A stretch of 64,000 nt of DNA from Thermoanaerobaculia bacterium (lineage in GTDB: Bacteria > Acidobacteriota > Thermoanaerobaculia > Multivoradales > J023), in the NCBI GenBank assembly GCA_030431255.1, contig JAUIJL010000024.1, forward strand, positions 62,001 through 126,000, read 5' to 3'. The translations under genes and the position numbers were made by a program. This document shows, piece after piece, positions 1-64,000 of the stretch; position 1 is the stretch's first letter; each line of letters begins with the position of its first letter. The notes under the pieces were generated by a model. The model had not been told where the DNA came from and ran no database searches. It saw nothing but the letters and a program-made list of their open reading frames with translations.

Positions 1-524
1 ATCATCAAGAGGACGGCCAGCATGACGAGCCCGATATTGGCCAGCCAAGGCAAGAACCAACGGCTGAGCAGGGTCCACGGGATGGAAAGCGCGGCCCACC
101 AAGCGAAGAGCCGCCAATCGTCGGCGCCGGTTTGGTAGATCTGCCCGAAGACCGCCAAAAGGGTGCCCAAGACGGCCCAGGCCACGGTTTGCAAGGCCCG
201 TCCCGTGCTTTTATCCAACCCTACGTACCAAGCCGCAATGCCCGTGGCCGAAAAGGTGGCCAAGAGAATGCCCAGCTTGCTCAGACGGTCCAGACTTTGC
301 CAATTGGCGGCAAAGAAGAAAATCACCGCCGAGGCCGCGAAAAGAGCGCCGGCGGCGAGCAGCAGGGTAGATAGGAAGGTGCGCCATTGATCGGCCGAGG
401 GGCGGGGACGCGCCCACTCGGAAAAACGGGCCGCTACCTCCGCTGGGAGGACTCGGTGGATGCGCTGGGCGAGGGAGTCGTCGATCGGGCGATCCCATCC
501 GGGATGGGTCTCGATGTCGTTCAT
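1..524 (-). CDS. DUF2157 family membrane protein, truncated by window edge
   Basis: The reading frame starts at the ATG read from 524 to 522 and runs off the left edge without a stop, so about 174 N-terminal residues are visible. They give a hydrophilic N-terminus (MNDIETHPGWDRPIDDSLAQ) followed by at least four hydrophobic segments, with the family-like stretch GQIYQTGADDWRLFAWWA. That Q-x-GAD-W-LF-WW pattern is typical of the DUF2157 predicted inner-membrane proteins, whose function is unknown. A GGAGA ribosome-binding site lies just upstream (about 530-534). It is the last visible gene of the minus-strand cluster, 179 bp after the MFS gene. The family call is from memory of the motif; the C-terminus is not visible. 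Confidence 0.75.
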   Translation of the reverse strand, partial: MNDIETHPGWDRPIDDSLAQRIHRVLPAEVAARFSEWARPRPSADQWRTFLSTLLLAAGALFAASAVIFFFAANWQSLDRLSKLGILLATFSATGIAAWYVGLDKSTGRALQTVAWAVLGTLLAVFGQIYQTGADDWRLFAWWAALSIPWTLLSRWFLPWLANIGLVMLAVLLM

Positions 525-703
525 GGCAATCTCCGATGGACCGATGTCGGGCTAAGGGCCAGTCTACAGCTTCGATGCGTGGGAGAAGAGAGCAAGGGCG
601 ATGCCGGCCGGGAGTCCCTGTGGAGAGGCGTTTTATCGGCCGTGCGCAGCTCGGAAGATGCAGCCGGCAAGATGCAGCCCCAGGTCTCAGGTCTCAGGGG
701 AGC

Positions 704-1948
704 TTAGGAGGTGTGTTGGGGCCGGCGGCTGGATCGATCGAAACGATGCCAGATCCACAAGGCAAGGGCCGCGGTGCCGGCGGTGATCGCGCTGAAGGTG
801 AAGGGTGCCGCGGCACCGAATCCTCCGAAGTGGCCGAAACCCTGCCACAACACCCCGGCGATCACCGAGGCCGGGAGATCGAGAACGCCCACCAAGGCGT
901 GGTAGGTGCCGAACGCGGTGCCACGTAAATCTTCGGGCACCAGATCCGTGACGAAGGCCTTGGCCGTGCCGTGGGTGAGGCCGTAGTAGACGCCGTAGAG
1001 GGCGAAGAGCGGCCACAGCTGGTGCTCGTTTTCGACGCGGGCAAGGCCGAGATAGACCAGGGCATAGAGACCCCAGCCGGCCACCAAAACCCGGCGTCGT
1101 CCGAAACGATCCGAAAGCCGTCCCGCAGGGGTGCTGATCAGGGCATAAACGATGTTGAAGAGGGCCAATAGGCTCAGAATGCCCATCAGACCGAGCCCCC
1201 GCTCCGAGGCGCGTAGCACCAGGAAGGCGTCCGAGGAGTCGCCGAGGTCGAAGAGAGCGACGATCGCGAGGAAGATGAAGAAGCGTTTGCCCAGCCCGCG
1301 AAATGCCAGGCTCGGCTTGGACTTCGGTTCCTTCGACGATGGAGCGATGTCCTTAGCGCCGAAAGCCAGCACCGCTACCGCCGCCAGAGCGGGCACCAAG
1401 CTGCAAACGACCACCCAGCGAAACGTGCTCGCGTCCAGGGTCGAGCCGGTACCCAAATACGAGATCACCGCCATGGCGACGCCCAGGCCGATCACCGCCC
1501 CCAAAGTGTCGGCGGCGCGGTGCAAACCGAAGACGAAACCGCGCCGTTCGGCGGGTGCGCTATCCGCCAACAGCGCGTCCCGCGGTGCGGTGCGGACGCC
1601 TTTGCCCACCCGCTCCACCCAACGCACCGCGGCCACGCTCTGCCAGCTGGTGGCCCAGAGAAAGAAGGGTTTCGATAGGGCGGAAATTCCGTAGCCCGCC
1701 ACCGCGAGCCATTTGCGTCGGCGAAAGCGATCCGCTACCCGTCCGCTCACCAGCTTCAGCAGGCTGGCCACGGATTTGGCGACCCCCTCGATCAAACCGA
1801 TCACATGTACGCCGACGCCGAGCACGGCCGAGAGGTAGAGCGGCACCAAGTGCAACACCATCTCGCTCGAGATGTCGGTCAGCAAGCTGGTGAGGCTGAC
1901 CGCCCAGATGTTTCGGCGGGCGGGATCTCGGGATTCCGATGTCGTCAT
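704..1948 (-). CDS. MFS transporter
   Basis: A 414-residue protein with about 12 hydrophobic helices, the usual length for a major facilitator superfamily permease of the inner membrane. The loop after helix 2 reads SGRVADRFRRRKWLAVAGYG, a classical MFS G-x-x-x-D-R-x-x-R-R motif. The sequence VGKGVRTAPRDALLADSA after helix 4 is characteristic of a subgroup of uncharacterised bacterial MFS proteins, and a second-half copy (GRLSDRFGRRRVLVAGWGL) marks the internal repeat. Its ATG overlaps the stop of the upstream GT-C gene by one base (TGATG), which implies translational coupling. Substrate is unknown; export of a product made by the neighbouring enzymes is only a guess. Confidence 0.9.
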   Translation of the reverse strand: MTTSESRDPARRNIWAVSLTSLLTDISSEMVLHLVPLYLSAVLGVGVHVIGLIEGVAKSVASLLKLVSGRVADRFRRRKWLAVAGYGISALSKPFFLWATSWQSVAAVRWVERVGKGVRTAPRDALLADSAPAERRGFVFGLHRAADTLGAVIGLGVAMAVISYLGTGSTLDASTFRWVVVCSLVPALAAVAVLAFGAKDIAPSSKEPKSKPSLAFRGLGKRFFIFLAIVALFDLGDSSDAFLVLRASERGLGLMGILSLLALFNIVYALISTPAGRLSDRFGRRRVLVAGWGLYALVYLGLARVENEHQLWPLFALYGVYYGLTHGTAKAFVTDLVPEDLRGTAFGTYHALVGVLDLPASVIAGVLWQGFGHFGGFGAAAPFTFSAITAGTAALALWIWHRFDRSSRRPQHTS

Positions 1949-3603
1949 CAGGATCTCTCTTCCGATCTCGAGGTCTTATGCATCCAAAGGAAGAGGTAGA
2001 GCCAAATCAAAGCGATCGATCGATAGACGAAGAGGCGGCCGTCGGACGTTTCGAAGAGCCGAAGGGCATAGCTCACGGCTTCCGTGGCGAATACCGCCGC
2101 CAGCAGGTCCGGACGGCGGCGGAAATGGATCACCAACAGAGCCATGAACGCATAGTAATAGGCCGCCAGGCTCAGACCCGTGAGCAATAAGGGCAATGCC
2201 GTGAGGAACGCCTCGAGATCGCTGCGTCGTCGGGCGGTCCAGGCGACCCAAAGGCAGAGAGGAACGAATATCACGAGCTGTTGGGCCTGATGGATCCGGT
2301 GGCGTCGGACTTTGAGGGCCTCGAATTCCTCCCCGGTCACCAGCTCGTTGCGGGTCCATCGATGGGCGAGGATCTCGGTCGTGCCCACCACGTTGGGAGC
2401 GATGTTGCGCACATGCAGCTGCATGTTGGTGCGGAACTCGAGCCAATGCTCCAAACCCTTGGGCAGGGTAAGGGTGGCGAGGAAAAGTGCCAGGCACGTG
2501 GTGGAGAAGGCGATACCGAGACGGACGTATCGCGCGGCCAAGGGAGGCTTTTTTAGGCTCCAGTTTCGCGATTCCAAGTTTTCGAGCAGGTTCCAAATAG
2601 CCTTGGCAGCCAGGGGAGCGAGAAAAAAAACGGGGAATACCCGCAGCATGGTGGCTACTGCGAGAAGCCCGCCGGCGAGGCCGTAGCGCTCTTTCTTGAG
2701 GCAGCAGAAAGCGCCCACAACCCCCAAGAGCCACGGGTAACGCAGAAAGGCCCCGCCCACCCATCCGAAGGTGGAACCGAATACGATGCAAAAGAAGAGG
2801 ATCGCCAACAGGGCCGCACGGCGACCGAAAGCCCAGAGCACACAAGCGAAGGTCAACACGAGCAGGAAAGGGTCGAGCAAGGCCAGCCACAGGATGCCTC
2901 GGGCGCTGCCGGCCGGCACCTGACGGGCGAGCAGACCTCCTCCGAGGGCCCAAACCGGGGTCGGGTTGAAGCCGTGATCCAAGAGGAATTTGCTGTAGTG
3001 GGGTCCGAGCTGCTCTCGGAAATATTCCGCGTCGAGACGGAATTGCAGCCAACGCTCGGCGGAGAATCGGGCCTTGACCGGGTCGCTGCGCCGCAACAGC
3101 TCCCGCACGTGGACCCGTTTGTAGGTGGCTAGGTCGCGGGCCTCCAAGGCTTTGAAGCGATTGTTGTGGTTCTCGGCCTCCGCCCGGAGCACGGCGGTAT
3201 AGAGGTCGCTGTAACCGAGCTCTTCATAGTATTTGGAGCCCAAGTAGTAGTGGGCGACGTCGTGCAGGTGCACGAAAACCCGTTCGCCGTGGAAGGCGAG
3301 GTAGTTGCTGTAATTCACCACCGATAGCGCGGCCAGGATCAAAAGGCTCGCGTCGAGTCGACGGGTGCCCAAAGGCCGGACTTTGTGGAGCGCAAATAGC
3401 CCGGCGGCACTGGCCGCCAACAACATGTTGACGTGTTTGAGCTGATCGAAGTCGATACCTTGCCATGGCATGGCGGCGGCACAAAGAGCGGCGGAGATAA
3501 AGCCGGCGAACCAGCGTCGGCGGGTGGTGTCGAGCACACCCAGCCGATGGGCGAGCCAGAGCCCGGGCAGGACCACCAGCAGGAAAACGGGAATCCAAAG
3601 CAC
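1948..3603 (-). CDS. GT87/DUF2029-like polytopic glycosyltransferase
   Basis: A 551-residue polytopic membrane protein. After two N-terminal hydrophobic blocks there is a periplasmic-type loop with HDVAHYYLGSKYYEELGYSD, an acidic/His-rich motif shared by a family of GT-C-like integral membrane glycosyltransferases (GT87/DUF2029 type). Such enzymes use lipid-linked sugars on the outer face of the inner membrane. Many further helices follow, with a basic loop near residue 430. The gene sits 12 bp after the DUF2723 gene and is coupled to the MFS gene, in a row of three large GT-C-like proteins. Acceptor and donor cannot be inferred. The family name is tentative; the membrane topology is clear. 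Confidence 0.65.
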   Translation of the reverse strand: MLWIPVFLLVVLPGLWLAHRLGVLDTTRRRWFAGFISAALCAAAMPWQGIDFDQLKHVNMLLAASAAGLFALHKVRPLGTRRLDASLLILAALSVVNYSNYLAFHGERVFVHLHDVAHYYLGSKYYEELGYSDLYTAVLRAEAENHNNRFKALEARDLATYKRVHVRELLRRSDPVKARFSAERWLQFRLDAEYFREQLGPHYSKFLLDHGFNPTPVWALGGGLLARQVPAGSARGILWLALLDPFLLVLTFACVLWAFGRRAALLAILFFCIVFGSTFGWVGGAFLRYPWLLGVVGAFCCLKKERYGLAGGLLAVATMLRVFPVFFLAPLAAKAIWNLLENLESRNWSLKKPPLAARYVRLGIAFSTTCLALFLATLTLPKGLEHWLEFRTNMQLHVRNIAPNVVGTTEILAHRWTRNELVTGEEFEALKVRRHRIHQAQQLVIFVPLCLWVAWTARRRSDLEAFLTALPLLLTGLSLAAYYYAFMALLVIHFRRRPDLLAAVFATEAVSYALRLFETSDGRLFVYRSIALIWLYLFLWMHKTSRSEERS

Positions 3604-3615
3604 CGTCGGGCTCCC

Positions 3616-5628
3616 TCAGGGATCCTGTTGGGCGAGCTCAAGGGCCAAGAGGTGGTGACCCTTGGCGGCCAAGGTGTCACCGGCCGCCAACAGGGCTTCG
3701 GCCATGGCTCGGTGGTAGGCGATGCCGCCTTTCGGCATGGTCGGGTCGAGCCCTCGGCTCAACCGCTGCTCCAATTCGTCTTGGGCCTCCAGCTGAGCGG
3801 TTACCTCTTGCAGTCGATCCGAAGCCCGGGCCGGCTTGTTGCTCGCCAACCGCCGGGGGTTGATCTCCACCGAGCGCGCAAAGGCCTCTTTCGAACGCCC
3901 GAGCATGCCGTTGCGTCGATAGATCAGCCCCAAGTTGTAGAAGAGCACGTCGTTGTCCGGTGCCTTTTCCATGGCCAACTTGAATTCTCGCTGGGCCACC
4001 GGCCAATCGAGATTTTCGTGGGAAATGCCGATCATGTAGTGGAAATGGCCGATCAGATTCGAGGTCAAATAATCCTTCGGCACCCGAGGATCGTTTTCCC
4101 CGTCGAGCTCCATCTTCGGCAGCCGGATCTCCGGCCGCGGAGAGGTCGAGCGGGTGGTTTGGAACACCAGACCCACGGGCACCAGGTCGAGCCCCTCCAT
4201 ATTCCAATTGGGATGGTGGGTGAAAAAGAGCGGATCCGAATCCGGATCAAATCTCAAATTGGGTAAGTCCGCGTTGCCCACGCCCTGCATGATCAGGTCC
4301 AAATCCGGACGAGCCCCCTCCACCAAATGCAGGTAAATCAGCACGAAAAGGATGTTGTCGTCCGAAGCGGAGAGGTGGGCTCCCGGCGGCAGGGTTTCGA
4401 GCAGGGTGAGGCTGAAGTCTTCGGCGATCCGGAATCGGCTGCGGTCGAAGTCCCGCCAGCCGGTGATCAACAGAGCGACGGGAATCAGCAGGGCGATCCA
4501 GGCTTTCCGAGGTGACTTCTCGGCAGCGCCCTTCGAGGACCGTTCCACCAGCCATTGCAAGCCGATCATGGCCAGGATCGCGGCCATCAAATAGCTGGGG
4601 ATGTAATAGCGATGCCATATGAAAATATCGCTGCGGGAGCCGTGGGAGCCCATGGAAAGGACGTTCGCCGTCATGCCCACCAAGGGCAAGAGGATCGGGT
4701 ATCGACGATAGCCCACGAGCACGCCGACCACCGCCAGGATCGCGCCGATCCAGAAGGTCTCGCGGGCCAAACCTGTGGCGAAGTCCGCCAGGATCGGGAT
4801 CCAATCGGCGCTCGACTCCATCCAAGCCCGTTCCCAGAAATCCTCCCGCACCACCACCGCCAAAAAACGGTCCAGGTTGTCCGGATCTCCCCAATCCAGC
4901 CGAGGCTCCATGCGCGAGCGCAGGGGCAAGTAGGCATAGGGCAAAAGGCCGACCACGCCCCCCGCGACGCAGGCCGGCAGGTGCATCGGTCGTTTGAGCA
5001 GGGAAGGCCTGGAGACCACGGCGAAAACGCCGACCGCAAAGCCGAAGACCCCGAGGAACGTGTGATTGCAAGCGCCGAGCCCGGCGGCGAAGGCCGCGAG
5101 CACCATCCATTGGATGCGCTGGGTGCGATGCCACTCCAGGGCCAAGAGGGTGACCAACACCACAAAGAAGGCATTGAGGGAGTAGACCCGTTGAATGTTG
5201 GCTTGGGACCAAAAGCTGGGGCCGAAAGCCACCAGCAGCGTGCCGAAGGTCGCGATCGCCCGGGAGAGGTGCATTCGACGCCCCAGCAGGTAAAAGAGAG
5301 CCACCGTCAGGGCCGCCCAGAATGCGCTCATCAGGCTCAATCGAAAAGCCACGGAGCCGAAGGGCAGGATCATCGTAAAGAGCTTGCCGAGCAGGACATA
5401 CAAGGGATAACCACTGGGATGGGGAATGCCCAGGGTGGCGGCGGCGGCGGAGAGCTCACCGCTGTCACCGACGTAAATGGTGCGGCAGGCCCCGAGGGCG
5501 TAGATGATGAACGACCCTAGGGCCAGCAGGGCCGCGGGAATCAGCTCCGGGCCCATGGGCAGGGACGCCGTCGCGGGTGGTGAGGTGGAAGTGCCCGTTT
5601 TGTCGGTGCTAGGCGTGTTCAAACTCAT
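3616..5628 (-). CDS. DUF2723 membrane protein with C-terminal TPR-like region
   Basis: A 670-residue protein. The N-terminal half (about residues 30-440) is polytopic and contains the hallmark YVGDSGELSAAAATLGIPHP followed by SGYPLYVLLGKL, which defines DUF2723, a GT-C family related to protein O-mannosyltransferases. The acidic D-S-G-E is the expected catalytic region facing the periplasm. The C-terminal quarter (about 540-640) is hydrophilic with TPR-like helices (AMEKAPDNDVLFYNLGLIYR). The start ATG overlaps the stop of the upstream gene by four bases (ATGA). It probably transfers a lipid-linked sugar to protein or another acceptor, with the TPR part binding the partner; both points are inference from the family. 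Confidence 0.85.
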   Translation of the reverse strand: MSLNTPSTDKTGTSTSPPATASLPMGPELIPAALLALGSFIIYALGACRTIYVGDSGELSAAAATLGIPHPSGYPLYVLLGKLFTMILPFGSVAFRLSLMSAFWAALTVALFYLLGRRMHLSRAIATFGTLLVAFGPSFWSQANIQRVYSLNAFFVVLVTLLALEWHRTQRIQWMVLAAFAAGLGACNHTFLGVFGFAVGVFAVVSRPSLLKRPMHLPACVAGGVVGLLPYAYLPLRSRMEPRLDWGDPDNLDRFLAVVVREDFWERAWMESSADWIPILADFATGLARETFWIGAILAVVGVLVGYRRYPILLPLVGMTANVLSMGSHGSRSDIFIWHRYYIPSYLMAAILAMIGLQWLVERSSKGAAEKSPRKAWIALLIPVALLITGWRDFDRSRFRIAEDFSLTLLETLPPGAHLSASDDNILFVLIYLHLVEGARPDLDLIMQGVGNADLPNLRFDPDSDPLFFTHHPNWNMEGLDLVPVGLVFQTTRSTSPRPEIRLPKMELDGENDPRVPKDYLTSNLIGHFHYMIGISHENLDWPVAQREFKLAMEKAPDNDVLFYNLGLIYRRNGMLGRSKEAFARSVEINPRRLASNKPARASDRLQEVTAQLEAQDELEQRLSRGLDPTMPKGGIAYHRAMAEALLAAGDTLAAKGHHLLALELAQQDP

Positions 5629-7973
5629 GTCGTGGCTCGTCCGCCGTTGCGAAATTCCTCGTAATCCACGGTGAGCAGGTGGATCAGATTCTTCAGATAG
5701 AGCGGGTGGTCCGGTTGCAAACGCAGGGCTTCCCGTTGAGCTTGCACGGCTAGGAATAGATCTCTCTCAGCGACCGCGATGTTAGCAACGTAGTGGGGCA
5801 GCAAGGGGGAGCGAGCGGCCCGGTTGAGGGGTGCGGCTTGGGAGAGCAATCGCTTTGCCCCCGCGACATCGCCCTGCCCGTGGAGCCGCCGAGCCCGCTC
5901 GCAGATTGCTTCCACCCGGGCCCGGGCTGTGGGGTCGCCCGTTTCGGCTTGTCGCCGCCACAAGCTCGAGACCCGATCGAGAAATAGTCGCAGGGGTTGA
6001 TCCGCCTCTTCGTCCACCATCGGCCACAGGGCGTCCGTATCTCCTCGCAGGGCAAAGTAGTTGAGCTCCACCGGTGCCTCGTAGACCACCGTATGCAGCC
6101 ATGGGCTTCGTCGGACCTCAAAGCGGAGCCCGAGCTCCGGGGAGCGCGGCGCCTGTCCGTCGGCAGACGGCTCGCCGAAGGGTGTGCCCCGGAAGCGTTC
6201 CAGCACGCGGCCTGGGTCCCTCGCGGGCAGCACCTGGGTGTGTCGTTGATAGAAGAAGCGGAAATAGGGATCGTCCGCCAATTGGCGGTCCCCGAGGTAA
6301 TGGGGCTCCCGCAGCCCGGCCGAGTTGTACCAGACGATAACTTGGGGTCGACGTCGGCGCATGTATTGGCCCCAGCCTCGGCGATGGGCGGACCACAGCG
6401 GAGAGATCACATAAACCGGGTGGCGGGCGATGGCGGCGTCGGTCAGGCCGAGGCCGTCGATGGTGGGCAAGCGGCTCTCGTAGGGCAAGCTGCCGACGGT
6501 GTTGACGCCCATCCATTGACCCGGCTCGAGGGTCTGACGGAAGAATTTGCCCACGTCCTGGCCGACGATCGTGGTGCGGTGGGCCACGAAGGCCCGGTAG
6601 GTCTGTTGGTCGAAAACGGCGGTCGTCCATTGGAGGGCCAACAAGAGCCCGGCCACCGCCACCCGGGCTCTCGGGGACGGCACCCAGGCGCTCAAACACG
6701 CCACGGTGAGCACGGTCAGCGGCGGCATCAACGGCAGGAAGAATCGAAAAAACGGCATGAAATCACCGCCCACAGACACCACATAGGCGGTGTAGGCACA
6801 GCAGATCCACCACACAGCGAGCAGCCGTCGAAAGCGTCGGCGATTGCGAGCGCGCGCAAAGAGCGCGACCGGCGCCACCAAAGCAGCCGCAAGCACCGGC
6901 TGGCTCGTCGCCCATTGACCCAGGTTGATGAAGCCGTTGGTCCACTGCTCGGGACCGCCGGTGACCTTGGCGTAGTAGGTATTCGGGAAGAGGTGGCCGT
7001 AGTAGGAGAGGCGCCAGAGGAAATAGATGCCGTAAACCCCGGCGAATAAGAGGCCGTCGCGGACATGGCTCAGGATCGATCGGCGGTTGCGTTCTAGGGT
7101 CAGCCAAATCACCCCGTGGACGAGGGCGAAGACCATCACTCCCTCGGGACGGGTCAAGGCAAGGGCGATGAAGACCCAGGTGGAGCTCAGCCACTGTGGT
7201 GCCCGTTGTGGTGCCAGGTTGATGTCCGAGGACGGTGCCAGGTTGATGTTCGAGGGCTGGGAATCCGGTGCCAGGTTGATGTCCGGGGACGGTGCCAGGT
7301 TGATGTCCGAGCCCTCGGACGCAGGTGCCAGGCACTTATCCGGGTCTTCAGATACCGGTGCCAGGTTGATGTCCGAGCCCTCGGACGCAGGTGCCAGGCA
7401 CTTATCCGGGTCTTCAGATACCGGTGCCAGGTTGATGTCCGAGCCCTCAGATACAGGTGCCAGGCACTTGTCCGTATCCGCCGACTCGCGCAGTGCCGAC
7501 TCGCGCAGTGCCAGGTAGATGGCCAGGTTGAAAAGGGTGGCGTAGAAGAGGGATTCCATGCCGGTGGTGAGCCAATATCCGAAGGCTTCGAGACCGAGCA
7601 GGAACAAGAGGGGCGACACCACCACGGCCCGCGGGCTGCCGACCGTGTGACGGCTCAGGCGCACGACCACCCACAGCAGCACTAAACCGGAGATCGCCGA
7701 CAGGGTCTTCCACCAGATCATGCCGTCCAGGCCGAGCCACAGCCCGAGGGCTCCGAGCACGGTCCACAGGAAGTTGGTGTACCCCTCGACGACCTCTGTA
7801 GGGTTGAAGACGAGCCCGTGGCCTTCGACCCAATTTCGGGCGTACCGAAGGCTGATGTAGGCGTCGTCGATGAGGAAGGCCACATAGCGTTGGACATTCC
7901 ACAGAAAAACCACGAGCGTCACCAGGTAGAGGCCCCGCAGGGCCTTGACCGGATGCTCGCCCGCTCGGCTCAT
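5625..7973 (-). CDS. ArnT/PMT-like membrane glycosyltransferase with in-frame repeat insert
   Basis: A 782-residue GT-C-type protein. The N-terminus has DDAYISLRYARNWVEGHGLV and VEGYTNFLWT, the acidic first-loop signature of bacterial proteins distantly related to GT39/ArnT; about ten helices follow, then a soluble C-terminal tail (about 600-780). Between two helices, residues about 160-260 are a low-complexity insert made of repeated CLAP/NLAP units (22-residue period) encoded by palindromic DNA repeats at 7200-7520. The insert is hydrophilic and unlikely to be part of the fold. The gene overlaps its neighbours on both sides by four bases. Function (glycosyl transfer from a lipid carrier) is inferred from the family. 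Confidence 0.75.
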   Translation of the reverse strand: MSRAGEHPVKALRGLYLVTLVVFLWNVQRYVAFLIDDAYISLRYARNWVEGHGLVFNPTEVVEGYTNFLWTVLGALGLWLGLDGMIWWKTLSAISGLVLLWVVVRLSRHTVGSPRAVVVSPLLFLLGLEAFGYWLTTGMESLFYATLFNLAIYLALRESALRESADTDKCLAPVSEGSDINLAPVSEDPDKCLAPASEGSDINLAPVSEDPDKCLAPASEGSDINLAPSPDINLAPDSQPSNINLAPSSDINLAPQRAPQWLSSTWVFIALALTRPEGVMVFALVHGVIWLTLERNRRSILSHVRDGLLFAGVYGIYFLWRLSYYGHLFPNTYYAKVTGGPEQWTNGFINLGQWATSQPVLAAALVAPVALFARARNRRRFRRLLAVWWICCAYTAYVVSVGGDFMPFFRFFLPLMPPLTVLTVACLSAWVPSPRARVAVAGLLLALQWTTAVFDQQTYRAFVAHRTTIVGQDVGKFFRQTLEPGQWMGVNTVGSLPYESRLPTIDGLGLTDAAIARHPVYVISPLWSAHRRGWGQYMRRRRPQVIVWYNSAGLREPHYLGDRQLADDPYFRFFYQRHTQVLPARDPGRVLERFRGTPFGEPSADGQAPRSPELGLRFEVRRSPWLHTVVYEAPVELNYFALRGDTDALWPMVDEEADQPLRLFLDRVSSLWRRQAETGDPTARARVEAICERARRLHGQGDVAGAKRLLSQAAPLNRAARSPLLPHYVANIAVAERDLFLAVQAQREALRLQPDHPLYLKNLIHLLTVDYEEFRNGGRATT
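7190..7520. repeat. Palindrome-bearing tandem repeats inside a coding sequence
   Basis: Multiple copies of the core GGTGCCAGG occur here, in two forms: GTGCCAGGCAC, a perfect palindrome around a central A, and GTGCCAGGTTGATGTCCG. They build a 66-bp higher-order unit (starts at 7324, 7390 and 7456), with shorter degenerate units upstream between 7200 and 7320. Every unit keeps the frame of the minus-strand membrane glycosyltransferase, where 66 bp equals 22 residues. The array has no unique spacers of CRISPR type. Confidence 0.9.
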
Positions 7974-8989
7974 GCGGGCTCGTCGCCGATTTGCACGATC
8001 AGCTTGCCGGTGTTGCTACCGTCGAAGAGCTTGAGCAGGGCCTGCGGGGCATTTTCCAGACCTTGCACGATGTCGTAGCGACCTTCGATCTTGCCCTCCG
8101 CCACCCACTGGCCGAGCTGCTGCAGCGCCTCGGGGTAGCGCCGCCGGTAATCGAAAACGATGAATCCCTCGAGGCGGGCGCGATTCACCAACAACGACAA
8201 ATAGTTGTAGGGGCCGGGCACGGGCTCGGTGGCGTTGTATTGGGAGATGGCGCCACAAAGCGGGATGCGAGCCCCTTGGTTGAGCAGGCCGAGAGCGATG
8301 TCGAGGATCTCGCCACCGACGTTGTCGAAGTAAACGTCGACCCCGTTGGGACAGGCCTTGTAGATGGCTTTGCGCAGGTCCTCGGCGGTTTTGTAATTCA
8401 CCGTGGCGTCGAAACCCATCTCCTTGAGCCAGGCGCATTTGTCGTCGGTGCCGGCCAAGCCGACCACCCGACAGCCCTTGATTTTGGCGATTTGGCCGAC
8501 CACCGAGCCCACGGCGCCGGCCGCGGCGGAGACCAGCACGGTCTCCCCTTCTTTGGGTTGACCGATGTCGAGCAGGCCGAAGTAGGCGGTCAGGCCGGTC
8601 ATGCCCAGGGGGCCCAAGAACAGCGGCAGGGGAAGACCTCCCGGTAGCTTTTGGAGCTCTTTGGGCTCGGCCAGGGCGTAGCTCTGCCAACCTAAGGCGC
8701 CGGATACCAAATCCCCGGGGGCGAATCCGTCGGCTTTGGAATCCACCACCTCCGCGACGGTCAAGCCGCGCATCACGTCGCCCAATTGCACGGGCTCGAT
8801 ATAGGACTTGCGGTCGGTCATCCAACCGCGCATGGCCGGGTCGAGAGAGAGGTAGATATTGCGCGCCAGAATCTGGCCGTCGCCCGGGGTGGGGATGTCT
8901 CCTCGGGTGGTCTTGAAATTCGAATCCTCGGGCAGGCCCTCGGGGCGGGAATCGAGGAGGATTTGAAGGTTGGAATCGGTAGCGGTCAT
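7970..8989 (-). CDS. NADP-dependent zinc-independent oxidoreductase (MDR superfamily)
   Basis: A 339-residue medium-chain reductase of the leukotriene-B4-dehydrogenase/curcumin-reductase type. Visible features are the substrate motif LSLDPAMRGWMTDRKSYIEP, the nucleotide-binding stretch VLVSAAAGAVGSVVGQIAK, and CRVVGLAGTDDKCAWLKEMG where the NADP phosphate is normally bound; there are no zinc ligands. It probably reduces an alpha,beta-unsaturated carbonyl with NADPH. A longer frame extends upstream, but the ATG at 8989 follows AGGAGA at correct spacing and starts at the conserved N-terminus, so I place the start there. Its stop overlaps the next gene's start (ATGA), making it the first gene of the minus-strand glycosyltransferase cluster. 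Confidence 0.9.
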   Translation of the reverse strand: MTATDSNLQILLDSRPEGLPEDSNFKTTRGDIPTPGDGQILARNIYLSLDPAMRGWMTDRKSYIEPVQLGDVMRGLTVAEVVDSKADGFAPGDLVSGALGWQSYALAEPKELQKLPGGLPLPLFLGPLGMTGLTAYFGLLDIGQPKEGETVLVSAAAGAVGSVVGQIAKIKGCRVVGLAGTDDKCAWLKEMGFDATVNYKTAEDLRKAIYKACPNGVDVYFDNVGGEILDIALGLLNQGARIPLCGAISQYNATEPVPGPYNYLSLLVNRARLEGFIVFDYRRRYPEALQQLGQWVAEGKIEGRYDIVQGLENAPQALLKLFDGSNTGKLIVQIGDEPA

Positions 8990-9150
8990 GGAGTCTCCTA
9001 TGGGCGGTGGCGGGCCGACGTCACGGCCAAGGCGGGTGTGGGATCCAGCAAATGTGCTGATGTCGACGACGGTCCCGTGGAATAACCCGAGAATCGTATC
9101 GAAACCGTGAGTCGAAGTCCGAGGGGGAAGGAGATACACTGCGCAGAATC
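8990..9150. promoter_or_regulatory. Divergent intergenic region
   Basis: This 161-bp spacer separates the minus-strand oxidoreductase cluster from the plus-strand TPR kinase, so it must hold both promoters. The plus-strand side ends in GGGGGAAGGAGATACACTG, a purine-rich ribosome-binding region for the kinase. No convincing -35/-10 pair stands out. Confidence 0.4.
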
Positions 9151-11439
9151 ATGGATATCTTGCGTCAGCTCTGGTCGGCTTGGCTCGGATCGACGGTGTT
9201 CGAGCAGTTGCCGCCTGCCTTACAGCAGCCTCCGGGTCTGTGGCTGATCCCCCTTTTGACCAGCGTATTGCTGCTCGGATTGGTGTGGCTGGGGGTGCGT
9301 CGTGTGGTCGGTAGCTCCGGCGCCTCCGCCTATTCCGCCCGCGAGCTGTTGCGCGAAGCTCGCAGGAAGGAGCGGGAAGGCGATTCCCTGGAAGCCGGCC
9401 GGGCCTTTGAGGCCTTGGGCAAGCACCGCAAGGCCCTGAAGGTCTATCGACGTGGGGAGCACCATGAAGAGCGGGCGCTCTTGCTGCTGCGCTTGGCTCG
9501 ACGCAAGGAAGCCAAGGCGGCGGCTCGCGACGGTGGCGAGTGGCGGCTCTACGGCGAGCTGTGCCAAGAGGACGGCGATTTAGAAGAAGCCGCGGTGGCC
9601 TACGAGAGGGCTGGACAGGCCTTTCTCGCCGGCCAGTGTTATGCCGAGCTGGAGCGGTCGGTGGAAGCGGCTCGGTGTTATTTGGCGGCGGGTTTGGAGG
9701 CGGAAGTCGTGCGCCTGCTCAAGGACGCGGAGGGTCCCGAGCCGGCGGAGCTTTTGGACCAAGCGATCCGGGCGTCTCTGCGACAAATGGGCGGATCCGG
9801 CCTCAGCCTGGAGTTGCAGGAGGCGGTTCAGCGGGGGGTGCAGCTTTGGCTTTCCCTGGGGCAGCCGAAGAAGGCGTTCCAGCTGGCCGTGGATTCCGAT
9901 CGCCTCAAGCTCGCCGTGCCCGTGGCGCGGGATTACCTGGAGCCCTCCGTGGAGGCGGCCGAGTTGTGCGCCCGCGCCGGTGCCCATCGGGTGGCCGCGG
10001 ATATCTACGGTCGGTTGGGGGAGGAACACCTCGAGGCCCAACAGCGGGCGGAAGACGCGGTTCGACGGGACCAGCGTCAAGAAGCGGCCGAGTGGTTGGA
10101 GAAGGCGGAGGACTGGGCCGCCGCCGCGGACCATTGGGCCGCGCTCGGGCAATCCGCCCGAGCAGCGAAGCTTTTCGCCCGCGCCGGGGACCCGGTGTCC
10201 GCGGCCCAGCTCCAACCCGTGCACACGGAGCCGTCCGGCATGGCGAGTGTTGATGCCGCGGACGCGAGGACTTCCGGTCTCGAGGGTCCGGGTGCGCAAC
10301 CCTGGCTGACCCAAGCTCACTTGAGCGACCTCGAGCAGGAGCTGGCGACCCGAGCGGCGAGCCCAGTCCTGGGCTCGGATCCTTTTGCGCCCACGATCCC
10401 CAGCGCGGCCCTTGGCCTTGATGTCGGCGGTAAACCGTTGGATGGCGAAGCGACGGCAGTCGCAGGTCTACCGACGCCGAGTCTTTCGGAATCAAGTCTT
10501 CCGACCTCTAGTGTGCCGAGGTCGGGCCCTCCCGACGTGCCGAGGGTCACCGTGCCGACCGATCTGACGCCGAAGCCGCTTGGGCCGGCCGCACCTAAGC
10601 CGGCCGCAACCGTGCCGATCTCGGATCCTTCTGGTGACGGCGAGGCGAGGTATCGGCTCGGCAAAGAGCTGGGACGCGGTGGCATGGGTGTGGTGTATGA
10701 GGCCGAGGATCTCGTGTTGCAGCGCCCCGTGGCGCTCAAAATTTTGCCCGAGCACATGCTGGGGGTGGAGGTCGAGCCGGAATCTCTGTTGGCGGAAGCT
10801 CGGGCGGCGGCCCGTTTGTCACACCCGAATATCGTTCAGGTCTATGACGCCGGGCGCAGGGGACGAGGTTTCTTCGTGGTCATGGAGCTGATCCGCGGTC
10901 AATCCCTGGACAAAATCCTGGAGGACCGGCAAATCACCGTGGCCGGGGCCCTGCGGATCGGTCTGCAAATTTGTGCCGCTCTCGACCATGCCCATGGACG
11001 CCACATCGTTCATCGGGATCTCAAACCGTCGAATCTCATGTGGAGCGAGGAGCGGGTGTTGAAGCTGGCGGATTTCGGGCTGGCTCGGGCGTTTGAGGCC
11101 AGCCAGGGCCGGGTCGTAACCCAACCCGCCGGCACGCCGTCCTACATGGCACCGGAGCAGATTCGCGGGGAAGGGGTCTCGCCCCAGGCGGACATCTATT
11201 CATTCGGCTGTGTGCTCTTCGAGCTGCTGTGCCGGGAGTCGGTGTTCGGCACCGGCCCGCCGTCCTTCCACCATCACTTGGCCTCCGTGCCCAGGGATCC
11301 GCGGGGCCTCCGGCCGGAGGTGCCGGACCCGTTGGCGGATTTGATCCTGAGCTGCTTGGCCAAGGATCCGAGCGAGCGACCCCGCTCGGCCGCGGACCTC
11401 GGCCGTGAGCTGGCCGCGATCCTAAAGACCTTGGGCTAG
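9151..11439 (+). CDS. Membrane Ser/Thr protein kinase with N-terminal TPR-like repeats
   Basis: A 762-residue protein: one membrane helix (about residues 30-52), a long Ala/Glu-rich alpha-helical repeat region (about 65-350) resembling TPR/solenoid repeats, a Pro/Ser-rich linker (about 360-490) and a Hanks-type kinase domain (about 501-760). The kinase has GRGGMGVVYEAED, Lys about 530, HRDLKPSN at about 621, DFG at about 641, and the APE region SYMAPEQIRG, so it should be active. Unusually, the helical repeats lie N-terminal to the kinase. A second gene of similar design (23861-27028) lies 12 kb away. It probably phosphorylates proteins in response to partners bound by the repeats; targets are unknown. 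Confidence 0.92.
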   Translation: MDILRQLWSAWLGSTVFEQLPPALQQPPGLWLIPLLTSVLLLGLVWLGVRRVVGSSGASAYSARELLREARRKEREGDSLEAGRAFEALGKHRKALKVYRRGEHHEERALLLLRLARRKEAKAAARDGGEWRLYGELCQEDGDLEEAAVAYERAGQAFLAGQCYAELERSVEAARCYLAAGLEAEVVRLLKDAEGPEPAELLDQAIRASLRQMGGSGLSLELQEAVQRGVQLWLSLGQPKKAFQLAVDSDRLKLAVPVARDYLEPSVEAAELCARAGAHRVAADIYGRLGEEHLEAQQRAEDAVRRDQRQEAAEWLEKAEDWAAAADHWAALGQSARAAKLFARAGDPVSAAQLQPVHTEPSGMASVDAADARTSGLEGPGAQPWLTQAHLSDLEQELATRAASPVLGSDPFAPTIPSAALGLDVGGKPLDGEATAVAGLPTPSLSESSLPTSSVPRSGPPDVPRVTVPTDLTPKPLGPAAPKPAATVPISDPSGDGEARYRLGKELGRGGMGVVYEAEDLVLQRPVALKILPEHMLGVEVEPESLLAEARAAARLSHPNIVQVYDAGRRGRGFFVVMELIRGQSLDKILEDRQITVAGALRIGLQICAALDHAHGRHIVHRDLKPSNLMWSEERVLKLADFGLARAFEASQGRVVTQPAGTPSYMAPEQIRGEGVSPQADIYSFGCVLFELLCRESVFGTGPPSFHHHLASVPRDPRGLRPEVPDPLADLILSCLAKDPSERPRSAADLGRELAAILKTLG

Positions 11440-11666
11440 CTAGGCTCCATCCAGTTTTGGCGTTTTCGAGGATCTGGAAGGCGCGGCGCACCGAGCACGG
11501 CAGCGAAGCTTGTCTGAGCGATTCACCCGTTGAATCGGCATAAGATCTTCCACATCAGCAGCTTGCAGCGGAAAATCAGTGGTGGCGCGAGCTCGTAGCG
11601 CCGCGCGCAGGGCGCCGCGCCGCCCCACCCGAGATGCATTTCTGGATGGAACCTAGCTGGCTATAA
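11440..11666. other. Convergent intergenic region with GC-rich inverted repeat
   Basis: This 227-bp gap lies between two convergent genes. It contains GGCGCGAGCTCGTAGCGCCG followed by CGCGCAGGGCGCCGCGCC, which can fold into GC-rich hairpins, but there is no clear T-run, so a terminator role is only possible. No coding sequence seen. Confidence 0.35.
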
Positions 11667-14012
11667 CTAGCCCGCCACCTCGGCAATCCTCGAATCGTCT
11701 CGCAGCAAGCCTTCTGTCGATGCCTTGTCCTCTTCCTTCGCGGGAGCCTGGGGCTGGACCTTGAGAAGCCGTTCGCCGAATTCCAAGCTGAGGCCGGAAT
11801 CGGCAAGCTCTGTGACCCACAATCGACAGTCCAGTCGGCGAATTTGCTCGTCGCCCACCTGGTAGGCATAGCTGAATCTGACCGTCTCGTCGGCTTTGAG
11901 CTCTATCTCTTTGGCGTAGAGCTCCAATCCTTGATCCACGGCGAGGTCGTGGTACAGCTTGGCGGTGGAGGTTCCGGAGCCCTGACCGCGCAGGGTGACC
12001 TCCAGCTCCACCTCCAGCAGGGACCGAGCCGGGATCGTCAGGACTTGACCGCCGAAGATCCACTGTTTTTCGCCCGGGGAAAGGGGCACGACGTCTTCGC
12101 GAATGAGGTGGTAGGCGTATTCGATCGGTTTGGCCCCTTGGCTGCTGGAGCCGAACCCCTCGTCGGCGGATGAGGCGACGGTGCGCTGGCTGGCTTTGAC
12201 GTGGGCGGCGAGGAAGCCGACGTCGCCCGGCAGCACGAATTCCTGGATCCGATGGGGCGAGAAAATCTTGCCGTCCTCGAGCCGCCATTTGGTGCATTCC
12301 TGCCAATCGGTCTTACATCCGAAAAGGTGGCCGGAGGGTCCGACCCCGGAGACTCGATCGAGGTAGACGTTGCCGAAGGCCAGAGTCCGGGGCTGGTCGT
12401 AGCCGCGGAAAAGACTCCGACCCGAGAAGGGTAAGGCACTCGGATCGTCGACGTCGACCTCGAGGTAGTCGAGCAAGGAGAGGGCGACGTCCGTTTGCAT
12501 GAACGGCTCGTCGACCATGCCGGTCTCGCCATCGGGATTGAAGACGGCGAGGAAACCCCAAGCCTGGCTGATCATTTGGGTGAAGTCGTCTTGAGCTTGT
12601 GCGAGACCCACGGCTTCATCGGAGGTGAGCAGCACCAAGGTGTCTTCAAAGACACCCATCTTCTTCAGCTCTTGGAGGAACGGCTCCAGCACCTCGTCGA
12701 GCCGCACCACCGCCCAAGGGAAGGAGCCCCGGGGATAGGCGTTGACGTAGTCGGGAGGCACGGAATAGGGATGGTGGGTGCCCACCGTCAGCATCGAAAG
12801 GAAATAGGGCTGGTCGTCTTGCCGAAGCTCGCGGATCAGATCGAGACCGCCCTCGAAGAAAGTTTGGTCGTCGACGCCCCACTCACCACGGTGATGGGGG
12901 TTGGTGAACCATTGCTCACCCAGAACCAGCTCGAAGCCGGCCCGGGGCATGAATTGATCCTTCAGCATGAAGGGCAGATTGGCCGCTTGGAGGTAGGCGG
13001 TGCGATAGCCCGAACGACGCAGGCGCTCCGGCAGGCAGTCCACGACCTCCTCGTTTTTGTATTTCACCAAGTCGGTCATTTTGGGCAAGCCGCCCGCCAA
13101 GCGAGGCGGTCGACCGCAAAGCAGCGAATAGGTGCCCCGATTGGTCTGGCGCTGCATGTTGATGAAGCTGTCGTAGACCAAGGCGCCTTGCATGAAGGCA
13201 TCGGTTCGGCGCATGAATTTCGGCAATCGCGAAAGATCATGGGCTTCGAGGATCGACGGGAAGTAACCACCGCTGATGCCTTCCACCATGATCAAAATCA
13301 CGTCGCGGCCCGGAGAACGGGCCATGCGCAGCTCACCGGAAAGATCGGGTGCTGTGGAGATCTCCGGTAGCTCAGCGCCGACAAAAACGTTCGGCTCTTT
13401 CTTTTCCTCGGCCTTCAGGGCCTGGGCGGCTTTGCTGGTCCACTCCCTGGCGGTGAGCTCGAAAAAATGGGCTTGGCGCCAGCTGGAAGCTCGGCTCGAT
13501 ATGGGCCAGAAGATCAATCCCAGGAGCAAGATCGCCAGGGCCGCGAGCGGGCTCCGGCGGTTTTTCCGCCAACCCGCTCGCCAAGCGGGGAACGGCAAGC
13601 GGAGGGTCGCCCACACGGCGGTCGCGGAGAGGGCGAAGAGTCCCCAGGTGGTGGAGGATTTGAGCACGGGCACCACCGAGCCGCGAAGGAAGATCGGATC
13701 CAGCAAATATCCGAATTGATGAAAGCGGGGCAGTGCACCCAAAGCGACCAGATGCTCGAAGATACCTATGTGGATCGCCGCCCAAAGCACCACAGCTGTG
13801 ATCGCCGGCCAAATCCTCTTCAGGGTCGACGATAAGATAATCAGCAGCAAAAGACTGAAGAAAGCGTCGGAAAGGTAACCGCGCAGATCCCGCCAGCCGG
13901 CGCCTCCCAATCCGTGGACCGTGCGCAGGATCCAGGGAGCGATGAGAAAAGCACCCAGCCAAGCCGGCCAGGAGAAGGGGTGGGGGGAATACGGCTTCGT
14001 CACCGGCTTCAT
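11667..14012 (-). CDS. LTA-synthase-like sulfatase-superfamily membrane protein
   Basis: A 781-residue protein with about five N-terminal membrane helices (residues 15-165) and a large extracytoplasmic alkaline-phosphatase/sulfatase domain (about 215-620). Family signs are VILIMVEGISGGYF (first metal site, E in place of D), QTNRGTYSLLCGRPP with the nucleophilic Thr, and FLSMLTVGTHHPYSVPPDY, the conserved HHPY of LtaS/OpgB relatives. A C-terminal soluble domain (about 620-781) is extra to the usual 600-650-residue LtaS. In diderms such proteins transfer phosphoglycerol or phosphoethanolamine groups to periplasmic glycans or lipids; which one is unknown. It is transcribed divergently from the hydrolase gene, with a 76-bp spacer. 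Confidence 0.88.
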   Translation of the reverse strand: MKPVTKPYSPHPFSWPAWLGAFLIAPWILRTVHGLGGAGWRDLRGYLSDAFFSLLLLIILSSTLKRIWPAITAVVLWAAIHIGIFEHLVALGALPRFHQFGYLLDPIFLRGSVVPVLKSSTTWGLFALSATAVWATLRLPFPAWRAGWRKNRRSPLAALAILLLGLIFWPISSRASSWRQAHFFELTAREWTSKAAQALKAEEKKEPNVFVGAELPEISTAPDLSGELRMARSPGRDVILIMVEGISGGYFPSILEAHDLSRLPKFMRRTDAFMQGALVYDSFINMQRQTNRGTYSLLCGRPPRLAGGLPKMTDLVKYKNEEVVDCLPERLRRSGYRTAYLQAANLPFMLKDQFMPRAGFELVLGEQWFTNPHHRGEWGVDDQTFFEGGLDLIRELRQDDQPYFLSMLTVGTHHPYSVPPDYVNAYPRGSFPWAVVRLDEVLEPFLQELKKMGVFEDTLVLLTSDEAVGLAQAQDDFTQMISQAWGFLAVFNPDGETGMVDEPFMQTDVALSLLDYLEVDVDDPSALPFSGRSLFRGYDQPRTLAFGNVYLDRVSGVGPSGHLFGCKTDWQECTKWRLEDGKIFSPHRIQEFVLPGDVGFLAAHVKASQRTVASSADEGFGSSSQGAKPIEYAYHLIREDVVPLSPGEKQWIFGGQVLTIPARSLLEVELEVTLRGQGSGTSTAKLYHDLAVDQGLELYAKEIELKADETVRFSYAYQVGDEQIRRLDCRLWVTELADSGLSLEFGERLLKVQPQAPAKEEDKASTEGLLRDDSRIAEVAG

Positions 14013-14088
14013 CAGAGGGGCCTCGGTATCGTCATAGAGCCTAGTGTATTCGGACCTTCAATGATTCGGAAGACTCAGAAAGACAGCT

Positions 14089-14883
14089 ATGAAAGTTTTT
14101 CACTTACTCGCGTCCTCGCAAAATCGCCGCATATGGGGTTTGCCCCGATTCAGTAGGGTTTTTACCTTGGTTGTGCTTTGCCTGTTGCTCGGCGGCTGCC
14201 CTGGAATGCGTCCGACCACGATTCCCATGGGCTCGATGACCCTCCAGGCGTCTAGCTCAAGCTGCTCGGTGGTTTTTCTGCCCGGGGTGCTCGACAAACC
14301 CAAGGATTTCGACCGTCGCGGTTTTGCCGACGTCGCTCGAGACGCGGGTTTGGATCTCCACTTGGTGGCCGCGGACGCCCACTTGGCGTATTACCGCGAG
14401 CGCACCGCGATTCTGCGATTGCGCCAAGACCTCGTCCAACCCTTGGTCGACCAAGGTCAGAAGGTGTGGTTGGTGGGGATCTCGTTGGGCGGTGTCGGAT
14501 CCTTGCTCTACAGTCGCGAGCACCCCGAGGACTTGGAAGGCGTGGTGATGTTGGCGCCCTTCTTGGGGGAGGACGAGGTGATCGAGGAGGTCCGATCGGC
14601 CGGCGGACCCTTGGCCTGGACCCCACCGGAAACCCTCGCCGAGGACGATGTGGGGCGTAAGGTTTGGTCATGGATTCGGACGTGGCACGGTCTTGAGGGG
14701 GACCGCCCGGATTTCTATTTGGGCTATGGCGAAGCCGACGATTTTGCGTCCGCCAACCGCATGCTGGCGGAGCTCTTGGATGAAAACCACGTGGCGACGC
14801 ACCCCGGCGGACACGATTGGAAGGCGTGGGTGCCGCTATGGAGAGAGCTGGCGGAATCGGGAATCTTCGAAGGCTGTAATTAG
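14089..14883 (+). CDS. Alpha/beta-hydrolase lipoprotein
   Basis: A 264-residue protein. Its N-terminus ends in VLCLLLGGC, a lipobox with Cys about residue 42, so it is probably an acylated envelope protein. The body is an alpha/beta hydrolase: FLPGVLDKPKDF near the first strand (oxyanion region), VWLVGISLGGVGSLLY with the G-x-S-x-G nucleophile elbow, and a late HPGGHDWKAW supplying the catalytic His. Such proteins are esterases or thioesterases; no substrate is evident. Its TAG stop (14881-14883) directly abuts the stop of the convergent SpoIIE gene, leaving no intergenic space. The start is uncertain because there is no strong ribosome-binding site. Confidence 0.8.
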   Translation: MKVFHLLASSQNRRIWGLPRFSRVFTLVVLCLLLGGCPGMRPTTIPMGSMTLQASSSSCSVVFLPGVLDKPKDFDRRGFADVARDAGLDLHLVAADAHLAYYRERTAILRLRQDLVQPLVDQGQKVWLVGISLGGVGSLLYSREHPEDLEGVVMLAPFLGEDEVIEEVRSAGGPLAWTPPETLAEDDVGRKVWSWIRTWHGLEGDRPDFYLGYGEADDFASANRMLAELLDENHVATHPGGHDWKAWVPLWRELAESGIFEGCN

Positions 14884-17229
14884 TCAGGGCTCAATTTTCA
14901 TCACCAAGCCGGTGACGTCGTCGCCCTTGGGGCGCCCCGCGCAGTGGGTGTCGACCGCGGCGAGCAGACGGTGCAGGATGTCTTCCGCCGGCAGCTCGGC
15001 CAGGGACGGCAGCAGCTCGGGCCAGGTTTCATATCCCAATTGCTCACCGTCCGGAGATTCAGCCTCCACCACGCCGTCGGTGTAGGCGACGATGACGGTG
15101 CCGGGCGGGCATTCGATGTCCTGTTGTCGTTCCTTGACCGGGATGCCCGAGCCCAAGGGCAGGGTCGACGGGCCGATTTCTTCGACTTGGCCGTCACGAC
15201 AGACCAGCAGGTGGGGGTGGCCGGCGCTGGCGACCCGCAAGCGTTGCCGTTTGGGCTCCCAACAAGCCAGCAGCAGGGTGACCAGGGCTCGGCGATTCTG
15301 GAGCCGGGCGAAGAGCCAACGGATGCCGGCCAGGGCTTCGGCGGGCGAGGCACCGGCGACCGCGTATTGGGCCACCGCCGCTTTGGTATAGGCGGTGAGC
15401 ACGGAGCACGAGATGCCGTGACCGGCGACGTCCGCCACCGCCAACCACACCCGACCCGTGGAATCTTCCACCAGGTCGAGGAAATCTCCGCCGACCAAAT
15501 CCGCCGGCACCATCGACCAAGCCAAGTCCAGACCTTCAGAGCAGGGACGCTCCGGCGGCAGCAAGGACAATTGGATGTCGCGCAAGAGGCGGATTTCCGC
15601 GTTGAGGCGGGATTCTCGCTCCAAAGCGGAGACGTAATCCGGCACCAGGGTGGCGATATCGTCGATATCCGGAGCCCGCAGCAGCCAATAAAAACCCGCG
15701 CCGGCCGCCATCAGCATCGGCACTGTCGACACCAAACCCGTATCCCACAGCATCACCGGAGCGTGGCGCCAGACGAACCACGCGGTGGGCAGGGAGAACA
15801 TGGTCACGGTGGCGGTCAGCAGCTCCAACAAACCTTGGTGCCAAAGCAACCAACCCGCGGCCATGGCTACGATCAAACCGAAGATCAAGGAGTGCTCGAG
15901 GGGCGCGATGGGCATCACCGAAACCCAACCGCAGGCGGTGATCGCCGCGCCGATCATGGCGCCGGGGCGGCCGGCCAACCGCCCCCCCAGGCCGACGATG
16001 AAGGCGCTCATGGCGGTGAGGGCAACGGCCCGGTGCATGGGCGTGGGCATCATCCAGAAATCCGGCAGCATCAGCAAGACGTCGCCGTACCCACCGTCAC
16101 CGAACCGGGATGCGATCTCGCCGCCCGCCGAGTAGATCCCGGATAGCCCCAAGCCCGCGGCCAGCCCCCTCAACAGCTGCAAGCCGGTAGCGCGGGTCGG
16201 TCGCCAACGGAGCAGGCGATCCCAGTGCACCAGAGAGCTGGGGCGCACATCTCGGGTTTCCGCTTCCGCCACCGCCCAGGCGAGCATCAAGCCGACCACG
16301 GGCACCAGGTAGAAGAAGCTGATCAACACCAAGAAGCTCGGGCGGGATTGCCAATAGCGCAAGACCGGCGGTGTGATGATCAGCAGGACCACGAGAATCG
16401 GCAGGGCGTGGGAAATGCCGGCCCGTCGTTGGCCCAGGCGCCACATCAGCACGCCCAGGGCCACCAAGACGGCGATCAACAAGATGTAGATCTGGAGCTG
16501 CACCACCAAGCTCTGCTCCCACAGGGCAAAGGTCTGGCGATGCACCACTCGATAAGGGGCGGGCACCCGAAAAGCCATCCAGGCGCCGCGATTGGTGAGA
16601 TGCACGTAGATCGCACCGGAATCGGCCCCGGTGGTGTAGATCAGCTCCGTGTATCCGGAGGTGCTGTGGATTTGGGGATCGGGCGGATCTCGCTCGAAGA
16701 AGAGTCTGGCGAGGCGAGTGCCTACGAAGCGGTCCGACTCGGCGGCCACCCCTTGACCGAGCACGCCGTCGAATCCGAAGGTAGCCCCGAGCAGCTTGCC
16801 GTCGCCATCGTATTCTAGGAAGAGGGCACCGTCGTGGCCTTCGGGGCTGGTGGCGCGCCAGAACCGGGCGCCCAAGCGGACGGGCGGCACTTTGCCCATC
16901 AGATGGCGCCGGAGCTCGCGATCCGAGATCTGCTCGGTCAGCACCGAGACGTCCTCACCGGAATGGTATTGACGCAAACCGTGGCTGACGCTGATTTGCG
17001 GCTCCCCCTGCACCCGGTACCCGAGGGCCTGGGAGTCGGACGCCGCCCGGGCCAGCACGTCGGAATCCGCGGGCAGACGGGTGACGGATTCCGGCGCCCA
17101 CAGCTCCATCGCGGCGCCGGTGGCCAGAAGGCCCGCCAGCGCGATCGCCGCATAGATGGAGTGAAGAACGAGGTCGAAGCGTCTCATCGGCGGAAAGCAT
17201 CCTAGCAGCCCGATGCTTCGATACGGCAC
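14884..17229 (-). CDS. Membrane SpoIIE/PP2C-type serine phosphatase
   Basis: A 781-residue protein: an N-terminal membrane anchor, a periplasmic-type domain (about 40-240), some eight membrane helices (about 245-520), a short linker helix with ERESRLNAEIRLLRDIQLSL, and a SpoIIE catalytic domain (about 550-780). Metal-binding Asp residues are seen in VGGDFLDLVED, VADVAGHGIS and VAYTDGVVEAES, so the enzyme should be an active Mn/Mg-dependent Ser/Thr phosphatase, typically acting on anti-anti-sigma (STAS) proteins. No STAS or RsbW-like gene is adjacent. An alternative start lies 14 codons downstream (MRRFDLVLHS), just before the first helix. The divergent small membrane gene starts 42 bp away. 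Confidence 0.9.
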   Translation of the reverse strand: MPYRSIGLLGCFPPMRRFDLVLHSIYAAIALAGLLATGAAMELWAPESVTRLPADSDVLARAASDSQALGYRVQGEPQISVSHGLRQYHSGEDVSVLTEQISDRELRRHLMGKVPPVRLGARFWRATSPEGHDGALFLEYDGDGKLLGATFGFDGVLGQGVAAESDRFVGTRLARLFFERDPPDPQIHSTSGYTELIYTTGADSGAIYVHLTNRGAWMAFRVPAPYRVVHRQTFALWEQSLVVQLQIYILLIAVLVALGVLMWRLGQRRAGISHALPILVVLLIITPPVLRYWQSRPSFLVLISFFYLVPVVGLMLAWAVAEAETRDVRPSSLVHWDRLLRWRPTRATGLQLLRGLAAGLGLSGIYSAGGEIASRFGDGGYGDVLLMLPDFWMMPTPMHRAVALTAMSAFIVGLGGRLAGRPGAMIGAAITACGWVSVMPIAPLEHSLIFGLIVAMAAGWLLWHQGLLELLTATVTMFSLPTAWFVWRHAPVMLWDTGLVSTVPMLMAAGAGFYWLLRAPDIDDIATLVPDYVSALERESRLNAEIRLLRDIQLSLLPPERPCSEGLDLAWSMVPADLVGGDFLDLVEDSTGRVWLAVADVAGHGISCSVLTAYTKAAVAQYAVAGASPAEALAGIRWLFARLQNRRALVTLLLACWEPKRQRLRVASAGHPHLLVCRDGQVEEIGPSTLPLGSGIPVKERQQDIECPPGTVIVAYTDGVVEAESPDGEQLGYETWPELLPSLAELPAEDILHRLLAAVDTHCAGRPKGDDVTGLVMKIEP

Positions 17230-17271
17230 CCTCGCCTCAACCTGTCGGCGCTTTCTACGTATTCATAAGCG

Positions 17272-17658
17272 ATGGACACCGCACCCACCGACGACACCCT
17301 TTTAGAGAACGGCGCACGATCCTTGGCTCGGAAGCGGATCCCGTCCGCCGATTTCGGGCGTGAATACGAAGTCGTTCGGCTGCGCTTCGAGTCGCTGGTC
17401 GTGGCCTACGCCTGCTTCTTCCTGCTCTTCGGCTGGTTCCGCTTCTATTGGACCTACATCCGTGAGGGATGGCTGTGGGCCACCGTCGGCGGCGTGCTGA
17501 TCACCGCCTTCGGCACCCTCAACGCCGTCCGAGCCCGGCGCAAAAAGCGCACCTTCCCGGCGCTGGTCGCCTTGCTTCTGAACGCCGGTCTATTGATATG
17601 CGTCAGCCTTCCGCCGCTGGCCTTCTACCTGGTCTACAAGCTGCTCGAGGCCCGCTGA
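17272..17658 (+). CDS. Small membrane protein of unknown function
   Basis: A 128-residue protein with a hydrophilic N-terminus (about 1-45) and three hydrophobic segments: VAYACFFLLFGWFRFYW, WATVGGVLITAFGTL and FPALVALLLNAGLLICV. Basic residues between helices 2 and 3 (RARRKKR) suggest a cytoplasmic loop. I do not recognise a family. It is divergent from the SpoIIE phosphatase gene and ends 6 bp before the stop of the convergent ParA gene. GC-rich third codon positions throughout support it as a real gene. Confidence 0.7.
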   Translation: MDTAPTDDTLLENGARSLARKRIPSADFGREYEVVRLRFESLVVAYACFFLLFGWFRFYWTYIREGWLWATVGGVLITAFGTLNAVRARRKKRTFPALVALLLNAGLLICVSLPPLAFYLVYKLLEAR

Positions 17659-17664
17659 CCGGGC

Positions 17665-18654
17665 TTAGATGCCCGCAGCGTGGAGGATGCTTTGTGTCAG
17701 CTCCTTAAAGCTGGAAAAAGACTTTCGCACGGCCTCCGCATGAGAGCCGATCGCGCCGTCCACGGGTTTTAGGTGAAACACGGGCTTTCGTGCGCTTTCC
17801 GCCATAGCGATCAGACTCAGATAGTTCTTGACCATGCCCAGGCAGGCCGGATCCTGCGCCGCCTCGAGCTCCGTGGTCGAGCCGTCAAGGATCGCTCGGG
17901 AGTACTCCCCCGGTATCTTTCTCGCCCACGAATCGTAGGCCTTGACCACTCGATTCTTGCGTTCGGAGTGTTGTTGCACCACATATCCCAAAGGCTCCAT
18001 GCGGCCTTTGGGCAGTGGAATTTGCAGATCCTCAGGAGCCCTCTCTAGGCGGTCCTTCCAGCCCTGGCGCCAGCTCTTCAAGCTCGGCCCCAAGTTGCGC
18101 AGGCCTTGGAGAGAGAAGAGGCTCGGGGCCAGCGGTAGAACCAGATGATCGGAGGCGATCATCGCCGCCCGGTTGATGGCGCCGAGGTTGGGACCGACAT
18201 CGATCAAAATAACTTCCGCCTCCATGGTCTCGGCCGCTTCGACCATGATGCGGTAGAAGGCGGTGGTGGCTCGAAAGGCGGCTTTGTCTCGATCTAAACA
18301 TCTGGGCCAACTGTCGGAGAGCTTGTCTTCGAATTCCGAAAGACCCAGGCCTCCAGGAATCAGTCCCAGTGACTGGTCTACGGGTTCCAAGAATTCGACG
18401 TGGGCTGTCTCGATGTCTCCGGTGCCTTCGAGAATGGGCAGGATCGAGCTGTAAATGCTGAGGCTTGGACCGTCATCCGGCCACAGCTGCATCAATCGCT
18501 CTTCGTCGAGAAACATGCTGGTGAGATTGGCTTGAGGATCGAGATCGACCGCTAGCACCCGCTTGCCCAGCTCTCGGGCCATCCAGGCCGTGTGATAGAC
18601 CAATGTGGTCTTGCCGACACCGCCCTTGTTATTGAAAAAAGCGATGGATTTCAC
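17665..18654 (-). CDS. ParA/MinD-like P-loop ATPase
   Basis: A 329-residue protein starting MKSIAFFNNKGGVGKTTLVY, which holds the deviant Walker A box (KGGVGKTT) of ParA-type ATPases. VLAVDLDPQANLTSMF is the switch/Walker A' region and EVILIDVGPNLGAINRAAM is Walker B. The C-terminal third is longer than in minimal ParA. There is no ParB gene nearby. Its ATG overlaps the stop of the AlbA_2/ATP-binding gene by four bases (ATGA), so the two are co-translated and likely cooperate. A chromosome-partition role is therefore less likely than a two-gene accessory module; the exact role is unknown. Confidence 0.88.
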   Translation of the reverse strand: MKSIAFFNNKGGVGKTTLVYHTAWMARELGKRVLAVDLDPQANLTSMFLDEERLMQLWPDDGPSLSIYSSILPILEGTGDIETAHVEFLEPVDQSLGLIPGGLGLSEFEDKLSDSWPRCLDRDKAAFRATTAFYRIMVEAAETMEAEVILIDVGPNLGAINRAAMIASDHLVLPLAPSLFSLQGLRNLGPSLKSWRQGWKDRLERAPEDLQIPLPKGRMEPLGYVVQQHSERKNRVVKAYDSWARKIPGEYSRAILDGSTTELEAAQDPACLGMVKNYLSLIAMAESARKPVFHLKPVDGAIGSHAEAVRKSFSSFKELTQSILHAAGI

Positions 18655-19838
18655 GGCTCGTTCGCTCGGACGATGGCCAGGAAATAGGCGGGTTGGCTGT
18701 GGTCGAACTCCGCTTCGGGATTTCCGTTTTGTCGGAGTGCGCTTTGGGTTCGGTAGATGCCTCGGCCGAAGCGGTTGACGTAACCCAGCACCTTCATGGC
18801 TTCAGCGATTTTGGGATTGCGGTAGTCGTTTTGGCTCGGAAAAGTATCCGCAGTGACCGCGCCGAAAAGCCCGCCAGGATTTTGGATTTCGATCCGATCT
18901 TCGAACCAATAGAAACGCACGGGCGCGTTCGATTGGTAGTCTCGATGCATGATCGAATTCATCAGAAGCTCTCGAATAGCCTGGGTTGGATAGGGTGTGC
19001 CGGCCTGCTCGCGAAGCACAGAGACGGCGGTCGGCTGAACCGGAAAGAGGGTCTTGAGGAATTCGTCGAGCTGCCGCAGAACGGAAATCAGATCCCCTGA
19101 GAAATCTCGTTCGTCGACCGGCTCGGAATCAAGGCCTTGGCCGTCGAAGCGGACATATTGAACCCAGGCGCCGGGAAACCAAGTCTGCGGCAAGGTGGCG
19201 AATAGTAAGGCGCCCGCGTTGGTGGCGCACTGCTCTTTGGAATCCCAAAACCCCAGCGAAGCCATTTGCTCGAGAAGATCGCGGTGATTCTCTTCGAGAA
19301 TTTCAGGCGCGATCGCAGCGTTGCGGTAGGTGAGCTGAAAGAGATCGAGGATGAGGTCACTCTGTTGGCAACCTCGGCAAGGACGTAGATCGAAGGAGCG
19401 GGCATGGTGCCGCCGGCGCTCCGTGAGGATGCGCTCTTCCTGCTCGCTCGCAATGCTCCTGCGGGGCCCTCGACGGACGCAGACTCGGCCCCTATACCTC
19501 ACGGGTGGCATGTCGGAGGGCTGGACTTCCACGACGACCAGGTCGCCGTCGGGAAACGATCGTTTTTCGACCACCAGGGAAGGGCGGGGGATGATCTGCC
19601 CAGAATCGGCGTAACTCGCCATTTTCTGGAGCAGGTCATCGGTCACGTCGACCCCTGAGACCGCTCCGTTGTCGGAGGCGCCGAGGATGAGGTACCCGGG
19701 CAAGCCTCGCCCAGGTAGATCGTTGGCGAAGGCGCAAATCGCCTCACAAAACTTGTCCGTGTCTCGAACCGTGGTCGTTCTTTCGACTCGCGGAGATTCC
19801 AAATCCGCCAATAAGGCCAACAAGTCGTCGTCCGTCAC
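18651..19838 (-). CDS. AlbA_2 (Schlafen-like) ATP-binding protein
   Basis: About 395 residues. The N-terminal half carries an AlbA_2-type domain (ICAFANDLPG, GYLILGASDNGAVSGV, VCVRRGPRRSIAS), a putative nucleic-acid-binding fold related to Schlafen. The C-terminal part has IRELLMNSIMHRDYQSN and RIEIQNPGGLFGAV, the N-box and G-box-like motifs of the HATPase_c_4 group. The frame is open further upstream, but I choose the GTG at 19838 (V-TDDDLLALLADLESPRVE) because family members start there and GGAAGAAGG precedes it. It overlaps the downstream ParA-like gene. Members are usually called transcriptional regulators; the pairing may point to stress or defence. Confidence 0.82.
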   Translation of the reverse strand: MTDDDLLALLADLESPRVERTTTVRDTDKFCEAICAFANDLPGRGLPGYLILGASDNGAVSGVDVTDDLLQKMASYADSGQIIPRPSLVVEKRSFPDGDLVVVEVQPSDMPPVRYRGRVCVRRGPRRSIASEQEERILTERRRHHARSFDLRPCRGCQQSDLILDLFQLTYRNAAIAPEILEENHRDLLEQMASLGFWDSKEQCATNAGALLFATLPQTWFPGAWVQYVRFDGQGLDSEPVDERDFSGDLISVLRQLDEFLKTLFPVQPTAVSVLREQAGTPYPTQAIRELLMNSIMHRDYQSNAPVRFYWFEDRIEIQNPGGLFGAVTADTFPSQNDYRNPKIAEAMKVLGYVNRFGRGIYRTQSALRQNGNPEAEFDHSQPAYFLAIVRANEP

Positions 19839-19929
19839 GCCGCGCCTTCTTCCGGGTGCAAAGGTTAGTAGCCTGCTGATTATCGCACGGTCGGCAACCG
19901 TTGCACCAACGGCGGCGGTACAGAGAGGT

Positions 19930-20613
19930 TCAATCGTCCAAGGGTTCCGGATTCCAGATAGACACTTCTTCAAGGGGTTTGCGGGCCAGGTCGGGCACGG
20001 TGGCGTCGGGGGCGGGGTAGCCGACGGGGAAGAGGATGTAAGGCTTCTCGTTGACGGGCCGGCCGAGGATGTTGTTGAGGAACTTCATCGGGCTCGGGGT
20101 GTGGGTGAGGGTGGCGAGGCCCATGTTGTGCAAGGCGGCGATGAAGAATCCGCAGGCTAGGCCGACGCTTTGGGGCACGTAGTAGTTTTTGCTCTTATTG
20201 CCTTCGTCGTCGACTTTGTAGAGCTCTTCGAAACACACCACAATCCAGGGCACGACCTCGAGAAAGGGCTTCCGCCAGTCGGTACCGATCGGAGCGAGGG
20301 CTTGGCGCCATTCGTCGGACATGCGGTTGGAGTAGGTTTCTTTCTCTTCCGCTTCCGCTTCGACCCGGATTCGATGTTTGATCGCCGGGTCGGAGACCGC
20401 GACGAATTTCCACGGCTGGCGGTGGGCGCCGGAGGGGGCGGTGGACGCGGTGCGGATCGCGGTTTCGATCAGCTCCCGGGGCACGGGATCCGGTGAAAAC
20501 TCACGGACGCTACGGCGGGTATCGATGAGCTCGAAAAAGTCGTTGGCCCGGCGGCTCATTTCGTCGGCGGGAAAGCGATCGCGGCGATAGGGGATGAAGG
20601 GATATTCGGTCAT
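19930..20613 (-). CDS. Nitroreductase-family flavoprotein, iodotyrosine-deiodinase-like
   Basis: A 227-residue FMN-dependent protein of nitroreductase fold. IDTRRSVREFSPDPVP and TASTAPSGAHRQPWKFV are the FMN-phosphate and isoalloxazine-binding elements. The lid motif EEKETYSNRMSDEWRQAL followed by GTDWRKPFLEVVPW closely matches the iodotyrosine deiodinase (IYD) subgroup rather than ordinary nitroreductases: the E, Y and K of the lid that bind the tyrosine zwitterion in IYD are all present. It may reductively dehalogenate halotyrosines or bind tyrosine; that is inference from the family. AGGAG precedes the ATG. It is monocistronic in appearance. Confidence 0.87.
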   Translation of the reverse strand: MTEYPFIPYRRDRFPADEMSRRANDFFELIDTRRSVREFSPDPVPRELIETAIRTASTAPSGAHRQPWKFVAVSDPAIKHRIRVEAEAEEKETYSNRMSDEWRQALAPIGTDWRKPFLEVVPWIVVCFEELYKVDDEGNKSKNYYVPQSVGLACGFFIAALHNMGLATLTHTPSPMKFLNNILGRPVNEKPYILFPVGYPAPDATVPDLARKPLEEVSIWNPEPLDD

Positions 20614-20958
20614 GGGAATGCTCCTGGATTAAATGAATCGCCTCGATGATGGCAAATCCCGGCTCCAGGCGTGTCAGCTCTGGGTCAGCGGCCGGGGTGA
20701 GAGCGGCAATTTGCTCGTGCTCAGGTCGCAGTGTCAGCGACTGTCACGGACGACGACCTTGAAATCGAGGTAGCCGGGCAAGGCAAGGGTATCCTGCCGG
20801 GTGCCCTTGTCAAGCGCGGATCCGTGAGCCCTCACCCCCAGCCCCCTCTCCCTACGCGGGCCGCCCGCAGACGGGAGAGGGGGAGCCGGAGCGCATGTCC
20901 CCTCTGGTTTCCTCCAATCCCGGCCCGGGCGGGGCGCATGGAAGGGCTCGGGTGGCGG
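20614..20958. other. Intergenic region with one inverted-repeat element
   Basis: 345 bp without a supportable gene. It holds the promoter side of the IYD-like gene and, at about 20826-20886, an inverted repeat (see separate entry). The remainder shows nothing I can name. Confidence 0.6.
20826..20886. repeat. REP/MITE-like inverted repeat (CCCTCTCCC...GGGAGAGGG)
   Basis: The left arm CCCCCAGCCCCCTCTCCC and the right arm GGGAGAGGGGGAG flank a GC-rich centre (GCGGGCCGCCCGC). The same sequence style (CTCACCCC-AGCCCCTCTCCC with its complement) recurs between genes in many GC-rich bacteria and is usually a non-autonomous mobile or structural repeat. Only one copy is present here. Confidence 0.6.
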
Positions 20959-22632
20959 CTACAGTGGTAAGGGCTTGTGTAGAAAGTATCCCTGGACGTA
21001 GTCCACTCCCATGTCTTGAACGATTTCGAGCGCCGCTTGATCTTCCACCCATTCGGCGATGGTCTCTAGTCCCATCAGATGAGCGATTTCGTTGATTGAA
21101 GCCACCATGGCCCGGGCGATGGGGTCGTGGTCCAAGTCACGGACGAATTGACCGTCGATTTTGAGGATGTCCACGGGCAGATTCTTCAAGTAGCCGAAGG
21201 AGCTGAAGCCGGTGCCGAAGTCGTCGAGCACGAATCTGCAGCCCATGTTCCGCAACGCGCCCATGAAATCCAACGCGCGGCTCAGATTCGCCACGGCGTG
21301 GGTTTCGGTGATTTCGAAATAGAGACGGTCCGCGGGCACCCCGGCGGCGGCCACCATGTCCGCCAGGTGCTCGAGGAAGATCTCGTCCCCCAAGCTCTGA
21401 CCCGACAGATTCAGGGTCACGGCCCGGTTGTCCAGGATTTCACCGGAGGAGAGGATCTCCAGGCTTTTGCGAATCACCCAGCGGTCCAACAGCGGGGCCA
21501 TCTCGTGACTTTCCACCAGCGGGATGAAGCGGTCGGGGGGAACCAGGTCCTCTTCCGGCCCGGTCATACGCACCAGAATCTCGTGTAAGGGCGGACCATC
21601 GCCCAAGGAGTCGATCTGCTGCTGGTAGAGGCGGAATCCGTCCTCCGCCAGGGATCTTCGAATGCGTTGGATCCAATTTCGACGGCTGAACCGGTCGTCA
21701 GCGCCGTCACGCTCGGCGTCGAAGACGTGGATCTTGTTGCGACCGCTTTGCCGTGCCAGATGACTGGCCGATTCCACATCTTCCAACACTTGGGTCACGT
21801 GGGAGCGGCTGCCGTCCACGCCGACCACGCCGATGTGAAAGCCGACCTCGAAGTGCTGGCCACCCCAGGTGAAGCGGAAGAGATTCAAGCGGCGTCCGAG
21901 CTCCTCAGCGACCTCCACGGCCTGCTCCAGGGAGCCCCTTTCGAGCAGGATGTGAAAGTCGCTGCCACCGACCCGGCCCAAGATGGCCGATTCCCCCAGC
22001 TCCCGCTCGAGAAAGACCGCGACTTGGCGCAACATCTCGTCGCCGGCGACGCGACCGTAGCAATCGTTGACCAGGGTCAGCTCCATCAGCTCCAGGTGCA
22101 GGAGCGCGTGCAGGGCCGAGCGGTTGCGGGCGGACTCGATCGCCGCCACCAGATAACGCTCGAAATTCTTGCGGTTCAGCAGGCCGGTGAGCGGATCATG
22201 GCTGGCCTGGAACACCAGCTCTCGTTCGGCGGTACGCATGTGGGTGAGGTCTCTGAACACCACCACCACGCCGTGCATGGTGCTCGGACCGGCGGGGGCC
22301 AGGGGCGAGATGGTGTCGCGAATGGTGTACTCGTTGCCGTCTCTGGCCATCAGGGCGAACAGCCCGGGAGGCGAAAAGGGCCGACCCTCCGCCAGACACA
22401 TCTCCACCACGTTTTGCCGGGGTCGCCGATGGGTTTCCGAGATCACCCGGTAGATTTCGGAGAGGTCGCACCCCTTGGCTTCGGCCAAGGACCAGCCGGT
22501 GAGGCGCTCCGCGGCCGGATTCATATAGTCGATTCGTCCGGCCGCATCGGTGCGGATCACACCGTCGCCCATGGATTCGAGGGTCGCCGTCGCCAGCTCT
22601 TGCTCTCGGTCGGTCTGGACGGAATCGCCCAT
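20959..22632 (-). CDS. PAS-GGDEF-EAL cyclic-di-GMP protein
   Basis: A 557-residue cytoplasmic protein: PAS domain (about 14-135, GVIRTDAAGRIDYMNPAAER), GGDEF domain (about 140-300) and EAL domain (about 315-555). The GGDEF signature is degenerate (GGSDF), so diguanylate cyclase activity is doubtful. The EAL domain has EILVRM in place of EALLRW, but keeps the other catalytic elements: NLSGQSLGD, FEITETHAV, DDFGTGFSSFGYLK and ETIAEWVED. It is therefore probably a phosphodiesterase regulated by the PAS and GGDEF parts. It lies 59 bp downstream of the HtrA gene in the same direction, extending the kinase-protease cluster. Confidence 0.9.
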   Translation of the reverse strand: MGDSVQTDREQELATATLESMGDGVIRTDAAGRIDYMNPAAERLTGWSLAEAKGCDLSEIYRVISETHRRPRQNVVEMCLAEGRPFSPPGLFALMARDGNEYTIRDTISPLAPAGPSTMHGVVVVFRDLTHMRTAERELVFQASHDPLTGLLNRKNFERYLVAAIESARNRSALHALLHLELMELTLVNDCYGRVAGDEMLRQVAVFLERELGESAILGRVGGSDFHILLERGSLEQAVEVAEELGRRLNLFRFTWGGQHFEVGFHIGVVGVDGSRSHVTQVLEDVESASHLARQSGRNKIHVFDAERDGADDRFSRRNWIQRIRRSLAEDGFRLYQQQIDSLGDGPPLHEILVRMTGPEEDLVPPDRFIPLVESHEMAPLLDRWVIRKSLEILSSGEILDNRAVTLNLSGQSLGDEIFLEHLADMVAAAGVPADRLYFEITETHAVANLSRALDFMGALRNMGCRFVLDDFGTGFSSFGYLKNLPVDILKIDGQFVRDLDHDPIARAMVASINEIAHLMGLETIAEWVEDQAALEIVQDMGVDYVQGYFLHKPLPL

Positions 22633-22691
22633 GGTTATGAGATCGCGGTCATGGAATCGAGATCACTGGAATCGAGATTATCGGATCGAAA

Positions 22692-23864
22692 TTACTGTAT
22701 GGAAATCAAGCTGACGTCGACCTGACGCTCCTCTTGTTGGTAGATCAAAGTCAGCCGTGCCGTGCCGCCCACTCCGAGCTCTTCGAAGGCGAGCACCAAG
22801 TCGTCGATCTTGCGCACGGGTTGGTCGCCGACGGCGATGATCACGTCCCCGAGCTCCCAACCGCCCCGCCGGGTCTGGCGCAGGCCGCGGATGCCCGCGC
22901 GATCCGCTGGTCCGCCGGGCATCACCCGCTGCACGATCACGCCGGTGATGCCGTTGCGTCGAGCGTGGTAGTCGTCCACCAGCTCGACGCCGATGCCCGG
23001 CTTACGGGGCTCGCCGAATTCGATCAGCTGGGGCACCAATTGGGCGATCGTGTCCACGGGAACGGCGAAGCCGATGCCGGCCGACGCGCCGCTCGGGCTG
23101 TAGATGGCGGTGTTGACCCCGATCAGCCGGGCCGCCGAATCGAGCAGGGGACCGCCGGAATTGCCGGGGTTGATGGCGGCGTCGGTTTGGATGACGCCGC
23201 GAATCTCCCGTCCTCCGGGGGATTTGAGCTCCCGGCCCAAGGCGCTCACCACGCCGACGGTCAGGGTTTGATCGAGACCGAAGGGATTGCCGATGGCCAG
23301 CACTTTCTGCCCCACCACCAAATCCGCCGACGAGCCGATGGCGATCGGCTGAAGCAGATCCCGGGGCGCGTCGATTTTGAGCACCGCGAGGTCTTTATTT
23401 TCCGCCAAACCCACTAGCTCGGCATCGTAATCCTGCTCTCCGAGGGTGACCAACCAGCGGCGACCGGAGCCGATGACGTGAAAGTTGGTCACGATGTGGC
23501 CCGAGGTATCCCAAACGAAACCCGAGCCGCTGCCGGAGGGGATCTCGTAGACGTCGAGGGAAAAGAAGTTGCGACGCCGCAGATTGATGGTGGAGATGTT
23601 GACAACCGACGGGCTGACCTCCCGAAAGACCGAAATGTCGCGCCGCTCGTCGGAGGTCAGCTGTGCCAGTGGATCCGACGGCTCGATGCCGGCCAAGGGT
23701 TGGGCTGTCGCGGTGCCCGCCAGCTCGCCACGTAGATCCAGCGCCGGCTGGGTCGAGGGGTCGGCGTTTTCGCTGTGACCCTCCGAGGCCCTCCACAGAC
23801 CTGAAAGGTGACCGACGGCGAAGGCCAAGAGCAGAATCAACAAGGCGCGTGCGGTGCGAATCAT
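22692..23864 (-). CDS. HtrA/DegP-like periplasmic serine protease with PDZ domain
   Basis: A 390-residue protein with an N-terminal signal or membrane anchor (ALLILLLAFAVGHLSGLW), a trypsin-like domain with the full triad (HIVTNFHVIG for His, NKDLAVLKID for Asp, NPGNSGGPLLD for Ser) and one C-terminal PDZ domain (about 285-385, GVIVQRVMPGGPADRAG). One PDZ makes it DegS/HtrA-like rather than DegP with two. It likely degrades or senses misfolded envelope proteins. Its ATG overlaps the stop of the large kinase gene by four bases, so kinase and protease are co-translated, which suggests a shared envelope-stress pathway. Confidence 0.93.
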   Translation of the reverse strand: MIRTARALLILLLAFAVGHLSGLWRASEGHSENADPSTQPALDLRGELAGTATAQPLAGIEPSDPLAQLTSDERRDISVFREVSPSVVNISTINLRRRNFFSLDVYEIPSGSGSGFVWDTSGHIVTNFHVIGSGRRWLVTLGEQDYDAELVGLAENKDLAVLKIDAPRDLLQPIAIGSSADLVVGQKVLAIGNPFGLDQTLTVGVVSALGRELKSPGGREIRGVIQTDAAINPGNSGGPLLDSAARLIGVNTAIYSPSGASAGIGFAVPVDTIAQLVPQLIEFGEPRKPGIGVELVDDYHARRNGITGVIVQRVMPGGPADRAGIRGLRQTRRGGWELGDVIIAVGDQPVRKIDDLVLAFEELGVGGTARLTLIYQQEERQVDVSLISIQ

Positions 23865-26800
23865 GGGGCTGAGGGAGACTCCTTATCCTCGGTATCCTCG
23901 GTGGGAAGCTTCTTGAGCGCTTCGATCAACGCCGCGGCGTCGGGGTAGCGATCCTCGGGTTTTTTGGCCATCAGCCGTTGCAGCAGCTCGGCCCACGCTT
24001 TGGGCAAGCCCGGACGCAGCTCCTGGATGTCCGGTGGCGCCTCATTCAAGTGTTTCATCACCACCGCGGTGGGCGTGCTGCCGACGAACGGCTCCTTGCC
24101 CGAAAGAAGTGTGTAAGTGATGACCCCGAGGGCGTAGAGGTCGCATTTGCCGTCGAGCTCGAGGCCCTGAATCTGCTCCGGTGCCATATAAAGAGGCGAG
24201 CCGATGACCTCGCCGGTGCGGGTCAGGTGGTTGGAAGAATCGTCGCTCATCCGGGCGATGCCGAAATCCAGCACCTTGGCACGCCCGCCCACCAAGATCA
24301 CATTGCCCGGTTTGAGATCTCGATGCACGATCTGGAGTCGGTGGGCTTCGCCGAGGGCGGAGGCGATTTCGATCACCAGATTGCGGGTGCGCTCCAGCTC
24401 CAGGGGCGCCTCCTGGGAGATGACCTCGTCTAGGCCCGGCCCTTCCAACAGCTCCATGATGATGAAGATACCGCCGGGGAAGCGACCCATGTCGTGGACC
24501 CGCACCACATTGGAATGGGTGATTCGGCGGCTGATCTGAACCTCCCGAAACAGCCGCTCCTCATCCTCGGTGCGGCCGAGGGCCGGCGTGATCACGGATT
24601 TGATGGCGACTTCGCCGCCGAGGTCTTGATCACGGGCTTTGTAGACCCGGCTCATGCCACCTCGGCCGATTTCCCCCAGAATCTCGTAGCGATTCGAGAG
24701 CACCTGGCCGGGCACGAAGCCGATCGACGAAAGGGCCGCGCCGAGCTCGGACGTCTGGGGACGGGCAAGAGGGTTCGACTCCAGGCAGCGGACCAGGAAC
24801 TTCAAGAGCGACGACGGCAGCTCTTCGCGCACCTCGTCGGACCATTTGACCTCGACGTCGTCGAGGGTTTCCATGCGGTCCAAACCCATGGGCAGCTGGG
24901 CGCCGAGCAGCTCCATGGCCAGCAGACCGAGACTGTAGATGTCCGAGGTCGGACCGATGATCAGGTCCTGACGCACCTCCGGGCTGAGGTAGGCGCGGCT
25001 GGTGGAGTCGGTGCCTACGTCGAGGAATTCCCGCAACCCGACCCCGACCATCCGGCAGTGGTTCTCGTGGTTGATCAAGATGGTCTTGGGGGAGAGCCAT
25101 TGGTGGGTCACGCCTAATTTGTGGGCGCTGGTCAAGGCCTCGCACAGCTGCTGGATGATGTGCAACGCCATGCGCGGGGTGAAGCTACGGTTCTCCGACA
25201 AGGCGGAGCTCAGGGTTTGACCGTCGAAGGCCTCGTAGATCAGCAGCACCTTGTCACTCGCCACCTCGGCCCGCTTTAGGGTCAGGATCGCCCGGTGCTG
25301 GATGGTCGAGACTTGGCGCGTGATGTGCTGGAACGCGCCGACCCGTTCGCCGATCACCGCCAAGGGGAACGACACCATATGCACCTGCTCGCCGGTCTCT
25401 TTCTCTTTGGCGAGCAGGAAATCCGCGCCGTGCCACCAGGGCTCGATGCGATCCTCAATGGTCACCGGTAGCTCGATGATGGCGCTGTGCGACTTCTTGG
25501 TGCTGCTCGTTCGCGGCCGGGTGCCGGTATCGGCGCCGGTTTTGGTGCCGTCGGGAGCGAAGCTGTGGGTGCCGGTCGACGCCTTCGACGGCTTGAGGCC
25601 GATCCGTTGGGTGGAGTTGCGCTCCGCTTCCAGAGCCCGGGTGACCCCCGTGGTGTCTTCCTCCTGCAGGAGCTTTTCGCTGGCGATGCGGGCGCGCATC
25701 ATCTCGTGGCGTTTGACCGTGTCGCGGAAGTCGATGCGGTCCGCCAGCACTTTCTGATACGCCTTCTCGGCCGCGGGAAATTTGCCCCGAGCTTCCAGGA
25801 AGCGCGCCTGGCAGTAGAAGAATTCGTGACGCACGATTTCTCGGCCCTGCTCGCGCAGGTCCCTCAGCTCGAGCAGACGCTCCTGGGCCGCTTGCTCGAG
25901 ACCGGCGTCCACGAGGATGGGCACCAACAACAAGGAGCCGGCCACGTAAGCGTCGTCTTCGACCTCGATGGATTGAAGAATCTTGAGCGCGTCTTCCGTG
26001 TTCTCGGCGACCAAATATTGCTCGGCGGCCTTGAGCCACTCTTCCGCGGTCACATAAGCGTCGGCCGCGTTGCTTGCGCTGCCGGCTTTGACGAACGATT
26101 CAGCGGCCAGCTTGTGCTCTTGGGCGCGGGCGAAGCAGGTGGCGGCGTCGTAGTACTTGCCGGCTTGGTGGTAGAGATCCGCGGCAATGCGAAACGACTC
26201 TTCCTGGCGCCACAGATCCGCGGCCCGCAGCAGGTCACCGGCGGCTTGGAACGCTGAAGCCGCGGCCGCCAACTTGCCGATTTCCTCGAAAATCTCACCC
26301 GCTTCCTTTTGACGACCGGCGTTGGCGAGAATTTCCGCCTTGAGCTCCGGATCCACGTCCTCGGTATCTTCCACCAGCCGCAGGGCGTCTTTTTCCTTGC
26401 CGATGGAGATATAGGCGCGGGCGGCCTCTTCCGTGGCGCCGGCCTTTTCGAAGAGGCCGGCGGCTCTATCGGTGCGTCCGAGCTTGATCAATAGGCGAGC
26501 GGCGTCTCGACGACGCCCGAGCTTTTCGAGCAAATCCGCCCGCTGACGGTCGAGATGGCGCAGTCTTTGGTCGAGGAATTGATCGGATTTGCCGCTGCTG
26601 CGCTGTCGCAGCTCGTCCCCTTCTTTCTCCAATACCCGCAGGGCGCTGTCGACATCGCCACCGTCGAGGTAGCACTCGGCCGCCCGTTCGTAACGATCCG
26701 CTTGCTCGAAGAATTTGGCCGCCCGCAGGGGCTGTTTGTTTTTCAGGCTGGCTTCGGCGGCTTTGTGATTCAGCCCAGCCTGTTGATATTTGGCGATCGC

Positions 26801-27028
26801 GTCCCGGTAACGCCCTTCGCCTTCGAGAATCTCGGCTGCTTTTTGACCGCGCCCGAGCTTCTCGTAGGCCTCCACCGCCTTGTCGATGTCTCCGAGCTTC
26901 TTGTGGTAGACCTGCGCCGCATCTTCCCAGCGCTCGGCTTTCTCATAGAGCTGTGCCGCCTTGAGATAGCTGCCCTTTTGATAGAGCTCATCCGCCCGCT
27001 TGGCGGCGTTGAAGCTGAAGATGCCCAT
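23861..27028 (-). CDS. TPR-pseudokinase-Ser/Thr kinase fusion protein
   Basis: A 1055-residue protein. Residues 1-460 form an alpha-solenoid of TPR-like repeats (AAQLYEKAERWEDAAQVYHK and similar). After a Thr/Ser-rich linker, residues about 525-765 look like a kinase fold without catalytic residues: HQWLSPKTIL replaces HRDLKPxN and GVGLREF replaces DFG, although SPEVR and DIYSLGLLAMELL are kept. Residues about 781-1040 are a complete Hanks kinase (GRGGMSRVYKARD, HRDLKPGN about 902, DFGIAR, MAPEQIQG). No transmembrane segment is obvious. The pseudokinase probably regulates the active kinase. It is the first gene of the kinase-HtrA-PAS/GGDEF/EAL cluster. Confidence 0.92.
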   Translation of the reverse strand: MGIFSFNAAKRADELYQKGSYLKAAQLYEKAERWEDAAQVYHKKLGDIDKAVEAYEKLGRGQKAAEILEGEGRYRDAIAKYQQAGLNHKAAEASLKNKQPLRAAKFFEQADRYERAAECYLDGGDVDSALRVLEKEGDELRQRSSGKSDQFLDQRLRHLDRQRADLLEKLGRRRDAARLLIKLGRTDRAAGLFEKAGATEEAARAYISIGKEKDALRLVEDTEDVDPELKAEILANAGRQKEAGEIFEEIGKLAAAASAFQAAGDLLRAADLWRQEESFRIAADLYHQAGKYYDAATCFARAQEHKLAAESFVKAGSASNAADAYVTAEEWLKAAEQYLVAENTEDALKILQSIEVEDDAYVAGSLLLVPILVDAGLEQAAQERLLELRDLREQGREIVRHEFFYCQARFLEARGKFPAAEKAYQKVLADRIDFRDTVKRHEMMRARIASEKLLQEEDTTGVTRALEAERNSTQRIGLKPSKASTGTHSFAPDGTKTGADTGTRPRTSSTKKSHSAIIELPVTIEDRIEPWWHGADFLLAKEKETGEQVHMVSFPLAVIGERVGAFQHITRQVSTIQHRAILTLKRAEVASDKVLLIYEAFDGQTLSSALSENRSFTPRMALHIIQQLCEALTSAHKLGVTHQWLSPKTILINHENHCRMVGVGLREFLDVGTDSTSRAYLSPEVRQDLIIGPTSDIYSLGLLAMELLGAQLPMGLDRMETLDDVEVKWSDEVREELPSSLLKFLVRCLESNPLARPQTSELGAALSSIGFVPGQVLSNRYEILGEIGRGGMSRVYKARDQDLGGEVAIKSVITPALGRTEDEERLFREVQISRRITHSNVVRVHDMGRFPGGIFIIMELLEGPGLDEVISQEAPLELERTRNLVIEIASALGEAHRLQIVHRDLKPGNVILVGGRAKVLDFGIARMSDDSSNHLTRTGEVIGSPLYMAPEQIQGLELDGKCDLYALGVITYTLLSGKEPFVGSTPTAVVMKHLNEAPPDIQELRPGLPKAWAELLQRLMAKKPEDRYPDAAALIEALKKLPTEDTEDKESPSAP

Positions 27029-27149
27029 GCGTTCGCCGATACCCCTTGGCGCGAGATCACGAGTTTGCGCGAGTCACGAGCTTGGATTCTACTCCAATGG
27101 AAGGCCGGTCGAGCGCCGGACTTCGGTCAAATCCCATCTGCCGGCTCAA

Positions 27150-27186
27150 ATAACAAAGGCGGCCCGGAGGCCGCCTTTGTTTCTGC
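27150..27186 (-). terminator. Rho-independent-type terminator after the dehydrogenase
   Basis: CAAAGGCGG (27154-27162) and CCGCCTTTG (27171-27179) form a 9-bp stem with an 8-base loop, 22 bp past the dehydrogenase stop. On the minus strand the stem is followed by TTATTTG, a weak T-rich tail. Confidence 0.75.
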
Positions 27187-27201
27187 CGAAAGGGTCGGGC
27201 T

Positions 27202-28305
27202 TTAGCGCGAGCGCCGGTAGGCCATGGCCTCGGCCACCCGCTGCTTGGCGAGGGAGAGCGCCGCTTCCGCCGGAATCTGGCTGTGGGTCTTGGCCAGCTC
27301 CAACACCTCGGCGGTGTTCTCTTTGATCTTCTCTTCGATGGTTTCGAAGGCGCGCTTTTGGGTACCGCCCTTATATTCCACCGACGCGCAGATCACACCA
27401 CCGGCATTGGCCACGAAATCGGGCACTGAGAGGATGCCGTTGTCGTGCAGGATGCGCTCGGCGCGGGAGGTGACCGGAATGTTGGCGCCCTGGAGCACGA
27501 TCTTCGCTTGCAAGCGCAGAGCGTTGTTTTCGTCGATGACGTCCGGGCGAGCGGCGGGCACGAAGATTTCGCAAGGAATGTCGATCCAATCGTCGATGCC
27601 GCGCTTTTCACCGCTCGGGTAGTCGGTCACCCGGCCGGTTTGCTGCTTGACCTCGACCAGTTTATCGACATCGATGCCCTTGGGATCGTAAACCGTGCCG
27701 TCGAGGTCGGAGGCGCCGACCAAAACCGCGCCGCGCTCGATCAAGTAGCGGGCGGCGTGGGAGCCCACATTGCCGAAGCCCTGGACCACGACCCGCGCGC
27801 CCTCGAGCTTGATGCCGGCAAAATTCTGGGCGACCTCGGCACAAACCGCTAGGCCGTAGCCGGTGGCGCCGATTTGATCGAGGGGAATGCCGCCCAAGAC
27901 CTTGGACAGACCCACGGAGCGACGGATCTCGTCGCGCACCCAGGCCATGGAGACCTCGTCGGTGCCCATGTCCGGACCGGGGATATAACCTTCCAGGTTC
28001 TCGATCGCGCGGGCGAATTGGCGGATCAGGGTTTCTTTGTTGGGGATCGACGGATCCGCCAAGATTCCGGACTTGCCGCCACCGTGGGGGATGCCCGCCA
28101 GAGCGTTCTTCCAAGTCATGGCGCGGGCCAGTCGGAAGACTTCGGCGGTGCTGACGTCAGGGGCCATGCGGACACCGCCGATCGCCGGTCCAGCGGAGAT
28201 ATTGTCGATGACCACGATCCCCTTCAGACCGCAACGGGGCTCGTAGATATAGACGATCTTTTCGGGACCGTATTCGTCGGCGAAGCGGTCTAGCACCTCG
28301 GCCAT
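27202..28305 (-). CDS. Glu/Leu/Phe/Val dehydrogenase
   Basis: A 367-residue NAD(P)-dependent amino-acid dehydrogenase interconverting an amino acid and its 2-oxo acid with ammonia. Family motifs are AGPAIGGVRMAP, the catalytic-Lys region GIPHGGGKSGI, GPDMGTDEVSMAW, and the nucleotide-binding VVQGFGNVGSHAARYL. The length fits leucine/phenylalanine dehydrogenases and small glutamate dehydrogenases; specificity cannot be assigned. A strong ribosome-binding site (AAAGGAGG) precedes the ATG and a terminator hairpin lies just after the stop, so it appears monocistronic. The 5' leader contains a perfect hairpin at 28388-28403. Confidence 0.92.
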   Translation of the reverse strand: MAEVLDRFADEYGPEKIVYIYEPRCGLKGIVVIDNISAGPAIGGVRMAPDVSTAEVFRLARAMTWKNALAGIPHGGGKSGILADPSIPNKETLIRQFARAIENLEGYIPGPDMGTDEVSMAWVRDEIRRSVGLSKVLGGIPLDQIGATGYGLAVCAEVAQNFAGIKLEGARVVVQGFGNVGSHAARYLIERGAVLVGASDLDGTVYDPKGIDVDKLVEVKQQTGRVTDYPSGEKRGIDDWIDIPCEIFVPAARPDVIDENNALRLQAKIVLQGANIPVTSRAERILHDNGILSVPDFVANAGGVICASVEYKGGTQKRAFETIEEKIKENTAEVLELAKTHSQIPAEAALSLAKQRVAEAMAYRRSR

Positions 28306-28780
28306 AACTCCAGCCTCCTTTCAAGCAGAAGCAAATTCACTGCGGGCTAGGACCCGCTGGGTATTTTTCGAGACTCTGGGCTCGAGAAGACGGCTCGCCG
28401 TCTCCGTTTTCAGCTCACAAACCAGCATACTCAAGGCTTGAGAGCGACGTATTGTGTGGATGCCCGTAGGCGAGCCCGAGAGCGATGTCACCGCCAGTCT
28501 CGGGCACCGGAAAGGTGCACCCGAAGGCGAGGGATTATCGTGAGCCAGAGGATATCAGGATCCCGAGATCGATGCTCGACTTTGTCTTTTTCGGGTCTTA
28601 TCTCGGTCTTCATTCTGTCAGATAGGGCCGATAAAGCTTCGAGTCATCACCCTAAGAGCCTTGCTCTTCCGGACGTAGGGCCGGGGCTTGCCCCCGGCCG
28701 AGCTAGCAGAGGCACGGCCTTGCCTCGCCTAACGGGTGGGGGCAAGCCCCACCCCTACAGTTGGCAACTTCATTCGGCAC
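28306..28780. other. Intergenic region with hairpins and an 84-bp repeat
   Basis: 475 bp without a convincing gene. From the dehydrogenase side it holds its Shine-Dalgarno, a perfect 7-bp-stem hairpin (AGACGGCTCGCCGTCT, 28388-28403), a GC-rich stretch with several short inverted repeats (28440-28560) and a copy of an 84-bp inverted-repeat element (28675-28758). Confidence 0.7.
28675..28758. repeat. 84-bp palindromic intergenic element, copy 1
   Basis: It starts GTAGGGCCGGGGCTTGCCCC and ends with the complementary type of sequence GGGGCAAGCCCCACCCCTAC. Each arm is itself nearly palindromic (GGGGCTTGCCCC). A second element of the same length and design is at 48786-48869. It resembles widespread non-coding GTAGGG...CCCTAC repeats of many bacterial genomes. 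Confidence 0.8.
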
Positions 28781-29554
28781 CTACGACCCCGATTCCAGCA
28801 GCAGCCGAATGGCCATTTGCAGCAACATGTCGTGGCTTGAGGACTTGGGGTGGAACGAGATGCCGGCGACATTCCGTCGACGCCAGCGGACGGTGCCCTC
28901 GAGGGCCAACGAGCCCTCCCTCAGCACCAGGGCGAAGCGCACGGTTCCGCCTTCTCGCCAGCCCTCGGGGGCTCCGCCGAGGCAGATGCCGCCCAAGGAG
29001 AGATTTTCCAGCTGCATGGTGCGGCGGAGGCCGTCGTCGAGCTCCACGACCACCTCTCGGCTGCAACGGATGCGCACTTCCCGCCGGCGGCCCAGCTCGA
29101 GGGCAGAGCCGACGGCGTTGCTGTGGCGGCGGGCGGCGACCATCTGCAGCTTGAGCTGGATCTCCGGGTGAGCCTTCAGGAACGGTAGGAAGTCCTCTCG
29201 GTGGATCTTGAGCACCCGACTGGGCTCGGTGGCGCGCACCGACGCAGCGTAGCGACCGCCGTCGCCCACCAGACCGAGCTCGCCGAAGAAATCGTCGCGA
29301 TGCAGGCGGGCGAGCAACTGAACCGGTGCTCCGGGCGCGTCGCGATACACGGCCAGGGCGCCTTCGGACACAATGTAGAAGGCGTCGGCGCGCTCGTTTT
29401 CTTCGAGCACCACTTGCTGCGGCGCCACTTTGGCCTCGAGGAAAAATTCCGCCAGCTCGGCGAGGTGCTCGGGATCGATGCCGTGGAAGAGGTCCACGAG
29501 CTCGAGGTCGGCGGCGTCGACTTTGCGGCCGGAGGCTTCGAACAATCTAACCAT
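28781..29554 (-). CDS. Cyclic-nucleotide-binding and PilZ domain protein
   Basis: A protein of about 257 residues. The N-terminal domain is a CRP-like cNMP-binding fold (LFHGIDPEHLAELAEFFLEA, then DDFFGELGLVGDGGRYAASV, the phosphate-binding cassette region). There is no helix-turn-helix. The C-terminal domain is PilZ-like: RREVRIRCSR gives the R-x-x-x-R element and ENLSLGGICLGG the D/N-x-S-x-x-G element that bind c-di-GMP. It may link cyclic-nucleotide and c-di-GMP signals. I choose the ATG at 29554, where the conserved part begins; in-frame upstream starts exist at about 29581 and 29617 (TTG), none with a strong ribosome-binding site. Confidence 0.85.
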   Translation of the reverse strand: MVRLFEASGRKVDAADLELVDLFHGIDPEHLAELAEFFLEAKVAPQQVVLEENERADAFYIVSEGALAVYRDAPGAPVQLLARLHRDDFFGELGLVGDGGRYAASVRATEPSRVLKIHREDFLPFLKAHPEIQLKLQMVAARRHSNAVGSALELGRRREVRIRCSREVVVELDDGLRRTMQLENLSLGGICLGGAPEGWREGGTVRFALVLREGSLALEGTVRWRRRNVAGISFHPKSSSHDMLLQMAIRLLLESGS

Positions 29555-29700
29555 GCCCTGTATTTTGCCATGGCGACGCATTTTGCCGTGGGAACGTTCG
29601 GGTCGCAGCCCCGTCAACGCCGACTCATCGCTGCTTCCTGTCGTCGTGTCTCCATAGTGCTTGCCTCCGGCAGCGAATCCCTAAACAATGGTGCCTCGCC

Positions 29701-30462
29701 ATGAGCCAGATCTTCACCCAGCGCTTAGAAGCCACCGTCGAGGAAATCGGTCGCGTCACGTTGATCTTCGGCCGAGTGTTGGCCTGGACCTTTCGACGGC
29801 CGTTCGATCTCCGCCAATGGCTGACCCAAATGGTGCGCGTGGGTATCGACTCGGTGCCCGTGGTGTTGCTGACGGCCCTATTCACCGGCATGGTGATGGC
29901 CCTGCAAATTTTCACCGTTTTGGTGCGTTTCGGCGCCGAGGGTTATGTCGGCTCGATCGTCGGTCTGGCCATGGTGCGCGAGCTGGCGGCGGTGCTCGGC
30001 GCCCTGATGATCGCCGGACGCTGCGGCGCCGCCATGGGCGCGGAGATCGGCACCATGCGGGTGACCGAGCAAATCGACGCCCTCGAGGTGCTGGCCACGG
30101 ATCCCGTGCATTATTTGATCGTGCCCCGGGTTTGGGCCACCACCCTGATGCTGCCGCTCTTGGTGGTGCTGGCCGACGCCGTCGGCATTGCCGGCGGTTA
30201 TCTGGTGGCGGTGGTGGTGATGGGCGCCAACTCCGGCACCTACATGGACACCACCTTTCAATATATGCAGCTCGACGACCTCACCTCCGGCTGGATCAAG
30301 GCGGCGGTCTTCGGCATGCTGATCGCCACCATCGGCTGTGCCAAGGGGTTCTACACCCGCGGCGGCGCCGAGGGGGTCGGCCGCGCGACCACCGCTGCGG
30401 TGGTCACCGGCTCGATCGCGGTGTTGATCGCCAACTTCTTCCTCACCAAGCTGATGTTCTGA
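29701..30462 (+). CDS. mlaE: MlaE/YrbE-family ABC transporter permease
   Basis: A 253-residue inner-membrane permease of the MCE/Mla lipid-transport system. Five hydrophobic segments are visible, with the family motif ELAAVLGALMIAGRCGAAMG followed by EIGTMRVTEQIDALEVLATD. It forms the membrane part of a complex with an ATPase (next gene) and an MCE-domain protein (third gene) that moves phospholipids across the envelope. It begins a three-gene operon; the ATPase gene follows after 7 bp. The start is reasonable but has only a weak ribosome-binding site. Confidence 0.95.
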   Translation: MSQIFTQRLEATVEEIGRVTLIFGRVLAWTFRRPFDLRQWLTQMVRVGIDSVPVVLLTALFTGMVMALQIFTVLVRFGAEGYVGSIVGLAMVRELAAVLGALMIAGRCGAAMGAEIGTMRVTEQIDALEVLATDPVHYLIVPRVWATTLMLPLLVVLADAVGIAGGYLVAVVVMGANSGTYMDTTFQYMQLDDLTSGWIKAAVFGMLIATIGCAKGFYTRGGAEGVGRATTAAVVTGSIAVLIANFFLTKLMF

Positions 30463-30469
30463 GGCTGTG

Positions 30470-31327
30470 ATGACTGAGGCCGCGAAGAACGAAGCCGCGA
30501 TGAACAAAGCCGTGAAGAACGAAGCCGTGATGACGCAAGAGACATCGAGCATGATCCGGGTGCGGGGGCTGCGCAAGGCGTTCGGGGAGAAGAAGGTGTT
30601 GAACGGCCTCGATCTCGACGTGGCCCGGGGAGAATCCCTGGTGGTCCTCGGCGGGTCGGGCAGCGGCAAGAGCGTCTTGCTCAAACACTTGATCGGCCTG
30701 CTGCGTCCGGACGAAGGCTCCGTGGTGGTCGACGGGATCGACATTCACGGCCTCGACCGCGGTGAGCTGACGGATTTCCGTCGTCGATACGGCATGTCGT
30801 TCCAAGAAGGCGCGCTCTTCGACTCCATGAGCGTGGGGGAGAACGTGGGTTTTCCGCTCACCCGCCAACGTCCGCGCAAGGCCCGCCGGGAGATCCAAGC
30901 CCGCGTGGAGGAGTGTTTGGGTTTGGTCGGGCTCGACGGCACGGCCCACAAGATGCCCTCGGAGCTTTCCGGAGGCATGCGTCGACGGGTCGGATTTGCC
31001 CGTTCGATCGTGCTCGAGCCGGAGATCCTGCTCTTCGACGAGCCCACCACGGGCCTCGATCCGATCATGACCGCGGTCATCGACGACATCATTCTCGGCA
31101 TGCGACGGCAGCTCGGCTCCACGGCGATCACCATCACCCACGACCTGAAGAGCGCTTTTCGCATCGCCGATCGCGTCGCCATGTTGCACAAGGGGCGCAT
31201 CCTCGCGGTGGAAACCGCGGAGCGATTCCAACAGCTCGACGACCCTCGCATTCGTCAATTCCTCGACGGTCGGGCGGAAGGACCCATGACGTCCGATCAG
31301 CCCGACCTTGAATCATCCCCCGCATGA
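30470..31327 (+). CDS. mlaF: MlaF-like ABC transporter ATP-binding protein
   Basis: About 285 residues. ABC motifs are complete: VVLGGSGSGKSVLLKHL (Walker A), LSGGMRRRVGFARSI (signature), EILLFDEPTTGLDPIM (Walker B) and ITITHDLKSAFRIAD (switch His). It energises the permease encoded upstream. The conserved domain begins at MIRVRGLRKAFG (30551); before it, this frame adds 27 residues encoded by four 15-bp direct repeats. I place the start at the ATG at 30470 after GAGG, but 30551 is an equally plausible start, in which case the repeats are a leader. Confidence 0.92.
   Translation: MTEAAKNEAAMNKAVKNEAVMTQETSSMIRVRGLRKAFGEKKVLNGLDLDVARGESLVVLGGSGSGKSVLLKHLIGLLRPDEGSVVVDGIDIHGLDRGELTDFRRRYGMSFQEGALFDSMSVGENVGFPLTRQRPRKARREIQARVEECLGLVGLDGTAHKMPSELSGGMRRRVGFARSIVLEPEILLFDEPTTGLDPIMTAVIDDIILGMRRQLGSTAITITHDLKSAFRIADRVAMLHKGRILAVETAERFQQLDDPRIRQFLDGRAEGPMTSDQPDLESSPA
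30476..30535. repeat. Four 15-bp tandem repeats at the 5' end of mlaF
   Basis: Four consecutive 15-bp units of consensus GAAGCCGYGAWGAAC lie directly after the first possible start codon. In the mlaF frame they read EAAKN, EAAMN, KAVKN and EAVMT. The unit length keeps the frame, so copy-number changes would lengthen or shorten the N-terminus without breaking the gene. Confidence 0.85.
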
Positions 31328-31336
31328 GGTATCGCC

Positions 31337-32800
31337 ATGTCCCAGGCTCTTAAAGTCGGGAGCTTCGTTGTCATTTGTCTGCTGATCTTGGGTTATTTGA
31401 TCTTCAAGGTCGACGACCTACCGTTTTTCGGCGGCGAAGGACAAACCGTCGACGTGCTCTTCGACTCCGTGGCCGGTTTGAACGTCAAGGCGCCGGTGCG
31501 CGTGGCCGGGGTCAGCGTCGGCCGGGTGGAAGCCTTGGGCCTGGAAGGTCGTCGGGCGCGGGTGACCCTCTTGCTCGAAGAGCCCATCACCCTGACCCGG
31601 GGCACCGTGGCGAGGATCTCCAACGCCGGAATTTTGGGCGACAAATTCGTCGAGCTGGTGCCGGGGCCGGCGGACGGCGGGCTGCTCGACGAAGGCATCC
31701 TCCTGGAAGGCGAGACCCCAGTGACGTTCGACGAGGCCTTGGCCCGCTTCGATTCCCTCGGCCAGTCCCTGCAAGAGCTCACCGGTGACGTGTCCTCGCG
31801 GGGTGATCTCGGCGGCTCGATCCGCCGTCTGCTGGACAACCTTGAAGCCACCAGCGCCGACATCCGCCTGTTGGTGTCCTCCAACCGCTCTCAGGTCGAT
31901 TCCACCGTGGCCAATTTCGAACGGTTCAGCGGTACCTTGGCGGAGGAGCTGCCCCGCCTCACCCAGCAGATGGCCGATCTGCTCGAGCAGGTGGGCGCGG
32001 TGGTGGCGGAGAATCGGGACGACTTCCAAGGCAGCCTGTCCAACATTCGCGAGATCACCGACAACATCCAGACCTCGGTCGACAATTTGAACGACATCTC
32101 GAGCCAAATGCGCAGCGGCGAGGGCACCATCGGCAAGCTGCTCTATGACGATCAGGCCCACGACTCCCTGGTCGACACCCTGGGCGCGGTGGAGCAGGGG
32201 GTCGCTTCCCTGGACGAGACCCTGGGTCGGGTGAAGAAGCTCGAGCTCGAGCTGGGCTTGGAAGGCGCGGTTTACACAGATCTCGAAGACGAAGGCGCGG
32301 CGGCATTCAGCTTGCGTCTGTCCTCGAACCCGAAGCGTTTCTATTACGTCGGCTTGGGGGATCGGCCCCAGGGTCGCACCAAAACAGAGACCCGAACCCT
32401 CACGACCACGCTGCCCGACGGCACGGTGGAAACCACGGTCATCGAAGAGCGCAAAACCGAGGATAAATTCACCCTCGACGCCCAGCTCGGCTATCGCATG
32501 GGCGATTTCACCCTGCGAGCCGGCTTGATCGACTCCTCGGGCGGCGCCCGGGTCGACTACGACGCCTTCGAGCGTCGTCTGCAGCTCTCCGTGGAGGCCT
32601 TCGACTTCTCCCGTCCCGACGACCTCGATCCCCACCTCCGGTTCACCACCCGCTATCTGCTCTCGCCCAACGTCTACCTATTGGGCGGATGGGACGATCC
32701 CTTGGTGGACGACACCGAGAGCTTCTTCTTCGGCGCCGGCATCCGCTGGAAAGACGACGACCTGAAATATCTATTGGGCTCCGTGCCCCTGAGCTTTTAA
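31337..32800 (+). CDS. mlaD: MlaD-like MCE protein with C-terminal beta-barrel-like region
   Basis: A 487-residue protein, much longer than E. coli MlaD (about 180). An N-terminal membrane helix (about 7-26) is followed by an MCE domain (about 35-115, GLNVKAPVRVAGVSVGRVEA), a long helical/coiled region (about 125-300) with repeated Gln/Leu/Asp periodicity, and a C-terminal region (about 305-487) of alternating beta-strand-like sequence ending GSVPLSF, with terminal Phe as in outer-membrane strands. It could bridge the periplasm from the inner to the outer membrane. The MCE assignment is firm; the barrel is inference from strand pattern. It completes mlaE-mlaF-mlaD. Confidence 0.85.
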   Translation: MSQALKVGSFVVICLLILGYLIFKVDDLPFFGGEGQTVDVLFDSVAGLNVKAPVRVAGVSVGRVEALGLEGRRARVTLLLEEPITLTRGTVARISNAGILGDKFVELVPGPADGGLLDEGILLEGETPVTFDEALARFDSLGQSLQELTGDVSSRGDLGGSIRRLLDNLEATSADIRLLVSSNRSQVDSTVANFERFSGTLAEELPRLTQQMADLLEQVGAVVAENRDDFQGSLSNIREITDNIQTSVDNLNDISSQMRSGEGTIGKLLYDDQAHDSLVDTLGAVEQGVASLDETLGRVKKLELELGLEGAVYTDLEDEGAAAFSLRLSSNPKRFYYVGLGDRPQGRTKTETRTLTTTLPDGTVETTVIEERKTEDKFTLDAQLGYRMGDFTLRAGLIDSSGGARVDYDAFERRLQLSVEAFDFSRPDDLDPHLRFTTRYLLSPNVYLLGGWDDPLVDDTESFFFGAGIRWKDDDLKYLLGSVPLSF

Positions 32801-32851
32801 ACTCTCGGACTCCGCTCCGCCGACGAAAACCACCAGCCACGCAGGAACATC

Positions 32852-34387
32852 ATGCTCAAGATCTACAACTCCCAGACACGCCAAAAAGAGGAATTCATTC
32901 CCCTCGATCGGGAATCCGGACGGGTCGGCATGTACTACTGCGGGCCGACGGTTTACGACAGCTTGCACCTCGGCCACGCCCGGGCCGCCATCGTGCCGGA
33001 CATGATCCGGCGGTATATCGAGCACAAAGGTCATGTGGTCCGCTACGTGGCCAACTTCACCGACGTCGACGACAAGATCATCAAACGGGCGATTCGCGAA
33101 AATCGCAATTGGCGCGAGATCACCGTCACCTACATGGACGAATACCAACGCCTGATGGCGGCGGTGGGCAATCGTCCCGTGGACGTGCATCCTCGGGCCA
33201 CGGACCATGTGCCCGAGATGCTCGATTTGGTGCAACGCCTGCTCGACAGCGGCAACGCTTACGTGGCGAGCAACGGTGACGTCTACTTCGACACTCACTC
33301 CTTCGATCGCTATTTGGCCCTATCCAACCGCAATCTAGAAGACCAAGAAACCGGTCGCTCCGGCCGCTTGAGCGACGACGAGCTGTCGGTGAAAAAGCAT
33401 CCCGCGGATTTCATCCTGTGGAAGCTGTTGGTCAACGATTCCGAGGACTTCAAAGCCCATCCCGAGCACGTTCCGGGCTGGGACTCGCCGTGGGGCCGGG
33501 GACGACCCGGTTGGCATTTGGAGTGCTCGGCCCTGTCGCGTCACTACCTGGGCATGCCCTTCGACATCCACGGTGGGGGTCAAGATCTGCTCTTTCCCCA
33601 CCACGAGAACGAGAAGGCCCAAAACGATTGCGCCTATTGCGACGAGCTGTCCGGCGGCGACTCCGTCCGCTATTGGATCCACAACGGCTTCATCACCGTG
33701 AAGGCGGAAAGCGACCAAGAAGCCCAGGACGAGCACACCGTCGACGGCCAGTCGAAGATGTCGAAATCCCTGGGCAATGTGAAGTGGCTGAAGGACATGA
33801 TCTGGCCCGACGGACCCTTCGATCCGATGGTGATCCGCATGCTCATGTTGCAAAGTCACTACCGGTCGCCGCTGCAATTCTCCACCGACCTCATGGACCA
33901 AAGCCAAGCCCGCGTGGAGCGCATCTACTCGGCGGTCGAGCGCTTGATGGACGGTTTGGCCGAGGAAGCACCGGCGAACGAAGGGGAGCCGTCGGCGGCC
34001 GTGTTGGAGGCGGCGTCCAAGGCCACGGCGGCGTTTGAAGCGGGCATGGACGACGACTTCAACACCCCGCGCGCCCTGGCGGCCATCGACGAGCTGATCC
34101 AACACGCCCGCAGCCTCAAAGACGGCCCGGCCGCGGATCGTCGCTTCAACGCCACGGCGATCACCCGTCTGAGCCAGGTGCTCGGCATCCGCGCCGTGCG
34201 CCCCATGGCATCGGTCAGCGCCGGCGACGATGCCGAGCAAGGGCTCTTACAGCTGCTCGGGGATCTGCGTCAGGAAGCCCGAGCGTCCAAGAATTGGGCC
34301 CAGGCGGACCAAATCCGCGACCGCTTGGCGGAGCTCGGCTTCGAGATCCGCGACAGCGCCGGCGGTTTCGAGGTGGTGCGCTCCTAA
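32852..34387 (+). CDS. cysS: Cysteinyl-tRNA synthetase
   Basis: A 511-residue class I aminoacyl-tRNA synthetase charging tRNA-Cys. It shows MYYCGPTVYDSLHLGHARAA (first zinc Cys plus the HIGH-like HLGH), FTDVDDKIIKRAI, WHLECSALSRHYLG (zinc ligand and active-site region), IHGGGQDLLFPHHENEKAQN and the KMSKSLGN loop. The C-terminal DALR-like anticodon domain is intact. The insertion TVKAESDQEAQDEHTVDG just before KMSKS is longer than usual, where most enzymes have only a few residues. The gene follows mlaD by 51 bp and ends before a strong terminator (34490-34517). Confidence 0.97.
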   Translation: MLKIYNSQTRQKEEFIPLDRESGRVGMYYCGPTVYDSLHLGHARAAIVPDMIRRYIEHKGHVVRYVANFTDVDDKIIKRAIRENRNWREITVTYMDEYQRLMAAVGNRPVDVHPRATDHVPEMLDLVQRLLDSGNAYVASNGDVYFDTHSFDRYLALSNRNLEDQETGRSGRLSDDELSVKKHPADFILWKLLVNDSEDFKAHPEHVPGWDSPWGRGRPGWHLECSALSRHYLGMPFDIHGGGQDLLFPHHENEKAQNDCAYCDELSGGDSVRYWIHNGFITVKAESDQEAQDEHTVDGQSKMSKSLGNVKWLKDMIWPDGPFDPMVIRMLMLQSHYRSPLQFSTDLMDQSQARVERIYSAVERLMDGLAEEAPANEGEPSAAVLEAASKATAAFEAGMDDDFNTPRALAAIDELIQHARSLKDGPAADRRFNATAITRLSQVLGIRAVRPMASVSAGDDAEQGLLQLLGDLRQEARASKNWAQADQIRDRLAELGFEIRDSAGGFEVVRS

Positions 34388-34489
34388 GGAGCTCAATACG
34401 CGGTCGAAAGGGCTGGATGTCTTGTCCGTAAGCCTGTTTTCGACTCCTGAACGATCGGTCGCTCTCAGCGAGCTTAGGCCCTCGGTGGT

Positions 34490-34517
34490 GCTCCCGAAGC
34501 TCCTCGGGGGCTTTTTT
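34490..34517 (+). terminator. Rho-independent terminator after cysS
   Basis: GCTCCCGA (34490-34497) pairs with TCGGGGGC (34504-34511) across a 6-base loop, followed by six T residues. It lies about 100 bp past the cysS stop. Confidence 0.85.
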
Positions 34518-34662
34518 CTGGACGGAAATCCTGCCCGTGCCTCCGATTTTTCCGATTTTCCCGGCTTTTCTCGGCCGCGCGTCCGGGTTTAGTGCTCTAT
34601 CGCCCGTGGCGAAAATTCGCTGAAATGTCAGGCAAAGCCGGATTCCGTCTGTGCGATTCAAC

Positions 34663-34671
34663 TGCTAACCT
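34663..34671 (+). promoter_or_regulatory. Extended -10 promoter candidate for the lipase gene
   Basis: TGCTAACCT fits the TGN-TANNNT extended -10 pattern. There is no good -35. Near-identical motifs lie before mpl (38214) and the Pro/Ala-rich TPR gene (39765). It is 151 bp ahead of the start codon, so a long leader would be implied. Confidence 0.35.
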
Positions 34672-34821
34672 ACCGGTAAGTAAGTACACCCCGACAGCGC
34701 GGCCGACGACCTTCATCCGGCTCATTCGTTCGGCGTTCGCGGTCGAATTCAACAAGCAGAAACCCCGGCGGAGTGGTGTCCAAAGGAGTTTCTCGGACTC
34801 GACCCCCCAGGAGGAACGACC

Positions 34822-35673
34822 ATGGTCGTACGCCTAACCCTCGCCTTGCTTTTATTCGCGAGCTCCCCCGCGCTCGCGAATACCGGCGTTGCCTTCGTGC
34901 ACGGAACCGGCAATCAAACCAACGCCTACAGCGACTATTGGACCGGCGAGATGATCCAATCGGTCATCCAAGGTCTGCCCAATTCCTCGAATTACACAGT
35001 TATCAACTGTCAATTCGAAGAGTACATGTGGACCTCCGGCGCTGCTGGTTGCTTGGCCGGTCAGCTGGAGAGCTTCATCAACGCCAAGGGCATCACCGAT
35101 TTGGTGATCAACACCCACTCCAACGGCGGCAATGTGATCCGCTGGATCATGTCCAACCCGACCTGGGACAGCCGTTATCCGAACATCATCAGCAAAATCC
35201 GTTGGGTCAACGCCCTGGCACCGTCGAGCGCGGGCACTCCGTTGGCCAACGCGGTCATGAGCGGCACCATTTTCGAAGCGGCGGTCGGTTGGCTGCTCGG
35301 CTACCAAAACGACGCCGTGCGCATGCAGCAAACTTCTTGGATGTCCTATTACAACTCCACGTGGCTCTACGGCACCTCGGGTCGTCCGGCGTTGCCCAAG
35401 GGTTTCTGGCCGGTGGTCGGCACGGACGTGGAGACGTCGATCTTCGACGGTGACAGCTACTGCGGTGGATACTCCCTGAATCTCGGTCTCGAAATCACGC
35501 AGGCCTGGCTCGCCGGCTGCTCCGACGGTTTCTTGGAATGCACCAGCCAGGCCGCGGCCGGCTCCGTGTGGTTCTACGACACCAGCCGGACCAACGGCGC
35601 CGAGCCCTTGAGCCACAACCAAAGCCGTCGCAAGTGCTTCGGCCTCGACGTCATCCTGCGTAACGACCTTTGA
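34822..35673 (+). CDS. Secreted lipase-like alpha/beta hydrolase
   Basis: A 283-residue protein with a signal peptide (MVVRLTLALLLFASSPALA, cleavage about residue 19). The mature part starts GVAFVHGTGNQTNAYSDYW, the oxyanion H-G element of lipases. The nucleophile elbow is LVINTHSNGGNVIRW (T-H-S-N-G, a G-x-S-x-G variant), and LSHNQSRRKC near the C-terminus supplies the likely catalytic His. Several Cys residues (QFEEY loop, SYCGG, GCSDG, ECTS) could form disulfides, consistent with secretion. AGGAGG precedes the ATG. It is followed after 17 bp by the DUF4785-like gene, so the pair is probably co-expressed. Substrate unknown. Confidence 0.82.
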   Translation: MVVRLTLALLLFASSPALANTGVAFVHGTGNQTNAYSDYWTGEMIQSVIQGLPNSSNYTVINCQFEEYMWTSGAAGCLAGQLESFINAKGITDLVINTHSNGGNVIRWIMSNPTWDSRYPNIISKIRWVNALAPSSAGTPLANAVMSGTIFEAAVGWLLGYQNDAVRMQQTSWMSYYNSTWLYGTSGRPALPKGFWPVVGTDVETSIFDGDSYCGGYSLNLGLEITQAWLAGCSDGFLECTSQAAAGSVWFYDTSRTNGAEPLSHNQSRRKCFGLDVILRNDL

Positions 35674-35690
35674 TTCGGGAGCCGAACACC

Positions 35691-36965
35691 ATGAAAAGCA
35701 TCAAACCATTCTGCAAGACCCTAAGTCTCTTAACCCTGGCTCTCGTCGCCGTCGGAGCCCAAGCTGAAACCGCTCGTCTGCTGCCCGTCGCCGACGGCGA
35801 TTTGGTGGCCCCCTCCCTAGGTGCCGTCTCCAAGGCAGGTGTGGCCGTGGCGCCGGGTTTGCCCGGTGTTTCCCGGGAGGCGGTGACGTTTACCTTCCCC
35901 GTGGGCGCTGATACCGCGTTGGCTGCCGCTCCGGCTCCGTACGAAACCCGCAGCCGTGAATACTTCGTCGAGGTGAGCGCCGCCGAGCTGCGTGCGGGTG
36001 CCACCATCTACACCACCGCGCCGAACGCTTTGGTGCGCATAAATCCAGCTGCTTCCGAGCAGCTGAGGGGTGGGGCCGCCGAGCTCGCCGTGGATCCTTC
36101 GTCTCTGGTGATTCGCACCGCGGCCGGTGACCAGCTGCGGGCCGCCGACGCCACCCGCCAATTGGTGGATGCGGAGCAGATGAAAGCCACCGGCGTGCCC
36201 TTCGCCGCCGGCACCACCGCTTTCCGTCTCTCGCCGTCGGTCGGCATCGGCGCTCTGACCGTGGCGGCCCCCGATCTGCGGTCCGACGCCACTTACGCCA
36301 TTCACGTCTTCGATGTGGAGAGTGACGCGGTGCTCTCCCTGCGGGCCGCGGCCATGGACTTCTTCCACGGTCAAGACCTGCGCATTCACGCCCACTTCGA
36401 AGATGCTGCGGGCCGTTTCGCCACCGACCAAGCTCAGGGCTTCGTCACCTCACCGAGCGGTGACGCTTGGCCCGTGAGGTGGACCGCCGGTGAGCACGGC
36501 CTGATGAGCGCCTCGCTGCCCCTCGACGCCGTCCAGGGCGCCGGCCAGGGCCTTTGGGAGCTGCACATGGCCGCCGCCGGTGAGCGCGACGGTCTGACGG
36601 TGATGCGCAATGCCACCACCGCTTTTGCCGTGCACGTGCCCACGGCGGCGCTCAACGGTGACGTTCGCGTGTTGCGCCAACAGGGATTGGCCATCGAGCT
36701 CGGTGTGTCCGTGGCCGAGGCCGGTCGCTATGAGGTGCGCGGAATGATCTTCGGTACCGACGCCTCCGGAGCCTTGGTGCCCTTCGCCGCCGCCCACAGC
36801 GCGAATTGGCTGAACGAGGACGGTCACTTGACCCTCGGCGTCGAAGCCGACTTGCTGCGCCAAGCGGGCGTCCACGCCCCGTTCGAGGTACGCGATCTGC
36901 GCTTGATGGACCAAGGCCGGATGGGTGTGCTGCACCGCCAAGCCCGGGGTCTCGAGATCCGCTGA
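35691..36965 (+). CDS. Secreted DUF4785-like protein
   Basis: About 424 residues with a signal peptide (MKSIKPFCKTLSLLTLALVA, cleavage after AQA). The mature N-terminus (PYETRSREYFVEVSAAELRA, then TAPNALVRINPAA) resembles the DUF4785 family of secreted proteins in Xanthomonadales and Legionella; the rest looks like Ig-like beta-sandwich domains (YAIHVFDVESDAVLSLRAAA, LWELHMAAAGERDGLTV). The frame opens earlier, but the ATG at 35691 follows GGGAG and starts a proper signal peptide. Pairing with the secreted hydrolase suggests a chaperone, inhibitor or co-secreted partner role; this is inference. A bidirectional terminator follows. Confidence 0.65.
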   Translation: MKSIKPFCKTLSLLTLALVAVGAQAETARLLPVADGDLVAPSLGAVSKAGVAVAPGLPGVSREAVTFTFPVGADTALAAAPAPYETRSREYFVEVSAAELRAGATIYTTAPNALVRINPAASEQLRGGAAELAVDPSSLVIRTAAGDQLRAADATRQLVDAEQMKATGVPFAAGTTAFRLSPSVGIGALTVAAPDLRSDATYAIHVFDVESDAVLSLRAAAMDFFHGQDLRIHAHFEDAAGRFATDQAQGFVTSPSGDAWPVRWTAGEHGLMSASLPLDAVQGAGQGLWELHMAAAGERDGLTVMRNATTAFAVHVPTAALNGDVRVLRQQGLAIELGVSVAEAGRYEVRGMIFGTDASGALVPFAAAHSANWLNEDGHLTLGVEADLLRQAGVHAPFEVRDLRLMDQGRMGVLHRQARGLEIR

Positions 36966-37015
36966 TCGCCGGCCCGATCCGTCGGGAGGAGACGTGGGCT
37001 CAGGAAACTGTGGAC

Positions 37016-37055
37016 ACGTAAAAAGGCGAGCTCGAATGAGCTCGCCTTTTTACGT
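37016..37055. terminator. Bidirectional terminator
   Basis: GTAAAAAGGCGAGCTC and its exact complement GAGCTCGCCTTTTTAC form a 16-bp stem with a GAAT loop. A-rich and T-rich flanks make it work for the DUF4785-like gene (plus) and the DUF1573 gene (minus), which converge here. Confidence 0.92.
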
Positions 37056-37090
37056 CCGCCGGTAACGGGCGGACGAGCTGGTCGGGGCGT

Positions 37091-38104
37091 TTATTGAATC
37101 ACGCCCTCGATCGGCAGCTCGAGCACCGGATTCTGGGGATCGGTGGTGTGGAGCTTGACCATGGTGTCGAATTTACCCTTGGGCATTTCCGGGCCGAGGG
37201 TCAGCACCACCGTGAAGCGGTGACCCGGTTGTTTCTTGGAATCGGTCACCTCGGCGCTGATCCCCGGCACTTCCGACTCCACACTGGTCACCTCGATGGT
37301 GTTGGTGATGAAGTTGGTCAAGTGGAAAGACCGACGCAGGGGCAGGGAATCCCCCTGCAGCTTGCCGAAGTCGAGCTCCATGGGCGTGATGTGCTGGCGC
37401 GGGCGGACGAAACCGGAGATCGGAATCTTGACCACTTGCTGACGCGGGTGGTCGGTGATGATTTCGACATATTCCCGCAGGGCGCCGATCGGCGCTTTCT
37501 CGTCGAGCAAGATTTCAACCCGCCATTGGGTGCCTTCTGCTTTGTCGTTCTTCTCTTCTTCCGTCGCTTTGCGATGGCTGACCTTGAGATGGCTGTAAGG
37601 CGATTTGACGTCGACGATTTTCATCTCGTGACCGTCTTCGGCCCACAGGGTCTGGCCGATCGGTTGTACCTTCTCGCCCTGCACGTAAATGTAGCGGGCG
37701 TAGCCGGGGGTGGCGCCGATAAAGGGCTTCACTTTGGCCTTCACCACCAGCTGGAGCTTGGGATTCTCGGGATCATTGGTGAAGACCGCGATCGATTTGC
37801 TGATCGGACCGTTGAAATCGGTGGTGTCGACCCGAGCGTGGATCTTGCCGACTTTGCCGGCTTCGATTTTTTTGTCGAATTGGGCGACCGTGCAGCCGCA
37901 GGCCGGACGGACATCGGTGATTTCGAGGGTACCCGAGCCGTCGTTCTTGATCTCGAACGAGTGCTCGAGCACCTCTCCTCGGGCGACCAGATCGAAATTC
38001 TTGATCGGCTCCAAGGGAGCTGCCTTGGGCGCCTGGGCGAGAACAGGGGCCGCGACACCGAGGCAGAGCGCTAAAGCGAAGAGGTGGGACATACGACGTA
38101 TCAC
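37091..38104 (-). CDS. Secreted DUF1573 domain protein
   Basis: About 337 residues. A signal peptide (MSHLFALALCLGVAAPVLA) leads to a DUF1573 domain with FDLVARGEVLEHSFEIKND and ITDVRPACGCTVAQFDKK; the paired CGC is the hallmark. This ASH/immunoglobulin-like fold is followed by one or two further beta-sandwich repeats to the C-terminus. Function unknown, periplasmic or surface. I choose the GTG at 38104 because AAGGAG sits 6-7 bases before it; an ATG at 38119 would place that ribosome-binding site inside the coding region. The gene is divergent from mpl. Confidence 0.85.
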   Translation of the reverse strand: MIRRMSHLFALALCLGVAAPVLAQAPKAAPLEPIKNFDLVARGEVLEHSFEIKNDGSGTLEITDVRPACGCTVAQFDKKIEAGKVGKIHARVDTTDFNGPISKSIAVFTNDPENPKLQLVVKAKVKPFIGATPGYARYIYVQGEKVQPIGQTLWAEDGHEMKIVDVKSPYSHLKVSHRKATEEEKNDKAEGTQWRVEILLDEKAPIGALREYVEIITDHPRQQVVKIPISGFVRPRQHITPMELDFGKLQGDSLPLRRSFHLTNFITNTIEVTSVESEVPGISAEVTDSKKQPGHRFTVVLTLGPEMPKGKFDTMVKLHTTDPQNPVLELPIEGVIQ

Positions 38105-38213
38105 AGGAAACTCCTTCATCTACTAAGGCTGACTGGGATGGGTGCCGGGCCACGGCTCCGGAGAGGATGGTCGGATAGAGTGGCAAGTCGACTACTTCGA
38201 ACCGGCATGGAAA

Positions 38214-38222
38214 TGCTAACCT
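38214..38222 (+). promoter_or_regulatory. Extended -10 promoter candidate for mpl
   Basis: TGCTAACCT is identical to the motif at 34663 and lies 75 bp before the likely mpl start. No clear -35 is present. Confidence 0.4.
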
Positions 38223-38296
38223 CACAGCGTCGGTGCCGTCAGCGTAGGCCCGGTAAAATACGAGTAAAAGCGGCCAAGATCAGGGGTTATGGGCGA

Positions 38297-39733
38297 TTGA
38301 GCGACAATAGCTTGGATATTTATTTGATCGCCATCGGCGGCACCGGCATGGCGCCTTTGGCCTGTTTGCTGAAGGATTTGGGACACCACGTTCGGGGGGT
38401 CGACGGCCCGCTCTACCCGCCCATGTCGACCCTTTTGGAATCGGCCGGCATCGAGCCCCTCGAAGGCTATGAGGCTTTTCACCTCAAAGCCGAGCCCCGT
38501 CCGGATCTGGTGATCGTCGGCAACGCGGTGCCGAAAATCAATCCCGAGGTGCGGCAGGCGGAAGAGCTCGACCTGCCGCGCTTGTCGATGCCCCAGGCAC
38601 TGTCGCGGTTCTTGTTGACCGATCGCAAGCCGCTGGTGGTCTCCGGCACCCACGGCAAGACCACCACCACCTCCATGGCCGCATGGGTCTATCACCGGGC
38701 GGGGCAAGAGCCCGGCTATTTGGTCGGCGGGATCCCGATGAACCTTTCGCAGAGCTTCCGGATCGGATCCGGTCCGAGGTTCATCGTCGAAGGCGACGAA
38801 TACAACGCCGCCTACTTCGATCGCGGTCCAAAATTTCTCCACTATCAGCCCCACACCCTCATTCTGACCAGCGTCGAATACGACCACGCCGACCTTTATC
38901 CCACTCACGAGACGCTGCTCGAGGCCTATCGCAAATTGGTAGCCCTGCTGCCCGAAGACGGTCTCTTGGTGGCATTCGGCGATGACGATCAAGTGCGGGA
39001 AATCTCCCAAGGCGCCGCCTGTAAGACGGTCTTCTTCGGGTTGGACCCTGAGAACGACGTGTCTCCCATCGACCTGGAAGGCGCGGCCGACGGCAGCCGG
39101 TTCCATCTCGAGGACGGTGAGGGCGGCCGGGTCGAGCTGTGCTTGCAAGTCCCGGGGGAGCACAATTTGACCAACGCGTTGGCGGTATGGGCCGCTGCTC
39201 GACACGACGGAATTCCCGCCGCGACCGTGGCCGAGGCCCTCGGCTCGTTCGCCGGAAGCAAGCGCCGGTTGGAGGAAATCGGCGAGGTCGACGAGGTCGT
39301 GGTGGTCGATGATTTCGCGCACCATCCCACGGCGGTCGAGAAGTCTCTGCAAGGTTTGCGGCAAAGATATCCGGGCCGTCGGATCGTGGCCCTCTTTGAG
39401 CCCAGAAGCCTGACCGCGGGCCGCTCGTTCTTCCACAGCGCCTACCGCAAGAGCTTCAAGGGTGCGGACGTGGTGTTCTTCGCGCCCATTTTCCACGCCG
39501 GACGTCTGGGGAAAGACGATCGGTTGAATCTCAATCGATTGGTCGACGGCTTACGCCTCGCGGGTGTCGACGCCCACGCCTACGGTCGGATAGACGACCT
39601 GAAATCGGAGGCCTTGAACGAGGCTCGACCCGGAGATGTGTTGGTCACCATGTCGTCGGGTTCTTTTGAGGGGCTCGCCCAGCGCTTGCTCGCGGCGCTG
39701 CAGGAACGAAAGCGCACGGATTTGGCACCATAG
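38297..39733 (+). CDS. mpl: UDP-N-acetylmuramate:tripeptide ligase Mpl
   Basis: About 478 residues. Mpl recycles peptidoglycan by joining murein tripeptide to UDP-MurNAc in the cytoplasm. It is a Mur-ligase: IYLIAIGGTGMAPLACLLKD at the N-terminus, P-loop SGTHGKTTTTSMAAWV, EGDEYNAAYFDRGPKFLHYQ (typical of Mpl rather than MurC), GEHNLTNALAV and VVDDFAHHPTAV. The frame is open upstream, but the family N-terminus fits a TTG start at 38297 (or 38312); GGGG precedes it. The enzyme makes sense only in a cell that recycles cell wall, consistent with a diderm. Confidence 0.93.
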   Translation: MSDNSLDIYLIAIGGTGMAPLACLLKDLGHHVRGVDGPLYPPMSTLLESAGIEPLEGYEAFHLKAEPRPDLVIVGNAVPKINPEVRQAEELDLPRLSMPQALSRFLLTDRKPLVVSGTHGKTTTTSMAAWVYHRAGQEPGYLVGGIPMNLSQSFRIGSGPRFIVEGDEYNAAYFDRGPKFLHYQPHTLILTSVEYDHADLYPTHETLLEAYRKLVALLPEDGLLVAFGDDDQVREISQGAACKTVFFGLDPENDVSPIDLEGAADGSRFHLEDGEGGRVELCLQVPGEHNLTNALAVWAAARHDGIPAATVAEALGSFAGSKRRLEEIGEVDEVVVVDDFAHHPTAVEKSLQGLRQRYPGRRIVALFEPRSLTAGRSFFHSAYRKSFKGADVVFFAPIFHAGRLGKDDRLNLNRLVDGLRLAGVDAHAYGRIDDLKSEALNEARPGDVLVTMSSGSFEGLAQRLLAALQERKRTDLAP

Positions 39734-39764
39734 AGCAAAGCAACGCTCGGTCTTGCGTGTGTTT

Positions 39765-39773
39765 TGCTAACAT
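39765..39773 (+). promoter_or_regulatory. Extended -10 promoter candidate for the Pro/Ala-rich TPR gene
   Basis: TGCTAACAT follows the TGN-TANNNT pattern, 179 bp upstream of the start codon. It shares TGCTAAC with the sites at 34663 and 38214. Confidence 0.35.
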
Positions 39774-39951
39774 AGCCGACCAAGCATGAATGGACGATCT
39801 AAGCGGTTCGACCGGAGATCGAGCACTCCGGCAAAACAATGCCCCCGGCCGCGGACGCGCCGATCCAGAAACGGCCGCCGGTACCTTCTCACCACGCCAA
39901 CGGAGGGTGGTCAGCCCGCAACCAACACCCGGGTAGCCACACAAGAACAGC

Positions 39952-42237
39952 ATGGCTGAATTCGACGATCTCGACGGGCTCGACGATTTAGGCGATCTGG
40001 AAGAGATCTCCTTCGACGACACCAATCCCGTGCTCTCGGACCCTCTCCTGGACGATCCCCTGCCGGGGGCGCCCCAGCCGGCCGCGCCCCAGCCGATGGC
40101 TGCCACGCCGATGGCGGCTCCGCCGGGGGCGGCCCCGCCTCCGACCGGAGGATTGGGAGCGGTGATCTACGACCTGATTTCCAAGCGCAACTATCAGCAG
40201 GTCATCCAGATCGCGGAAAGTCAGAAGAGCGCCATTGAGCAAGATCCCCAGGCCAAGGCCTTGGTGGAGAATGCGAAGACCCAGCTGCAACAAGAGGCGC
40301 AGCTCAAGAGTTATGTCGAGGGCGCGCGCCAGGCCGTGGCGGCGGGTCAAGCTCCCCAAGCAGAGGCCTTCATGGCCAAGGCTCGCGAAATCGATCCCGG
40401 GCATCCTGATATTCAAGCGTTCGATGCTTCGTCCCAGCCGGCCACACCTCAGCCGGCCACACCTCAGCCGGCCGCACCTCAGCCGGCCGCACCTCCAGCG
40501 GATTTTGCGATGCCCGCTCCGGCGGCTCCTCAGGCGGAGCCGGATCTTCTGAGCTTTGATGAGCCGCCCCTCACTTTAGACGAGCCCAGCTTCGAGCTGA
40601 GCGGCTCGCTTCCGGATTTGGATCTCCCCGCCCCTGAGCCGGTGGCACCTCAGCCGGCCGCTCCCGCACCGGCGGCAGATTTTGCGATGCCCGCGCCGGC
40701 GCCTCAGCCGGCCGCACCGGCGGATTTCGCGATGCCTGCGCCTGCGCCCGCCGCGCCCGCACCAGCGGCGGATTTCGCCATGCCTGCGCCGGGGGCGCCT
40801 GAGCCGATGGCGGCCCCTCCAGCGGCGCCCTTTCCGGAGCCGTCCTTCGACGGTGGAGATTTCGGAGACCTTTCACTCGATCCAGGCACACTTCCCGAGG
40901 GATTTGAGCCTGCGGGTTTGGACGCGCCGGCGCCCATGGCCCCTGGACCGGATCCGGGTGTGGAAGGGCACGACCGGATCCCGGCTCTTATTGAAGAAGG
41001 GCAGGCCCAATTCCAACAAGGGCAATATCAAGCCGCCATCGACACCTGGTCGCGGATATTCTTGATCGACATCGATCATGCCCAGGCCTCTCAGCTGATC
41101 GAGCAGGCGCAGAACAAAAAGGCCGAGCTGGAGCGTCAGGCGGAAGAGCTCTTCCACAGCGCCCTTGAGCAAATCGAGCTGAAACAGCTCGAGGAAGCCA
41201 AACAAAGCCTCGCCAGAGCCTTAGAGCTTCAGCCCTCCCACACCACCGCCAGAGAGTATCTGGACCAGCTCAATGCAGGCCAAGTGCCGACGATTTCGCT
41301 GTCGTCCGGCACCGGGGAGCTCGACCTACTGGATGACGGCGGGCTCGGTGCCTTCGATGGCTCGGATCTCGCTGCGGCCTCGGGAATCGATACCGGTCAG
41401 AGCATGGAGGCCGCGGTGGCCCGTGATCGGGTGGTGGTGGTCAAGAAAACCGATCGCAAGCTGATCGGTATCGCCGCGGTCGTCGGTTTGTTGGTTTTGG
41501 GTGGAGGCGGATTCCTCGCGCTCAAATGGAACGACCTCTTCCCCAACACGTCGAAACCCAAGGAGTCCGCTCGGCAGATGGACCCGATCGATCGAGCCAC
41601 GAAGATGTTCGAGGCCGGGAAAATCGAGAACGCCGTGCTCTTGTTGGAGAAAATCTCCGCCGAGGAGGAGGGTTTCGCTGAAGCCCAGGCTCTCATCGCT
41701 CAGTGGCGGACCCAGCTCGAAGCGGCGGCCAAACCCCAAGATACCGGGCCTTCACCGGAAATGGTGGCGCGTAGGAACCTTCTGCTCAGAGCCGCTCGCG
41801 ATGCCGCGCAAAAACAAGAGTACATTCGAGCCCGAAAGTATTTCGATCGGGCCAATAAGATTTCTCCCCTGGAGTCGGACGATCTGGCCGTGCTGCGGGA
41901 ATGTAATTACCAACTCGAATCCCTTGAGCCGCGGATCGCGGAATTCGCCGAAGGTAAATATGCTCAAGTGTTGCCGCAGCTTTGGCGATTGCGAGAAGAC
42001 TCGCCGGACGACCCGAACATCAAATTGCTGATGGTCGATTCTTATTACAACCTGGCCCTCACCGATTTACAGCGCGGAAATCCCAAGGGTGCGGCGAGCA
42101 AATTGGCCGACGCGTTGGAAATCGAGCCCGACAACGAGGAGCTCATTCGAATGCGCCTCTTTGCTGAAACCTACAGCAGTAGATCTCAAGATTTGCTCTA
42201 TCGCATTTACGTCAAATACCTTCCGTCGAGGTCCTAG
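39952..42237 (+). CDS. Pro/Ala-rich TPR membrane protein
   Basis: A 761-residue protein with an acidic N-terminus (FDDLDGLDDLGDLEEISFDD), a short helical repeat (about 65-150), a low-complexity region (about 160-330) built from repeated Ala/Pro motifs such as APQPAAP and ADFAMPAP, TPR-like helices (about 340-430), a single membrane helix (about 503-525, IGIAAVVGLLVLGGGGFLAL) and C-terminal TPRs (about 545-760). This resembles adaptor proteins of myxobacterial type, but I cannot assign a function. The low-complexity region probably acts as a flexible spacer. The RDD gene follows by 29 bp. Confidence 0.8.
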   Translation: MAEFDDLDGLDDLGDLEEISFDDTNPVLSDPLLDDPLPGAPQPAAPQPMAATPMAAPPGAAPPPTGGLGAVIYDLISKRNYQQVIQIAESQKSAIEQDPQAKALVENAKTQLQQEAQLKSYVEGARQAVAAGQAPQAEAFMAKAREIDPGHPDIQAFDASSQPATPQPATPQPAAPQPAAPPADFAMPAPAAPQAEPDLLSFDEPPLTLDEPSFELSGSLPDLDLPAPEPVAPQPAAPAPAADFAMPAPAPQPAAPADFAMPAPAPAAPAPAADFAMPAPGAPEPMAAPPAAPFPEPSFDGGDFGDLSLDPGTLPEGFEPAGLDAPAPMAPGPDPGVEGHDRIPALIEEGQAQFQQGQYQAAIDTWSRIFLIDIDHAQASQLIEQAQNKKAELERQAEELFHSALEQIELKQLEEAKQSLARALELQPSHTTAREYLDQLNAGQVPTISLSSGTGELDLLDDGGLGAFDGSDLAAASGIDTGQSMEAAVARDRVVVVKKTDRKLIGIAAVVGLLVLGGGGFLALKWNDLFPNTSKPKESARQMDPIDRATKMFEAGKIENAVLLLEKISAEEEGFAEAQALIAQWRTQLEAAAKPQDTGPSPEMVARRNLLLRAARDAAQKQEYIRARKYFDRANKISPLESDDLAVLRECNYQLESLEPRIAEFAEGKYAQVLPQLWRLREDSPDDPNIKLLMVDSYYNLALTDLQRGNPKGAASKLADALEIEPDNEELIRMRLFAETYSSRSQDLLYRIYVKYLPSRS

Positions 42238-42266
42238 TAGATCAGGAGTCCCGAGGTGCGATCTTC

Positions 42267-42941
42267 ATGAGCAAGCGCCGGAAGTCGGCGGAACCGGAGC
42301 TGCCCTTATTCGATCTTCCTCTCCAGGCAGAGGACGCAGCGGATTCGCTGCCGCTGGAGATCGATCCGGAACCGGTTCCCGCCGCCCCCAGAGCCCCAAA
42401 ACCGAAATCCACACGACAGGCCGCTAAATCTCAGCCCGCTCCGGCGCCGGCCGCGCCCCTTCTGTTCTCGGAAGAGGAGCTGGCGGGAGCCCAGATCGCT
42501 CACTCGGAGCCGGTCGTCGACGAGCAGGCCGAGGTCGTGGCCGCGGACGACGAGCTACCTCTCGTTCAGGATCGCCTCCTCGGGGGGTTGGCCGACGTCA
42601 CGATTCATCTCGCGACTTTGGGATCCATGATCGTGGCGGTCCAGCTGATGGGGGTGCCGGTCGCTTTATCCGATTGGCCGGCCTTCGCCGGGTTGACCTT
42701 GATCTTCTCGTTCCTATACACGGTGGTGCCCCTGGCGTTTTGGGGTCATACCCCTGGCATGGCCTGGGTCGGCCATTCCGCCCGCTCAGAGTCCGACGAG
42801 CCCCTTTCCTTTCCCCAAACCGCCATGCGCTGGCTGGGCTCTCTCTTCACGGTGCTCTTGCTCGGCTTACCCCTGCTGCTCGGATTGGGCGGTCGCTCGT
42901 TGGCGGACCGCGTCAGCGACTCGAAGACTCTCCAGCTATAG
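42267..42941 (+). CDS. RDD-family membrane protein
   Basis: A 224-residue protein with a cytoplasmic Pro/Ala/Glu-rich N-terminus (1-105) and an RDD-like domain (about 108-215): DRLLGGLADVTIHLATLGSM, a second helix SDWPAFAGLTLIFSFLYTVV, FWGHTPGMAWVG, then a third helix LGSLFTVLLLGLPLLLGLGG. RDD proteins are small polytopic membrane proteins, sometimes linked to ion transport; function is unproven for most. The Pro/Ala-rich N-terminus echoes that of the neighbouring TPR protein, with which it is probably co-transcribed. It ends 9 bp before the stop of the convergent ATPase gene. Confidence 0.85.
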   Translation: MSKRRKSAEPELPLFDLPLQAEDAADSLPLEIDPEPVPAAPRAPKPKSTRQAAKSQPAPAPAAPLLFSEEELAGAQIAHSEPVVDEQAEVVAADDELPLVQDRLLGGLADVTIHLATLGSMIVAVQLMGVPVALSDWPAFAGLTLIFSFLYTVVPLAFWGHTPGMAWVGHSARSESDEPLSFPQTAMRWLGSLFTVLLLGLPLLLGLGGRSLADRVSDSKTLQL

Positions 42942-42950
42942 CGTGCCGAA

Positions 42951-45900
42951 TCAGAGCAGATCTTCTACCTTTACCGTCAGCACCGGCAGGGAGATGTGGT
43001 GCTGGGCCGCCCGGTTCAGAATGTCTTGATGCTCCTTGACCTGGTAGAGGTAGGCGTGGCGACGCTCGGGTTTGAGGTAGTTCGTTTTACGCATCAGCTC
43101 TTGGTATGCGCGGCGTAGGTAGGGCATGGGGTCGGGGGCGGGTAGGTCGTGGTTTTTCAACCACAGAAAACCGCGGTAGAGCCGGTAGTAGAGCTGCTCT
43201 CCCCGCGGCGGAAACTCGAGATTCTCCAACAGGCCGCGGAGCTCGGCTCCGTGCACTTGGAGGGCATCCGGATCCGCTTGTTGGATCGCGAGCTCCACCA
43301 ACCACGAACGACCTTCCGCCAGCTCTTGCTCGGCGTCGTGTTTGCCGTGGATCTGAAGCGCCTGATGGAGGTGCTCTTTGGCCGCTTTCAAATCGTTCTG
43401 CTTGAGCAAGACCCGACCGAGGAAGAGCTCGACGTCACCGAGCAGCGAGATTTCCTCGGTGAGGCTGAGCTGGAAGTGGGCCTTGCGCACCTCCTCCAAG
43501 GCGTTCGGGAGTTGGTTCAAGGCCAGCAGATTCTTCGCCACTTGGAGACGTGCCGCCGCCTCGTCCACCTTGTTCGGACGGTCCTCCCGCGCCTCGAGGG
43601 CCGCTCGAAGGGGTTTGGTGGCACGGGTGATCTCGCCCAGCTGTCCGAGAGCTTGTCCCTTGCCCAAATAAACGACGCTGAGATCCAAAGGCTCGGCACC
43701 CGCCATCTTCAGAGTCTCTTCGGCTTGGTCGAAGTAGTCCATGGCCGTGGAGTAGTCGCCCTCGGTCAGCGCGACGTATCCGAGGGCAGAGAGGGAGTCG
43801 CCCAGGGGTTTGTGCAGCCCGGTTTGGCGTCTGACCTCCGCGGCTGCTCGATGCAGCTCTCGGGCCTCTTCGATCTTTTTCTGCTGCAGAGCAATATTGC
43901 CCAGATAGTAGCGGCAGGTGGCGCCCAAGGCGGTCGTGCCGGTTCGGTCCACCACCGACAACAGCTGGCGAAAGACCTGATTCGCCTCCTCGTATCTTTG
44001 CTCCCTCTGCAAGAGCGCGCCGAGTCGGATAAAGAGAGTGGCTCGGCGTTGTTGCCCGAGCCCCTCGGAGGCGGAGAGCGCCTCCCTCAATCCGCTTTCC
44101 GCCTGTCGATAGTCGCCCCGCTCCATGGACAGCTCCGATTGCAAGGCGACCATGGGCACCCATTTTTGGCCGTCGCCCCGTGCCAGATCCACGGCGCGAT
44201 CCAGCTCCTTCTCGAGCTCTCCCAGCTTGCCCAATCGACGTGCCAGCGGCAGCAAGGCCCATAGAATCTGCAATTCGGTTTTTCGATCCGCGCCCCGCTC
44301 CGTGGCTTCCTTATGCTCGCGCCAGAGAGCAAAGAAAACCTCCTCGCGGGTCGACACCACCCCGGTCGAGGTGCGGGAGAATTCGAGCAGGGGAGGTAAA
44401 GCCTCCGGCGACCCGGCCATCAATCGGTAGGCGCTCCACTTCACCTCGTCTCGAACGCTGCCCGCCAACACCGAGCCCAGGGCATGTCGCAGCTCGCCTC
44501 GCCCTTCATCGGACACGGTTTGGTGCAGCGCGTGAGCCAGGGCCGGCACCACGAATCGAACCCGTGGACCCTCTTGTTGTCTGCTGCCTCGGGGGGCAGG
44601 GCCGGCGTCGAGCTCCAGCCAGCCGGCCTCCAAGAAGGGCAGATACCAATGGCTCTCGACGTCAGCGTTGAAACGCTGGGCAGCGAGGGCGACGTGGCCC
44701 GGATCGATCGCCTGGTCGGCCAAGGCCAACATTCTGACCGCCAACGAGGCCCCCAACCGCTCCGCCTCCGCCGCCGCGTGTCGCACCAAGCGTTCCGATG
44801 CCTCGTAGCCTTGGTTGTCTTTGCCGGCGAAGAAGTAGCTGCCGTAAACACTGCGCAACTTGTTTTGGTGCAGTAGGCGGATGATTCCTTCCTCGAATGC
44901 GAAAGGATATCCGGCCGCGGCGCGAAAGAAACGGCGGCTGACCGCTTCGCCGAGCTCAATGTTTTGGATGAGCTCACCGAAAAGCTCTTGCATTTCCGAT
45001 TCCGACATCGCCGGCACCTGCACGAGTGGCAGAGGATCCAAGGCCGGAGACGCCGAGCTCGGACCCGCGCTACGGCCGATCAGCACCAGGCTGCAGGCTT
45101 GGCGGAATCGGCGGCTGTCCGCCAGATGCAACAACAGCTCCTGATCGGCGGCGCCGGCGACCTGGACATCGTCGATCACCACCGTCGGCGGGGCGCCGAG
45201 ACGCAGCTCCGCCACCTCCGCGGCGGTGCAAAGCCAATCCACTCGGCCTTCGAAAGAGAGCGTGCCGAGCCGACTACTGTCCGGTGCCTCGCGGTCTGTT
45301 CCGCCGCTACAGGCGCCGAGGGCCGTCGCCAGACCGAGGCCGAGCTCGTCGGTTCCCAGGGGCCGACGTCCGAGCCCGAGCCATTGCTTTTGCCCCTGCA
45401 ATCCCTTCCAGGTGGCGGCGGTCTTGCCCGATCCCAGAGGTCCCTCCACTCTCAGAATCGGCTGCTGAAATCCTTCCCTCAGCTGAGCTTCGACGTCCGG
45501 GCGAGAGACTCGTCCCTGGCGTCCGAGCAGGGTACGGTTGTGCCACGGCACCACTTCGGCGACTCGCCCGAGAACTTCAAAAATTGGAATGCGTCGTCCG
45601 GAGGGAGCTGCCCAGAGGTTCTCCGTGCCGAGGTGGAAGCGCCCTTCCAACCACGAAGCCACGTATCCGGTGACGAAGATGCCGCCGGCCTCGAGCTTCG
45701 GGTCCGAACGATCCAAATCTTCGAACAGCTGATTCGGCACGATCTCCGGGGCGTTGTCGGAGAGCAGCAAATTGCCGGGAAAAATGAGCATGCCGGGGAT
45801 TTGTCCCCACTCCGGCTCGGGCACTCGGGCTCGAAGGTCGAAGGCTAGGCCGAGGGCGATCTCGAAAACCTCTGCCCGACCTTGCAAGGGATGGACGCCG

Positions 45901-46118
45901 AATAGCTGCTCGTCTAAACGGTGGATTCCCGGTGCTTCGGGAATCATCAGCCGCTTGCCGTGGCCCGGCCAGATTCTGAGGAAGGCCGCGGGAAGCGCCA
46001 ATCCCAGTGCGGGACTGGCGGAAGACATATTCGAGGTACCGGGAGATGGACGGGTTGAGCTCATGATCAAAACGCGCGATTCCGAAGGCGGGAGGGCCAT
46101 TGAGCGGAACCAACCCAC
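42951..46118 (-). CDS. STAND-like ATPase with C-terminal TPRs and possible degenerate cyclase domain
   Basis: A protein of up to 1055 residues. P-loop VEGPLGSGKTAATWKGL at about 225 and Walker B TVVIDDVQVAG at about 310 mark a STAND/AAA-type ATPase. The C-terminal half (about 550-1040) is made of TPRs (DYSTAMDYFDQAEETLKMAG and similar). Residues about 60-205 resemble the C-terminal half of a class III nucleotide cyclase (GGIFVTGYVASWLEGRF, SGRRIPIFEVLGR), with the metal and catalytic residues not visible. Such cyclase-ATPase-TPR proteins are common signal transducers. The start is uncertain: 46118 (GTG), 46100 or 46064 are all possible and none has a good ribosome-binding site. Confidence 0.8.
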   Translation of the reverse strand: MGWFRSMALPPSESRVLIMSSTRPSPGTSNMSSASPALGLALPAAFLRIWPGHGKRLMIPEAPGIHRLDEQLFGVHPLQGRAEVFEIALGLAFDLRARVPEPEWGQIPGMLIFPGNLLLSDNAPEIVPNQLFEDLDRSDPKLEAGGIFVTGYVASWLEGRFHLGTENLWAAPSGRRIPIFEVLGRVAEVVPWHNRTLLGRQGRVSRPDVEAQLREGFQQPILRVEGPLGSGKTAATWKGLQGQKQWLGLGRRPLGTDELGLGLATALGACSGGTDREAPDSSRLGTLSFEGRVDWLCTAAEVAELRLGAPPTVVIDDVQVAGAADQELLLHLADSRRFRQACSLVLIGRSAGPSSASPALDPLPLVQVPAMSESEMQELFGELIQNIELGEAVSRRFFRAAAGYPFAFEEGIIRLLHQNKLRSVYGSYFFAGKDNQGYEASERLVRHAAAEAERLGASLAVRMLALADQAIDPGHVALAAQRFNADVESHWYLPFLEAGWLELDAGPAPRGSRQQEGPRVRFVVPALAHALHQTVSDEGRGELRHALGSVLAGSVRDEVKWSAYRLMAGSPEALPPLLEFSRTSTGVVSTREEVFFALWREHKEATERGADRKTELQILWALLPLARRLGKLGELEKELDRAVDLARGDGQKWVPMVALQSELSMERGDYRQAESGLREALSASEGLGQQRRATLFIRLGALLQREQRYEEANQVFRQLLSVVDRTGTTALGATCRYYLGNIALQQKKIEEARELHRAAAEVRRQTGLHKPLGDSLSALGYVALTEGDYSTAMDYFDQAEETLKMAGAEPLDLSVVYLGKGQALGQLGEITRATKPLRAALEAREDRPNKVDEAAARLQVAKNLLALNQLPNALEEVRKAHFQLSLTEEISLLGDVELFLGRVLLKQNDLKAAKEHLHQALQIHGKHDAEQELAEGRSWLVELAIQQADPDALQVHGAELRGLLENLEFPPRGEQLYYRLYRGFLWLKNHDLPAPDPMPYLRRAYQELMRKTNYLKPERRHAYLYQVKEHQDILNRAAQHHISLPVLTVKVEDLL

Positions 46119-46154
46119 CGACGGCTCGGTAAAGAAACGATTTCAGTCGAACTC

Positions 46155-46163
46155 TGCTAGTAT
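46155..46163 (+). promoter_or_regulatory. Extended -10 promoter candidate before the 178-residue gene
   Basis: TGCTAGTAT fits the TGN-TANNNT extended -10 pattern, 135 bp ahead of the ATG at 46298. No good -35 is visible. Confidence 0.35.
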
Positions 46164-46297
46164 GACCGAAGCTGTCGCTTCTCGACAGCACTTTCCGCTC
46201 TTGGTTCTTACTGCAAAAATCGTGCAAGGTTCGTGCGACGCTTGCTCACCTTCCTCGCGATCCAGCCTGAGCTTCACCCCGCCGGAGGATTCCAGCC

Positions 46298-46834
46298 ATG
46301 AAACCGCGTTTAGATAATCGACTCTACTACTTCACCGTTGAGGACGAGAGCCTCCTCGGCGAGACCTTCCCGCGATTCGGGGAAGATACCTATGCCATCG
46401 CCTATAAGGTGATGGGCACGGAAGACGTCTTCGTGACCACCGCCGAGACCAAGGACGCCATGGAGCGCCACGACGTGCCCCACAACCGCTTGGCGGAAGA
46501 AGACGGCATTCGAGTCGCCATCCACCATACGGAGCTTTCCCGTGAAGAGCTCGGCGACTATGAGGACGCGCTCAAAGCGTTGGCTCTCTCCTACCGCTCG
46601 ATCGGCCTGTTGTGCGTGGGTGTCAACGGCGACAAAGTCGACTTGACCGACGGTGCCAAGGCCTATTGCTACTTCACGGCTCCCGCCGGCCATACCTTCC
46701 TGTGGCGCAGCTTCAGATCCCGCGACGAAGCGATCGAATACGTCGAGGATCGCTATCCCGAAGACGATGAAGCCCTCGATTGGGCCCGCAGCCTGCCCCT
46801 CGATTCCGCCGAGCTTTTGGTCAGCTACCACTGA
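46298..46834 (+). CDS. Acidic protein of unknown function
   Basis: A 178-residue, acidic, soluble protein with no signal peptide or membrane helix. I do not recognise a family. The sequence has mixed alpha/beta character (YYFTVEDESLLGETFPRFGE, YAIAYKVMGTEDVFVTTAET, SIGLLCVGVNGDKVDLTDG) and ends in LLVSYH. GGAGG lies eight bases before the ATG and third codon positions are GC-rich, so the gene is convincing. It sits 75 bp upstream of xseA in the same direction, separated by short tandem repeats. Confidence 0.75.
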   Translation: MKPRLDNRLYYFTVEDESLLGETFPRFGEDTYAIAYKVMGTEDVFVTTAETKDAMERHDVPHNRLAEEDGIRVAIHHTELSREELGDYEDALKALALSYRSIGLLCVGVNGDKVDLTDGAKAYCYFTAPAGHTFLWRSFRSRDEAIEYVEDRYPEDDEALDWARSLPLDSAELLVSYH

Positions 46835-46852
46835 CCGTCCACGGCTCGTCCG

Positions 46853-46908
46853 AAACCCTGAGCCCTGAGCCACCTAGAACCCTGAGGCACCTAGAACCCT
46901 GAGCACGC
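46853..46908. repeat. Short direct repeats upstream of xseA
   Basis: The unit AACCCTGAGGCACCTAG (17 bp, 46878-46894) is preceded and followed by degenerate or partial copies (AACCCTGAG at 46854 and 46895, CCTGAGCCACCTAG at 46864). The array ends one base before the GTG start of xseA, and CTAGAACCC recurs just inside the gene. Confidence 0.7.
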
Positions 46909-46909
46909 C

Positions 46910-48358
46910 GTGGGATTCCTAGAACCCACCTACCGGGTCTCTGAGCTTACCGACGAGATTCAAATGGTGTTGGGCGAGGCCTTTCGCGGTCTCTGGGTCA
47001 AGGGAGAGGTGCGCCGACCGCGCGCCAGCCAGCGGGGACATCTCTACCTCGAGCTGATCGAGAAGGGGAACGGCGACCAGATCGTCGGCAAGCTCGACGG
47101 CGTGATCTGGCGCACCGATCACCAGCGCATCCGCCGGCAGCTGCGGGCCGACGATCAAGAGATCCGGGACGGCATGGAGATCCGCTGCTTCGGCGGATTG
47201 GACTTCTATGGTCCGGGGGGTCGGCTGCAATTCGTCGTCCGTGAGGTCGACCCGCTCTTCACCTTGGGCCGCTTGGAGCGCCGCCGGCGCGAGACCCTGG
47301 CGGCGTTGCAGCAGAGCGGGCTGATGGAGCTCAATCGAGGCCTGGCCCTCAACCCTTTGCCCCTCAGCATCGGCTTGGTGACCTCCGCCGACAGCGCCGC
47401 GTACCACGACTTCATGACCGGTTTGCGGGACAGTGGTTACGGCTTCCGGGTGGTTTTTGTACATGCGGCCATGCAAGGGCCATCGGCCGAGCGGGAGATC
47501 CCCAGCGCCCTCGAGCTGCTCGGCGGAGCGCGGCTCGACGGTCGGGGCCTCGACTTGGTGGTGCTCATCCGCGGGGGCGGCTCGAAGACGGATTTGGCGG
47601 CCTTTGACAGCCGCGCCGTCAGCGAGGCGATCTGCCGGTGTGAGATTCCCGTTTTCTGTGGGCTCGGTCATGAGATCGACCAGAGCATCGCCGATTTGGT
47701 GTGTCGTCTCTCGCTCAAAACGCCGACCAAGGTCGCCGAGCAATTGGTGGATTCGGTGTCGGATCAAGAAGCCTATTTGCTGGATTTGCAACAGGGCATT
47801 CTCGACGCGGCTGCGCACCGGCTGCGCACCGCCCGGGAGCAGATGGGACGGGTGGAGCCCTTGGCGCGCCTGGCCGGAGCCCGGTTGCGACATCAGCAAG
47901 ACGGCTTGCGCGCCCTGAGCGAGCGGTTGGTACGGTCGAGCCGGAGATTGCTCCAGGGATACGAGCAACGTCGGCGAGAGGCCATTGAGGATCTGGTCCG
48001 CGCGGCGCAAGGCCGGCTTCAGCGGGCGAGCGGCCTGCCCGGACCCTTGGCTCGGCAAATCGTGGGAGCCGCCGGCTCTCGGCTGAGCCGGCATAGGGCC
48101 GAGCTCGACGGCATCGAGCGTTGGTGCCACAGCTCGGCGCCTGAGCGTCTGCTGGAGCGGGGCTTCAGCCTGACCTACGATGCCCAAGATCGTCTCGTCA
48201 GCCGACCGGATCAGGTACGATCTGGGGATCGACTCACGACCCGCTTGGCCCACGGGGCCATCGTCAGCACGATCGACGGGGTGACGACCCTGGAGGTCCC
48301 GGAAGCCGAAGGCGATTCCGAGCAAAGGAATCAAACCCAAAACGAGCGGGCCGACTAG
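46910..48358 (+). CDS. xseA: Exodeoxyribonuclease VII large subunit
   Basis: A 482-residue catalytic subunit of exonuclease VII, which degrades single-stranded DNA from both ends. The N-terminal OB-fold part starts YRVSELTDEIQMVLGEAFRG with LWVKGEVRRPRASQRGHLYL. The nuclease domain shows SIGLVTSADSAAYHDFMTGL, LVVLIRGGGSKTDLAAFDS and PVFCGLGHEIDQSIAD, the conserved Gly/His motifs. Downstream is the long coiled coil that binds XseB, then LLERGFSLTYD. GTG is used as start at 46910, the only start that retains the conserved N-terminus; the ribosome-binding site is weak. xseB follows after 54 bp. Confidence 0.96.
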   Translation: MGFLEPTYRVSELTDEIQMVLGEAFRGLWVKGEVRRPRASQRGHLYLELIEKGNGDQIVGKLDGVIWRTDHQRIRRQLRADDQEIRDGMEIRCFGGLDFYGPGGRLQFVVREVDPLFTLGRLERRRRETLAALQQSGLMELNRGLALNPLPLSIGLVTSADSAAYHDFMTGLRDSGYGFRVVFVHAAMQGPSAEREIPSALELLGGARLDGRGLDLVVLIRGGGSKTDLAAFDSRAVSEAICRCEIPVFCGLGHEIDQSIADLVCRLSLKTPTKVAEQLVDSVSDQEAYLLDLQQGILDAAAHRLRTAREQMGRVEPLARLAGARLRHQQDGLRALSERLVRSSRRLLQGYEQRRREAIEDLVRAAQGRLQRASGLPGPLARQIVGAAGSRLSRHRAELDGIERWCHSSAPERLLERGFSLTYDAQDRLVSRPDQVRSGDRLTTRLAHGAIVSTIDGVTTLEVPEAEGDSEQRNQTQNERAD

Positions 48359-48412
48359 GCATCAAGGCCAGTCGTCGCGAGATCAGCACAAGAAACCGTA
48401 GGAGCCGGTGCC

Positions 48413-48625
48413 ATGAGCAGCACTTCCGACACCCCGAGCTTCACCGACGCTATGCAAGAGCTTGAAGCGATTCTCAACCGTATCGACAACGACACCGTCG
48501 ACGTCGATCGATTGGCCAAGGAGCTGCGCCGAGCCACGGATCTGCTCGAGCTGTGCCGTGGCAAGATCCACAAGGCGGAGGTCGAGGTCAGCCAGATCGT
48601 CCAGAAGCTGGAATCCGACGGCTAG
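48413..48625 (+). CDS. xseB: Exodeoxyribonuclease VII small subunit
   Basis: A 70-residue helical protein, the usual XseB length. SFTDAMQELEAILNRIDND and VDVDRLAKELRRATDLLELC are typical; it coats the coiled-coil arms of XseA and is needed for activity. AGGAG lies eight bases before the ATG. The TAG stop is part of the first unit of a palindromic tandem repeat (48617-48740): the last two codons and stop (GACGGCTAG) are repeated downstream. Confidence 0.94.
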   Translation: MSSTSDTPSFTDAMQELEAILNRIDNDTVDVDRLAKELRRATDLLELCRGKIHKAEVEVSQIVQKLESDG

Positions 48626-48740
48626 GCTCCGCCTAGCAAGACGGCTAGGCTCCGCCTAGTAAGACGGCAGGCTCCGCCTAGCAAGACGGCAGGCTCCGCC
48701 TAGCAAGACGGCTAGGCGTTGCCAGTAAGACGGCTAGCAA
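48617..48740. repeat. Palindromic 22-23-bp tandem repeats overlapping the xseB stop
   Basis: Five units plus a partial one of consensus GACGGCTAGGCTCCGCCTAG + CAA: 48617-48639, 48640-48662, 48663-48684, 48685-48706, a diverged unit 48707-48728 and a short remnant 48729-48740. The core CTAGGCTCCGCCTAG is a perfect stem (6 bp) around a 3-base loop. The first unit includes the stop codon of xseB. Each transcript copy would form a small hairpin. Confidence 0.9.
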
Positions 48741-48935
48741 ACGGGCTGCGAAGGGGCTCGAACCGCCGAGATTGACTTTCAGGACGTAGGGTCGGGGCTT
48801 GCCCCCGACCGGGCTTGGGTCGGCTCGGCAAGGCCTCGCCTCTCGGGCGGGGACGAGCCCCGCCCCTACGCAAGCTCTGCCGACATCACGGGTGTCGGCT
48901 AGACGAGCAAGACGGCAAAACGCGAGGAGCTTTCT
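48741..48935. other. Intergenic remainder before the histidine kinase
   Basis: Together with the repeats at 48617-48740 this makes a gap of about 310 bp. It carries the second 84-bp palindromic element (48786-48869), a stretch GACGAGCAAGACGGC (48902-48916) that looks like a stray piece of the upstream tandem repeat, and the AGGAG (48925-48929) of the next gene. Confidence 0.7.
48786..48869. repeat. 84-bp palindromic intergenic element, copy 2
   Basis: It begins GTAGGGTCGGGGCTTGCCCC and ends CGGGGACGAGCCCCGCCCCTAC, the same length and arm structure as 28675-28758 and with the same preceding bases (GGAC). The centre (GGCAAGGCCTCGCCT) matches the other copy only loosely. Confidence 0.8.
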
Positions 48936-50069
48936 TTGGACGCTCACATCATCCACGACAGAACCCGGGGCTGGGGTTGGATCCTCTATCTCTGCGCGTG
49001 GGTGTTGATCGCCTTGCTCTTCGCCTTCGGGCGATCCCCTGGGCCGGGTGCCTCGAGCGTCACCGGGTGGGTCGTCACCGCCGAGCTTTGTCGTTGGTTG
49101 CTGTGGGCGGCGCTCGCCCCCGGAATCTTGCGCTCGACCCGATGGATCGCGCGTCGACGGGGAGCTTTCTTCAGCCCGGTCGGAAAGACGTTGCTCCACG
49201 GCTTGGCCGCCCTGGCGTTCACCCTCGCCGCGACCGGCGTGCTCACCCTGGCTTTCACCGGGTTGCGGGCGGCCCAAGGCGGATCGGCGGGTGACGGTTC
49301 CATAGAGGCCGCTTTCCACCAAGCGCCGCTTTTCTACAACCTGCTGACCTACCTGGTGCTCGTGACCGCCATCCTCGCCGCACGGAGCTTCGACCGTTCC
49401 CGGGGCCGGGCGTTGCGGACCACCGCCCTCGAAGCCCAATTGGCACAGGCTCGCCTCCAGGCCTTAAAAGCTCAGCTGCACCCCCACTTCTTATTCAACA
49501 CCTTGAACGCCATCTCGGCGCTGATGCACCGTGACGTCGAATCGGCGGATCGCATGATCGCCTTATTGTCGGATCTCCTGCGGGTCTCCCTCGACAAAGA
49601 CGATCGGCACCAAGTCAGCCTGCGGGAAGAGCTGGAGATCCTAGAGCGCTATTTGGCGATCGAACGGATTCGCTTTCGAGACCGCTTGAGAATCGAGATC
49701 GATGTGGAGCGGCCTTGTTACGACGCCCTCGTTCCGCGGCTGATCCTTCAGCCTTTGGTGGAGAATTCCGTCATCCACGGCATCGCCCTTCAGTCCACCG
49801 CCGGCTTGATCGCGATCCGCGCTCGGCGTAAAGGCAACCGCTTGGCGGTCTCCGTGGCGGACGATGGTCCGGGTTTGTTGGAAGAGCCCCCGCTGCGGGA
49901 AGGGGTCGGCCTCTCCAATACCCGAGCCCGCCTGGCGGAGCTCTACGGCTCCGACCATCGATTGGCTCTAGAGCGAGCCGCGGTCGGTGGGTTGGAGGTC
50001 AACATCGAGGTGCCGTTCGAGCAGCAGCCCCGCTTTCCCCGAAGAACCGACGACCTCTCCGACACCTGA
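48936..50069 (+). CDS. LytS-type sensor histidine kinase
   Basis: A 377-residue protein with four hydrophobic segments (about 10-175) and a His_kinase domain: [20 protein letters not shown] holds the phosphorylated His in the H-P-H-F-L-F-N box, followed by [16 protein letters not shown] (N-box), [10 protein letters not shown] and [11 protein letters not shown] (ATP-binding G-boxes). It belongs to the LytS/YehU group that normally pairs with a LytTR response regulator, but no such regulator is adjacent. The start is TTG at 48936, supported by AGGAG six bases upstream. Confidence 0.92.
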
Positions 50070-50095
50070 AATTCCTATCCCCCGGAGCAGCAGCG

Positions 50096-51406
50096 ATGAT
50101 CCGAAACGTAATCGGTTGGATGACCTCCCACAAGTGGGCGACCCTGTTGCTCATGGTCTTGTTGCTCGTCGTCGGTGTATTTGTCGTGCTCTCGGCTGAG
50201 GATCCGTCCGTTCGACCCGCGGCGGATCTGAGCCACGTAGGCCCCACCACCGGACCGACGACGCTCCGGGACGTGGTGGTGGTGGGCAACAATTGGGACG
50301 GCACTGCCGACGTCTTCGATCCGGTCACCTTCGAGGTGGTGAAGCGCTTCGATGTGGTGCCCGACTTCGAAGAACGCATGGACGAGGTGAATTCCGGCCG
50401 CGTCCGTCGATTGTTCTTCCGCCTGATCCGCAACGTCATCGGTGAAGGCAACAACCAGTTGGTGGACGATATGTTCACCTCCCACGACGGCCGATTTCTC
50501 TACGTGTCGCGGCCCAGCTTTGCCGATGTGGTGGCGATCGACGTGCTGACCGGCGAGCCGGCGTGGCGCACCAAAATCGAAGGCCATCGTTCCGATCACT
50601 CCGCGATCTCTCCGGACGGAAGAATCTTTCTGGTGTCCGCGTCCACTGCCGGCAAGGTCCAAGCGATCGATACCGCCACGGGCGAGATCGTGGGTGGATT
50701 CGAATCCGGCGACCAGCCCCATGAATCCACCTACTCCCGGGACGGCAAACGGATCTACCACGCCAGCATCGGCAAGGTGTATGTGCCGACCACCTCCAAG
50801 CTTTGGGATTGGATCAAAGGCGACCGATATTTCCAGATTGTCGACGCCGACACCTACGAGGTGATCCGCCGTGTGGACATGCGCGAGAAATTGGAGGAAT
50901 TCGGCTTCCCTTGGCACGACTCCGCGGTCCGGCCCATGGCCATCAGCCCTGACGAGCGCTTCGTCTACCTGCAGATATCCCTATTCCACGGTTTCTTCGA
51001 ATACGACGTGGAACAAGACAAGATCACCCGCAAAGCGGACCTCCCGATTCCCGACGAGGTGGCGAAGCTGGATTACGGTGACTACCAGCTGAATTCCGCC
51101 CACCACGGCATCGCCATCAATGAGGCGGGCACCAAGCTGTGCGTGGCCGGCACCATGTCGGCCTATGCCGCGATCGTGCATCGCGACACCTTCGAGCACA
51201 AGATCATCCCCGTCGGGCCCAAACCCTATTGGTCCACGGAAAGTGCCCATGGAGATCATTGTTATGTCTCGGTCAGTGAGCAGGATCGGGTCGCGGTGAT
51301 CTCTTGGGATCTGGAGGAGGAGGTCGCCAGCGTGCCCGTCGGCGACCACCCGCAGCGAGTGCGGACCGGAAAAATGTTGCTGCCCCCGGCTCCGAGCAAT
51401 TCCTGA
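50096..51406 (+). CDS. Membrane-anchored YncE-like beta-propeller protein
   Basis: A 436-residue protein with an N-terminal membrane anchor (about 14-33, [20 protein letters not shown]) and a periplasmic beta-propeller. Repeats read like YncE/lactonase blades: [60 protein letters not shown] and [20 protein letters not shown]. Function unknown; such proteins often bind ligands or partner with surface proteins. It starts 26 bp after the histidine kinase, so the propeller may be its sensory partner or target; inference only. Confidence 0.85.
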
Positions 51407-51422
51407 CCCTGCGTTTCGTCTT

Positions 51423-51971
51423 GTGCACCTGCCGAAGCTGGTCATCAGCCTGCTCGTTTTCGGATTCGGATCCTTCCAGATCTATCAGGCCACATTTTTC
51501 GACTACGAGCCGGTGCTCGCGAAGGTCGTCGAATCCCACAAAACCACTCGTTCAGGCTCTGCCGACCGGCCGGGTCGAACCAGATATTCTTTTAAATACG
51601 AGTATGTGCTCGAGGGCCAGACCTACACTTCCGATCGCTACACCTACGCAGGTTGGGACAAGTCGGAAGCCGTTTGTAAACATAAATCCGGGGATTCAGT
51701 CGTCGCCTATGTCGATCCCCGAAATCCAGAGCGTGCGCTCATCAAAACCGAGCTTTCCGGATTTGTGGTGGCCCTTGCGGTTCTCGGATTTTTGATGTTG
51801 ATCCAAACCGGCTTCGGTTACTTTTTGGAGAGCTTTCCGGAAAAAGCTTCCGATCCATTGCGGGAGATCGAGCGATGGATGGGTGCTGCCTTGGGGTCGA
51901 TGATTTTCTTCGGGGGCATTGGATACTTTATTTTCATTTTGATCTACGTCGGGTTGTCCGACTGCGCTTGA
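51423..51971 (+). CDS. DUF3592 membrane protein
   Basis: A 182-residue membrane protein with an N-terminal helix (LPKLVISLLVFGFGSFQIYQ), an extracytoplasmic beta-rich domain with YEYVLEGQTYTSDRY and VVAYVDPRNPERALI (the Y-V-DP-x-NP-x-x-A signature of DUF3592), and two C-terminal helices. Function unknown. The GTG start at 51423 lies 16 bp after the propeller gene. GC is a little lower than in the neighbours (for example around 51560-51960), which may hint at a different history. Its 3' end overlaps a small gene on the other strand. Confidence 0.82.
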   Translation: MHLPKLVISLLVFGFGSFQIYQATFFDYEPVLAKVVESHKTTRSGSADRPGRTRYSFKYEYVLEGQTYTSDRYTYAGWDKSEAVCKHKSGDSVVAYVDPRNPERALIKTELSGFVVALAVLGFLMLIQTGFGYFLESFPEKASDPLREIERWMGAALGSMIFFGGIGYFIFILIYVGLSDCA

Positions 51972-52222
51972 CGCTGGGCGTGATCCGCGTCGGATTCTCC
52001 GCTTGCCTCCGGGCCCGGGTGTGAGTCCCGCGTCTCGGGGTCTTCCACCTTCCGCTTCCCTGGATACAACTTGCTCGACGCCACCCGCCGCCACCCGGGA
52101 CCGCTCAGCTGCTCGGGCTTGGAATCGCGGTCGCCCTTCTTCCTGATCAGGACGCCCTTGCCACGGCCGAAGATCAGCGCCCAGGCGAGAGCGATCCACG
52201 CGAAGATGATCCAAAACCCCAT
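51944..52222 (-). CDS. Small membrane-anchored protein of unknown function
   Basis: A 92-residue protein with one N-terminal helix (MGFWIIFAWIALAWALIFGR) followed by a basic then polar tail rich in Lys, Arg, Ser and Glu. GGAGG lies six bases before the ATG, which is the best argument that it is real. Its last nine codons overlap the 3' end of the convergent DUF3592 gene. No family recognised. Confidence 0.6.
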   Translation of the reverse strand: MGFWIIFAWIALAWALIFGRGKGVLIRKKGDRDSKPEQLSGPGWRRVASSKLYPGKRKVEDPETRDSHPGPEASGESDADHAQRQAQSDNPT

Positions 52223-52256
52223 ATTCGACCTCCGTCCGTATTTTCCTTTGACGTCG

Positions 52257-53405
52257 TTACCTTCTGACGTCGCTTCCCGCCGATGTCGAGCTCCCGCTGA
52301 CGTCGCCGAGCTCCCGGGCTCGCGCCAATCGTTTCTCCGTGACCTCGATCCACTCCGGGTTGGGTGCCGACGCCTGGCGTAGGGTCCGGAGGCTCCGCTC
52401 GAGAATCGCTGCCGCTTCGGAAGATCGACCGATCTCGGTCAAACAGGATCCTAACCGGCTGGAGGCGAAAGCGGTCAGTGCATGGCCTTCGGGCAGCGAG
52501 GTCCGGCGAAGGTCGACGGCCCGCTGGGCAGGGGGCACGCAGCGATCGGCCCGGCCGAGCTCCGCATGTCCGGCGGCCAAGCTGAGCAAGAGGTGGGCTA
52601 GGCGTGGGTGATCGGTGCCGAGCACCGTTTCCGCCACTTTGAGGTTGAGCTCCGCCAGCTCCACGGCCTGCGAAAATCGACCGGCCCTGCCGAGCACGGA
52701 CACCATGTTGTGGCGCACGTGCAGGGTTGCGATATGGCGCGGCCCGCGTACGCGGCTTTGGATGTCCAACGCTTCGCGAGCGGCGGAAATCGCGGTCTCC
52801 GCGTCCCCGAGCTCGATGATCGCCACCGCCAGGGCGGTCAGATGCTCGGCACGTGCAATGGCTTTCTCCGCATCCTCGGCATCCAACAACGACAACGCCT
52901 GACGATGGGCATCGACGGCCTTCTGGAAGTCCCCTTGGCTGAAGTGCAGGCTGCCCAAGCGCAAAAGGGTCGACACCAAACCCGACGTATCCTGCGGGTC
53001 GGGCCCGCGGGCGCGTAGGTCGAGTGCCCGTTGAATCTGCTGGGTGGCCTCCTCGAATCGATCCAGGCTCGACAGCGATTCCCCGAGCATCTCCGAGTGG
53101 TCGGCCAAAACAGCCGGCGATTCGCCGGCGAGCTCGGCGAGGGCCGACGTTTGCTGGAAAAGAGCGACGGCGGATTCGAATTGCCCCTGCTGGTAGAGAA
53201 GCGTCCCCAGCCGTAGCCCCAACTCAGATGCTTTTTTCGCCAGCTCGACGGTTCCGAGCCCGTTCTGCACTTCCGTCCGCGTGCGGCTGAAGACTTCCAA
53301 CAATCTGGCCAGCACCTTGGAGTCCGGCTCGTAGAGACGGCGGGTTCCCTCGATCAAGACCTGCTTATCCGTTTCCGGTAGGTCGAGCTCGAGCACCGAC
53401 GCCAC
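52257..53405 (-). CDS. TPR protein of unknown function
   Basis: A 382-residue cytoplasmic protein made almost wholly of TPR units, e.g. GTLLYQQGQFESAVALFQQT, LGSLHFSQGDFQKAVDAHRQ, LGDAETAISAAREALDI and LLSLAAGHAELGRADRCVPP. The N-terminal 45 residues are outside the repeats. It starts with GTG at 53405; no strong ribosome-binding site supports it, and the true start could be a little downstream. The pattern is like the TPR sensor halves of larger regulators, but no effector domain is attached. The divergent neighbour is a small protein gene. Confidence 0.85.
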   Translation of the reverse strand: MASVLELDLPETDKQVLIEGTRRLYEPDSKVLARLLEVFSRTRTEVQNGLGTVELAKKASELGLRLGTLLYQQGQFESAVALFQQTSALAELAGESPAVLADHSEMLGESLSSLDRFEEATQQIQRALDLRARGPDPQDTSGLVSTLLRLGSLHFSQGDFQKAVDAHRQALSLLDAEDAEKAIARAEHLTALAVAIIELGDAETAISAAREALDIQSRVRGPRHIATLHVRHNMVSVLGRAGRFSQAVELAELNLKVAETVLGTDHPRLAHLLLSLAAGHAELGRADRCVPPAQRAVDLRRTSLPEGHALTAFASSRLGSCLTEIGRSSEAAAILERSLRTLRQASAPNPEWIEVTEKRLARARELGDVSGSSTSAGSDVRR

Positions 53406-53546
53406 GGTCTGCGACTACTTGGTCACTTGGAACTGTTCCCACATCGCCAACGCGGTAATCTTGCCTAAGGTCGCCACGATTAGTGATCGGTTTGGCCTGC
53501 TCCTGCCGTATGTCTGCACTCCCGAAGAACTTCTAGGAGATCCCCA

Positions 53547-53762
53547 ATGACCATGGATGAAATCGTCGACGAGCTCCACCAGCAGCGTGCGGAAGAGATG
53601 GAACGCTTCAACTTCGACCCAGAAGCGTTTTGTCAACACCTTAAGGAGCAGGAGAGGCTTTCCGAAAAACTGCTGGTTTCTCCTCCCGAAACTCCGCCGA
53701 GCCTTGAGGTCCAGCGGACTCGCGCTGCTCGTGGTGAGCCCAGGCGAGCCGAACGCACATAG
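53547..53762 (+). CDS. Small antitoxin-like protein
   Basis: A 71-residue protein (MTMDEIVDELHQQRAEEMER then FNFDPEAFCQHLKEQE). The layout (D-E-I-x-E-L-x-x-x-R, F-N-x-D, L-K-x-Q-E) matches a widespread family of very small hypothetical proteins that often sit beside toxin or mobile genes; antitoxin function is only a suspicion. AGGAG precedes the ATG by about nine bases. No toxin gene is evident next to it. It could be a remnant of such a pair. Confidence 0.6.
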   Translation: MTMDEIVDELHQQRAEEMERFNFDPEAFCQHLKEQERLSEKLLVSPPETPPSLEVQRTRAARGEPRRAERT

Positions 53763-53829
53763 TTTTGATCTGGAGCCCCAAGAGCGATTTGAGCAAAGAT
53801 CCCTAGTTGGAAGGACTTGTAGTCCCATC

Positions 53830-53863
53830 AAAAAAAGCCCGCGACGTTGCCGTCGCGGGCTTT
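53830..53863 (-). terminator. Rho-independent terminator
   Basis: GCCCGCGACG (53837-53846) and CGTCGCGGGC (53851-53860) form a perfect 10-bp stem with a TTGC loop. On the minus strand it is followed by a run of seven T, so it ends transcription of the H-lectin-like gene at 53910. Confidence 0.9.
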
Positions 53864-53909
53864 GCTGCGTCGAGCCCGCCCTAAGGCGAGCTCGGGGAGC
53901 TGGACTGGA

Positions 53910-54224
53910 TCAATTACCGATCAGGATCCAGCCCACCACCTCGTTGACGTGGCCGACCTCGCTGTTGGCCGACTGCTCTTCGTGCACTTGCACCTCAACG
54001 TCGGAAGCGGTGAGGTTGCGGTAGCGCAGGGTGCAGGTGTCACCGCCGTTGTTGGTTTGCATGGCCGCCAAGAACGTCGCCGAGCGCGTCGATTGGGTGG
54101 CCATCGAGACCGGCAGCACCACCTTCGACGGCAACAGCCTGACCGTGGGCGTGACCGGCAACACCGTGGACGAGGTTTGGGAGACCATCAGCTTCGGCAC
54201 CTCCCAAGCCGGTGCCACCTTCTT
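53910..54224 (-). pseudogene. H-lectin-like C-terminal domain gene, disrupted by an internal inversion
   Basis: On the minus strand, 53910 to about 54069 encodes AAMQTNNGGDTCTLRYRN, LTASDVEVQVHEEQSANSEV and GHVNEVVGWILIGN-stop, the classic C-terminal half of a beta-sandwich (H-type-lectin-like) domain of secreted bacterial proteins. The expected N-terminal half is instead on the plus strand (54073-54222: VDWVAIETGSTTFDGNS, TVDEVWETISFGTSQAGATF). Flipping 54070-54224 restores a single minus-strand domain in frame. The frame is open upstream to 54452 but that part looks non-coding and overlaps the leader of a plus-strand gene, so a 5' truncation is also likely. A strong terminator follows the stop. 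Confidence 0.75.
54070..54224. other. 155-bp inverted segment
   Basis: The segment is bounded by AAGAA (54070-54074) and TTCTT (54220-54224), a 5-bp inverted repeat. Both orientations leave the surrounding minus-strand frame open because the length is unchanged. Only the flipped orientation gives the domain consensus across both junctions (QAGATF joined to LAAMQTN). The arms are too short for a typical invertase site, which favours a one-off microhomology inversion. Confidence 0.75.
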
Positions 54225-54311
54225 TCGCCGAAGTGATCGAGTTTGCAACGCTTTCGCGCTTTGAGAGTAGAGAGACTGGTACTGGTCCTCATATACAGAA
54301 AGGAGCCCATC

Positions 54312-54491
54312 ATGACCCTTCAACCACAAGCGCTCCCGCAAAACCAAACCTCCCGGCTCGAGACGCGCGATTCCGACACCGAAGCGAGCTTCCGCGCAAA
54401 GTCCATACTGCTGATGCACCTGTTCCGGGAGATGCGTTCTTTGGAACGGCAACGTCGCAGCAGAGGGTACCCGTATACGACGTCGGTTTGA
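54312..54491 (+). CDS. Small protein of unknown function
   Basis: A 59-residue protein (MTLQPQALPQNQTSRLETRD ... LRE-rich C-terminus, RSRGYPYTTSV). The ATG at 54312 is preceded by AAAGGAG at ideal spacing, which is the main support. The middle (FRAKSILLMHLFREMRSLER) is an amphipathic, basic helix. No family recognised. It overlaps an unlikely minus-strand frame. It could be a leader peptide or a gene remnant. Confidence 0.45.
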   Translation: MTLQPQALPQNQTSRLETRDSDTEASFRAKSILLMHLFREMRSLERQRRSRGYPYTTSV

Positions 54492-54617
54492 ATCCGTCGA
54501 CCAGCGCCGTGCCGGCTCGGCCGTCGAGCGTGGCGCTGGGGCCCGGCCGGTAAGGTCGATGGCCTAAATAAAGTGCGGCAGTTGTCCTGGGCTGAGCGCG
54601 TGTCGTACCCTTTGCGG

Positions 54618-56633
54618 ATGCTCGACAAACCCACCGTCCGTCCGCGATTCTGGGCCGCGATGCTCCCGCTGATCACCTTTTGGCTCGCGGGTTGTGGCGG
54701 CTCCGTGACCGAGCTGTCCGTGGACGAAGACGGCACGCCGGTGATCCTGATTTCCGTCGACACCTTGCGTGCGGACCGACTCGCGGCCTACGGCAACACG
54801 GAGATCCCGACCCCCCACATCGCGGATTTGGCCCGCGACGGGGTGGTCTTTGAGCGGGCGTTCTCCCACGTTCCGCTCACCCTGCCGTCACACTTTTCCA
54901 TGATGACCGGGCTGCTGCCCCACCGGCACGGCGTGCGCTCGAACGCCGGTTATGCTGTGGAGACCGAAGGTCGTGCCTATTGGCCGCGGATTTTGTCGCG
55001 GAGCGGTTACGCCACCGGCGGGGCGGTATCGGCTTTTCCGTTGAGCCGCGGGGCCGGCTTCGGAGCGGATTTCGACTTCTTCGACGACCAAGACAGCTTT
55101 CGACATCCGTCGCGCCCCGGCGTTTTTCAGCGGACCGGTTCCGACACCCTGAGCGTCGCCTTGCCTTGGCTGGGCCGGGTAGCCGGTCGTGACACGCCGT
55201 TCTTTCTCTTCGTACACTTCTTCGAGCCCCACCATCCCTACGAGGCACCGTCCGCCTTCGCCGTACCGGGACGATCCCCTTACGACGCGGAGGTGGTAGC
55301 CGCCGACCATTGGGTCGGGGTGTTGCTCGACGAGCTCCGGCGGCTCGACGTCTATGACCGGGCCTTGATCATGTTGGTGTCCGATCACGGCGAAGGGCTC
55401 GGCGATCACGGCGAGTCGGGCCACGGCATGTTGTTGCATCGAGAAGTCTTGCAAGTGCCCTGGATCGTCAAGCTGCCGGGGAACGGCCGGGCCGGCACCA
55501 GGGTGGCTTCCCCCGCGGGCCTCGTGGATCTCTTTCCCACCCTGTTGGACGCCCTCGGCATGGACATCCCCGAAGGGCTCGACGGCCGATCTCAGCTGGC
55601 GGCGATTCTCGGGGTCGGTGGCGATGCCGACCGAGAGCTCGTCGCGGAGACGGTCTTCCCCCGGGTGGAGATGGGGTGGAGCGAGCTGACGTCCATCTGG
55701 AAAGAGGATCTACATCTGATCCAAGGGCCCCGGCACGAGCTTTACGATTGGGCCGTGGATCCGGGCGAAACCACGAATGTCGCCACGGGCCGACGCCGGG
55801 ACACCGCCCGGCTTCGGGATCGGCTGGATGCCTACGAGATCACCTTCGAGCCGGCGGCCGGAGCCACCGATCCGGAATCCTTGCAGGCCCTGGAAGCCCT
55901 CGGATACGTCGGCTCGGCCGGATCGTCCGAGGATGCATCGCGGGTGGATCCCAAAGAACGAATCCACATCTTCGAGCAGCTACAGGCGGGCCGACGGGCT
56001 TATCTCGCGGAAGATTGGTCGCTCGCCGCGGATCATTTCCAACGCCTGTTGGCAGAGGATCCCTCCCTGGCCGACGCCCGTCTGCTGGGTGCGCGAGCTC
56101 TGCGCCGGCTGGATCGCTTGGAAGAAGCCTTGGCCCTCTACTCCGACGTCCAGGGTCCGTCCGAGCGGACCCTAGAGCTGGCGAGCGAGGGGGTCGACAT
56201 CCTTCGAGCCTTGGATCGGCTTCCCGAGGCCCCGGGTCTGTTGGAGAAATTCGTGCGGGCCCAGCCGGCCGACGCGACGCTCCACGGTCTGTTGGCGCGG
56301 ATCGAGAGCGAGCTGGGGAATTTGGAGCCCGCCTTGGAGCAGGCTGAGCTGGCCGTACAGCTGGCACCCGAGAGCCCGGAAGCCCATTTCGTGCGCGGCT
56401 CGGTGCGCGCGGCGCTCGGCCACAAAAAAGAAGCGATCCTCGATTTACGCAAGGCGGTTTCCGCCAGCGGCGAAACCCACGTGCCCGCCATGGCCGGTCT
56501 ATCCATCCTTTTGCAGGAAGAAGGCGAGGCCGAGGAAGCCCGTCGATGGCTGGAGATGGCGCGCTTTGCGGAGCCGGAGAGCCCCTCCGTGCGGGCTGCG
56601 GAGCAGGCCCTCGGCGTGTCGCCCCAGCCTTGA
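54618..56633 (+). CDS. Sulfatase-superfamily lipoprotein with C-terminal TPRs
   Basis: About 671 residues. The N-terminus ends in LITFWLAGC, a lipobox, so it is probably a lipoprotein facing the periplasm or surface. The alkaline-phosphatase/sulfatase domain (about 35-420) has ILISVDTLRADRLAAYGN (metal site), LTLPSHFSMMTGLLPHRHGV, where Thr stands at the usual Cys/Ser formylglycine position, and LVSDHGEGLGDHGESGHG (second metal site). Residues about 445-665 are TPRs. Without Cys/Ser in C-x-P-S-R it is more likely a phosphodiesterase/phosphotransferase than a true sulfatase. The start is uncertain; a GTG at 54573 is in frame. Confidence 0.88.
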   Translation: MLDKPTVRPRFWAAMLPLITFWLAGCGGSVTELSVDEDGTPVILISVDTLRADRLAAYGNTEIPTPHIADLARDGVVFERAFSHVPLTLPSHFSMMTGLLPHRHGVRSNAGYAVETEGRAYWPRILSRSGYATGGAVSAFPLSRGAGFGADFDFFDDQDSFRHPSRPGVFQRTGSDTLSVALPWLGRVAGRDTPFFLFVHFFEPHHPYEAPSAFAVPGRSPYDAEVVAADHWVGVLLDELRRLDVYDRALIMLVSDHGEGLGDHGESGHGMLLHREVLQVPWIVKLPGNGRAGTRVASPAGLVDLFPTLLDALGMDIPEGLDGRSQLAAILGVGGDADRELVAETVFPRVEMGWSELTSIWKEDLHLIQGPRHELYDWAVDPGETTNVATGRRRDTARLRDRLDAYEITFEPAAGATDPESLQALEALGYVGSAGSSEDASRVDPKERIHIFEQLQAGRRAYLAEDWSLAADHFQRLLAEDPSLADARLLGARALRRLDRLEEALALYSDVQGPSERTLELASEGVDILRALDRLPEAPGLLEKFVRAQPADATLHGLLARIESELGNLEPALEQAELAVQLAPESPEAHFVRGSVRAALGHKKEAILDLRKAVSASGETHVPAMAGLSILLQEEGEAEEARRWLEMARFAEPESPSVRAAEQALGVSPQP

Positions 56634-56658
56634 TCACCCACCATGGATTCGATGCCGT

Positions 56659-57933
56659 CTACTTCTCCCTCTTATCGCCCTTGCGATAAAGGGTACCCAA
56701 ACCCTTTTTCTCCGCGGCTTTGCCGAATTTCTCCATCCATTTGACGAATTTGCTGTCGGTGGTCGACCAAACCGTTCCGCTCACGACTCGATGGTGGATC
56801 GCCATCACCAGCTCACCGGTGGCGGCATCGGTGAATTTCAAGTCGAAGGTGGTCTTTCCGGCGCCGGCGCCGAAGCCGACGATGACCTTGGCGGCCGTGC
56901 TGCCCGTCGAGCAGTCGACGATGCGACCTCGAACCTTGATGTTTCCGGAGCTGGTGGACGTCTTCGCTCGACCGGCCCAAGTTTGACCGAGGATATTGGC
57001 GAAGGCTTTGGCGATGTGTGGGTTCATCGATTCAGCCAGCTGATGGTCTTTCGCGTCTCGCTTGGCTCCGATTCGACCCAAGAATTGAGGCTTTCCCCAC
57101 GGCAGGAAATGAAATGTGTGGCCGTCGATTTCGAATCCCTCACGCACCCACAGATAATCCACCTTGTCGGCTTCGACAAAAGGCAAGTCCCGACCGAAGA
57201 ACGAGGTCTGTAGACGATCTTCGTCATACGTTCGGCCGGGAGCCGAGCCCACAGAAGCCGAGCCCACAGAAGTCGAGCCCACAGAAGGGCTGCTGCCGCG
57301 TGATCGAGCCGGTTTGGCCTCCACGGAAAACGTCGACGTTTGGTCGGCCAGAGCGTTGCCCGCCAGATCTTTGACTCCGGAAATCTCAATCTGATGCTCT
57401 CGGCCGGCCGCGGGGGGATTTTCGAGGGTCAACACCAGCGATTGGGTGTCGGCGTCGTACCGGCTTTCGGTGTCGTCACCGACCAATTTCAAAACCGCTC
57501 CTTCCGGTTGAATCGGCTGATCGAATGTCGCTGAGATTTCGCTCGGCGCTTCGTCGGCCGGAAAGCTCTCGTCCGCCGCCGGCGAGAGGGTCGACAGGCT
57601 CAAGGGCTCGTAGGTGAACGTCATCGGCGAGGAGGGTGCCCCCTTGTCGCCGACTCGGACCACGACCTCTTGGGGGCCTGGTGCTCCTCCAGGGGTTACG
57701 AAAGCGAAGCTCGTGCCGTCCGGGGCGAGGCTCGTCACCGGTACCGAGACCCCTCCGATGCTCACCTCCAAACCCACCTCAATGCCCTCACCGGTCACGG
57801 TGACCTCTGTGCCTCCGCCGGTAGGGCCGGTTTGGGGAGCGATGGTCGAGAGCACAGGCGCCGGCTTGGAGCAGCCGATATAGGTCGTCGAGAGGATGAG
57901 GCAGAGGAGGACGAGAGATGCTGGTCGTGTCAT
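56659..57933 (-). CDS. Lipoprotein with IPT/TIG, Big_5 and DUF4410-like domains
   Basis: A 424-residue protein. The signal ends STTYIGC (lipobox). An IPT/TIG domain (about 28-110, APQTGPTGGGTEVTVTGEGI) and a Big_5-like Ig domain (about 115-205, SPAADESFPADEAPSEISAT) follow. After a Ser/Val/Gly linker encoded by 15-bp repeats (SVGS units), the C-terminal part (about 240-424) resembles DUF4410: FLGRDLPF-like start, IKVRGRIVDCSTGSTAAKVI, GKTTFDLKFTDAATGELVMA. It is a surface or periplasmic lipoprotein of unknown function. It converges with the sulfatase gene. Confidence 0.78.
   Translation of the reverse strand: MTRPASLVLLCLILSTTYIGCSKPAPVLSTIAPQTGPTGGGTEVTVTGEGIEVGLEVSIGGVSVPVTSLAPDGTSFAFVTPGGAPGPQEVVVRVGDKGAPSSPMTFTYEPLSLSTLSPAADESFPADEAPSEISATFDQPIQPEGAVLKLVGDDTESRYDADTQSLVLTLENPPAAGREHQIEISGVKDLAGNALADQTSTFSVEAKPARSRGSSPSVGSTSVGSASVGSAPGRTYDEDRLQTSFFGRDLPFVEADKVDYLWVREGFEIDGHTFHFLPWGKPQFLGRIGAKRDAKDHQLAESMNPHIAKAFANILGQTWAGRAKTSTSSGNIKVRGRIVDCSTGSTAAKVIVGFGAGAGKTTFDLKFTDAATGELVMAIHHRVVSGTVWSTTDSKFVKWMEKFGKAAEKKGLGTLYRKGDKREK
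57245..57300. repeat. 15-bp tandem repeats in the lipoprotein linker
   Basis: AGCCCACAGAAGCCG-type units are repeated about three times (57245-57289) in frame with the minus-strand lipoprotein gene, giving S-V-G-S-x units in the linker between the Ig and DUF4410-like domains. Confidence 0.75.
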
Positions 57934-58177
57934 AGGACCCTTTCAGCTACTGAGCCTGGAAGGCGGTAGCAAAAGCGGGCTCACCCCCATCTTGATCATG
58001 GGACTTCCCGCGGATCCACAGCCGGCGGGCGTCGGACGTCGAGAGTGGGACGGTGACCCGGTCAAAGAGAGCTCCGGATCGGCGGAAGCTCGGCGACGAA
58101 ATAGATGTCGCCATCCTATCGCAGCAAGCCCCCCGTGAGGTTACAAACCTCGCGTCGGTGGGAGCCCGTGCATGGTC
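57934..58177. other. Intergenic region between metA and the lipoprotein gene
   Basis: 244 bp between two minus-strand genes. I see no gene, no obvious hairpin terminator and no repeat family; it should carry the promoter of the lipoprotein gene. Confidence 0.5.
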
Positions 58178-59230
58178 TCAAAGAATGGGTCGGCTACCGC
58201 TCGGAAAAGGTGTCTGCCGGTCCCGATCCGTCAGCTGATACACCAGCCCGAGCCAATTGTTGAAGATGGCCTTGCCGGTGTCGGTCCAGGTGTTGTCGAG
58301 GTGGGGCACCACTTCCGCTTCAGGGACCTCGGGCACGGGTCTCCCGGCTTCGCGGGCGGTCAAGGCATGCTCCCGATGCCGATCCAAGATGTCGATGGCC
58401 GCCGGTGAGAAGTAATGCTCCGGATGGGGCGGAAAATCTGCTCGCTCTCCTTCGGCCCAGCGCTGGACCTCCCGTTTGTATTCCTTGAGCAGACTGTCGA
58501 TATCGTATTCGGGGTGCCCTTGAAAGAAGACGAAGCCGAAGCCGTCGGCGCTGGTGGCGAGGTGAAAGCCCACGGAATCGCTCGACGCCAAAATACGGCC
58601 ACCCGCCTCCAACACTTGCTCGTCCGTGACCTCGAAGACATGGGATCGCGGGGAGTCGAAACGGGTGTTGACGTTGCGCACCAAGGGGTGCTCGGGCTCG
58701 GTCACGCGATGGGAATAGACCCCCCAGCGCTTCTGCGACCTTCGCCGCCTCTCGATGCCGGAATATTGTTTGAGCATGGCGTGGGTGGCCAAACATGAGC
58801 ACAGAATCGAGCACACGTTCTCCTGGGCCCAATCCACCACGTCGATCAGGGGATCCCAAAACGCTTCGCCCGTGATGTCCTCCGACGCCGGATTGGCGCC
58901 GGTCACGATCAGCGCGTCGAGCCCTTCCCGGCGCAAATCGTCGAAGCTCTCGTAGTGCTGCCGCAAATAAGCCCGCGCCTCGGCGCTACGGCCCTCCGAC
59001 GCCACGCTGAACGGATGGATGCACAGCTGCACCACTTGATTGCAAGCCCCCACCAGGCGAATGAATTGCCGTTCCGTGGCTCGCAGCGCGGCGTCGGGCA
59101 TCATGTTGAGCAGGCCGATGTGCAGCTCGCGGATGTCTTGCCGCTGGGCATGCTCCGGGCTGAGGATGGTGTGACCCTCGTTGCGCAGATATTCAAACGC
59201 GGGCAGATCCGATTGGGCAACTAAAGGCAT
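58178..59230 (-). CDS. metA: Homoserine O-succinyltransferase
   Basis: A 350-residue MetA-family enzyme acylating homoserine in the first committed step of methionine synthesis. Family motifs are LHIGLLNMMPDAALRATERQ, ALIVTGANPASEDI, the catalytic-Cys region ILCSCLATHAM, and VFFQGHPEYDIDSLLKEYKR with the catalytic His-Glu. MetA proteins may use succinyl- or acetyl-CoA; the acyl donor is not certain from the residues I can see. AGGAG precedes the ATG. No other met gene or SAM riboswitch is visible nearby. Confidence 0.93.
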   Translation of the reverse strand: MPLVAQSDLPAFEYLRNEGHTILSPEHAQRQDIRELHIGLLNMMPDAALRATERQFIRLVGACNQVVQLCIHPFSVASEGRSAEARAYLRQHYESFDDLRREGLDALIVTGANPASEDITGEAFWDPLIDVVDWAQENVCSILCSCLATHAMLKQYSGIERRRRSQKRWGVYSHRVTEPEHPLVRNVNTRFDSPRSHVFEVTDEQVLEAGGRILASSDSVGFHLATSADGFGFVFFQGHPEYDIDSLLKEYKREVQRWAEGERADFPPHPEHYFSPAAIDILDRHREHALTAREAGRPVPEVPEAEVVPHLDNTWTDTGKAIFNNWLGLVYQLTDRDRQTPFPSGSRPIL

Positions 59231-59555
59231 CTCAGGCTCCTGATCCGGTCAGGACGGCAACTCGCTCGTGAGCTTCCGGGAATGGGCAGGGGGTGGGCGA
59301 CGTCGGCTCGCGGATCCTATCTCCGGCCACTGTCACGGCACTGTCAAACAACTCAGTCAAACAACTCAGGCAAACAACTCAGTCAAACAACTCAGTCAAA
59401 CAACTCAGTCCGACCACCCGGGCTGATCTTTTTGCAATGGGATGGGATAGCTCGCCAAGTCGTCCCACTGAACGAATAGATGGCCGCGAAAGAGGTCCAG
59501 AGTCGAGCCTCCCCTAGGCCATCGAGAAGATCATATCTTTCAGCAGGAGACGAAT
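59231..59555. other. Divergent intergenic region with a minisatellite
   Basis: 325 bp between metA and the beta-helix gene. Its main feature is the 13-bp tandem repeat at 59344-59408. The beta-helix gene is preceded by AGCAGGAGACG. Confidence 0.6.
59344..59408. repeat. Five 13-bp tandem repeats (TCAAACAACTCAG)
   Basis: Five copies run head to tail at 59344, 59357, 59370, 59383 and 59396; the third differs by one base (G for T). The unit is not a multiple of three and lies in a non-coding region that drives both metA and the beta-helix gene. Confidence 0.92.
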
Positions 59556-60335
59556 ATGCACCTCGCCACCATCCACCAAAGCTCCCTTCGGATCACCATC
59601 CTTCTCACCGCGACCTTGATGCTCGCCGGCACGGCTTCCGCCGCTACCCGCACCGTGTGCGCTTCGGGTTGCGATTACACCTCGATCCAAGCCGCCGTCG
59701 ACGCTTCGTCCGACAACGATACCGTCGAGCTCGAGCCCGAGACCTTCACCGAGGGCGACATCTCGATCGACGTCGATATCACCCTGACCACCTCGTCCGG
59801 CTTCGCGACGATTGATGCCGATGGGGACAATTGGACGATCAAAGTGCTTTCGTCGACGGCCGTCGGCCTCGACCATCTTTATCTCAAAGGTGCTACCCAG
59901 GGCATGCTTTACAACGTCGGCACGACCTTCCTCTCGACCGTCTACGTGTTGGGCGACGGCAGCGCCACCGGCTACGGCGGTATCTTCAACGGCCCCAGCG
60001 GCTTCCTCAAGCTCGACGACTATTCGGTGGTGGCGAGCAATGTGTCGTCCAACCTGGGCGGCGGCATCAACAACTACGGCGACCTGGAGATCGACAACAG
60101 CACCATCACCGGCAATAGTGGCCGTTACGGTGGCGGTGTGGCCAATTGGGCCGGAACGGTCGTGGTCACCAGCTCCTCCTTCTCGGCCAATCACGCCGGC
60201 CAGCGCGGCGGGGCCTGGTTCAACACCTCCAACGGCACCTTCACCTTCTCCTCGTCATCGTCCTATTCGGCCAACACCGCCGACGTCGATTGCGACCAAT
60301 ACGAAGACCTCTCGGTGCCCGCCTGCGTCGATTGA
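59556..60335 (+). CDS. Secreted right-handed beta-helix protein
   Basis: A 259-residue protein with a signal peptide (LRITILLTATLMLAGTASA) and a short parallel beta-helix. It starts with CASGCDYTSIQAAVDASSDN, the usual first coil of polymorphic/choice-of-anchor type proteins, and continues with repeats such as GGGINNYGDLEIDNSTITGN, SGRYGGGVANWAGTVVVTSS and HAGQRGGAWFNTSNG. AGGAG precedes the ATG and a strong terminator follows. Probably surface-exposed or secreted; it might bind or degrade polysaccharide, but no catalytic residues are evident. Confidence 0.88.
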   Translation: MHLATIHQSSLRITILLTATLMLAGTASAATRTVCASGCDYTSIQAAVDASSDNDTVELEPETFTEGDISIDVDITLTTSSGFATIDADGDNWTIKVLSSTAVGLDHLYLKGATQGMLYNVGTTFLSTVYVLGDGSATGYGGIFNGPSGFLKLDDYSVVASNVSSNLGGGINNYGDLEIDNSTITGNSGRYGGGVANWAGTVVVTSSSFSANHAGQRGGAWFNTSNGTFTFSSSSSYSANTADVDCDQYEDLSVPACVD

Positions 60336-60356
60336 TCGGCCCCGGTCCCACACCTC

Positions 60357-60395
60357 GAAACGCCCCGCCGCAGCGATGCGAGCGGGGCGTTTTTC
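60357..60395 (+). terminator. Rho-independent terminator after the beta-helix gene
   Basis: AACGCCCCGC and GCGGGGCGTT form a 10-bp stem with an 11-base loop region, followed by a short T-run (TTTC). Confidence 0.88.
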
Positions 60396-60511
60396 TGGGT
60401 TCGAGTAAGGCGCAGCGGTGCGAACGCTTGCTTTGGGAGCCAAAACCCTGAAAAGGTTGACTCCATCAGCGCAGTGCAAACGAACCATCATTCTCGAGGA
60501 GCCGCCAGACC

Positions 60512-60838
60512 ATGAACGGCAAACCCAAAGAATCCGACTGGAAAACGTTCAGGAACCGTGTGCCCGAGTGGCGGGAGCGCTATCTGCGGGGTGTCAACCA
60601 AAGGCTCGTCGGCATGCTCACGGATCCGAATCGCTCACCCACAGAGCGGTTCTGGGACACGAAGCAAAAGATGAAAGAGGAAGCCCAGGTTCTGACGAAG
60701 TGCTTGGACGGACACTCCCGATCAAACATGGACTGGTTTCTGATGCTGATGCTCCGCCACGGTCTGGTGACCGAGGACGATCTGACGGAATTTAGCGAGG
60801 AGCTGAAAGAGCGTGTGGTGTCGATGGTTCGCGGGTAG
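60512..60838 (+). CDS. Small protein of unknown function
   Basis: A 108-residue, charged, helical protein (RNRVPEWRERYLRGVNQRLV, then DPNRSPTERFWDTKQKMKEE). I do not recognise a family, though short proteins of this type with a W-R-E-R-Y start are widespread. GAGGAG lies about 11 bases before the ATG. It is the last gene with the composition of the preceding region; the DNA after it is visibly less GC-rich. Confidence 0.7.
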   Translation: MNGKPKESDWKTFRNRVPEWRERYLRGVNQRLVGMLTDPNRSPTERFWDTKQKMKEEAQVLTKCLDGHSRSNMDWFLMLMLRHGLVTEDDLTEFSEELKERVVSMVRG

Positions 60839-61021
60839 GTGAGAGGCACAATGATGTCGCTTGACGGGTGGCCGGTCCGTATCGAATTCCGACCCTGCTC
60901 AGGGCAGTGGATCGCCTAGCGCGGGATGGGGTAGAAGCTGATCCGTTCGGTGGGCATAGCGTCGGCACGGATAATCCGGCGCAGAAATCGATACTCCGGA
61001 GTTGGAAGTAGGGGGTCCAGA

Positions 61022-61735
61022 TTGGGTTTATTTTCAAAGCTCCGAAAGCCACGCAGTGCCCATGGAATACCCAGCTCGTCACCCCTTGAGGCTGAGGATC
61101 GCGCTTTGTCGCTGATTTCAGAGCTCAAGGAGCCCGATAGGGAGCTGGAGACCTACCGCGAAGAGTTTGTGGCAGCTTGCGAGCAGGCGGTCCGAACCTG
61201 GGCCCGGCAGCAGGTCACGGCATTGATCATCACCAAGCATGAGGTCACGCTCGGTCTTTCGAGCGCTGAGCTGTCTTCTCTGAAAGGCGAAATCACGGCG
61301 ATCCTCGACTCCGAGATTTCGTCTCACATCCAAGCCGGTTTGGAAAAGAAAGAATATTGGTGGCACCTTCAGCCCGAGGATCAAACCTACCAAAGGGTTG
61401 AAATCAAAAACCCTTTCTCCCCAACTTTAAAGTTTCACAGTGCTCTCTTCGAGAGCGCAAAGCTGGTCTTGGGACCTCTTCGGCGGTACGGGTATTTGAC
61501 AGAAACGGAAACTCCTTCTGTAGTGCCTTTCAATGACATGAATTTCATGCTGGAACACTTGAAATTCAGCTTGAATGTCAAAGCTGCGGTTCCTTTCGCG
61601 TGGTCGAAAAACATGATCACCATTCTCTTGGAATATAACCAGCGGGTGCGAGCGGGCAAGGAGATTCTAAAGGAGCTGCACGGGTCGGAAGATCAGGGCC
61701 TGCGCCAGGCCTGGGAAGCTTGGGAGAAGGCGTAG
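61022..61735 (+). CDS. Protein of unknown function in low-GC accessory region
   Basis: A protein of about 237 residues. I place the start at the TTG at 61022 (then GLFSKLRKPRSAHG) because AGGGGG lies about ten bases upstream and this is a natural N-terminus; the frame is open earlier. The protein is soluble and mostly helical (EEFVAACEQAVRTWARQQVT, EITAILDSEISSHIQAGLEK) with a less charged C-terminal half (PFSPTLKFHSALFESAK, WSKNMITILLEYNQRV). No family recognised. Its codon use has more A/T third bases than genes before 60 kb, which fits acquired DNA. Confidence 0.65.
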   Translation: MGLFSKLRKPRSAHGIPSSSPLEAEDRALSLISELKEPDRELETYREEFVAACEQAVRTWARQQVTALIITKHEVTLGLSSAELSSLKGEITAILDSEISSHIQAGLEKKEYWWHLQPEDQTYQRVEIKNPFSPTLKFHSALFESAKLVLGPLRRYGYLTETETPSVVPFNDMNFMLEHLKFSLNVKAAVPFAWSKNMITILLEYNQRVRAGKEILKELHGSEDQGLRQAWEAWEKA

Positions 61736-62453
61736 GGCGCCCTGCGGCCATAGAGGTGATCTAAGCCAGCCGTCGTTCGGCGGCCCTGAGCAAGTGCTCT
61801 GCGCTACCTTGCCAGATTTCCCCATCGCTTCGCCCTGCAGGTTCTGCCTCCTGGGTTCGTGCGTATCCGCTGCTTCGGATTCATGGCTAACCGGAATCGA
61901 CACAAAGCGGTGGCCACTTGGCGAGACCAGTTGAGTGAGCAAATCGTCGACGCGGCAATCCGCAAAGTCGATGAATATCGGCCGCTGGCCGGGCCGAGAT
62001 ACTCTCACTGCAAGCCGGCGACGTTGGTCGAGATTCGGGGATTGCGCCCGGTATCCACCCAATTCGAGAGGTCCGCCGCCTTAAGCCGGAGAGCCCAACT
62101 CGAGCCTGAAAGTTCTCGCACCATTGAGAGCGCGGGAGAGGTGCGCCCGCTGGGGCGAAATCGTCTATAATGCTGGGTAAGACGCCTTTGGCAGAGTCGC
62201 AAATAGGAGTCGGAACGGATAGGGCGAGGGATGAAGGCCTTCTTGGATCACCGCAAAACTGGGCCATTGCTGTTTTCAGTGGTTGGAAAGTTGTTGAAAT
62301 TCCATAAGGCATTCTTTTCGCCCGCGGCTTCGCCCAACCTGTCGTATCTGAAACCTTTTGGAAGGGTTTTTCGAAGTGGAAAAGTTTTGCGTGGGGCTCT
62401 GGATACAGCCCCTATTTGTTGGGCGGATTTGATATGAAACTGATGGAGTCAAA
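61736..62453. other. Non-coding or decayed accessory DNA
   Basis: 718 bp with only short, unconvincing open frames on both strands. A perfect TATAAT lies at 62166-62171. Composition changes from GC-rich (up to about 62160) to AT-richer (62200 on). It may contain remains of a gene, but I cannot name one. Confidence 0.55.
62166..62171 (+). promoter_or_regulatory. Possible -10 box
   Basis: TATAAT matches the sigma-70 -10 consensus exactly, about 280 bp upstream of the GHKL-ATPase gene. No matching -35 at 16-18 bp. Confidence 0.3.
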
Positions 62454-64000
62454 ATGAAGACGAGCGCATCGTTTCGGGTTGCGCCCAGACTGGCTACGAT
62501 CTTAAGTCAGACCTATCGTTCCAGCGAGAACGCGCTCAAAGAACTTGTGGACAATGCCTGGGATGCCGACGCTGAGAATGTCAATATCGTTCTACCAAGC
62601 ATCGACGAACCATCGCCTATTATTATTTCGGACGATGGTTCTGGAATGACCCGCACTGAGGTGGAACAAGAGTACCTTCTCATTGCCGACAATAGGCGAG
62701 TCCGTCGGGGCGAAGTTTCGCCTCGAAAGAAGCGCAAGGTCAAAGGCCGTAAGGGAATCGGCAAGTTCGCGGGCCTAGTAGCCGCAGATGTGATGACTCT
62801 GGAGACGAGGGCCAGAGGCACACTCACTCGACTTATCATTTCTAAGAGCGATCTACTTGCTGCTGAAACGGATCTTGATTCAATCGAGCTCCCTCTCTTA
62901 GTTGAGGAGTGTAATCCTGAGGCCTCTGGGACACGCATTGTTTTGGATGGGCTGAACCAAGACCTCATCTACCCAAACCCCGGAAAGCTGAAGCAGCTCT
63001 TAGTCGTCGACTACCAGCGGGAAGACGAGTTCGTAATCGGAATCAACGGTGACAGATTGGCTGTCGGTGATCTACCGGGGGCGAAGGTTAAGACAGCCGT
63101 ATCTACGCCGCACGGGAACGCGACTATGTCAATAGTCGTCGGCGAGAAGAAGCTGCCTGTGAGGAAAGCAGGGATTGCGATCCGGGTGGAAGGGAAGATC
63201 GTCGGAGATCCTCAGTTCTTTGGCCTAGAGGATGATGAGTCTGTCCCCAAGAAGCTTCTAGACCGCGTCTATGGAGAGGTTGAAGCTGACTTTCTGTTGG
63301 GGTCAGATTCCGTGACGGCAGACTGGGGCAGCTTCATCGAGAATTCTAGAGCTTATCAGGAGCTCAAGGAGTCGGCGCGAGCAGCCGTATTCCAGCATCT
63401 GGAGAAAGAGTGTGCTTCTGAAATCAACCTGGCAAAGGCAAGATTACAGAAAGAGATTAACCGCCGCCTTAGCGAGCTACCCGAGCACCGAAGACAGTTC
63501 GCTGAAAAGGCTCTGGATCGAATTTTTAGACAATTCTTTTCCGAAACCCAAGAGCGGATAGCGGTCATCGTCAGCGTTGCTCTAGATGCATTTGAGAAGG
63601 ATGCATACTGGGAGTTGTTCCGGGAGATTGATGAAACTGAACCAGGTGACATCGAAGAGCTGGCGAAGGCTCTAGAGAAATTCGGCTTGCTTGATATCGC
63701 TGGCATGATGGAGCAAGCGCGCCATCGAATCCAGTTCTTGAATTCGTTTGAAAGTCTGGTTTCAAAGGCCGAGACTAAGGAAAGTGCGGTCCACAGAATA
63801 GTAGAGAGCAACTTCTGGCTTCTTGGCCGCCAGTTCAGTTTCGTTGCTTCGAATCAGACCCTCCAAGGGATCATCGACGAGTACTTGAAAAAGAAGTACA
63901 AAGGCAAGAAGGCGAAGAATCGTCCTGACCTGTTACTTGCGGACAGCCTTAGAGGCGAGCATCTCTTGATTGAGTTCAAGCGCCCGTCGCACCCTCTCGG
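62454..64000 (+). CDS. GHKL (MORC-like) ATPase with C-terminal PD-(D/E)xK-like nuclease, truncated by window edge
   Basis: The frame opens at ATG 62454, after GGAG, and runs off the right edge; 515 residues are visible. The N-terminal GHKL ATPase has the N-box SENALKELVDNAWDADAENV, G1 box IIISDDGSGMTRTE and G2 box VKGRKGIGKFAGL. A middle helical region (about 290-460) follows. At about 490-510 the pattern RPDLLLADS...HLLIEFKRPSHP has the D-(x)n-E-x-K spacing of restriction-type nucleases. This pairing is known in prokaryotic MORC-like ATPases associated with restriction systems (Iyer and colleagues). The gene is AT-richer than the rest of the window. Likely role: anti-phage or anti-plasmid defence; inference. 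Confidence 0.8.
   Translation, partial: MKTSASFRVAPRLATILSQTYRSSENALKELVDNAWDADAENVNIVLPSIDEPSPIIISDDGSGMTRTEVEQEYLLIADNRRVRRGEVSPRKKRKVKGRKGIGKFAGLVAADVMTLETRARGTLTRLIISKSDLLAAETDLDSIELPLLVEECNPEASGTRIVLDGLNQDLIYPNPGKLKQLLVVDYQREDEFVIGINGDRLAVGDLPGAKVKTAVSTPHGNATMSIVVGEKKLPVRKAGIAIRVEGKIVGDPQFFGLEDDESVPKKLLDRVYGEVEADFLLGSDSVTADWGSFIENSRAYQELKESARAAVFQHLEKECASEINLAKARLQKEINRRLSELPEHRRQFAEKALDRIFRQFFSETQERIAVIVSVALDAFEKDAYWELFREIDETEPGDIEELAKALEKFGLLDIAGMMEQARHRIQFLNSFESLVSKAETKESAVHRIVESNFWLLGRQFSFVASNQTLQGIIDEYLKKKYKGKKAKNRPDLLLADSLRGEHLLIEFKRPSHPL

Follow-up and report, generated by a model that had tools for sequence, protein, structure and literature searches.

Invertons, in the passages of PMC11892184 that describe their architecture, combine inverted repeats of 10 to 40 nt with invertases. 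The microinversions that distinguish human and chimpanzee, in the part of PMC8755829 that treats them, are 17 to 33 nt long and are all flanked by inverted repeats (3 to 75 nt), about half of them by repeats of 4 to 8 nt and 11% by repeats of 3 nt. A microhomology-mediated break-induced replication model is proposed for them in the same section, on the grounds that template switching is difficult to envisage where the repeats are shortest. For true spontaneous inversions in Salmonella, the relevant section of PMC3411829 deduces a microhomology cutoff of at least 12 bp.

The locus described here lies in a 64,000-nt stretch of DNA from a Thermoanaerobaculia bacterium (contig JAUIJL010000024.1, positions 62,001 to 126,000), which is referred to below as the window. 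With the invertons, as PMC11892184 portrays them in those passages, it shares an inverted segment inside the gene for a surface-type protein; it differs from them in having no repeats of 10 to 40 nt (those at the window site are 5 bp), no recombinase among the scanned neighbors, and no complete gene. Like the human and chimpanzee microinversions detailed in that part of PMC8755829, it is a short inversion edged by a short inverted repeat. In contrast to that set, it is 155 bp long, is bacterial, was deduced by comparing proteins, and has a loss of sequence beside it. A further likeness is to the H-type-lectin-like repeats at the C termini of large bacterial and archaeal proteins, with which the joined domain of the window aligns colinearly; unlike in those proteins, the domain is split by the inversion, the remainder of the protein is gone, and the H_lectin model is not matched.

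The most likely reading of the locus is a microinversion, now fixed, in a dead H-lectin-like gene that has also lost its 5' part; it would then be an ordinary scar of a broken gene and not a genetic switch. It offers a clean and probably young case of a gene remnant rearranged by an inversion, about 150 bp long, beside a deletion, in a bacterium where no Ku was found. Scars of this kind cause annotation to miss or mis-split domains; no known principle is altered by the finding.

Results

The two halves of an H-type-lectin-like domain lie on opposite strands of the window (Table 1). The first half (NVAERVDWVAIETG...QAGATF) is read from the plus strand, and the second from the minus strand, where its leading L codon straddles the breakpoint. 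When the segment is reversed in silico, the halves join as ...QAGATF-LAAMQTN... in a single minus-strand frame. The initial annotation of this DNA had described the same in-frame junction; its coordinates and frames for both halves were right to within one codon, and the AAGAA and TTCTT motifs with which it bounded the segment are indeed present at the two ends. Both halves are free of stop codons and frameshifts, so the remnant, if dead, would be young. The minus-strand frame at 53910-54452 is currently open over 180 aa, and it stays open once the segment is reversed. The terminator that had been noted after the stop codon corresponds to a hairpin that is the strongest of three terminator-like structures found, where shuffled sequences lead one to expect 1.3.

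Table 1. Coordinates of the split domain and its flanking signals in the window
Feature	Position	Strand	Evidence or remark
3' half of the domain with stop codon (LAAMQTN...GWILIGN*), noninverted	53910..54071	-	72.1 bits with the profile of relatives (positions 52-102)
Inverted segment of 155 bp carrying the domain's 5' half (NVAERVDW...QAGATF, 54073-54222)	54070..54224	+	42.1 bits alone, profile positions 4-46
AAGAA arm of the 5-bp inverted repeat, inner breakpoint	54070..54074	.	Sequence
TTCTT arm of the 5-bp inverted repeat, outer breakpoint	54220..54224	.	No lectin-gene homology detected past it
Terminator-like hairpin 3' of the remnant's stop codon: 13 pairs (9 G-C), 4-nt loop, then a T run	53834..53863	-	Inverted repeat I8

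The rejoined domain was scored with a profile built from 14 relatives (10 plasmid loci, three genomes of the family, and a gene at C38 in the bacterium's own genome), from which the window was excluded. The plus-strand half reached 42.1 bits, the minus-strand half 72.1 bits, and the minus-strand ORF as it now stands 77.4 bits, whereas the flipped frame scored 122.5 bits in a single-frame match to profile positions 4 to 102, thus covering almost the entire repeat. The comparison of the rejoined protein with each half, which had been proposed as a check, therefore came out far better for the joined form. At the protein level, and as measured against the profile of these 14 relatives, the segment is the reverse complement of the ancestral order.

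The position of the breakpoints was assessed with 5751 test inversions, which paired starts at 54030-54110 with ends at 54190-54260. The highest score, 122.9 bits, was shared by 54079-54218 and 54080-54217, with 54070-54224 at 122.5 bits. Among the pairs listed, those that kept 54070 or 54224 fixed and were out of frame gave 62 to 75 bits; paired in-frame inward shifts, among those listed (up to 8 bp), left the score flat at 122.5 to 122.6 bits, and outward shifts of more than 1 bp lost about 4 bits. Relative to the relatives, the inversion is a firm conclusion of this sequence comparison. The true ends of the segment may lie anywhere within some 10 to 20 bp inward, and the profile fixes no exact base.

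Several relatives carry the domain in one piece. In the bacterium's own genome, each half has one identical place, and all other matches are weaker: the plus-strand half matches C38:59625-59753 and the minus-strand half C38:59772-59924, in the same order and on one strand of one 1080-aa frame. On C43, the plus-strand half has a further match that is marginal and partial (E 0.14). The joined 105-aa peptide matches the 1080-aa frame on one strand over residues 4 to 104 (38%). It also matches, again on one strand, frames of 687, 694, and 861 aa in three of the family's six other genomes (47 to 51%, from residue 4 or 5 to residue 104). No match was obtained in the remaining three, which include the genome of the same genus, and a genus-level search of two genomes returned matches in the bacterium's own genome only. 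Across the phylum, two of 396 genomes match, its own and a distant one (28%, residues 5 to 103, in a 2075-aa frame).

Matches were also found in 19 of 72,556 plasmid records, 10 of which were fetched. Eighteen of the 19 hold at least 80% of the joined peptide at one place, and the other, from Haloferax larsenii, holds residues 53 to 101 only, i.e., the second half. The 50,697 phage records gave no match, and no relative was confirmed either in the viral contigs searched or in genome contigs searched with strict peptide patterns, the latter being a weak test. At the DNA level, the best stretch of the G005 gene corresponds to window positions 53932-54074 (68%) and ends at the inner breakpoint. 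Relatives with the same split arrangement in an intact gene, which the initial annotation had named as an observation that would overturn its reading, did not appear among those found.

Judged by sequence similarity, the domain of the window belongs to the H-type-lectin-like repeats that end peptidases and other large proteins. H_lectin is matched by two of the eight members of alignment A1 (best E 8.1e-8), and Gp53-like_C likewise by two of the eight (best E 2e-7); among the plasmid relatives, annotations include "H-type lectin domain-containing protein" (Halocatena) and "M10 family metallopeptidase" (Thioclava). In the window, the Pfam H_lectin model itself (PF09458) is matched at its cutoff by neither half nor by the joined domain. 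The relatives of 687, 694, and 1080 aa carry an HExxHxxGxxH-like sequence. Upstream of the last repeat, BLAST detects one further copy in the frames of 687 and 694 aa and two further copies in those of 861 and 1080 aa; the window retains the last repeat only. A search of NCBIfam returned nothing credible. Matches of remnant pieces to PEX6_N (E 0.0076), Lum_binding (0.046), and STAC2_u1 (0.31 and 0.19) were under the cutoff and were attributed to chance, as was colicin B, the sole match in the PDB profile search (E 0.13).

The upstream part of the gene, which had been described as seemingly missing, was sought in the flanks and in the rest of the genome. The flanks yielded 43 open peptides (at least 15 aa, six frames, 53200-53909 and 54225-54900), and none scored above about 0 bits with either the domain profile or a version extended by about 100 residues upstream. 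When the 561-aa upstream piece of the 687-aa relative was compared with the bacterium's own genome, only the C38 gene was found. Homology to the lectin gene ends no more than about three codons from the outer breakpoint. With the domain profile, the match of the flipped frame starts at the second A of AKNVAERV, three codons inside the breakpoint, and with the extended profile it starts at the K of the same motif, which is the breakpoint codon. The gene is a 3'-terminal remnant: its upstream part is lacking in the flanks and did not turn up in the rest of the genome, and the remnant would not be expected to make a functional protein. These comparisons support what had been put forward as the simplest reading, namely that a decaying gene was split by a short inversion. 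At 53400-54700, no sigma-70-like promoter was detected, a result of little weight given that shuffled sequences yield only 0.2.

No syntenic region was identified in the family with the DNA of 52250-54250, the sulfatase, the TPR gene, or the small ORF as the query. The DNA search returned pieces of 31 to 143 bases in three other genomes, two of which are the lectin genes in G003 and G005. In the six other genomes of the family, neither the small ORF nor, at E 1e-30 or better, the TPR gene had a match. In G004, a sulfatase is located some 4 kb away from the lectin gene, and the two are oriented relative to each other as in the window. This arrangement was rejected as synteny because the window sulfatase ranks seventh (32%) among the eight homologues listed for the G004 sulfatase and because no other gene in the rest of that stretch matches the window. 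The ancestral DNA of the same gene was not found among the genomes searched. Since no relative with the locus as it was before the event was found, one event cannot be distinguished from two by direct comparison.

Discussion

We consider it likely that the window holds the 3'-terminal scrap of a longer gene and that a single rearrangement produced both the inversion and the 5' loss. The ancestor would have been a minus-strand gene for a longer protein, probably secreted, with H-type-lectin-like repeats at its end, and the remnant would represent one domain of about 100 codons from its 3' end. In the rearrangement, probably template switching or break repair guided by a few homologous bases, about 155 bp of the final domain would have been reinserted in the opposite orientation and joined to unrelated sequence, and everything upstream of the last domain would have been lost at the same time. 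Because the 5' loss coincides with the outer breakpoint, inversion and deletion probably constitute one event. A two-step history, with truncation to the last domain coming first and an inversion later making use of the cut edge, is rather unlikely: no pre-event locus is known that would contradict it, but if the two steps were independent, the end of homology within about three codons of the outer breakpoint would have to be a coincidence. Either way, the outcome would be a fixed inversion in a dead gene.

The rearrangement may well have used microhomology, although we do not take the AAGAA/TTCTT repeat as proof of mechanism, as it is hardly beyond chance: when comparable sets of end pairs were drawn at random positions across the window, 3.4 to 9.6% of them contained a repeat of at least 5 bp. 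Against a role for so short a repeat, the confirmed spontaneous inversions in Salmonella had longer microhomologies (PMC3411829). The AAGAA arm may also have been created in part at the junction instead of being inherited as an ancestral repeat, since at a position where 11 of the 14 relatives carry H in the profile alignment, the window carries N. Ku is required for classical bacterial end joining. No match to Ku at E 0.001 was found in the bacterium's own genome (the control search found it in one of 14 genomes, that of Bacillus subtilis), which speaks against classical end joining, so that template switching and microhomology-mediated repair remain as candidates.

The initial annotation had left the choice open among a fixed microhomology event, a reversible switch of a surface protein, and an assembly error. 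Our analysis favors the fixed event and lends no support to the switch. It is quite unlikely that the 155-bp flip is absent from the real chromosome and arose in assembly or amplification. The genome is a draft in 54 contigs, and inversions at short homologies are a known type of chimera; against this, the site is inside a 140-kb contig, about 24 kb from the contig end, and the flip alone restores no gene, so that an artifact would need to sit on a real truncation edge. That the segment is a reversible intragenic switch (an inverton) of a surface lectin is very improbable. The breakpoint does split a surface-type domain, and the minus-strand frame is open in either orientation, but the repeat is only 5 bp, the sequences around the two breakpoints agree at 16 of 50 bases, and no recombinase was found among 10 neighboring proteins (46.3-61.7 kb) or six scanned translations. 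Moreover, neither orientation gives a complete gene; the flipped frame is missing the upstream region seen in the relatives, and it overlaps a small plus-strand ORF in antisense. A variant in which 5-bp repeats alone sustain a reversible inversion that alternates two versions of a small minus-strand protein (the 180-aa frame) is scarcely credible.

Neighboring features

The small plus-strand ORF at 54312-54491 encodes 59 aa, starts with ATG at 54312, and has AAAGGAG ahead of it; of the seven genomes in the family, this one alone carries it. A perfect 13-nt inverted repeat (I9) pairs 53841-53853, within the terminator hairpin, with 54446-54458, within the small ORF, at a distance of 592 nt, and could be due to chance. 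A second small plus-strand ORF (53547-53762, 71 aa) follows a GGAG sequence and has no Pfam match above the cutoff. The region 54573-56633 encodes a sulfatase with C-terminal TPR repeats. The sulfatase belongs to a set of multicopy paralogues, with 11 matches in the bacterium's own genome at E 1e-30 or better and 10 to 14 in each of the six other genomes.
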